IMG/VR virus record: IMGVR_UViG_3300031837_000051
Location: 1 to 25,797 of that record
DNA length: 25,797 bases
Source: a virus
Reading direction: 5' to 3' (one strand)
Shown: positions 1 through 25,797 of the stretch, piece by piece
How positions within the stretch are numbered: position 1 is the stretch's first letter
Layout: the number at the start of each line of letters is the position of its first letter
Translations under genes and position numbers: made by a program
Notes under the pieces: generated by a model
What the model was told of the DNA's origin: nothing
What the model saw: only the letters and a program-made list of their open reading frames with translations
Databases searched by the model: none

Positions 1-62
1 TAATTCTGACCATTGACCCCGAAGGTAAAATCTCCGGTCGCTGATTGGGCACGGTAGCGCAT
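1..62 (-). CDS. Baseplate protein, 5' end only (gp25-like wedge candidate)
   Basis: Only the first 20 codons are present. The gene starts at the ATG at 62 and runs off the left edge. The peptide begins MRYRAQSATGDFTFGVNGQN. This resembles the N-terminus (MRY-x-A-x(3)-GD-x-x-FG) that I recall for small baseplate proteins encoded just after the spike in AP22-like and Mu-like phages. AGGA lies about 8 bases upstream of the start. Its position directly after the spike gene fits a baseplate wedge component. The identification rests on 20 residues and gene order, so it is tentative. Confidence 0.55.
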   Translation of the reverse strand, partial: MRYRAQSATGDFTFGVNGQN

Positions 63-91
63 AGTCACATCCTAGCTTGCCCTGCAAGCCG

Positions 92-670
92 CTATGGGGT
101 ATGGCCGTTGAGGGTGCCGGTGATGAGCACGTTTCCGGTGATGGTGAGTAGGCCCGAGCTGGGGAGAACGATGTCAACCACCCCGACAGGTCCGATCCCG
201 ATATACGTTGTGCCATCGTCGCTCCTCATCTGGACTTGGGTGGTGCTGACCGCCGTGAGCAGGTTTACTTGGCTGCGCGGTCCGACGAAGAGGAAGCCGT
301 CATCCCAGGAGAAAATCCGGAACTCGATCGGGTCTTGGAGACCGCCGGCGCGCCACCAAAGATCGATCGCGCGCGAGGAGAAGACGCAAATGCCCTCATC
401 GCCGGGCGCGATGGGGTAGGTCGTAGTGAAGCCACCGCCAGACTGGAAGAGGACCGGCACGTTCACCAGGAGCCGAGGCTGCACCATCATGTACGTCCCG
501 TCCGGCAGGGGGACGCGAACGCGGATGTTGGGCTGGCAGGTAGCCGTCATCTTGATGGGGTCGAACGTCACCACGTCCACCGGGCAGCAGGTTTGGAGGG
601 CGAGCAGTTCCGCCCGGATCATGGCTTTGATGCTGGCTTCGAGGTCGTTTGCGCGTTCTAGCTGGCTCAT
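92..670 (-). CDS. Gp138-like membrane-puncturing spike protein
   Basis: A 192-residue protein, probably the central spike that pierces the outer membrane when the sheath contracts. The N-terminal half (PVDVVTFDP, then RVRVPLPDG, VPVLFQSGGGFTTTYPI and PGDEGICVFSSRAIDLWW) matches the OB-fold pattern of the Gp138 N-terminal domain. The C-terminal part is beta-rich and repetitive, ending GLLTITGNVLITGTLNGHTP, as in trimeric beta-helical spike tips. I chose the ATG at 670 because it overlaps the stop of the hub gene in an ATGA junction; the frame stays open further upstream, but only through hub coding sequence. The gene sits between the hub and a wedge-like gene, the expected place. Family assignment is from recalled motifs, not a search. 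Confidence 0.8.
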   Translation of the reverse strand: MSQLERANDLEASIKAMIRAELLALQTCCPVDVVTFDPIKMTATCQPNIRVRVPLPDGTYMMVQPRLLVNVPVLFQSGGGFTTTYPIAPGDEGICVFSSRAIDLWWRAGGLQDPIEFRIFSWDDGFLFVGPRSQVNLLTAVSTTQVQMRSDDGTTYIGIGPVGVVDIVLPSSGLLTITGNVLITGTLNGHTP

Positions 671-1641
671 TGCGGACTCACCTGCTGTCCCGCCGGGGCG
701 GAAGGGTTGATCGAGAGGGCGGTGATGTCGGTGTACCACTCCTGCCCGCGGCTATCGCCCGAATGCTCTGCGACGGCCACGCGGTAGAGATTGGATCCGG
801 ATTGGACCTGCGCGACATTCGTGAAGGAGTTTTGGGTGTTGGGGAGCAGAATGATCCCGGAGCCGGCCGGACTCGTCCCCTTCGCCGCGAGAGTCTGGGT
901 GATGAGGTCGGGAGCGAGCTGGATGGCCGTTCCGATCTTGACAGCGCCGTTCATCAGGCAGCGGCACTCCACTCCGTCGATCGTGAACTCGGGGATTCCG
1001 ATGAGGCCAGTCGAAGGGCTGAGGACGACTGCGGTGCCAGGCAGATACCCGGTGGTGCTGACGAACTTCAGAACGCCGTTCTCGACGTACCAGTGGCTGC
1101 CAGCGGCGTTCGCTGTAGCCGCCACCTGATCGAGATACACCCGCGCCAGGCCGAACAGCACCTTGCCCCTCGGAAACGCGCCGCCGAAGCTCTGCAGATC
1201 GAGAGCGGACTTGTCTACGGTCACGCCCATCGCATCCGCGCATGCCGAGACGACCTGCTGCGGCGTGGCGCCGGCCTCGAGCGTCTGGTTGACGTTGCCG
1301 TAGTTGAAGCCGAAGTCGTTGTCCCCGGCAGTGATCTCCAAAAAGCGGTCGGTGCCGCTCTCCTTCCCCTTCTTGAAGTACTTGATGTCTCCGCTGAAAA
1401 TCTGATTGAGGCCCGTTCCGACGTAGCCCACCTGCAGCTTGATCGAGGTGTACTGCTGAACCACCTTGTTCACGGTCTGGGGGCTGAGGTTGTAGATGCG
1501 GACGATGAGGGTGTTCGGCGTCGAAACCTCCGACTGCTTCACCTCGAAGCGGAAGCGCAGGGCGCTAAGGTCCGTCGTCTCCACTTGATTACCCACAAGC
1601 AGCGAGGCGATGCGGCCGAATTGGACTCCGGTCTGGCTCAT
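667..1641 (-). CDS. Baseplate hub protein
   Basis: A 324-residue protein. The N-terminal portion (LRFRFEVKQSEVSTPNTLIVRIYNLSP) is the beta-strand segment usual in hub proteins of short contractile-tail phages. It is followed by stretches such as GYVGTGLNQIFSGDIKYFKKG and, later, HWYVENGVLKFV. The role would be the central hub that carries the spike and contacts the tail tube. The start at 1641 makes an ATGA overlap with the baseplate plug gene; an upstream extension of the frame is Arg-rich shadow sequence and was rejected. Plug, hub and spike appear translationally coupled through consecutive ATGA junctions. I am confident of the location and role but less sure of the exact family. Confidence 0.75.
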   Translation of the reverse strand: MSQTGVQFGRIASLLVGNQVETTDLSALRFRFEVKQSEVSTPNTLIVRIYNLSPQTVNKVVQQYTSIKLQVGYVGTGLNQIFSGDIKYFKKGKESGTDRFLEITAGDNDFGFNYGNVNQTLEAGATPQQVVSACADAMGVTVDKSALDLQSFGGAFPRGKVLFGLARVYLDQVAATANAAGSHWYVENGVLKFVSTTGYLPGTAVVLSPSTGLIGIPEFTIDGVECRCLMNGAVKIGTAIQLAPDLITQTLAAKGTSPAGSGIILLPNTQNSFTNVAQVQSGSNLYRVAVAEHSGDSRGQEWYTDITALSINPSAPAGQQVSPQ

Positions 1642-1955
1642 TGGGTGAAGGGGATGAAGTAGAGGTTCACGGACTGGCCGAGATTCTCGAAGGTGGGAGC
1701 CACCAGGGGATCGGCGCCGCCCGATTGGAGGAAGAGCGATCCGCCAATGCCGAGGTAGCCGAGCTGGCCGAGAAGGTCGACGCCTGTGACCATATTGAGC
1801 CCGCCGACAATGGTGTTCGCGCTCGTGTCGAGAATGTCCAGCACCCAGCACTGGGCAGCCTTGCTCCAGTAGATGTTGAGCTGGTAGGTGGTTGCGCCCA
1901 ACTGCACAGAGAGCAGTTGCGGCAGGGCCAGGAGCGGGATCTCGTAGAAGTTCAT
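1638..1955 (-). CDS. Baseplate plug protein (Pam3 gp18-like)
   Basis: A 105-residue protein beginning MNFYEIPLLALPQLLSVQLG. It then carries a strand-rich segment (TTYQLNIYWSKAAQCWVLDI) and a Gly-rich centre (VTGVDLLGQLGYLGIGGSLF). This matches the small proteins called the phage baseplate plug family, named after cyanophage Pam3 gp18: a beta-barrel at the tail-tube and baseplate junction. Length and position between the Dit-like and hub genes fit. The ATG overlaps the stop of the upstream gene (ATGA), so translation is probably coupled. The family call is from memory of the N-terminal pattern and gene order. Confidence 0.7.
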   Translation of the reverse strand: MNFYEIPLLALPQLLSVQLGATTYQLNIYWSKAAQCWVLDILDTSANTIVGGLNMVTGVDLLGQLGYLGIGGSLFLQSGGADPLVAPTFENLGQSVNLYFIPFTQ

Positions 1956-2704
1956 GGGGTCACCTCGGACTCTGGGAAGGGGAACCGTTCGGCGGCTGAC
2001 TTCGTGAGGTCGTTCTGGAATGACGGGACGCTGGGCGGGGACGCCGGGGACGCCTGCACGGTGCCCACCTGCGTCGTGCCGAGGCCGGATTGCGGGTCCG
2101 CCACGTTCGCGGGATTGACCGAGGTGAGCTGGATCGTGGTCGTCGACACCAGATTGACATTCAGGCAGACGATCCGGACGATGAGCGAGTTCTCGGTGTT
2201 CGCGTCGGTCGTGGTGGCAATCGACTCGATGAGCATGTTCTGGTAGACCCGCTTGCCGGTGTAGATGGCGAAGGGGACGTGCGACGCTTTGAGGTCGAGG
2301 AGCTGCTGGTAGACCGCTTGGATGAAGTGCGGGTTCGCGAAGCTGCTTGGCGTCGTGTCGGTGACCTGCGCGCCCCCGCCGCTCGTGGTCGCATCCGCGT
2401 CCGGCTGGGAGAGATTTGCTGCCAAGAGGCTAATCGTCGCGGTGTTGAATTTCCCTACGTTCTGCGGGCTGCCAGAACTCCACCCATAGGTGAGGGTGAC
2501 CTCGTTCGGCTCGTCGATGATGTTATCCGAGATTGTGGATCCGGACTCCACTGGCATACGGGTAATGGAAGACCGGTCTACGTGCGCCTCCTCGATGACA
2601 CAATCGGCCGTCAGCGAGCCAAGAGCGCGCCGGGGGTCGAGAGACACCTTCTGGGCCGGAGGCGGGGTGCTGAAGATGCTTTGCGGTGTGGTCGTTAGGC
2701 TCAT
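1952..2704 (-). CDS. Dit-like distal tail / baseplate protein
   Basis: A 250-residue protein. Residues about 35-75 (VIEEAHVDRSSITRMPVESG followed by STISDNIIDEP) form the signature I associate with Dit-like N-terminal domains: a strand, a charged loop, then STISDHI-type residues. The centre holds FAIYTGKRVYQNMLIESI, a typical strand pair of the hub-ring fold. The C-terminal 50 residues are Pro/Ser/Thr-rich and low complexity, perhaps a flexible tail. The gene starts with an ATG that overlaps the tape-measure stop by one base (TAATG). The likely role is the ring joining tail tube to baseplate. Confidence 0.7.
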   Translation of the reverse strand: MSLTTTPQSIFSTPPPAQKVSLDPRRALGSLTADCVIEEAHVDRSSITRMPVESGSTISDNIIDEPNEVTLTYGWSSGSPQNVGKFNTATISLLAANLSQPDADATTSGGGAQVTDTTPSSFANPHFIQAVYQQLLDLKASHVPFAIYTGKRVYQNMLIESIATTTDANTENSLIVRIVCLNVNLVSTTTIQLTSVNPANVADPQSGLGTTQVGTVQASPASPPSVPSFQNDLTKSAAERFPFPESEVTP

Positions 2705-4359
2705 TATCCGGGTGCCCCTGCCGCGTTCCGCGCGAGGTCAGCGTTGACGTGCTTCTGAGTACGCATGACGGAGCGCCCAGTTGCTTCGGGGTCCGAGCCG
2801 CCGGTGACGTGGATGTCGGTCTTCTGGTTGATCGAGACGCCGCGCGCCATCTTTTCATCGCCCAGGCGACGGTTCAGGAGCGTGGTGCTGATGGCGTCCG
2901 AGCCGCCGGGGTGGAATCCCCCCTTGCCATCGTGGTATCCACCGTATAGCTCGAACGCTCGGGCAGCTCCGTCCAAGTCCCCAGCACGAAGCTTCCGTAG
3001 CAATATGTGGGCACCGGCCAGGTTGCCCGAGTTGAACTGGTAATCCGTGAGGGCATCGCGCCATCCCTGAGAGAGATTCAGACCCTTCGTGAGCTTGGAA
3101 ACTACACCACCCGCCGCAGCCAGGTCGCTCTGGAACAATGCGTTTGCCTGCTCCGTCGTCAGGCTGCCGAAATGCTCCCCCGGCTTGAGCTTGTGGCCGT
3201 AGCCAATCGAAGCAGCGCCGCCCTCTAGAGAGCCGTACAACCGATGACGAAGCCCTTCCTTACTCTTCAGCCAGGAGACGAAACCCATGGCGGCCGTTCC
3301 TTCAGCTTGCCAGCCAGCCTTGCTCGTAGCCGCATGGAACACGCTCGCGACGCTGTGGGCCTCCCCGAACTTCTGCATCTTGTCCAGCGCGCCCGACTTC
3401 TTCAGCACCCAGGCGATGCCAAGGGCCGCCAGTACGCCCACGACGATGGGGACGACGAAGGGAATGACCGCCGCGCCGCCAGCGCCGCCCTCCGCCAGCT
3501 CGCCAGCGGCCGCTCCGCCGCGCAGTCCGATCGAGGTGCCGATCTTTCGCAGTCCCCAGCCCGTGACCTTCTTCGCCGCCCACCCGCCGCCCAACAGTCC
3601 AGCCAGGCCACCGAAGGCAGTGAGGTTCGGATGAGTCGTCATCACCCCCGCCACCACCGTCATCCCGCGCACCAGCTTGTCGACCAGAGGAAGGAACTTC
3701 GAGCCGATGATCTCCTTCAGAATGTCGACGTCATCTTCGAGGGTGTTGAGGTTGCGCTCGAACTCCACCGCCCGCTTGGCGTCGTCGTCCGGGTTCAGCC
3801 CGGCTTTCCGCATCCGGGCCTCGTGGGCCTTCTGCGCTTTGTCGTACTCGGGGAGGTTGTTGAGGACTTGGTTGGTGGTGTCCGAATCGAGGCCGAACTG
3901 CCCGGCTATCTGGAGGGCCATGTACCGCGGCATCTTGGCGATGCGGTGATAAAGGGCGCTCTGGGTGCGGGACGTATCCTGCCCCGGCTTGATGCCCAGA
4001 CCGCCCAAGAGACCGTTCAGCCCGGGATTCGACCGGATTGCCCGCGCCATGTTCTGAAGGCCAGCCGCAGCCGCATCCCCGCTCACGCCGACCGCCCGCG
4101 CGGCGAACTCCACCGTCTGCAGGTTCCGGACGCTGGTGTTCATTTGCTGGCTGGCGTAGGCCATCTTAGAGAAGTTGTCAGCCATGCCGACGACGTACTT
4201 ATCGACGGCGATGGAGACCAGCGCCACGCCCTCAGCGAAGCCGGCCAGCACCTTCTCGGTCTTCGCGATCGCCGTTTCCACGCGACGGAGCTGATTGTCG
4301 TCGACGTTGAAGCCGAGCTTGATCAGGTACTCTCGCAGAACGTTGGAGTTACTTGCCAT
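2704..4359 (-). CDS. Tail tape measure protein with C-terminal lysozyme (GH24-type) domain
   Basis: A 551-residue protein. Residues 1-230 are helical and heptad-rich (for example NLNTLEDDVDILKEIIG). Two hydrophobic segments follow, at about 245-260 (Gly-rich) and 296-319 (AAVIPFVVPIVVGVLAALGI), common in tape measures that become membrane-associated during DNA ejection. Residues about 360-505 resemble T4/endolysin-type muramidases: KEGLRHRLYG, then IGYGH and LTDYQFNSG. The catalytic Glu is present at 368. The Asp expected nine residues later is Ser377 (Glu379 is nearby) and the usual Thr is Ser384. The length is short for a tape measure, implying a short tail. It starts at the ATG at 4359, inside the frameshift extension of the chaperone gene. 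Confidence 0.88.
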   Translation of the reverse strand: MASNSNVLREYLIKLGFNVDDNQLRRVETAIAKTEKVLAGFAEGVALVSIAVDKYVVGMADNFSKMAYASQQMNTSVRNLQTVEFAARAVGVSGDAAAAGLQNMARAIRSNPGLNGLLGGLGIKPGQDTSRTQSALYHRIAKMPRYMALQIAGQFGLDSDTTNQVLNNLPEYDKAQKAHEARMRKAGLNPDDDAKRAVEFERNLNTLEDDVDILKEIIGSKFLPLVDKLVRGMTVVAGVMTTHPNLTAFGGLAGLLGGGWAAKKVTGWGLRKIGTSIGLRGGAAAGELAEGGAGGAAVIPFVVPIVVGVLAALGIAWVLKKSGALDKMQKFGEAHSVASVFHAATSKAGWQAEGTAAMGFVSWLKSKEGLRHRLYGSLEGGAASIGYGHKLKPGEHFGSLTTEQANALFQSDLAAAGGVVSKLTKGLNLSQGWRDALTDYQFNSGNLAGAHILLRKLRAGDLDGAARAFELYGGYHDGKGGFHPGGSDAISTTLLNRRLGDEKMARGVSINQKTDIHVTGGSDPEATGRSVMRTQKHVNADLARNAAGAPG

Positions 4360-4585
4360 TTAGACTCCTCGGCATCAGCCGGTCTTGATTCTCAGAGCGC
4401 ACGTCGAGCGCGTCGTTCATGCGAGCAATATCTTCAAGTGTAAGCGTGCCGTCTAGCAGGGACTCGTAGCGACACATCCCCTCCATCACGGGCCTCAGAA
4501 GGAAGTCGGTGCCGTCTCGAAGGTGAGCTAGTTTGACGCTGGAGCCGCCGCCCTTTAGACCTTCGGCAGCTCTGTAGGAAAAAAA
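4349..4585 (-). CDS. Tail assembly chaperone, -1 frameshift extension (gpGT-like product)
   Basis: This is the second frame of the chaperone gene. If ribosomes slip back one base on the T7 tract at 4579-4585, reading continues for 76 residues beginning SYRAAEGLKGGG and ending SLNGK before a TAA at 4349-4351. The extension has clear protein character, for example LAHLRDGTDFLLRPVMEGM, CRYESLLDGTLTLEDIARMN and DALDVRSENQ. It has no start codon or ribosome binding site of its own near the slip site. The full fusion would be 216 residues, 140 in frame 0 plus 76. Tail chaperones made as a short form and a frameshifted long form are well established (lambda gpG/gpGT). The frameshift itself is inferred. 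Confidence 0.8.
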   Translation of the reverse strand, partial: FFSYRAAEGLKGGGSSVKLAHLRDGTDFLLRPVMEGMCRYESLLDGTLTLEDIARMNDALDVRSENQDRLMPRSLNGK

Positions 4586-4998
4586 CCGCCAAGGTTCTCC
4601 GTGAGGACGTTGAAAGTGAGCTGCAGCGTCGTCGGGAGATCGAGGTCCTGAATCATGGTGACGCCGTTCGTCCGGATCCTCGCCGGCCCGGTAGGCTGCA
4701 CCACCCAGGCGACCTCAAGGCAGCGGTTGATCACGTACTCCGCGTCCTCGTCCTTCATCTCGTAGAGGGCTTCCGCTAGCTGGGGGAGCGACCGGATGAG
4801 CTTCTTCGCGGTTTCCTCCTCTGCTGTGGCAATCTCCTCAGCGGGTGCGTCCGGCTCTGGCTCTTTGCCACCGGTGAACAGTGGCAGGAGCGAGAGGAGC
4901 GAAGGACCAAGGCGACGGAGGACGTGCAACTGGGTAAACGTGGAAAGGCGGCCAATCTTATAGGCCGCCTTCCCGATGGTGATGTCTGTGAGTTCCAT
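4555..4998 (-). CDS. Tail assembly chaperone (short form)
   Basis: A 147-residue protein located between tail tube and tape measure, the standard place for the chaperone that wraps the tape measure during tail assembly. It starts MELTDITIGKAAYKIGRLST and has an acidic linker at about 46-65 (EPEPDAPAEEIATAEEE). A helical part (LPQLAEALYEMKDEDAEYVI) follows. The last ten residues (GGFFPTELPKV region) span the slippery tract; translation in frame 0 stops soon afterwards. The start is the ATG at 4998, set directly after a CCCCC/GGGGG hairpin with no ordinary Shine-Dalgarno sequence. Identification is by position, size and the frameshift architecture rather than by a sequence family I can name. 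Confidence 0.8.
   Translation of the reverse strand: MELTDITIGKAAYKIGRLSTFTQLHVLRRLGPSLLSLLPLFTGGKEPEPDAPAEEIATAEEETAKKLIRSLPQLAEALYEMKDEDAEYVINRCLEVAWVVQPTGPARIRTNGVTMIQDLDLPTTLQLTFNVLTENLGGFFPTELPKV
4579..4585 (-). promoter_or_regulatory. Programmed -1 frameshift slippery heptamer
   Basis: On the minus strand the sequence is T-TTT-TTT, in the zero frame split as GG(T) TTT TTT CCT. Both tRNA-Phe sites can re-pair after a -1 slip. The zero frame ends seven codons later at TAA (4555-4557), whereas the -1 frame stays open for 76 codons to 4349. GC-rich sequence follows, which could form a stimulatory structure; I did not fold it. Confidence 0.8.
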
Positions 4999-4999
4999 G

Positions 5000-5017
5000 C
5001 CCCCAGTATCGAGGGGG
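5000..5017 (-). promoter_or_regulatory. Hairpin abutting the chaperone start codon
   Basis: The minus strand reads CCCCC-TCGATACT-GGGGG followed by C and the ATG at 4998. The only purine-rich tract before the start is the GGGGG arm, which pairs with the upstream CCCCC. The hairpin may therefore limit initiation of the chaperone relative to the tail tube gene just upstream. This is inferred from sequence only. Confidence 0.4.
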
Positions 5018-5029
5018 TGTCAAGCTGGA

Positions 5030-5497
5030 TTACCCAACCGAAATGATTGCCCCACCCATGGTCAGGGTTGCGCGAATCGCATAGAACTCCCATTCGATGA
5101 TGTTGGCGTCCTTCGCCCACAGGTTTGAGGGCTGCTTACCGAACGCCACACCAGAGGCGGTCATTGCGTCGCCGGTGACTGGATTCGACAGGGCCAGGGT
5201 GTTCTGACCCCAGAGAAGCGAAGAGGACGATTGCACCGCGAGTGCCTGCTGGAGCGCGGCATTCGTGGGGCTGGCCTTGAGGAAGCGCGCCATGATGCGA
5301 GCCGCCCGGTTCTGGATGAGGGAGTGCATGCCAGAGCCGTCCGCGCCGATGGTCATGCGCGTCCGCTCGTCGAGAGCTTCGAAGCTGATGCCCTCTTCCG
5401 CAGAGCCGGATCCGGTGCCGAGGACGATCGAGCAGGACGGCCCAAGGAGAAGCCCCTGCACATCTGCGAAAGAATAAGCTGCGAAAATCGGTTCCAC
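5030..5497 (-). CDS. Tail tube protein (DUF3277-like)
   Basis: A 155-residue protein directly after the sheath gene. It begins MEPIFAAYSFADVQGLLLGP and contains IVLGTGSGSAEEGISFEALD and the segment ARIMARFLKASPTNAALQQA. It ends with strand-rich IIEWEFYAIRATLTMGGAII. This pattern (N-terminal YSF-x-D-V, LL-KTSPTN-type helix) fits the DUF3277 tail-tube family found next to DUF3383 sheaths in AP22-like and KPP10-like phages. The tube would stack as rings inside the sheath. AGGAGAG lies about 8 bases upstream of the ATG. The family call is from recall. Confidence 0.85.
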   Translation of the reverse strand: MEPIFAAYSFADVQGLLLGPSCSIVLGTGSGSAEEGISFEALDERTRMTIGADGSGMHSLIQNRAARIMARFLKASPTNAALQQALAVQSSSSLLWGQNTLALSNPVTGDAMTASGVAFGKQPSNLWAKDANIIEWEFYAIRATLTMGGAIISVG

Positions 5498-5509
5498 GGG
5501 ACTCTCCTT

Positions 5510-7027
5510 TTACGGCTGCAGCGTTACCAGCACGCTGGTGGTGTTGACTGCGCCAGCGCAATTACCTGCGATCTGGATGGGGACTCCGACGCGGGCTGCA
5601 CGCGGAACCTGAGACTGGCTGGCAATCGGCGGCCCATAGATGTAGTAGCCATCCTCCATGTAGGGCTCGCCACCCACGGTGTTCGGCTGAAGCGTGCCGA
5701 AGGGAGCGCCGTACCAGTAGCCAGGCGCGAGGAAGCCGTTGGCGACGAATTGCTGGCAGACCTGCGCGTAATTCGTGATGAACTTGTGGGTGCCCGCGTC
5801 GTCCTGAGCAACCTTCGTCCCGGCGGTGGCGGCGGTGTAGAGGGTATTGAAGCCCGCAGCCTGAAGCGAGACGGCGAACACGTCGGCGCCGATCACTGTG
5901 TCCACGAAGTTGTTCGTGACGCAGGTCGTACCGGGGAAGAAGATCGGAACGCCGTTGTCGATCTGCGCGTAGACGTTGCAGTTCTTCGACTGAAGGATCG
6001 CGAGCTGACCGGACGTGATGTTCTCGGCCACGAGGGTCGGCATCGTCTGGTAGGCCAGCGAGATCATCGTATTGGTGCCCGAATAGTTGAGGTACAGGAT
6101 GCGCGCGAGGGCGGAGATCACCCCGCAAGAGTTGGTCGAGGAGTAGCTGACCATGCTCTTGTTGCAGGAGGTCTTCGACATCGTGTACGCGAGGTCGGTG
6201 GTGGAGCTCGACAGAAGGCACGCCGGCTCCTGCGACGTCGCCCCATAGAAGTGCTTCCGAGTCGAACCGCTCTGGATGAAGCCTTGGACTGCGAGGTGGT
6301 CCGCATCTGCGGTGATGGCCGGGTTGGCGAACGCATACCACTGGCCGCCGAAGTTGGCGTCCATGCGGGTGGCGTTCTGGAGCGCCGTCTCGGCCGCAAG
6401 CCCAGCCGATGTGTACGCTCCGGGGAAGGAAGCCGCCAGGCCGAGCAGGGAGCTGATGTCCGTCTCGCCGCCGCCGGTCGGGGTTGTCGCGAAGCTGACC
6501 GCGCTGGCTGCGCCCGTCGTTTCGCTCGTCAGCTCGAAGCGGGAATACACCTGATTCCAGACCACCGTTGCAACTCCAGCGAGCGCCGTGGCGATGAGCG
6601 CCGCGATGCCCGGCAGCGTGACAGCGCCGGTGAAGTTGATACCCGTGTGCTGCGTGACCGCGCCGCCGTTGACGGCCAGCCCAAAGGCTCCGTTGGCGAT
6701 GCCGGTGAAGTTCGAAAGAGCTTGCTGCGTGATGGAGAGGCCGCCGCCCAGGAGCTTCCCAGCCGTCGCGGATTCAGCCCAGCTCCCAATGAGGAGGCGG
6801 GGAGGAGTGGGAACCTGCGCGAAGTGGAGGAGGGCCGCCTGATACTCTAGGCCGCCGGTGCCCCAGTCACCAGCCACCGCCGCCGAGCTGGTATAGGTGC
6901 GGTAGCCCTGCGTCTGGTCGATCAGGGCGGTCGCGGTCACTACGAGGAGGTCGCTGGTGTCTTGACCCTGCCCGGCAGTCTGGGCCAGCGAGATCTGTAC
7001 GTCGATTAGAGTGCTCTCGTCGATCAT
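5510..7027 (-). CDS. Contractile tail sheath protein (DUF3383-like)
   Basis: A 505-residue protein whose size and position fit a contractile sheath. It begins MIDESTLIDVQISLAQTAG. It contains GTGGLEYQAALLHFAQVPTP, a segment where new subunits pair an 'oxidised' strand, and FGGQWYAFANPAITADADH. Later comes SGTNTMISLAYQTMPTLVAE, and near the C-terminus PGYWYGAPFGTL. This is the arrangement of the DUF3383 family, which supplies sheath proteins of AP22-like phages. The start makes an ATGA overlap with the upstream gene (stop at 7024). The tail tube gene follows 12 bases downstream. It is the clearest evidence that this is a contractile-tail phage. Confidence 0.88.
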   Translation of the reverse strand: MIDESTLIDVQISLAQTAGQGQDTSDLLVVTATALIDQTQGYRTYTSSAAVAGDWGTGGLEYQAALLHFAQVPTPPRLLIGSWAESATAGKLLGGGLSITQQALSNFTGIANGAFGLAVNGGAVTQHTGINFTGAVTLPGIAALIATALAGVATVVWNQVYSRFELTSETTGAASAVSFATTPTGGGETDISSLLGLAASFPGAYTSAGLAAETALQNATRMDANFGGQWYAFANPAITADADHLAVQGFIQSGSTRKHFYGATSQEPACLLSSSTTDLAYTMSKTSCNKSMVSYSSTNSCGVISALARILYLNYSGTNTMISLAYQTMPTLVAENITSGQLAILQSKNCNVYAQIDNGVPIFFPGTTCVTNNFVDTVIGADVFAVSLQAAGFNTLYTAATAGTKVAQDDAGTHKFITNYAQVCQQFVANGFLAPGYWYGAPFGTLQPNTVGGEPYMEDGYYIYGPPIASQSQVPRAARVGVPIQIAGNCAGAVNTTSVLVTLQP

Positions 7028-7704
7028 GAATCCTCCTCGGTGCTACTCGTGATGGTCAGAACGTTGGTTACGGGCGGGGTGATGACGGTGAGCTCCGCCG
7101 ATGCCAGGTCGAGTACCCGATACCGTAAGCATATCGCGCGACGCAAGTGCATCCGGAAGTCCAACCTGCGAACCCATACCTGCTTGATCAGCTCCGACAT
7201 CGGCTGAGGATCATCGACCGAAACGTAGCGGATGGAAGACTTTCCGAGCGCCTCCAGGTTCTGAGGAACCCGCACGTTGTTCCAGATCGAGGAGGCGGCC
7301 GTCTCGCAGAGCGGGCCGTAGATCGTGATGTCGACGCTGAACAGCTCGTTCGAATAGATGAAGTCGAACGCCGGTGCTGTGGTCTCGCCATTCCCGCCGA
7401 ACTCGCTGGTGCCGAAGGGCTGGACTCCAAAGCCTCCGTCGCTGGCCTTGTCGCGAACGTGGTGCCTGAAGGCGTCCCAGTCCCGATTGCGGTTCTTCAC
7501 CCAGAACGCCAGCCAGGTCGTGCTGGTGTCCGGCTGCTCCGGGATGGGGTTCTGGTACTTCGGGCGGACGAGCGTGTCGTCGAGGCCGGTCAGCCCCACG
7601 AAGAAGGGTTGGAGGACGTCTGCCAGGGCGTCATCGTCGAGGGGCGTCTCCTCCGAGAGAAGGTAGCCGCCGGTGCTGCTGTCGTTGATGGGGTTAGTAG
7701 CCAT
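7024..7704 (-). CDS. Neck / tail terminator-like protein
   Basis: A 226-residue protein immediately upstream of the sheath. It begins MATNPINDSSTGGYLLSEET. It contains a conserved-looking core of LADVLQPFFVGLTGLDDTLV then TTWLAFWVKNRNRDWDAFRH, with FIYSNELFSVDITIYGPLCE further on. The latter resembles LIC12616-family proteins found before sheath genes, proposed as tail terminators or neck proteins. The start at 7704 (ATG) was chosen because it overlaps the end of the preceding gene and has GGAGCG about 6 bases upstream; the longer open frame upstream is Arg-rich shadow. Function is inferred from gene order; the family is recalled and not verified. Confidence 0.65.
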   Translation of the reverse strand: MATNPINDSSTGGYLLSEETPLDDDALADVLQPFFVGLTGLDDTLVRPKYQNPIPEQPDTSTTWLAFWVKNRNRDWDAFRHHVRDKASDGGFGVQPFGTSEFGGNGETTAPAFDFIYSNELFSVDITIYGPLCETAASSIWNNVRVPQNLEALGKSSIRYVSVDDPQPMSELIKQVWVRRLDFRMHLRRAICLRYRVLDLASAELTVITPPVTNVLTITSSTEEDS

Positions 7705-8098
7705 TCTTGCGCTCCAGCGGCAGATCCGCGACCTTCTGAGATGTGGCGGTGGCCTGAGTCCAGCCTTCGCCGAAGACGAGGTAATCCTCCACATCCGTCA
7801 CCTGCAGCTCGAGTCCCCGCCACAGAACCACGTCCGCGATGATCCCGTTGGCTTGCTTGCGGAGAGCGCACTTGGCGATGACGGTGTAGGTGCTGGTGGC
7901 GGTCACGGCGTCTTCCGTCTGGCTCTGCCCGTTCTTCCCCCCGGCGGCGCACACAACCCCGCGGACGCCCTTGAGGGTGACGGAGGTGGACTTCGACCGG
8001 CCGCCAGGCGACATGACGAGCGTAGCGCGCACGACGTCGAAGGTGCTGGAGAGCATCGGGCTGTTGCCGACGACGGCGATGGGGTTCAATCCCGGCAC
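7694..8098 (-). CDS. Putative head-tail joining protein
   Basis: A 134-residue protein with a GTG start at 8098 that overlaps the upstream stop (TAGTG). It begins with Met (GTG) PGLNPIAVVGNSPMLSSTF and has mixed beta content: VVRATLVMSPGGRSKSTSVT, TYTVIAKCALRKQANGIIAD and LELQVTDVEDYLVFGEG. No domain was recognised with confidence. Its place between a gp10-like neck protein and a tail-terminator-like protein suggests a connector or adaptor. An alternative start at the internal ATG (MLSSTF, 14 residues in) is possible. Confidence 0.6.
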   Translation of the reverse strand: MPGLNPIAVVGNSPMLSSTFDVVRATLVMSPGGRSKSTSVTLKGVRGVVCAAGGKNGQSQTEDAVTATSTYTVIAKCALRKQANGIIADVVLWRGLELQVTDVEDYLVFGEGWTQATATSQKVADLPLERKNGY

Positions 8099-8610
8099 TA
8101 GCTACCTGCCCTTCGGTTGCGCTTGACGTAGTTGGTGGCGTTCAAAAGCTGGCCGGTGTCGATGTAGCGGTTGGTCCGGGTTACGCCCCGGCGCTGGCGG
8201 GCGGCGATGGTGGAATCAGCCAGGGGCTTCCATGGCCCAGCGATGATCTTGTCCTTGATGCCGATGACCCCGGCCATGCCGGCGGCATCAAGGGCGGCTT
8301 CGAACCGCTCCTTATTGCCATCGAGGACAGCGGTGGCTCCAGCCTTCAGCGCGGCGATAATCTCCACCTTCTTCTCCTCAACACCGTCCTCCATGAAATT
8401 TCCGGGCGGAATGCCCTGTGCCGGAGACCCCTTATCTTGGATTGCTGCGAGCTGGGCGTTCGTGAGCCCATCCTCGTCGTCACGGTCAGTCGTACTCTCC
8501 GGATAGCCAACCAACACCTCCCGATCTCCGAGCGCCTTCAGCGCGGCCATGAAGTTCGGCAGCGTGTTTGTGTGAAGGACGACATGCGCGTGGATCGAGG
8601 GATTAGCCAT
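8098..8610 (-). CDS. Neck / tail completion protein (HK97 gp10-like candidate)
   Basis: A 170-residue protein. It has the pattern LGDREVLVGYPESTTDRDDE, then LTNAQLAAIQDKGSPAQGIP and PGNFMEDGVE. This is the signature (VGhP..., NA-x-LA-x-I-x-E-x-G-x(4)-IP-x-RP/N-F) of small neck or tail-completion proteins with an HK97 gp10-type fold in many siphoviruses and myoviruses. The C-terminal helix contains GPWKPLADSTIAARQRRGVT and RYIDTGQLLNATNYV, also typical. It lies just after the DUF4054-type connector, and its ATG overlaps that gene's end by 8 bases. Basic C-terminal residues (VKRNRRAG) are unexplained. Confidence 0.75.
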   Translation of the reverse strand: MANPSIHAHVVLHTNTLPNFMAALKALGDREVLVGYPESTTDRDDEDGLTNAQLAAIQDKGSPAQGIPPGNFMEDGVEEKKVEIIAALKAGATAVLDGNKERFEAALDAAGMAGVIGIKDKIIAGPWKPLADSTIAARQRRGVTRTNRYIDTGQLLNATNYVKRNRRAGS

Positions 8611-9085
8611 TCCGCCAGCCCGGTCCGATCCCGACGATGCCGTTCAGAACGAACAGGCCACCACCGCCGTAGCCCTCGCCGTAGAAGCTGCCCGTGAACT
8701 GTATTGGGCCAGCGCCAAAGAAGGAGATCAAGCGCGCCAGGCGGATCCCATAGATGGTGAGGTTCCAGTGCGAGGCTCCAGCAACGGTCGCGGACGGGAC
8801 GTCGTAGCTGACGGAGGTGGCCGCGCCAGATTCGCCGCTCACCACGCCGCGCGCCAGGCCGGGAAGGTCGCCGCCTCCCGCAGAGTAGGCCTCAAGAACG
8901 ATGTTGTGGGCAACGTAGAGATCGATCGCGATCTTCCACTGATCTCCCCAGCGGCATTGATTGAGCATGCTGGTGGCGATATTGATCCAGAACTGGATCT
9001 GATCGTCCGGCCAGGTTGCGGTGTTTGCGAAGACAGGGAAGTCCTCGCGAAAAGACCCGATGGTCACTGGCGGCGTTGTGGACAT
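8603..9085 (-). CDS. Head-tail connector (DUF4054-like)
   Basis: A 160-residue protein. Residues 10-80 read FREDFPVFANTATWPDDQIQ, then ATSMLNQCRWGDQWKIAIDL and YVAHNIVLEAYSAGGG. This is the helical fold of DUF4054 connectors (F-x-x-x-FPEFA...W...GLY-x-AHxxA), which sit below the portal. The remainder is Gly/Phe-rich (GAGPIQFTGSFYGEGYGGGG), less common and perhaps a disordered or surface segment. A strong GAGGAGG sequence lies 5 bases before the ATG. The gene opens the neck module downstream of the head genes. Confidence 0.8.
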   Translation of the reverse strand: MSTTPPVTIGSFREDFPVFANTATWPDDQIQFWINIATSMLNQCRWGDQWKIAIDLYVAHNIVLEAYSAGGGDLPGLARGVVSGESGAATSVSYDVPSATVAGASHWNLTIYGIRLARLISFFGAGPIQFTGSFYGEGYGGGGLFVLNGIVGIGPGWRNG

Positions 9086-9098
9086 CGGGCCTCCTCGG

Positions 9099-9770
9099 CT
9101 ACTTGGCTACAGGTGCGGTCTTGGCAGCTTCGCCAGGCTGGGTTTCGGCTGCGGGGATGACGGGCGGGATTGCGGGAATCGGCGCGCCCGCGATCTTCAC
9201 CCCATTCAGCGCGAGGTACGGGTGGGTCGAGAGGGCGACTGGAACCTGATGCTCACCCGCAGGGAAGTCGATCGACCGCGTGTAGTCAACCGTGAGCAGC
9301 ACGCGCTTGGGGAAGATCATCTTCACTGTGTCGCCGGCGTCAAGCACCGGAGTATCGGGAACCTCAGCAGCCGTCGACTTTCCGACAGTCGCGGGGTCGA
9401 TGGCATTCTCGGCGTTGAAGTCCGCGGCTACCAGGCGCAGAGCAGCCTGAAGGTTGCCGTAGGCGACGTTGAGGACTTCCTCCGGCTCTCCGGGCTTGTA
9501 ATCGACGTAGGCCGCGTTGGCGAGGTCTACCGCACCCTGCAACCCTGCCTTGGACTTCTCGGGGATGTCGGTGCCCTTGAGCTGCTTCTCGACCGACGTG
9601 ATGAGCAGTTCGAGCTGCGCTTTGGCTTGGCCGGGCTGAGGACCGGCGGAAGGTGACGGGATCAACGGCTGGTCGATCTGACCATGATCCGTCACCACGG
9701 GCTTCGATCCAGTTGCGACCGGAGCAGGGGCATTGGGAAGTTGTGCGACGATTACAGGGGTATTGGACAT
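9099..9770 (-). CDS. Hypothetical phage protein, Pro/Ala-rich
   Basis: A 223-residue protein not matched to a family. The N-terminus (about 1-50) is rich in Pro, Ala and Gln (MSNTPVIVAQLPNAPAPVAT) and probably disordered. Residues 50-115 look helical (AQLELLITSVEKQLKGTDIP and LNVAYGNLQAALRLVAADFN). Residues 140-190 look like beta-strands (KMIFPKRVLLTVDYTRSIDF). The C-terminus is again Pro/Ala-rich. It lies between the capsid-associated endonuclease and the connector; a head decoration or head completion role is possible by position only. GAGAGGA precedes the ATG by 8 bases. Confidence 0.7.
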   Translation of the reverse strand: MSNTPVIVAQLPNAPAPVATGSKPVVTDHGQIDQPLIPSPSAGPQPGQAKAQLELLITSVEKQLKGTDIPEKSKAGLQGAVDLANAAYVDYKPGEPEEVLNVAYGNLQAALRLVAADFNAENAIDPATVGKSTAAEVPDTPVLDAGDTVKMIFPKRVLLTVDYTRSIDFPAGEHQVPVALSTHPYLALNGVKIAGAPIPAIPPVIPAAETQPGEAAKTAPVAK

Positions 9771-9834
9771 GCGGACATCCTCTCACGAAAGGCAGCGCAT
9801 AAAGCGTCATCTCTCGCAAGAATACCAGCCGAGG

Positions 9835-10602
9835 TCAAGCCTTAGCCTCCCTGACGCGCCGCGCAACCTGACCCGCCTTCATCTTCAATCGTGTCTCTTC
9901 TGATACCGCATGCCCCTTTAGCGCGGCCGACACTTTCGCGCGCGACTCGGCGGATTTATTACGAAGAGTCAACGATGCCACAATCTTCGCTTTCGTATCT
10001 GGGGATAGGACGTGACCCACCTTCACATGATGACGCCCTTCCGCGACCCGCCGTAAAGCTGCCTCCTTCATCTTCTGCCTCGTCTCGGGGCTCTTCGGTT
10101 TGCCCTTGTTTAGATTGCCATAAGTATTCCCTTTTAGCCGGTCGGACATCCCAGCAGGAACGCGGCCTCTGATCTTTGCACCAATCTTCGCTTTCGTCTC
10201 TTCGGAGTGCGGGATTCCGGCGCGGCGCGCGTTGCCAACAAGCCCGGCGCTGATTTTAGCCGAAATTCTATCGCGCAACTCTTGGGTCATATCCCGCTGG
10301 CCGTCGCCGCCTGCCGTTTGATTTACGAGAGGGCCAAGAGGTTCTCGACCAATCTCCGCAATCGTTCTGATCTCTAGAGCCACGGCCTCATCCCTCGTTA
10401 GGCCTTCAGCCAGCTTTACCTTGGGAATCGACACGCCGCTTTCCAGCATCCCGCGAATGATTCGGCTCCGGTGGCTATCGCGCTCCTTGCTTTTGCAAGA
10501 CCGCTCGTGATCGAGCCAGCGATTGCCCTTGCCAAACCCGACATAGAAAGGCGTGCCGTCTTCACGACTCAAGATATAGACATAGTAGATGTTTGCGGAC
10601 AT
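9835..10602 (-). CDS. GIY-YIG homing endonuclease with NUMOD3-like repeats
   Basis: A 255-residue free-standing endonuclease inserted directly behind the major capsid gene. The GIY-YIG module is residues 6-102: YYVYIL at 6-11, YVGFGKGNR at 20-28, a candidate catalytic Glu in VALEIRTIAEIGRE, and the closing VNQTAGGDG at 93-101. The rest is a string of NUMOD3-type DNA-binding helices, near 132-146, 170-184, 199-211, 216-230 and 233-244, each with the pattern S-x-E/D-T-K/R-x-K. It would cut an allele lacking the insert and spread by repair. AGGAGG is 10 bases upstream of the ATG but buried in a hairpin. Its codon composition is less GC-rich than its neighbours, suggesting acquisition. Confidence 0.92.
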   Translation of the reverse strand: MSANIYYVYILSREDGTPFYVGFGKGNRWLDHERSCKSKERDSHRSRIIRGMLESGVSIPKVKLAEGLTRDEAVALEIRTIAEIGREPLGPLVNQTAGGDGQRDMTQELRDRISAKISAGLVGNARRAGIPHSEETKAKIGAKIRGRVPAGMSDRLKGNTYGNLNKGKPKSPETRQKMKEAALRRVAEGRHHVKVGHVLSPDTKAKIVASLTLRNKSAESRAKVSAALKGHAVSEETRLKMKAGQVARRVREAKA

Positions 10603-10631
10603 AAAAATGGAGCCTCCTAAGGAGACTCCAT
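10603..10631 (-). terminator. Terminator-like hairpin that also sequesters the endonuclease ribosome binding site
   Basis: On the minus strand, ATGGAG-T-CTCC-TTA-GGAG-G-CTCCAT is a near-perfect 25-base inverted repeat followed by TTTTT. It lies 28 bases after the capsid stop and ends just before the endonuclease ATG at 10602. The AGGAGG Shine-Dalgarno of the endonuclease (10613-10618) forms the 3' arm. The element could end capsid transcripts and block endonuclease translation. Confidence 0.72.
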
Positions 10632-10659
10632 TCTAACAGATTTCTATTATAACTAACCA

Positions 10660-11730
10660 CTACAACCCATCAAAGTAGCCGACCGTTTCTGGGTAAGGCA
10701 TCTCGACAACGCCGAGCTTGCAGTAGTAGGTCGTGAGGTGATAAAGCCCACGATACTCGACCGGGGTGCGCTGCAGCATGGTCTTGGGGAAGCGCACGAA
10801 CCGCTTGTCCTTGGTGTAGACCGTTGCGCGGTCCACAGTGCCGGTCGTGCCGATCGTGCCGCCGACGCCTGCGCCAACTGCCCACTTGGTGGAGCGGATG
10901 GAGAGCCGTCCCTTGCCGTCCGCGGTGAGGAGGTTGTTCTCCTCGATATACCGCTTGATCGACATAAGGCCAGAAGCCGTCGCCACCTTCGCCGTCGCGA
11001 TGTAGCCGTACTGCGCGGGCGGGATGAGGATGTCGGTCGGGATGACTGCCCAGGCGGAAGCGGCCCAAACGGTCGTCAGCATGAAATTGAAGTCGTTCAG
11101 GATCTCGTCGGGGGACTTGCTCGCCCAGGTGGTGCCACCCTGCGCGCCCTGCGGGAGATTCGTGACCGTGGAGACCTTGCTGTTGTTCAACAGGCCGGTA
11201 TAGCCGAAGCCGGTGTCGCCGATGTAGACCTGCTCATCGGTGTCCATCTCGTGTTTGCGGCTCATCGCCTCGAACTTCTGCTGGTCGATCGGACGACCGA
11301 TCTTGGCAGACGCTTCGATCTCGGGGATCGTATAGCCCAGCTCGTTGGCCCAGAGGGTCAGCGGGTTGGCGATCTTCGCGATGTCCAGCGAGACGCCGGC
11401 AATCTGGTTGGCGTTCTTGCCAGCCCAGCTCTTGCCGTTGCCGATACCCTGTCCTGCACCGAGGCCGCCGTTCGAGAAGAACGTCGAGAGGGTGTAGGAG
11501 CTGGCGTCGTCCGCAATCGACACGTCCTCACGGGTGTCGATGTCGCGCGACCACTTGATATCGATGAGGGGCATGTTCAGCGTCATGTCGAGACGCTCCA
11601 GCTCTCCGAGGAAGAACGCGCCGGTGGAGTCCACGTAACGGCCGTCATGCGTCTGGGTCTTCTGGCCCAGCGGCTTGCCGAGTGCGTTGCCGTTGCTGTC
11701 GATTGTGCGCTGGCTGTCGAAGGTGAGCAT
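10660..11730 (-). CDS. Major capsid protein (DUF2184-like)
   Basis: A 356-residue protein. Supporting motifs are TGAFFLGELERLDMTLNMPL, then WSRDIDTREDVSIADDASSY, LGYTIPEIEASAKIGRPIDQ and KFEAMSRKHEMDTDEQVYIG. The C-terminal part includes AVIPTDILIPPAQYGYI. This is the order seen in the DUF2184 family of HK97-fold capsid proteins. The gene follows a Gp24-like cement gene, as expected. The start ATG at 11730 has GGGAG about 8 bases upstream, and the 88-base leader contains a CCGGGG/CCCCGG hairpin. No N-terminal scaffold domain is seen; scaffolding or protease function would come from the DUF2213-type gene. Confidence 0.88.
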   Translation of the reverse strand: MLTFDSQRTIDSNGNALGKPLGQKTQTHDGRYVDSTGAFFLGELERLDMTLNMPLIDIKWSRDIDTREDVSIADDASSYTLSTFFSNGGLGAGQGIGNGKSWAGKNANQIAGVSLDIAKIANPLTLWANELGYTIPEIEASAKIGRPIDQQKFEAMSRKHEMDTDEQVYIGDTGFGYTGLLNNSKVSTVTNLPQGAQGGTTWASKSPDEILNDFNFMLTTVWAASAWAVIPTDILIPPAQYGYIATAKVATASGLMSIKRYIEENNLLTADGKGRLSIRSTKWAVGAGVGGTIGTTGTVDRATVYTKDKRFVRFPKTMLQRTPVEYRGLYHLTTYYCKLGVVEMPYPETVGYFDGL

Positions 11731-11742
11731 TGCTTATTCTCC

Positions 11743-11759
11743 CGGAATCAATCTGGTGA
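11743..11759. repeat. 17-bp exact direct repeat, copy 1
   Basis: CGGAATCAATCTGGTGA occurs here, in the leader of the capsid gene, and again at 21873-21889. An exact 17-mer recurring in the same orientation is unlikely by chance in 26 kb. Its function is unknown. Confidence 0.5.
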
Positions 11760-11765
11760 TGCATA

Positions 11766-11782
11766 CCGGGGTGCCGCCCCGG
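11766..11782 (-). promoter_or_regulatory. Hairpin in capsid gene leader
   Basis: CCGGGG and CCCCGG flank a 5-base loop, giving a 6-bp GC-only stem in the leader between the Gp24-like gene and the capsid gene. No T tract follows, so it is not an intrinsic terminator. It may stabilise or mark a processed 5' end of capsid mRNA; this is inference. Confidence 0.4.
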
Positions 11783-11818
11783 CTCGGGTTAGAACGAAAG
11801 GTTGGTCGAGACCGCGCC

Positions 11819-12400
11819 TTAGATGTTGTAGGCGATCTCACCTACGCCGGTGGAATCAACGCCACCCTGATAGGTCGTAGTTGCGGGAAGTGCGAAGCCA
11901 GAACCGCCAGGGTTCGCCACTTCGAATCCCCCCTGTACGTGCGGGGCGGAAGAGGCGGCGGTCCAGATATACACGGTGCCACCCTTGACGGGCGTTCCGT
12001 TGATCTGGGCCATGATGTAGCCCGAGCGAAGGATGTTGGCAGCGCCGATGTCGATTCCGCCGGCTACGCCGAGGGCGACGTTCAGGCTTCCCGACCACTG
12101 CTGGAAGGGGTAGGTCCGGACGGTGATGCCGTAGATCGTGACGTCGCCTACAGTCAGGGGACGTACGCCCTGCGAGGTGGCGTCGATGATGACCGGCTGC
12201 CCGAAGACCGTCGGAGGATTCGCCGCGTCAATGAGCGTCGGCTCGATGGTGGGAGTGGGGTTGATCCGAGAGATCGTTCCCGGAACGCCAGCGCCCACGC
12301 GGTAGGTGATCGCGATGTCGCGAACCTTGTGACGCCCGAGGCGCTTGCCAGCAACGGGCTTTGTGCGGAAGGCTGCGAGAATCGAATCGAGGAAGGTCAT
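11819..12400 (-). CDS. Structural cement protein (Gp24-like)
   Basis: A 193-residue protein immediately before the capsid gene. Its N-terminus is basic and helical (MTFLDSILAAFRTKPVAGKR). The bulk is beta-rich and Gly/Thr-rich: DIGAANILRSGYIMAQINGT, KGGTVYIWTAASSAPHVQGG and VGEIAYNI at the end. The pattern S-GY-x-x-V-x-x-G-x-V-x-KG-x-VY-x-W resembles proteins named structural cement protein Gp24 that sit next to DUF2184 capsid genes. The likely role is capsid decoration or stabilisation. AAAGGGA precedes the ATG by 8 bases. Confidence 0.7.
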   Translation of the reverse strand: MTFLDSILAAFRTKPVAGKRLGRHKVRDIAITYRVGAGVPGTISRINPTPTIEPTLIDAANPPTVFGQPVIIDATSQGVRPLTVGDVTIYGITVRTYPFQQWSGSLNVALGVAGGIDIGAANILRSGYIMAQINGTPVKGGTVYIWTAASSAPHVQGGFEVANPGGSGFALPATTTYQGGVDSTGVGEIAYNI

Positions 12401-12463
12401 TGGAGAGTCCCTTTCGGTGCAAAGTCAGTGCTACGGTGCTGCGGTGAACTTCAGAGGCCCGAG

Positions 12464-13879
12464 CTAATTGCTCTCTTTCGCCCAGAAAGCGGCGGCCTTG
12501 GCATTGAACTCGGCGGGCGTGGTGGCCGGAGCGTTCAAGTCGAGAACTTTGGTCTTGCCATCATTCGTGCCACGATTGGCTTCGGAATGCTTGGCGGCAT
12601 CGTTCACCAGGCGCATCGTCGCGCCCACGCCGTTGAACAGGTTCCGAACCTCGCCACAGCTCAGGCCAGTGATCGAGTCCGCGGTGAAGACCTTGGAGCC
12701 AGCATGCTCGGCGACGATGACTGCACCCGCCGGGGTCATAGCTGCGATCCCCAGAGCCTTGCGGCGGAACTGGCAGATCTGATCCAGAGTCTTCTTGGGA
12801 GAGAGAGCGGCGTCGAGGGTCGGCTTCTTGATGCCAGGCGCGATGATCTCGGCGGTCGCGATGACCTCTTGGAAGCTGTCGACGAAGTGAGCGGAATCGC
12901 GGGCCTTGCGTGCGTCCTTGGTGCCGGTCTCCTTCTCCAGCTCCTCCTCCTCCGCATCCGTGACATCCTCGTCGCGGTGCTTCTTGTCGCGGGCCTCTTC
13001 CTTCTCTTCCAGATCCTTCACGCGCTTGTCGAAGGCTGCGAACTTGGCATCGTAGGCTTCGAATTTGGCGTCGAACGCGGCTGCATCTTCGGTGCCGCCC
13101 AGGTGGACATGAACGTCGCCACCCTCACCCTCGGCTGCATCCTCGACCTTCTCAAGCTCCGCATCGAGAGCCTTTTCCAACTCCTTCTCGTTCTCGGCGT
13201 CCTTGACGGGATCGCCGGTGGAGACGCGGGAGTCGCGGTAGCGCCGGATGATGCCAGCCTTGAGCGACTTGCGGACGGAATCGAATGTGAGAGTCTTCGT
13301 CTTTGCCACGGTGTTTCCTCCAAAGCCCTTTCGGGCGTGATCCCTAACCGCACACTGGGGGCCGCAGCGCCCAGCTTCTACAACTGCTACGTGGTTTCCC
13401 ACGATCTCGATCTGGTTACCTCGGCCGATGTCCGTCTCTTCATACTCGGCGTCGTAACCACAACTCACTTCGACCTTGCCAGCCAGAATCAGGTCGATCA
13501 TCTCTTGGTCCGTGATGAGCAGGTCAGCGATGAGGAGGTGGTCCTCGATGCCTTCCCCGCGTCGCGGGTCCAACACAGTCCCCTTGGCAAGCAGCGCCCA
13601 GGTTTCCGGTGTTACATCCTCCATGGGGTGGTCGTTTACGACCGGTTTCCCGTGGAAGCTCGCTATCGTGTCCGGGTGGAAAACGTCTTTCGCATCCCGG
13701 CTAACCCAAGCGATCCCGTCTGGCCCAACTTCTACTGGCGACTCGCCGGGGCCATAGAGCTGAACCCCAGTCCGTGCAATCGGTACATTACGGCAGAGAA
13801 GGAACCCTTCGGGCGTCTTCTCCTGATTTGGCCCCAGCTTCTCGACTGTGTAGAAGCGAGACTTTGCATCGCGTGACAT
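12464..13879 (-). CDS. DUF2213-like prohead protein (protease/scaffold candidate)
   Basis: A 471-residue protein. Residues 1-185 fit DUF2213: EGFLLCRNVPIARTGVQLYG near the start, FHGKPVVNDHP at about 74-84, VSCGYDAEYEETD and then NHVAVVEAGRCGPQCAVRD. The conserved His, Ser and Asp/Glu residues are compatible with a maturation protease fused to a scaffold, a role proposed for this family. Residues 215-340 are strongly acidic and coiled-coil-like (EEKEEARDKKHRDEDVTDAE), typical of internal scaffolds. The C-terminal part (340-471) looks folded and ends AAAFWAKESN. AAGGAG lies 7 bases before the ATG. Family recognition is good; protease activity is not shown. Confidence 0.8.
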   Translation of the reverse strand: MSRDAKSRFYTVEKLGPNQEKTPEGFLLCRNVPIARTGVQLYGPGESPVEVGPDGIAWVSRDAKDVFHPDTIASFHGKPVVNDHPMEDVTPETWALLAKGTVLDPRRGEGIEDHLLIADLLITDQEMIDLILAGKVEVSCGYDAEYEETDIGRGNQIEIVGNHVAVVEAGRCGPQCAVRDHARKGFGGNTVAKTKTLTFDSVRKSLKAGIIRRYRDSRVSTGDPVKDAENEKELEKALDAELEKVEDAAEGEGGDVHVHLGGTEDAAAFDAKFEAYDAKFAAFDKRVKDLEEKEEARDKKHRDEDVTDAEEEELEKETGTKDARKARDSAHFVDSFQEVIATAEIIAPGIKKPTLDAALSPKKTLDQICQFRRKALGIAAMTPAGAVIVAEHAGSKVFTADSITGLSCGEVRNLFNGVGATMRLVNDAAKHSEANRGTNDGKTKVLDLNAPATTPAEFNAKAAAFWAKESN

Positions 13880-13888
13880 GGCAGCTCC

Positions 13889-14353
13889 TTACAGGAGCGC
13901 CTTGTTGGGCGAACCTACGATGCGAAACAGAACGTTTGTCGCGGTGAATGTACCGCTGGTCACGATTCGAATCTTCACAAGGTTCGCGACGTTCGCAATG
14001 TAGATCCCATTGACAGTCGCGGTCTCAGTGACGGCGGTGGTGCCGGGTACGGCGATGGCCGCCTGAAGGATCGGGAAGAAGTTCACTCCGTCGTTGGATC
14101 CCTGCACTGCCCAGGTGGCGGTCGTGAGGGCGGTGCCCACCACGCTGATCGAGATTCCGGACTGGCCGAAGGTCGTAAAGGCTCCGCTGGTCTGCGAGGT
14201 CGCAGTCGCGGTGAAGGTGCCAATCAGGACGTTCGGGCTTACGGTCTGCGTCGCGTTCGGCAGATAGGTCGTCTGGGCCAGAGCTGGGGAAGCGCCAGAG
14301 AGCGCGATGGCGATGGCTGCGATGGCGGAGAGAACGATGCTTTTGATCTTCAC
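13889..14353 (-). CDS. Exported hypothetical protein
   Basis: A 154-residue protein with a GTG start at 14353, chosen because AGGAG lies 7 bases upstream and because it creates a complete Sec signal peptide: basic KIKS, hydrophobic core IVLSAIAAIAIAL, then SGASPALAQ with a likely cut after Ala or Gln near residue 27. The mature part is beta-rich and Thr/Ser/Gly-rich (TATATSQTSGAFTTFGQSG, then AVQGSNDGVNFFPILQAAI). The latter recalls small domains of phage virion proteins, but no family was recognised. An exported protein in the head module is unusual. It may alter the host surface or be a periplasmic or lysis-related factor; function unknown. Confidence 0.7.
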   Translation of the reverse strand: MKIKSIVLSAIAAIAIALSGASPALAQTTYLPNATQTVSPNVLIGTFTATATSQTSGAFTTFGQSGISISVVGTALTTATWAVQGSNDGVNFFPILQAAIAVPGTTAVTETATVNGIYIANVANLVKIRIVTSGTFTATNVLFRIVGSPNKALL

Positions 14354-14435
14354 TTGGTTGCTCCTGTGTACGGCTGATGTCCCTGAAAGGTTTATATCCC
14401 GGGTGTCAACCCCCAAGATTCCGGAATCCGGAATC

Positions 14436-14735
14436 CTAGGCGGCGTTGGCAAATTGAACGAGGAAGCTTAGGACGTAGACGATGAGGACGCTGTTGACAT
14501 TCAGCGGCGGCAAGATACTGGGCAATGTGACGGTAACGACGGTTCCTGCGACGGTCGCCTCGACGCCAGCGATGGGAGCGCCGCCCGATCCAGCCAGGGT
14601 CACGCTCTGCAGCCCAGCGATCTGGGAACCTTTACAGTCAACATTCGCCGGCTGGGTCGAGAGGTCGAAGACCAGCGCGGTCGAAGTGCCGTCGGATGTG
14701 AAGCTGAGGGAGACTGGCAGAACGAGAGTGTTCAT
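14436..14735 (-). CDS. Hypothetical beta-rich protein
   Basis: A 99-residue protein, MNTLVLPVSLSFTSDGTSTA at the start, mostly short strands with VTLAGSGGAPIAGVEATVAG and ending VLIVYVLSFLVQFANAA. The last 20 residues are hydrophobic enough to be a membrane-associated or buried segment. No family was recognised. The sequence before the ATG has no Shine-Dalgarno match but carries TTGAC 21 bases upstream of the ATG, as does the chaperone start at 4998. Its partner may be the exported protein just downstream. Confidence 0.65.
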   Translation of the reverse strand: MNTLVLPVSLSFTSDGTSTALVFDLSTQPANVDCKGSQIAGLQSVTLAGSGGAPIAGVEATVAGTVVTVTLPSILPPLNVNSVLIVYVLSFLVQFANAA

Positions 14736-14764
14736 GAGCCAATGGTAGGGCTGGCGTCAAGAGG

Positions 14765-15094
14765 CTAGAGCGAGGTGTCGGGGGTGTCCCTCTCGGCTCG
14801 CTGATAAGCGCAGCCCAGGAGGCGCATTTCTTTGGCGTCGGAGAGAAGTTCATCCACCGTGAAGTACTCCTGCCCGATCCGATGATTCGCGCGCTCAACG
14901 CACATCCGCAGGGCTTCCATGGCGATGTCGATGTGTGGGATGCGGGCGGGGCGGGGAAAGCGAACGATACGTCGCGGGGTCAGACAGGCGGGGCAATAGG
15001 TCGCGCCGCCGGGGTATAGCTGACCGCACACTCTCGACCAGAAGCGGAGGAATGGAATCCGAGCTGGGCAGTAGGCGGCCGGTGTCCGAGGCAT
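14765..15094 (-). CDS. Hypothetical Cys-rich protein
   Basis: A 109-residue protein. The N-terminal half is basic and carries Cys9, Cys23, Cys34 and Cys37 (VCGQLYPGGATYCPACLTPR), which could bind zinc as a ribbon. The C-terminal half looks helical (MEALRMCVERANHRIGQEYF, TVDELLSDAKEMRLLGCAYQ). Not recognised. It lies in an accessory run between terminator 16487-16514 and the DUF2213-like gene. AGGA lies about 9 bases upstream of the ATG. Confidence 0.65.
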   Translation of the reverse strand: MPRTPAAYCPARIPFLRFWSRVCGQLYPGGATYCPACLTPRRIVRFPRPARIPHIDIAMEALRMCVERANHRIGQEYFTVDELLSDAKEMRLLGCAYQRAERDTPDTSL

Positions 15095-15103
15095 GATGGC
15101 ATC

Positions 15104-15406
15104 CTACACCCGGGCCGAACCCGCGATGATGAGGAAGGTGGCAACCGCGTCAGCCTGCAGCGCATAGTCCACCTCCAGGTGCGCCTTCACCGAGTACATT
15201 CCCGGAGCCAGGCCGGTCGTGTCGATCGAGAACCGGCGCTTACTCCAGCGCGAAGCCATCACCGGACCGCTGCTACTGGCGAGGAACATGCGCGCCCTCG
15301 CATGCCATGGGACGTTGCGGGGAAAGAGCTTGATGCGGATGATCTCGCCAGCGCGGACGTAGCTGGGCGGGATCACACAGATTCCAAGGGTAAGCGGTTT
15401 TCTCAT
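15104..15406 (-). CDS. Hypothetical protein
   Basis: A 100-residue protein starting MRKPLTLGICVIPPSYVRAG. I chose the ATG at 15406, which overlaps the upstream stop (ATGA) and follows GGAGGGAGA. The protein is beta-rich (IIRIKLFPRNVPWHARARMF, RRFSIDTTGLAPGMYSVKAH, LEVDYALQADAVATFLIIAG), like a small immunoglobulin-like or jelly-roll fold. Such folds serve as capsid or tail decoration domains, so that is possible here, but no family is recognised. Confidence 0.7.
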   Translation of the reverse strand: MRKPLTLGICVIPPSYVRAGEIIRIKLFPRNVPWHARARMFLASSSGPVMASRWSKRRFSIDTTGLAPGMYSVKAHLEVDYALQADAVATFLIIAGSARV

Positions 15407-16470
15407 TCTCCCTCCAACCACAGCCAGAGCACCTTACCGTCGGCACTGCGCTTCTCTTTCACCGTACGACCCTCCAGCCTCGCTCGCTTGCGGATGTGCA
15501 CGAGAGTGATGGTGGCATGCGCGCGGTCGCGGTTCAACACTTCCTCGACCTCATCCTCACCAAGAGCGATGAGCGCCTTCCAGATCTCCCCGAGGCGGCC
15601 AGAGGACTTCTTGACAGCGGCGGCCTCCGGCGGGATGTCGCTGAACTTGATGGTGCGGGATTGCAGCTTGTCGAGGTTGCGGGGGTTCGGGACGATTCGA
15701 ATCGAATCTACTTGGACGTCGCGAACTGTGTACCCAACGCTGACGCCCGAGCTTCCGTCGAGAACGGCCGCCATCTGCTCTTTGGGAATCACTACATCGA
15801 CCTCGATATATCCAGGCGGGAGGCTCTTGCCGAAGGTCATCTTTTCAGCGATGAGCTTCGCCTCATCCGCCAGATAGTCGGCGACCACCGGATCGGGGCC
15901 AGGGTCGGCCTCCGCGTTGGCCTCCGGGAACTCCAAGTCCATGCCTTCAATCTTTGGAAGCCCACACCCCACCGAGAGCGCCTGCCCATCGGAAGTGAAG
16001 CAGCCGGGATCGCCATCTTCGGGCTCAACGATGGAGACTTCCACTGGAACTCGAGCAGGACGATGAACCTCTGTCCGGGGATTCTCGACGAAGGGGTTAG
16101 GAGCGCCAGGCTTGGTCACTAGCTTCCCGGCATTCTGAAGACCAGCGCAGCGTCCGCGGTGGATCGGTCTACCACAACCAAGGGCGCAGAGTCCGGTCGA
16201 GGGCGGCTTGGGGACAATGGACGCCGCCACAAGCTGCTCGGTGACGGATTTGGAGTGGGTGAGTGTGCCCTGATGGAATCGGCACATCGGCTCGCCGTCG
16301 ACCTTGATGGTTGCTTCCCGCATCTGGGAGCGCCGCTTGCAGGGTTCGCAGTAGTACGTCGCCATATCATCCTCGATCCACGGCCAAGGCTCAAGTCCTG
16401 CGGCTGCGCGGGTTTCGTCTACATGAGCGCGCGCAATGTCGCTGATGAGGCAGAGCATTGGGCTTGGCAT
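15403..16470 (-). CDS. Hypothetical protein with Cys-rich N-terminal region
   Basis: A 355-residue protein, not recognised. Residues 36-68 hold YYCEPCKRR and later CRFHQG, a plausible C-x2-C...C-x2-H zinc site. A second cluster follows (LCALGCGRPIHRGRCAG). Residues 120-220 are acidic and probably unstructured (FPEANAEADPGPDPVVADYL). The remainder is folded-looking: GYIEVDVVIPKEQMAAVLDG, VGYTVRDVQVDSIRIVPNPR and a basic C-terminal part HATITLVHIRKRARLEGRT. It is the first gene after the UUCG terminator at 16487-16514. A nucleic-acid or protein-interaction role is possible from the zinc-like sites only. Confidence 0.65.
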   Translation of the reverse strand: MPSPMLCLISDIARAHVDETRAAAGLEPWPWIEDDMATYYCEPCKRRSQMREATIKVDGEPMCRFHQGTLTHSKSVTEQLVAASIVPKPPSTGLCALGCGRPIHRGRCAGLQNAGKLVTKPGAPNPFVENPRTEVHRPARVPVEVSIVEPEDGDPGCFTSDGQALSVGCGLPKIEGMDLEFPEANAEADPGPDPVVADYLADEAKLIAEKMTFGKSLPPGYIEVDVVIPKEQMAAVLDGSSGVSVGYTVRDVQVDSIRIVPNPRNLDKLQSRTIKFSDIPPEAAAVKKSSGRLGEIWKALIALGEDEVEEVLNRDRAHATITLVHIRKRARLEGRTVKEKRSADGKVLWLWLEGE

Positions 16471-16486
16471 GTGGGCCTACTGTAAC

Positions 16487-16514
16487 AGAAAAGCCGCCCC
16501 GAAGGACGGCCTTT
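16487..16514 (-). terminator. Intrinsic terminator with UUCG tetraloop
   Basis: On the minus strand, an 11-bp stem (AAAGGCCGTCC paired with GGGCGGCTTTT, including two G-T pairs) encloses a TTCG loop, and a T-rich tract follows. It lies 21 bases after the stop of the 181-residue protein gene and before the start of the next gene at 16470. Confidence 0.82.
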
Positions 16515-16534
16515 CTGCGGTTGCCAGACCGGAC

Positions 16535-17080
16535 TCAGGAAGTGGCAGTGCCCGTCGAGCTGTCGCCAGCGGCGGGAGTCGAGCCAGCGCCAGGATCGGC
16601 GGAAGTTGCAGAAGCGGTGAGCGAGGTGAGCGTCGCAGCAACAGCTTGCAGACGGGTCACTTCGGGCGTGAAGTCAATGGGCGTACCGGCCGCCTTCGCT
16701 TCCAAATCAGCGATTGCAGTGGTAAGTTCGGTGCCCAGGGCGGCGAGGTCGGTTTCAACCGTCGTAAGGCTGCTGTCAAGAACGTCTTGTCCATCCATAA
16801 TTTTCTTTGTCTCCTCGAGGATTTGTTCGGTGTTGCTTTCGATGCGGCGGAGGGTGGCGCTGAGACCGCCCTCTTCCTCATCAAAACTCGTGTACGCTTC
16901 GAGAGCAGCGGCGGCCATCATGCGCCAGATCTGCCGAACGTCTTCCGGGCAGTTCTCCCACTTCTGCTGGTCGATTGGGGCGCCTTCGATCTTGTCCGGG
17001 TGGTGCCGCTCCATGTGGCGCCAGTAGGCTTCGAACGTCGACTGGGCAATTTCGTCTAGCTTCTCGGCTTCAATTAGCAT
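16535..17080 (-). CDS. Hypothetical coiled-coil protein
   Basis: A 181-residue protein. The N-terminal 70 residues are compact and Trp-rich (STFEAYWRHMERHHPDKIEG, KWENCPEDVRQIWRMMAAAA). Residues 75-135 form a strong coiled coil (LRRIESNTEQILEETKKIMD, TVETDLAALGTELTTAIADL). The last 35 residues are Ala/Ser/Thr/Gly-rich and probably disordered. Not recognised; a fibrous or minor virion protein is possible. The start at 17080 has a poor ribosome binding site. A terminator follows. Confidence 0.7.
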   Translation of the reverse strand: MLIEAEKLDEIAQSTFEAYWRHMERHHPDKIEGAPIDQQKWENCPEDVRQIWRMMAAAALEAYTSFDEEEGGLSATLRRIESNTEQILEETKKIMDGQDVLDSSLTTVETDLAALGTELTTAIADLEAKAAGTPIDFTPEVTRLQAVAATLTSLTASATSADPGAGSTPAAGDSSTGTATS

Positions 17081-17112
17081 GGCTCAATTAGTAGCAGAAT
17101 AGTAGTATCGTG

Positions 17113-17316
17113 TCACTGTGGATATCCGTCGATTTCAGCGGGAATCGAGATGCCGTCCTCATCGAGCGCGAGGACCACTTCCATCTCCAGCTCCATCGAC
17201 AGCCAGCGGCCACCGGAATCCCTCCCCGAGATCGGTTTGCAGTGGACCGCGACCAGCACTTCGACTCCCTGCTCAACGCGCAGTGCGAGGACGGTTTGAT
17301 CGGTGATTACAGCCAT
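17113..17316 (-). CDS. Small hypothetical protein
   Basis: A 67-residue acidic protein starting MAVITDQTVLALRVEQGVEV. The start at 17316 overlaps the MuF stop by 10 bases and has GGAGCC about 9 bases upstream. A longer reading frame to 17379 would begin inside the intein and was rejected. The sequence looks folded (VLVAVHCKPISGRDSGGRWL and ALDEDGISIPAEIDGYPQ). No family recognised. It is probably translated by coupling to MuF. Confidence 0.6.
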   Translation of the reverse strand: MAVITDQTVLALRVEQGVEVLVAVHCKPISGRDSGGRWLSMELEMEVVLALDEDGISIPAEIDGYPQ

Positions 17317-18914
17317 GGGATGTGAGGCTCCGGAAAGCAATTCCTTGATATGATATTCAAAGGCGTCACACCATACCATCCAGTCATTGAATTGAGGGTA
17401 AAAACATGAAGAGAGTCTTCACGCGAGATTTGATTCTCAAAGGGCAGAAACTTATAAGTTCGGGATTGAAAGTCAAAGACGCTGCTACCAGACTTGGCGT
17501 AAGCCCTGACACTCTCTCCAAAGAAGTCCGCAAACTTGGGACTATCATTCCGCATGGATTGCGTATTGGCGAAGGCAACGGACGAAAGAATCTCCCCTCC
17601 GAAGCTATCGCGGCGGCCTATATCGGAGGAAAGAGCGAACTCGCTCTCTCCAGAGAATATGGGGTCAACAGGCTCGCCATCACCCGGCGCCTCATAGAGC
17701 TCGGCGTCAAGAGGAGGAATCAAGGAGAAGCCATGCCTGGGTACGGGGAGAAGGAAATCGCCAACGCTCTTGCCGAGAAAGGCTTCCCTGTCGCGCTCCA
17801 GCATAAATTCAAGCGATACATGGTCGACATCTCCGCAGGGGATGTCGCCATAGAAATCCGCTTTTGCCTTCGGGGTACTTATGGCGCCTATTCGCACCGC
17901 TTCGAACAGATCCGCGAAGGATACAGATCTGTGATATTTATCGTGTTCGATCGGGCCGACTGGATCACCGAACGTCTGGACGACATAATCGCCCCTTTGC
18001 AGAGATTTTGCCGCCACCCAGCCCCTAGCGGTCAGTATGGGGTGGTTAGGTGTACAGTCAAACGAAACTCCAGCGACAGTTACTCGATGAATGTCACCGC
18101 GGAATGGCGCTCTCCAAAGAGCTCGAAGACCATCCTGAAGTCCTAAAAGCGTGCTCCCCACGACACATCTGCAATTTGGCCCTTGGCCGGCATGATAAAA
18201 CTGCGGCGCTCCTCCTTTGCCCACGCCCGCTGCAGGTGGTTCGTTCCATCGAATAAACTTTCCCTCAAGGGCGCGGTGCTGCGATCGAACATCACTGTCT
18301 TGAACCGTGCGCCAAAAATAGCCATCTGAGCCGATATGCCGGGCGCGCGTCTCCGTGAGCAGCGAGGCCGTGCGGGCTACCTCAGTCCGGGCAATCAGGC
18401 GCGCGCGGTTGACGCTGACCTTCCCGGAGTCAAGGATATCGCGCATGACGTCCTCGGCTCGCCGGCCTGAAACGATGGCTTCGCGGGTGAGCTGGTGGAC
18501 GCGGGCGCCAGCCTCAGCCGGGAGTGAGGTGATGAGCGTGACCTGCTCGGCCTGAAGCATCTTGAGGGTGCCGCCGATGGGGGCGGATTCGATGAGGCGG
18601 TGGAGGTTGGATCCGATCGACCGGCTCATGACCGTCCAGGCGTTCTTGTCCAGCACAGCGACTCGCGCTTGCATCTTCGCGGCCACCGCCGCAGCCCAAG
18701 GGCCCAGGAGGATGGAGTAGGAGTCCATGGCCTCAGTGAGCGCGGGAAGGTCGGTCACACGCCCAGCGTCGATGAAGCCCTTGATGATGACGCCAATCTG
18801 GCGACCGACGGCGGAGAGCTGGGTCTGGAACTCACGCTCGACGATGCGCGACCTCGAGAACTGGAGGCGGGCATTGCGCCGCGCGAGGGCGGCTTGCTGG
18901 CGTGCGGTCGGCAT
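17307..18914 (-). CDS. MuF-type minor head protein interrupted by an intein
   Basis: A 535-residue precursor. Residues 1-130 are helical. Residues about 135-250 form the MuF (SPP1 gp7-like) domain: ARLIARTEVARTASLLTETR, then FWRTVQDSDVRSQHRALEGK, FHAG-like YHAGQG and GPNCR. The conserved Cys-Arg-Cys site is split by a 276-residue intein (Cys250-Asn525). The exteins would rejoin as GPNCR-CFPEPHIPWL, leaving a 259-residue mature protein. MuF proteins lie beside the portal, enter the capsid and help DNA packaging or ejection. The gene follows portal and two small genes. Without splicing the protein would carry a large domain almost at its C-terminus. GAAGG precedes the ATG. Confidence 0.9.
   Translation of the reverse strand: MPTARQQAALARRNARLQFSRSRIVEREFQTQLSAVGRQIGVIIKGFIDAGRVTDLPALTEAMDSYSILLGPWAAAVAAKMQARVAVLDKNAWTVMSRSIGSNLHRLIESAPIGGTLKMLQAEQVTLITSLPAEAGARVHQLTREAIVSGRRAEDVMRDILDSGKVSVNRARLIARTEVARTASLLTETRARHIGSDGYFWRTVQDSDVRSQHRALEGKFIRWNEPPAAGVGKGGAPQFYHAGQGPNCRCVVGSTLLGLQDGLRALWRAPFRGDIHRVTVAGVSFDCTPNHPILTARGWVAAKSLQRGDYVVQTFGDPVGPIEHDKYHRSVSFADLFEAVRIGAISTPKAKADFYGDIPCGDVDHVSLEFMLERDREAFLGKSVGDFLLPVPRHGFSLIPPLDAELYEAPGDGEPVDPIFSGESEFALSSDIGRRDSFGGEILSSVAFANTQSMRNDSPKFADFFGESVRAYAKSGSSVFDFQSRTYKFLPFENQISREDSLHVFTLNSMTGWYGVTPLNIISRNCFPEPHIPWL
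17346..17354 (+). promoter_or_regulatory. Extended -10 promoter candidate for the antisense endonuclease
   Basis: TGATATGAT fits an extended -10 element (TG-n-TATGAT, five of six matches to TATAAT). There is no good -35, which extended -10 promoters can lack. Transcription would start near 17361, about 45 bases before the ATG at 17406. The element is read from the complement of intein codons 521-523 (Ile-Ile-Ser), just before the splice junction. Confidence 0.45.
17392..17398 (+). promoter_or_regulatory. Ribosome binding site of the antisense endonuclease
   Basis: TTGAGGG with GAGG 8 bases before the ATG at 17406. It supports genuine translation of the plus-strand frame. It lies opposite intein block F codons (Thr-Leu-Asn). 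Confidence 0.6.
17406..18146 (+). CDS. Putative homing endonuclease encoded antisense within the MuF intein
   Basis: A 246-residue protein, the only plus-strand gene accepted in the window. It lies entirely inside the intein coding region. Helix-turn-helix 1 is at about 11-45 (GLKVKDAATRLGVSPDTLSK). Helix-turn-helix 2 is at 65-103 (ALSREYGVNRLAITRRLIEL, ending GVKRRN). Residues 113-215 resemble Vsr/PD-(D/E)xK homing nucleases: a Glu in YGEKEI, then GFPVALQHKFKRYMVDI with Asp141, VAIEI with Glu150, and a strand REGYRSVIFIVFDR. It has a good Shine-Dalgarno and an extended -10 promoter candidate. Its codons are exactly complementary to those of the intein, a register in which chance long frames are common in GC-rich DNA. 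The domain order and lower GC argue that it is real. Nuclease activity is inferred. Confidence 0.82.
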   Translation: MKRVFTRDLILKGQKLISSGLKVKDAATRLGVSPDTLSKEVRKLGTIIPHGLRIGEGNGRKNLPSEAIAAAYIGGKSELALSREYGVNRLAITRRLIELGVKRRNQGEAMPGYGEKEIANALAEKGFPVALQHKFKRYMVDISAGDVAIEIRFCLRGTYGAYSHRFEQIREGYRSVIFIVFDRADWITERLDDIIAPLQRFCRHPAPSGQYGVVRCTVKRNSSDSYSMNVTAEWRSPKSSKTILKS

Positions 18915-19028
18915 CTAGGCCTTCGGCTTGCGGTGGATTACGATGGTGCGCTTACCCACCTTGATCGTCTCGGCTTCTCGCCGAGTACTCGCATCGGCAA
19001 CTGGTTTCTTCTTGCTGCATTCGCACAT
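18915..19028 (-). CDS. Small basic protein (37 residues)
   Basis: This short gene encodes MCECSKKKPVADASTRREAE, then a basic end (TIKVGKRTIVIHRKPKA). It is supported by AAGGGGTGA, an excellent Shine-Dalgarno 5 bases before the ATG at 19028, and by exact fit between the 86-residue protein gene (stop at 19034) and MuF (start 18914, TAGATG). The two N-terminal Cys (C2, C4) could bind metal or lipid. Function unknown. It is short enough to be missed by length filters. Confidence 0.65.
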   Translation of the reverse strand: MCECSKKKPVADASTRREAETIKVGKRTIVIHRKPKA

Positions 19029-19033
19029 GGCGG

Positions 19034-19294
19034 TCACCCCTTGAACTTGACTCCGATAACTCGATAGCTCCTGTATACCACGCCCGCGTTCTCATCCTCG
19101 ACGGGCGGGTTGGCTATGCACTCATCGCAGTCACGTTGGGGCCGCGGATTGCTCTGGCTTTTGGGGATGCGGACGAATAGCCGACCGCACCCTTCGCAGG
19201 TCTTGATCTCCCGCGACTGGCTGGGAGCTTCCGGCGGTGGGGCGGGTGGCGCGTTGTGGAAGATGAGACGACTGCTAATGCAAGCCTTCCTCAC
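19034..19294 (-). CDS. Hypothetical zinc-ribbon-like protein
   Basis: An 86-residue protein with a GTG start at 19294 that overlaps the portal stop (GTGA). Residues about 32-60 contain CEGCGRLFVRIPKSQSNPRP and then CDECIANPP, two Cys-x2-Cys knuckles about 23 residues apart, a probable zinc ribbon. The N-terminal 25 residues are Pro/Ala-rich. Coupled translation after the portal suggests a head-assembly or DNA-related accessory role; nothing firmer can be said. Confidence 0.65.
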   Translation of the reverse strand: MRKACISSRLIFHNAPPAPPPEAPSQSREIKTCEGCGRLFVRIPKSQSNPRPQRDCDECIANPPVEDENAGVVYRSYRVIGVKFKG

Positions 19295-20787
19295 TTCTTC
19301 GCGCCTCCTGCTACGGCCGGATTGGCCGCTGGATCGGGTTCAATCGGGTCGCCATGGTTCACCTCGGCAACCGCGACCTTCTCCGGCGTCGGCGCCAGCA
19401 TCAACGCCTCTGCCTCGGCGATGTCCTCGTCGCGGATGTTCGTTCCACGCCCAGTGACCTGGGAGGACTGCTTCATCTCGCGCAGGGCGATGGGCGGCGT
19501 GTAGACTCCCGCCTCCATAAGGCTGACGACGGTCTGAGCATCTTTCGCGGCAACCTCGGACTTCTCGATCTCGTCGAGCTGCCAGAGTGGCCGGAACTTG
19601 ATGCCCCAACCCTTCGGGAGCGTGATCCCCTCAGAGAGCGCGATCGCACGATACACGTTCGTCATGGGCTGCAGAAGGTGAAGCATCTGCTGCTGGAAGA
19701 TCGTGTCGTAGTAGAGGCGCATGTCGGAGTCGCCAGTGGAGTTGAGGCCGGCGGGTGACTGGCCGAAGAGGCGCACCAGCGGAATCCCGAGCGCGCCGCT
19801 GATCTGCTGCCCGAAATGGATGAGGGCTTCAGCCAGGCCAGAGAACGCGGTCGCTCCATGCTCTGTGTACTCATCCTCGCCGTCCAGGAGAGTGATGCCC
19901 TCGGAGACTTGGAACATCCGCATCCACTCGACGAACTTGGCGACGCCGTTCATCGACGAGCCACCTTCAGCGATGATGCCGCGGAGGCCCGGAATCTTGA
20001 TCACCCGGAGATAGGCCTTATAGACGAGCTGGGCAGCGCCTAGCGTTGCCGAGTCGAAGGCAACCATCCGGTCGTAGATGCGCTCATAAACAGAAGTCGT
20101 CCACAGGTTCTCCATGAGGCGTTGCTGGTACGGGATGTCGGTCCCTTCCATCCGGATCACTCGCGAATAGTGAACCTTTTGGAGCCTCAGAGCAGGAGCG
20201 TTCGATCCGATGGTGTAGAACTTTGGCTGGCCTAGATGCGGCCCTTCCTCGGTGACGAGATCGTTGAGGGAGGGCTCCACCATCCACCGATCCACCACCA
20301 GCAGTCCCTTGTACTGATCCTTCCCGATTGCTGTCGGATCCCACGGTGTCGAATAGTTCTGGCCCTTCACCAGATTGATCCCCAGGCCGCCGCCGTATAG
20401 CCGGCCCCACTTGACCGCGCTGTTCACCTTGCCCCAGACGTTCAGGCGGGTTGCTGCCTCTTCCAGCTTCTCAGCCTCGGCTGGCTTCAGCTCGCCCTTG
20501 AACTCCACCCCGGCGCGCGTCATGTCGTCCGCGATAATATCCACAGCCAGGCCAGCAATAAAGTTGCCACGGTGCATCCACTCCAGCATCGTCCGGTCGC
20601 GCGTGATGGGGTTGAACCCATAGTTCGCCGCGCTGCTGACGTTGTTGGTGCCGATCCCCGTCTGGGTCGCGAAGTTCTGAAAGCTGTCCTTTGCACCGGT
20701 TTTCGCGGTTTTCGCCCGGTCCTTGACAACTTTCTTCTCCGCCGCCTTCGCCGAGCGCGCTGCGCCAGCCACACTTACTTTACCCAC
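19291..20787 (-). CDS. Portal protein (DUF1073/Phage_portal_3-like)
   Basis: A 498-residue protein with a GTG start at 20787; GAGG lies 8 bases upstream, which decides the start over an upstream ATG. Motifs are NFIAGLAVDIIADDMTRAGV, then WGRLYGGGLGINLVKGQNYS, VVDRWMVEPSLNDLV and PALRLQKVHYSRVIRMEGTD. Next come QISGALGIPLVRLFGQSPAG and LNSTGDSDMRLYYDTIFQQQ. These are hallmarks of DUF1073 portals (some databases also name them Acb1-like because a related domain is fused in other phages; no such domain is seen here). It would form the dodecameric DNA channel. MuF and neck genes follow as expected. Confidence 0.92.
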   Translation of the reverse strand: MGKVSVAGAARSAKAAEKKVVKDRAKTAKTGAKDSFQNFATQTGIGTNNVSSAANYGFNPITRDRTMLEWMHRGNFIAGLAVDIIADDMTRAGVEFKGELKPAEAEKLEEAATRLNVWGKVNSAVKWGRLYGGGLGINLVKGQNYSTPWDPTAIGKDQYKGLLVVDRWMVEPSLNDLVTEEGPHLGQPKFYTIGSNAPALRLQKVHYSRVIRMEGTDIPYQQRLMENLWTTSVYERIYDRMVAFDSATLGAAQLVYKAYLRVIKIPGLRGIIAEGGSSMNGVAKFVEWMRMFQVSEGITLLDGEDEYTEHGATAFSGLAEALIHFGQQISGALGIPLVRLFGQSPAGLNSTGDSDMRLYYDTIFQQQMLHLLQPMTNVYRAIALSEGITLPKGWGIKFRPLWQLDEIEKSEVAAKDAQTVVSLMEAGVYTPPIALREMKQSSQVTGRGTNIRDEDIAEAEALMLAPTPEKVAVAEVNHGDPIEPDPAANPAVAGGAKK

Positions 20788-20874
20788 AGGGTCCGCCTCA
20801 CTATTGGAGCAACAATGTGAGGACGTTACCACGCGAATCCAGAGAGTACACCCTACCTTTGCCCATAGGAATAG

Positions 20875-20897
20875 AAAAGGTCACCCGTAGGTGACCT
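20875..20897 (-). terminator. Intrinsic terminator before the portal gene
   Basis: On the minus strand, AGGTCACC and GGTGACCT form a perfect 8-bp stem around a TACG loop, with TTTTC overlapping and following the 3' arm. It lies 33 bases after the stop of the 108-residue protein and 88 bases before the portal start. It would separate the two transcripts or attenuate portal expression. Confidence 0.78.
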
Positions 20898-20930
20898 CTC
20901 CCAGCTCTGGCAATTTCCGCCGTCCCCCTT

Positions 20931-21257
20931 TCAATGCGACCGGATTGACTCCACGTAAAACCCTGAGCGCCCATCGAGTTGCCCGTACTGGACGCGCGCG
21001 CCGCTCTCCACCTCGGCAATCTGGTAGTACCCATCCTTCACCGCCGGGCACACGAACACGAGGTCTTTGGCCTTGCGAGCTCCCTCGATCTCCCCAGGCG
21101 TGAACAGCTCCATGCCGCGCTCATTCGAGAGGACGATCTTCACCGCTCCAATGGGCAGCTTGCCACGGTAGGCATAGGTGATGGTCTGGCCGGGGTGGAA
21201 GGTGTCACCGATCCACGGGTGCGGGATGAACAAGGCGAAGAGCAGGGCAAGGATCAT
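20931..21257 (-). CDS. Small exported hypothetical protein
   Basis: A 108-residue protein starting MILALLFALFIPHPWIGDTF, a short hydrophobic leader without basic residues. The mature part contains KLPIGAVKIVLSNERGMELF, TPGEIEGARKAKDLVFVCPA and YYQIAEVESGARVQYGQLDG, mostly strands. A strong GGAGG lies 6 bases before the ATG. Not recognised. It is followed by an intrinsic terminator, so it ends a transcription unit with the two genes upstream. A periplasmic or membrane role is inferred from the leader only. Confidence 0.7.
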   Translation of the reverse strand: MILALLFALFIPHPWIGDTFHPGQTITYAYRGKLPIGAVKIVLSNERGMELFTPGEIEGARKAKDLVFVCPAVKDGYYQIAEVESGARVQYGQLDGRSGFYVESIRSH

Positions 21258-21420
21258 TCGGTCCTCCGATCGTGATGATGTGGCGCTGATGGTCGCGGGG
21301 ATAGCCAGGCGCGGGACGGAGCGGGCGGACTGGGCTGTAGTGCAGGACTATCTGCCGGATGGCAATGTGGTCCTCGACGGTGAGCTGGCGCGGGAGCTGG
21401 ATGGAGGGTCGGTCGGTCAT
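21205..21420 (-). CDS. Hypothetical small protein, overlapping
   Basis: A 71-residue protein starting MTDRPSIQLPRQLTVEDHIA at the ATG at 21420, which overlaps the upstream stop (ATGA). The first half looks protein-like (IAIRQIVLHYSPVRPLRP). The last 18 residues overlap the next gene by 53 bases and are Pro/Arg-rich, so the natural end may not be functionally important. No family recognised. The call rests on the coupling junction and the otherwise empty 160-base gap. Confidence 0.45.
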   Translation of the reverse strand: MTDRPSIQLPRQLTVEDHIAIRQIVLHYSPVRPLRPAPGYPRDHQRHIITIGGPNDPCPALRLVHPAPVDR

Positions 21421-21902
21421 TGACCCCAGCCTATCAGAACCCCGAGGATCGGCTGGTAGCCCGAGCCGCCAGAGACGGAGGACTTCAGCATGCGGATAGT
21501 GGGCATGCAGTACCAGTTCGTCTTGCGGATTTGAATGGGAGCGCCCAGGCCGGTCGTCCATGCCCAGCCGGTGTTCGTCCCGGTGAGGGAGATGCCGGCG
21601 GCTGAGGGAACGAAGATGGGCACGCCAGCGATGGTCACGATCTTCTGGGCTACGCCGATGCCGATGTTGGTCGAGACGAGGAAGGGAGCAACGGTCTCAG
21701 GGACAGCGTCGACCATGGTGAAGGCGTAAGTACCGGTCGCGGCCACGCGATGGGCGTACAGAGCGGAGCCAGCAAACGCGGGAGAGGCAGCAGGGCTCCA
21801 GGAGCCACCGGCCAGATACAGGCTCGTCACCTGCGCGCGGAGCAGAACCGTGAACAGGATGCAAAAGATGAACGGAATCAATCTGGTGAGAAATTTAGCC
21901 AT
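21417..21902 (-). CDS. Exported hypothetical protein
   Basis: A 161-residue protein. MAKFLTRLIPFIFCILFTVL followed by LRAQ is a complete Sec signal peptide (basic, hydrophobic, then Ala-Gln). The mature part is Gly/Ala/Ser-rich and beta-prone: SPAFAGSALYAHRVAATGTY, VGVAQ-like GIGVAQKIVTIAGVPIFVPS and SLTGTNTGWAWTTGLGAPIQ. The start at 21902 was chosen over a longer open frame because only it gives this leader; the ribosome binding site is weak. It stands between a terminator-like hairpin (21916-21953) and two small genes. Function unknown; a lysis, receptor-masking or superinfection role is possible. Confidence 0.68.
   Translation of the reverse strand: MAKFLTRLIPFIFCILFTVLLRAQVTSLYLAGGSWSPAASPAFAGSALYAHRVAATGTYAFTMVDAVPETVAPFLVSTNIGIGVAQKIVTIAGVPIFVPSAAGISLTGTNTGWAWTTGLGAPIQIRKTNWYCMPTIRMLKSSVSGGSGYQPILGVLIGWGQ
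21873..21889. repeat. 17-bp exact direct repeat, copy 2
   Basis: CGGAATCAATCTGGTGA, identical to 11743-11759 and in the same orientation. Here it encodes Thr-Arg-Leu-Ile-Pro of the signal peptide of the exported protein. Confidence 0.5.
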
Positions 21903-21915
21903 GGATGTCGCCCAG

Positions 21916-21953
21916 AAAAATCGCTCCCCGCACCTCGCCAGAAGCAGGGGAGC
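21916..21953 (-). terminator. Intrinsic terminator after the large terminase
   Basis: On the minus strand, GCTCCCC pairs with GGGGAGC. An inner CTTC/GAGG stem closes a TGGC loop, and GATTTTTC follows. It lies about 50 bases after the terminase stop. The T tract is only about 15 bases before the next ATG at 21902. Confidence 0.65.
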
Positions 21954-22005
21954 AGTTGCATGTCGAATGCTGGAAACACCATACCATGGGGTCAAAATCA
22001 GGGAG

Positions 22006-23439
22006 TCACAAACCGGTTTGTCCAAGCTTCGCCCACACCGCGCTCGATCCCCGGCGCTTGATGAGGCCGTCGAGCATGTAGCGCACCGCATCCGGGACGT
22101 GGTTGTTCTTGTCGATGATGTCTGGCAGGATCTCGCTGGTCACCCGGTCCTCCGCATACCGATACAGGCCGAACTCCTCCGCCGCGTGAGGGCAGTTCGT
22201 CTTGTGAATGTGGATCATAATGAAGCCGCGCAGGTGAGCGATGCCGTCCTCGACCGAGCCAGACCACTTCTCGGCCGCCGTGATGTTGATGCCCTTGTTC
22301 TTGACGTAGCTGATGAGCTCTGGCCGGGCAGAGTCAGCCTTCACCGGCCACTGGCGGTAGGTCGGAACCTTCTCGAAGGCGAACTTGTGGCCGCCAGGCA
22401 GCGTGTCGCCCGGCTTCGGCGCCACCATCTCGTTGATCTCGACGCCCACTCCCCAGCTCTCCGCATCCAGCCAGAGGTGTTCGCCAGCCATGCACTCTTT
22501 CCCGCCATAGATTCCGGCGCTCTCGGTCGTCACATAGCCGCGGATCATCACCAGGGGATCGTTGCTGAAGCCCCAGTCGACGCCATGGTAGAAGCGGGGC
22601 TTGTCGGGACTGGCGAAGTTCTCCAGCACATACTTGTGGCGGAAGATGACGGCGTGAGCGTGCTGCTTGATCTTGCCGTCCCACACATGCTCGGCGCTCT
22701 CTGGGTCAGTCGCGAAGAGATGGTCCTTGGCCGCCAGCAGCTCCTTGCTGATCCAGTGGTTCTCCCGCCAGTTCAGCTCCACCCTGACGCAATCGTCGGG
22801 CGGCGCGACGTGGAACTTCTGGTATGTGGCGTCGTCCTCATTGCAGAGGTTGTACGTGATCCAGATTTCGGAGCCAGCCTTGCGAATGGTGGGGATGAGG
22901 ACTTCCCAGGTGTCCTTGCCGATCGACTCCGCCTCTTCCACCCAGCAGATATCGACGCCCTCGAAGCTCTTGATCTTGGTGCGATTGCTTTTCTGCCCCA
23001 GGTCGCCCAGCCCCATGAATAGGAACTCGGAGCCATTCGAGGAGTAGATGTGGCCCTTGGTGACTTTGAACCACGGCTCGAGACCGAGCGACTTGATCTG
23101 GTCGTGCAGGAGCTTGTGCACCGAGTCGGCGATGGAGGTCTGGTACTCGCGGGCGCAGAGAATCCGAACCTTCTTCTGCAGGCTTAGGACGATGAGCGCG
23201 CGGGCGACGGCCCACGACTTCATCCCACCGCGGCCGCCCTCCATCACCTTGAAGCGGTGGGGGACGAACAGGAATTCGAACTTCTCATGGAAGTGGAGCG
23301 TCCACTGGCCTTCGTTCGGGATGGCGAAGCCGCCGTAGTGGAGCAGAACGTCGGTCCGCTTCACATATCCGCCGGCACGCTGGAAGGCCCCACTGACGTC
23401 AAGCGGCTTCGGCTGCTCCTCTGGGCTATCTGGGATCAC
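22006..23439 (-). CDS. terL: Terminase large subunit
   Basis: A 477-residue packaging motor. The Walker A-like loop is GGRGGMKS (68-75). The Walker B strand is VDICWVEEAE (162-171) with the catalytic Glu pair. The coupling motif region is ITYNLCNEDD. The nuclease domain contains FYHGVDWGFSNDPLVMI with Asp288, and later DKNNHVPDAVRYML with Asp450. It resembles PBSX/Terminase_3 enzymes that cut concatemers and drive DNA into the prohead. It has a GTG start at 23439 overlapping the HNH stop (GTGA). The length is typical. An intrinsic terminator follows. Confidence 0.95.
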   Translation of the reverse strand: MIPDSPEEQPKPLDVSGAFQRAGGYVKRTDVLLHYGGFAIPNEGQWTLHFHEKFEFLFVPHRFKVMEGGRGGMKSWAVARALIVLSLQKKVRILCAREYQTSIADSVHKLLHDQIKSLGLEPWFKVTKGHIYSSNGSEFLFMGLGDLGQKSNRTKIKSFEGVDICWVEEAESIGKDTWEVLIPTIRKAGSEIWITYNLCNEDDATYQKFHVAPPDDCVRVELNWRENHWISKELLAAKDHLFATDPESAEHVWDGKIKQHAHAVIFRHKYVLENFASPDKPRFYHGVDWGFSNDPLVMIRGYVTTESAGIYGGKECMAGEHLWLDAESWGVGVEINEMVAPKPGDTLPGGHKFAFEKVPTYRQWPVKADSARPELISYVKNKGINITAAEKWSGSVEDGIAHLRGFIMIHIHKTNCPHAAEEFGLYRYAEDRVTSEILPDIIDKNNHVPDAVRYMLDGLIKRRGSSAVWAKLGQTGL

Positions 23440-23846
23440 TTAGCCCTCACCGCTTCGAAGTGGAAGACAATCACCGTCTTCGTCTGGGTGATGAGGCCGA
23501 ACCGCTCGGCAATGCGGACGGACGGATGATCCCGGCGCAGACCGTCAACCATGCGCTCAAGGCAGTCGCGCCAGACTTCCAGCGGGGTGCAGCCCTTGTT
23601 GATGTTGCAGGACCGGCACGCCGGCACGAGGTTGGCGAAGTTCTCGCGCTCAGGATGGTCGCAGCGCCCAGTCTGGATATAGCCGTAGGTGGTGCGCCCG
23701 TCTTCCAGCTCCTTCTTCTTACCCTCGCGGATGATCGGCTCGACGTGATCGGCGTGCCAGCCAGGCAGCAGTTCGCACCCGCAGTAGGCGCAGCAGCCAT
23801 CGAACATCGAGAACAGGATGGCCCGCTGGCCCTTCGTCAGCTTCAC
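23436..23846 (-). CDS. HNH endonuclease next to terminase
   Basis: A 136-residue protein with a GTG start at 23846 overlapping the upstream stop (GTGA). The HNH fold is clear: CAYCGCELLPGWHADHVEPI (C-x2-C with Asp-His-Val), then NFANLVPACRSCNINKGCTP (N, C-x2-C, N, K). HNH proteins encoded beside the terminase in HK97-like phages act in cos cleavage and packaging. This one sits directly upstream of the large terminase and is coupled to it, which favours that role over homing. The C-terminal 45 residues (VDGLRRDHPSVRIAERFGLI) are not part of the core. Confidence 0.88.
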   Translation of the reverse strand: MKLTKGQRAILFSMFDGCCAYCGCELLPGWHADHVEPIIREGKKKELEDGRTTYGYIQTGRCDHPERENFANLVPACRSCNINKGCTPLEVWRDCLERMVDGLRRDHPSVRIAERFGLITQTKTVIVFHFEAVRAK

Positions 23847-24115
23847 TTGGTCCTCAGCAGCGCCAGGCGCGCCTTCCACGTTTCCTGCCCATATCCGTGG
23901 ACGCGGCCGCCGCCGATCTCATCGAGGCAGCAGGTGTCGATATCCCAATACCGGCCGATCCCCTCATCCAGCTTCTCGATCGCTTCGAGGGCGGCCAGCT
24001 CGTCATGAAAAACGCCGATCACTGAGGTCTCAGTCACGGGCAGCGGTGGCATGTCCGTCGTCACCAGCCCGCGGCTCACTACCCAGAGCGTGATGACCGG
24101 CCAGGGGTCAGGCAT
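23843..24115 (-). CDS. Hypothetical protein
   Basis: A 90-residue protein beginning MPDPWPVITLWVVSRGLVTT. The second half reads VIGVFHDELAALEAIEKLDE and WDIDTCCLDEIGGGRVHGYG, an alpha/beta pattern like small proteins that log time or activity in host defence. I do not recognise it. The ATG overlaps the end of the preceding gene by 8 bases, and its stop overlaps the HNH start. It is part of a coupled gene string between small terminase and large terminase. Confidence 0.65.
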   Translation of the reverse strand: MPDPWPVITLWVVSRGLVTTDMPPLPVTETSVIGVFHDELAALEAIEKLDEGIGRYWDIDTCCLDEIGGGRVHGYGQETWKARLALLRTK

Positions 24116-24692
24116 TATGCACCGTTGCTCCTCGCGCCCGCCGCTCCTCTACCATCTCGCGGATCATGATAGTCGGGAAATTACCGGCACAGACTTCGCA
24201 GACCGGAATCCGCTTGTCCCCGTGGGTTTCCGGCGCGAGCGTCCAGGCCTTCAAATCCAGAGCGCGATAGCAGACCTCGCAGATCGGGACGCGGTACTCG
24301 TAGGGGTCCATCGCACGCTCGAAGCCGGCGGGAGGATGAACCACCGCCCCCAGCGCCGCCGCATGCGCCAGGGTTAGCGCCTCTAGCGTCTCCACCCTCT
24401 TCCGCAGGTCGAGGTCGAGGTCAGCCAGGCGAGAGGCGCGCATGGCTTCAGGTCCGCCCAGCGGTTTCGCCGGCTCCAACCACTCGCAGTGATGGATGAA
24501 GAGATTAGCCACCATCACCATAGGGTTGAGGTCGCGCGGCGGCTGAGAGGCAGCGCCAAAGACAGCGCCACAGACGCACTCGATGGTTGGGCCATGGATC
24601 GAACCCCAATCCCTCACGCGATGGTCGCCACTGAAACCAGCGGGAAACCATTCTTTACTGAACGCGCCTTTGCCGTATCCCAGCATGCTCAT
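24108..24692 (-). CDS. Hypothetical protein with multiple zinc-like motifs
   Basis: A 194-residue protein. It starts at the ATG at 24692 in an ATGA overlap with the 36-residue membrane protein; the longer open frame is antisense to nothing but has no start signal. N-terminal features are CVCG (39-42) and HHC (67-69). A helical stretch follows (LDLDLRKRVETLEALTLAHA), then two CEVC knuckles, PICEVCYRALDLKAWTLAPE and PVCEVCAGNFPTIM. The knuckles repeat with about 27 residues between them, suggesting a zinc-ribbon pair. No family recognised. Confidence 0.68.
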   Translation of the reverse strand: MSMLGYGKGAFSKEWFPAGFSGDHRVRDWGSIHGPTIECVCGAVFGAASQPPRDLNPMVMVANLFIHHCEWLEPAKPLGGPEAMRASRLADLDLDLRKRVETLEALTLAHAAALGAVVHPPAGFERAMDPYEYRVPICEVCYRALDLKAWTLAPETHGDKRIPVCEVCAGNFPTIMIREMVEERRARGATVHNA

Positions 24693-24799
24693 CGCAACCC
24701 CCACTGCCGCGCCAGCCACAGGATGTCCCATACCAGCGCGGCCATCGTCGCGAGCGACCAGAGGGCCGCCCACACGTCTTTGAATGAATACTGCTTCAT
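24689..24799 (-). CDS. Small membrane protein (36 residues)
   Basis: This short gene encodes MKQYSFKDVWAALWSLATMA followed by ALVWDILWLARQWGLR. It is one hydrophobic helix of about 22 residues with Trp-rich borders and a basic end. Its ATG overlaps the small terminase stop (ATGA) and its stop overlaps the next start (ATGA), so it fits exactly between two genes. That spacing on both sides is strong support despite its length. A holin-like or anti-host role is possible but not supported by sequence. Confidence 0.68.
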   Translation of the reverse strand: MKQYSFKDVWAALWSLATMAALVWDILWLARQWGLR

Positions 24800-25404
24800 A
24801 TCACTACCGTCGCTTCCGGCCAGTCGGCCTTGAACTCGTCCACCCGGTCCTTCGGGATGTAGCCGATCGTCTCACCCAGGCGCACGCAGACCATATCGTC
24901 CGGCGCTCCTCCGATGAATTTGATCGTGAACCTTGGCACGTCCTCGCGCTCCTGAAGCGCCAGCTCCTCCGCCGAGACGGCCCGCGCCCGCTGCTCCATC
25001 TCCATCCCCATCCGGGCCACCGCCACAGCCTGCCCCACTGGAAGCTTCTTGATCTCCTCCGCGCTCATAGACATGAACCGAGCAGCCGCGCGCGCCGTCA
25101 TGTTCATCCCCTGCCGCGCCTGCCGCTCCCGCATTTCAGCCGTTCCCACCACCACGCGGTTCGTGATCTCACGAGCCATCATCCGGTCATACGCCAGGAT
25201 CCGGTACTGCCAGCGGTCGCGCGCGCTGAACTTCTCCATTAGTTGCCGTGACTTGCCGCCCGGGTATTCAGGGCTAACCAACAGCTCCCCCACCTTAGCA
25301 AGCGAGCGGGTGGCCCCCATTTCGAGGTAAGCGGTGAAAGCCTCGTAGGCTTCTTGGCTCTCTCCGTCTTGGCGTTCCCACGGCTTTGCTTCCTCTGAGG
25401 ACAT
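24796..25404 (-). CDS. terS: Terminase small subunit (DNA-binding packaging protein)
   Basis: A 202-residue protein. The N-terminus PWERQDGESQEAYEAFTAYL, then SLAKVGELL and RDRWQYRILAYDRMMARE, matches a family I recall as small terminases (WERQ-x-GES-x-x-AYEAF...R...VG..L....W..R...YD). The central helical portion (RQARQGMNMTARAAARFMSM) would form the ring core. The C-terminal segment (RFTIKFIGGAPDDMVCV) is strand-rich and may contact the large subunit. It is the first complete gene at the right edge; upstream lies a palindrome. No clear Shine-Dalgarno is visible. Confidence 0.8.
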   Translation of the reverse strand: MSSEEAKPWERQDGESQEAYEAFTAYLEMGATRSLAKVGELLVSPEYPGGKSRQLMEKFSARDRWQYRILAYDRMMAREITNRVVVGTAEMRERQARQGMNMTARAAARFMSMSAEEIKKLPVGQAVAVARMGMEMEQRARAVSAEELALQEREDVPRFTIKFIGGAPDDMVCVRLGETIGYIPKDRVDEFKADWPEATVVI

Positions 25405-25444
25405 GAGAGCGAGGATGCCACAGGTGGGGGGTAGGGTGCAAGAG

Positions 25445-25552
25445 TTATTCCCTACCGGTAGGGTGGGCGGTATCTTCTGGTGAATTTGCGGCAGGTGATG
25501 AGGCCGATTCCATAGGCGCCGGAGCTACGCGCATGTGAGGCTTGAGCTTCAA
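25445..25552 (-). CDS. Possible small protein (35 residues)
   Basis: A TTG start at 25552 overlaps the upstream stop (TTGA), with GAGGGG 6 bases upstream. The reading frame gives about 35 residues starting (Met)KLKPHMRVAPAPMESASSPA. It has no hydrophobic segment and no known domain. The TTG start and short length make this doubtful; it is included because the start context is good and the frame fills the gap. Confidence 0.3.
   Translation of the reverse strand: MKLKPHMRVAPAPMESASSPAANSPEDTAHPTGRE
25450..25463. promoter_or_regulatory. 14-bp perfect palindrome upstream of small terminase
   Basis: CCCTACCGGTAGGG is a perfect inverted repeat 46 bases before the small terminase start. Its half GGTAGGGTG recurs directly at 25430-25438 and 25458-25466. 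It could be an operator for a repressor or late regulator; this is inference. It falls inside the doubtful 35-residue frame. Confidence 0.4.
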
Positions 25553-25797
25553 CGGCCACCCCTCATCAACTCCTCGAAGGTGCGGGACTTCTTCTTGCGG
25601 GGATTCCAGGTGCAGGGCCAGATGATTTGCCCACCGTTACGGTCGGCATAGCGAGTGAAGACGTCGATGGTGCGCTGCTCCAGCTCTCCCAGGCGAACGG
25701 CCAAAACGGTGAAGCGCAGCCCTGCGTTCGGGTCGCGCCGCTTCACGGGCTTCACTCCCACCACAAGGTACTGGCTCTTGGGGAACTCCAGCAGGTC
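25549..25797 (-). CDS. Hypothetical protein, 3' part (cut by window edge)
   Basis: The frame is open to the right edge, and 82 residues are visible, beginning DLLEFPKSQYLVVGVKPVKR and ending SRTFEELMRGGR. An internal GTG at 25764 is not needed; the residues upstream of it look protein-like, so the gene probably starts outside the window. Features are strands (FTVLAVRLGELEQRTIDVFT) and a basic C-terminal part (WNPRKKKSRTFEELM). Not recognised. Confidence 0.6.
   Translation of the reverse strand, partial: DLLEFPKSQYLVVGVKPVKRRDPNAGLRFTVLAVRLGELEQRTIDVFTRYADRNGGQIIWPCTWNPRKKKSRTFEELMRGGR

Follow-up and report, generated by a model that had tools for sequence, protein, structure and literature searches.

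A phage MuF intein with a Vsr-like nuclease gene on its opposite strand, and its family of probable two-strand mobile inteins

The window analysed here, 25,797 nucleotides of IMG/VR virus record IMGVR_UViG_3300031837_000051, carries in its MuF-like minor head protein gene an intein whose opposite strand encodes a protein with two helix-turn-helix (HTH) domains and a Vsr-like nuclease domain. With a probability of about 0.92, we interpret this element as a two-strand mobile intein, in which the minus strand encodes a Hint splicing domain and the plus strand encodes a separate homing endonuclease. Both reading frames are open and conserved across a large family, the plus-strand protein belongs to a nuclease family and has its own translation signals, and in relatives the element is precisely inserted and has recently spread laterally. 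The features of the window copy are as follows.

17307-18914, minus strand: MuF-like minor head protein precursor, interrupted by the intein (535 aa; Pfam Phage_Mu_F, 1.5e-17; phrog_324, head morphogenesis, 1.8e-51)
17340-18167, minus strand: intein in MuF (276 residues; Cys1 in CVVGSTLL, block B TPNHPILT, C-terminal Asn276, +1 Cys)
17958-18167, minus strand: N-terminal Hint splicing block, intein residues 1-70 (AlphaFold pLDDT 80-98)
17466-17957, minus strand: intein middle, residues 71-234, sense frame (pLDDT mostly 32-64 from residue 120)
17340-17465, minus strand: C-terminal Hint splicing block, intein residues 235-276 (AlphaFold pLDDT 90-98)
17346-17354, plus strand: extended -10 candidate TGaTATGAT (7 of 8 positions match)
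17394-17398, plus strand: Shine-Dalgarno sequence GAGGG, 7 nt 5' of the ATG at 17406
17406-18146, plus strand: predicted antisense homing endonuclease gene, HTH-HTH-Vsr-like nuclease (ATG start; 246 aa plus stop; from homology, domains and fold)
17424-17534, plus strand: first helix-turn-helix, residues 7-43 (Pfam HTH_23, 0.003; helices 7-18, 23-30 and 34-43)
17598-17699, plus strand: second helix-turn-helix, residues 65-98 (helices 65-73, 78-85 and 89-98; resolvase-type HTH in the family)
17733-18113, plus strand: Vsr-like nuclease fold, residues 110-236 (VIA-align to Vsr; conserved acidic residues)
17748-17750, 17826-17828 and 17853-17855, plus strand: putative catalytic residues E115, D141 and E150, respectively (from the family alignment)

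A preliminary description of the sequence had placed a 276-residue intein on the minus strand of the MuF gene, and its coordinates are exact. The splice motifs are all present, with the Cys1 codon at 18165-18167, the last Asn codon at 17340-17342 and the +1 Cys codon at 17337-17339. A nucleophilic residue 1, block B TxxH, a C-terminal Asn and the +1 Cys identify the element as an intein by sequence. The predicted joined MuF extein comprises about 259 aa with the junction GPNCR-CFPEPHIPWL, and the MuF gene adjoins the portal gene at 19291-20832. The Pfam Intein_splicing model matches the window copy at 9.7e-4 and 54 of 57 family inteins, up to 4.5e-13, and a profile of the family reaches solved inteins at 2e-11. 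Within the 57-member alignment, C1 and N276 are invariant and TxNH is present in at least 90%. The residue preceding Asn276 in the window intein is Arg; in inteins this position is usually occupied by His. AlphaFold modeled residues 1-70 and 235-276 of the window intein confidently and most of residues 120-235 poorly, and no Pfam family matched the sense middle of the intein in the family members. As modeled, the sense middle looks like an open, mostly unstructured passenger of the opposite gene.

The gene 3' of MuF (17113-17379, minus strand) overlaps the 3' end of MuF and has no family match. Its listed ATG at 17379 lies inside the intein, and the ATG at 17316 is a likelier start. Among Salmonella phages, the MuF genes of MT677934.1, MZ560703.1, OQ507916.1 and NC_073179.1 are annotated as NAD+--asparagine ADP-ribosyltransferase, and some of them contain this intein.

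The plus-strand open reading frame (ORF) of 741 bp lies fully within the intein and leaves only intein residues 1-7 and 255-276 outside, in exact agreement with the extent given initially (all but the first 7 and the last 22 residues). Its codon position 1 is opposite sense position 3, and the codons of the two strands are exact reverse complements. From the local use of Leu and Ser codons, 2.9 antisense stops would be expected, and the probability of finding none is 0.049. Longer antisense ORFs of 733, 539 and 399 aa are found elsewhere in the window, so ORF length is no evidence here and the case rests on relatives. These three plus-strand frames (11675-13876, 5231-6850 and 3244-4443, respectively) are located opposite minus-strand genes and look like ordinary GC-rich antisense frames.

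The AlphaFold model of the plus-strand protein (mean pLDDT 86.5) consists of two HTH units and an alpha/beta domain. Alignment of the nuclease domain with VIA-align gave Vsr (1cw0; Z 9.8, 109 residues aligned, 2.6 Å), followed by 3hrl (Z 8.8) and I-Bth0305I (3r3p; Z 7.9); Foldseek alone placed 3hrl at rank 14 (E 0.09), and the clear order came from VIA-align. When a profile of 59 family members was compared with solved structures, it matched 3hrl at 2.8e-6 and the catalytic domain of I-Bth0305I (3r3p) at 1.2e-4. Pfam MTES_1575 matches 33 of the 59 members (best 1.4e-8) and DUF559 matches eight, while HTH models match about half (best 8.9e-12). Searched by itself with phmmer and Pfam, the window protein gave weak HTH matches and did not reach the nuclease models; its nuclease assignment comes via the family alignment and the structural model. 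The preliminary description had read two HTH segments and a Vsr/PD-(D/E)xK-like core from the sequence and had regarded the lack of any nuclease in profile searches as grounds for giving the idea up. With family alignments, both the nuclease and the HTH domains were found, the former through the matches to 3hrl, I-Bth0305I and MTES_1575.

D141 and E150 are invariant and E115 is nearly so among the 59 sequences, and the frame, the start, the Shine-Dalgarno sequence and residues E115, D141, E150 and R165 are all intact in the window copy. Fold and profile matches place the protein in the Vsr-like nuclease superfamily (PD-(D/E)xK; MTES_1575/DUF559, Vsr). In the 59 sequences, no conserved His-x-Asp follows E150. 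The His and Asp that complete the EDxHD set are missing from its E-D-E set, so the nuclease is named Vsr-like here and is not classed among the EDxHD enzymes.

To place the window copy among its relatives, we searched for homologues of the plus-strand protein. A tblastn search with the window protein reached 24 phage records, including matches antisense inside the MuF genes of Vibrio, Klebsiella, Edwardsiella, Idiomarinaceae, Gordonia and Rctr197k phages at 24-27% identity, where the matched antisense frames are open over 286-321 codons. Searches with the antisense proteins of two relatives returned 104 and 132 records and extended to Jerseyvirus and Kagunavirus (Salmonella and Escherichia), Aaphi23, a Helicobacter prophage and Pseudomonas phages. 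Homologues of the plus-strand protein, whose absence would have counted against the gene, are thus present in considerably more than 100 phage records and at roughly 190 loci of IMG/VR. IMG/VR scans contributed 187 loci and a genome scan three, and a total of 191 loci were examined. The sense register frame is open across the match in 188 of them. Conservation of the plus-strand frame in other MuF inteins, named beforehand as a check, is borne out, with 179 of the 191 antisense frames stop-free; the other 12 contain a single stop each, the pattern to be expected of endonucleases in decay, and most of these loci have an intact intein. We located both splice junctions in 134 non-redundant inteins, whose lengths cluster near 272 and 322.

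Matches from Caulobacter and human gut at E 0.1 looked HTH-only or unrelated and were dropped. The plasmid-classed record NZ_LN890657.1 (Candidatus Promineifilum breve) has a nuclease match at 26788-27360 over a phage minor head gene and is probably a phage or prophage. Two IMG/VR loci (L200 and L065) hold nuclease relatives with several stops in the opposite register frame, which may be free-standing; L200 retains the HTH and MTES_1575 domains.

Since these loci were first found with the antisense protein, we performed a control search of IMG/VR that used the sense-frame splicing block only (70-residue Hint N block). Among the best 80 loci (65 non-redundant) of at least 477 relatives, the nuclease profile matches all 65 non-redundant inteins in antisense orientation, and no sense-strand match occurs. 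As best matches were used, this result says that the nuclease typifies this intein family, not all viral inteins. The same-frame endonuclease of canonical bifunctional inteins was found in none of the 65, and the rarity implied by the preliminary description does not hold, as an antisense nuclease is what members of this large intein family normally carry. Mantel comparisons of the sense Hint blocks with the antisense HTH and nuclease regions in 57 members gave r values of 0.29 and 0.57, respectively (P 0.001). The correlated distances indicate that the splicing and nuclease genes mostly travel together, while the HTH part diverges more freely. An eight-row alignment and a sense alignment were too diverse for a scan of the collection.

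Across the family, selection acts on both strands of the element. TTA, CTA and TCA codons opposite the antisense frame are entirely missing from 19 inteins, against up to 21.7 expected. The expected numbers of antisense stops are 21.7 for Vibrio 1.113.A (P 2e-12), 19.4 for PvVp04 (P 9e-11) and, at 34% GC, 15.3 for the Helicobacter prophage (P 1e-9), and across relatives the openness is retained at 34-45% GC. Substitution patterns differ between the parts of the gene. In the exact register seen here, sense position 1 is the wobble position of the antisense codon. In close pairs, the ratio of differences at sense positions 1 and 3 is 0.1-0.6 in the exteins and 1.4-4.8 in the intein middles, a flip with Fisher P values from 1.9e-12 to 2.9e-5. 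For LSPA1 and LLsp9, position 1:3 differences are 77:206 in the exteins versus 70:34 in the middle (Fisher P 1.9e-12), and for Angelicage and Vivi2 they are 8:73 versus 50:34 (P 7e-12). Differences in the C-terminal Hint block of close pairs lie mostly at sense position 3, as in the exteins. These P values cover pairs or counts, and the loci share descent, with no correction for phylogeny.

In distant pairs, the antisense proteins are more similar than expected from the sense proteins, and the converse also holds; codon-shuffle scores of close pairs are inflated by shared descent and were set aside, so that distant pairs alone count. Constraint is split along the element: the sense frame governs the Hint ends, and the nuclease frame governs the middle, where the sense protein amounts to hardly more than an open spacer. 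The objection that conservation of the plus-strand frame might be explained entirely by constraint on the intein therefore fails, because in the middle of the intein constraint falls on the antisense frame. The two proteins also shadow each other, with the sense TPNHP opposite the antisense VIRG and the antisense VAVE opposite the sense FHGD.

The start signals of the nuclease gene are embedded in the splicing block. Its ATG lies opposite, as the complement, a His codon in the Hint motif HVYNL, and this His is encoded by CAT, which makes the ATG, in 87% of cases versus a background of 37% (P=2e-25). The Leu of the same motif is encoded by CTC, which makes GGAGG just before the ATG, in 79% versus 24% (P=9e-35). 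Shine-Dalgarno matches of at least 5 occur in 67% of the family, compared with 18% after synonymous resampling. The ribosome-binding site candidate named beforehand is accordingly supported by codon selection throughout the family as well as by the GAGGG of the window itself.

For transcription, the family has a consensus TGTGnTATAAT about 54 nt before the ATG, opposite the last intein residues. Exact TGnTATAAT occurs in 18% versus 0.6% after synonymous resampling, and 34 of 40 strong -10 sites are found at the same place, -54. The signal is strong in Guernseyvirinae, in Vibrio 1.113.A and in numerous metagenomic loci; in other members, such as Gordonia phages, it is weak or missing. The promoter suggested for the window copy fared less clearly. 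A sigma-70 scanner found no plus-strand promoter for the nuclease gene in the window, probably due to an extended -10 element without a -35 match, while the extended -10 candidate lies near the family consensus position; synonymous resampling reaches its 7/8 match in 7% of cases.

Evidence for mobility comes from relatives of the window copy. In an alignment of two such relatives, phage K1ind2 has a precise empty site that matches the flanks of Snoke base for base; the empty site is stated in PMC6776784, which reports the intein and no antisense gene. The insertion is open in its host frame in the 188 loci above, and K1ind2 provides an intein-less allele with a precise junction. The inteins of Snoke (Kagunavirus) and LSPA1 (Jerseyvirus) are 97.4% identical, with flanks at 78-95%, and those of LSPA1 and BPS11Q3 are 94.9% identical, with the upstream extein at 65-72%. 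Within Guernseyvirinae, the MuF gene is present in 486 records, and about 70 Salmonella and Escherichia records appeared in the antisense-protein searches.

Two-strand inteins of the family are also inserted in a uracil-DNA glycosylase gene (locus L191, 2917-3732) and a large terminase gene (L195). A further one (L215) lies inside another, unassigned protein. In Escherichia phage BEU35 (L030), a related two-strand intein occupies a second MuF site upstream of CRARDG, and the usual HPN|CRS site is left uninterrupted. Acinetobacter Obolenskvirus genomes (L012, 455-1348; L033, 2453-3346) have a free-standing nuclease relative, convergent with an intein-less MuF. The strand opposite this gene is full of stops, which makes it a natural control, and it is perhaps the ancestral state.

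Other explanations of the plus-strand frame were weighed against this evidence. Frames in this register stay open in GC-rich genes, where TTA, CTA and TCA are rare, and a chance ORF would be compatible with the openness of the window copy alone (P about 0.05) and with the longer antisense ORFs nearby. It is contradicted by frames kept open at 34-45% GC (P as low as 2e-12), by the nuclease and HTH homology, by the inverted substitution periodicity and by the codon choice that builds the Shine-Dalgarno sequence and the ATG. For the family, chance is already refuted, and we give it next to no credence. It is also barely tenable that the frame is conserved only because it mirrors a functional domain encoded by the sense frame of the intein middle, such as a degenerate in-frame endonuclease. 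The conserved sense stretch FHGD..E(V/I)(D/E)VV might indicate such a domain, but it is the reverse complement of the antisense active site YNxDFxVGxVAVE. Moreover, the sense middle has no family match and low model confidence and is most variable at its own codon position 1, and the relative in Acinetobacter phages stands free with stops throughout its opposite strand.

A real antisense protein might instead have a role other than homing, either in regulating MuF and head assembly or as an HTH transcription factor. Its two HTH domains and its position antisense to a late structural gene are in line with such a role, and homing cleavage is itself a prediction. Nevertheless, we consider this role very unlikely in view of the complete nuclease core with invariant acidic residues, the sporadic occurrence in Guernseyvirinae (486 MuF records versus about 70 matched), the far greater similarity between phages of the intein than of the exteins, and the further host genes for uracil-DNA glycosylase and terminase. 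Finally, the family may be as described while the nuclease of the window copy is undergoing decay within an intein that has become fixed. The window differs from three near-identical contigs by two SNPs, both silent in the intein and both changing the nuclease (R83G and S240P). Because both known SNPs alter the nuclease only, constraint on the window copy may have relaxed, and the 12 of 191 relatives with a stop in the nuclease frame, most of them intein-intact, illustrate such decay. Against this stand the intact frame, start, Shine-Dalgarno sequence and E115/D141/E150/R165 of the window copy, and we judge decay to be unlikely here, though a real possibility.

As a two-strand mobile intein, the element would work as follows. 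The minus-strand Hint domain would excise itself from the MuF head protein, as splicing of the precursor is predicted from its motifs. The plus-strand enzyme would be made from its own ribosome-binding site and is probably transcribed from its own extended -10 promoter within the last intein codons. It is predicted to cut intein-less MuF at the conserved (H/G)PNCRC codons, upon which repair would copy in the whole element. The insertion would destroy the enzyme's own site and so protect the filled allele. Independent transcription would allow the enzyme to be made while the late head genes are off, and antisense transcription could possibly tune MuF expression, as had been suggested.

Antisense homing endonuclease genes, thus with their own promoter, are known from nuclear group I introns, which share with the present element a homing gene opposite the strand of the host gene. 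In contrast, an intron need not code for protein, so that there is no double coding, while the intein must stay open on both strands. Canonical bifunctional inteins (PI-SceI; in-frame LAGLIDADG or HNH) likewise have the endonuclease between the Hint N and C blocks and interrupt essential genes at conserved motifs; in the present family, the endonuclease is instead encoded by the other strand, is translated independently and overlaps both the interval between the Hint blocks and the blocks themselves. Vsr-like homing endonucleases such as I-Bth0305I (EDxHD) are also phage-borne, associated with inteins or introns, and combine a Vsr-like nuclease with DNA-binding modules, but the active site here is E-D-E as in MTES_1575/DUF559, not E-D-x-H-D.

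The fractured-gene arrangement of split inteins with a nuclease (Dassa et al. 2009, cited in PMC10448857) differs in that the nuclease here is antisense within a contiguous intein and not between split-intein genes. ShiLan (Arsenault, Gosselin and Gogarten, Genes 2025; PMC11855218) hides an HNH nuclease on the same strand and lacks a splicing domain. It shares with our family a phage insertion that is open in the host frame and encodes a homing nuclease in another frame, whereas in our family the nuclease is Vsr-like and lies antisense to a host frame that encodes a genuine intein with a splicing domain. For overlapping frames in actinophages, the same paper cites a 2025 preprint by Gosselin, Arsenault and Gogarten on actinobacteriophage inteins of non-canonical architecture (bioRxiv, 10.1101/2025.01.02.630785) and Gorbalenya 1998 (Non-canonical inteins); judging by this citation, the Gordonia MuF inteins would fall within such an actinophage intein survey. 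The literature searched, which included few preprints or subscription journals, contained no described case of an antisense or opposite-strand endonuclease in an intein, and with this reserve we consider the arrangement newly described.

On balance, we favor the view that the family represents an undescribed intein class of apparently single origin, defined by a splicing domain and a nuclease on opposite strands in register, with the nuclease signals within the splicing block. If so, a single-origin class would span hundreds of phages of many hosts and would provide an unusually long and widespread case of antisense double coding that is open to comparative testing. The family offers hundreds of natural replicates of extreme double coding, in which splicing motifs and active site shadow each other. 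In the established view, the endonuclease of an intein lies in the same frame, and the nuclease is produced only together with the host protein. The two-strand family would uncouple the nuclease from its host, so that it could be expressed earlier than the late head gene or independently of it. The family would also account for the many MuF inteins of 270 and 320 residues whose middle has no recognised function, and it brings to light nucleases that had gone unannotated in phages as well studied as Jerseyvirus.
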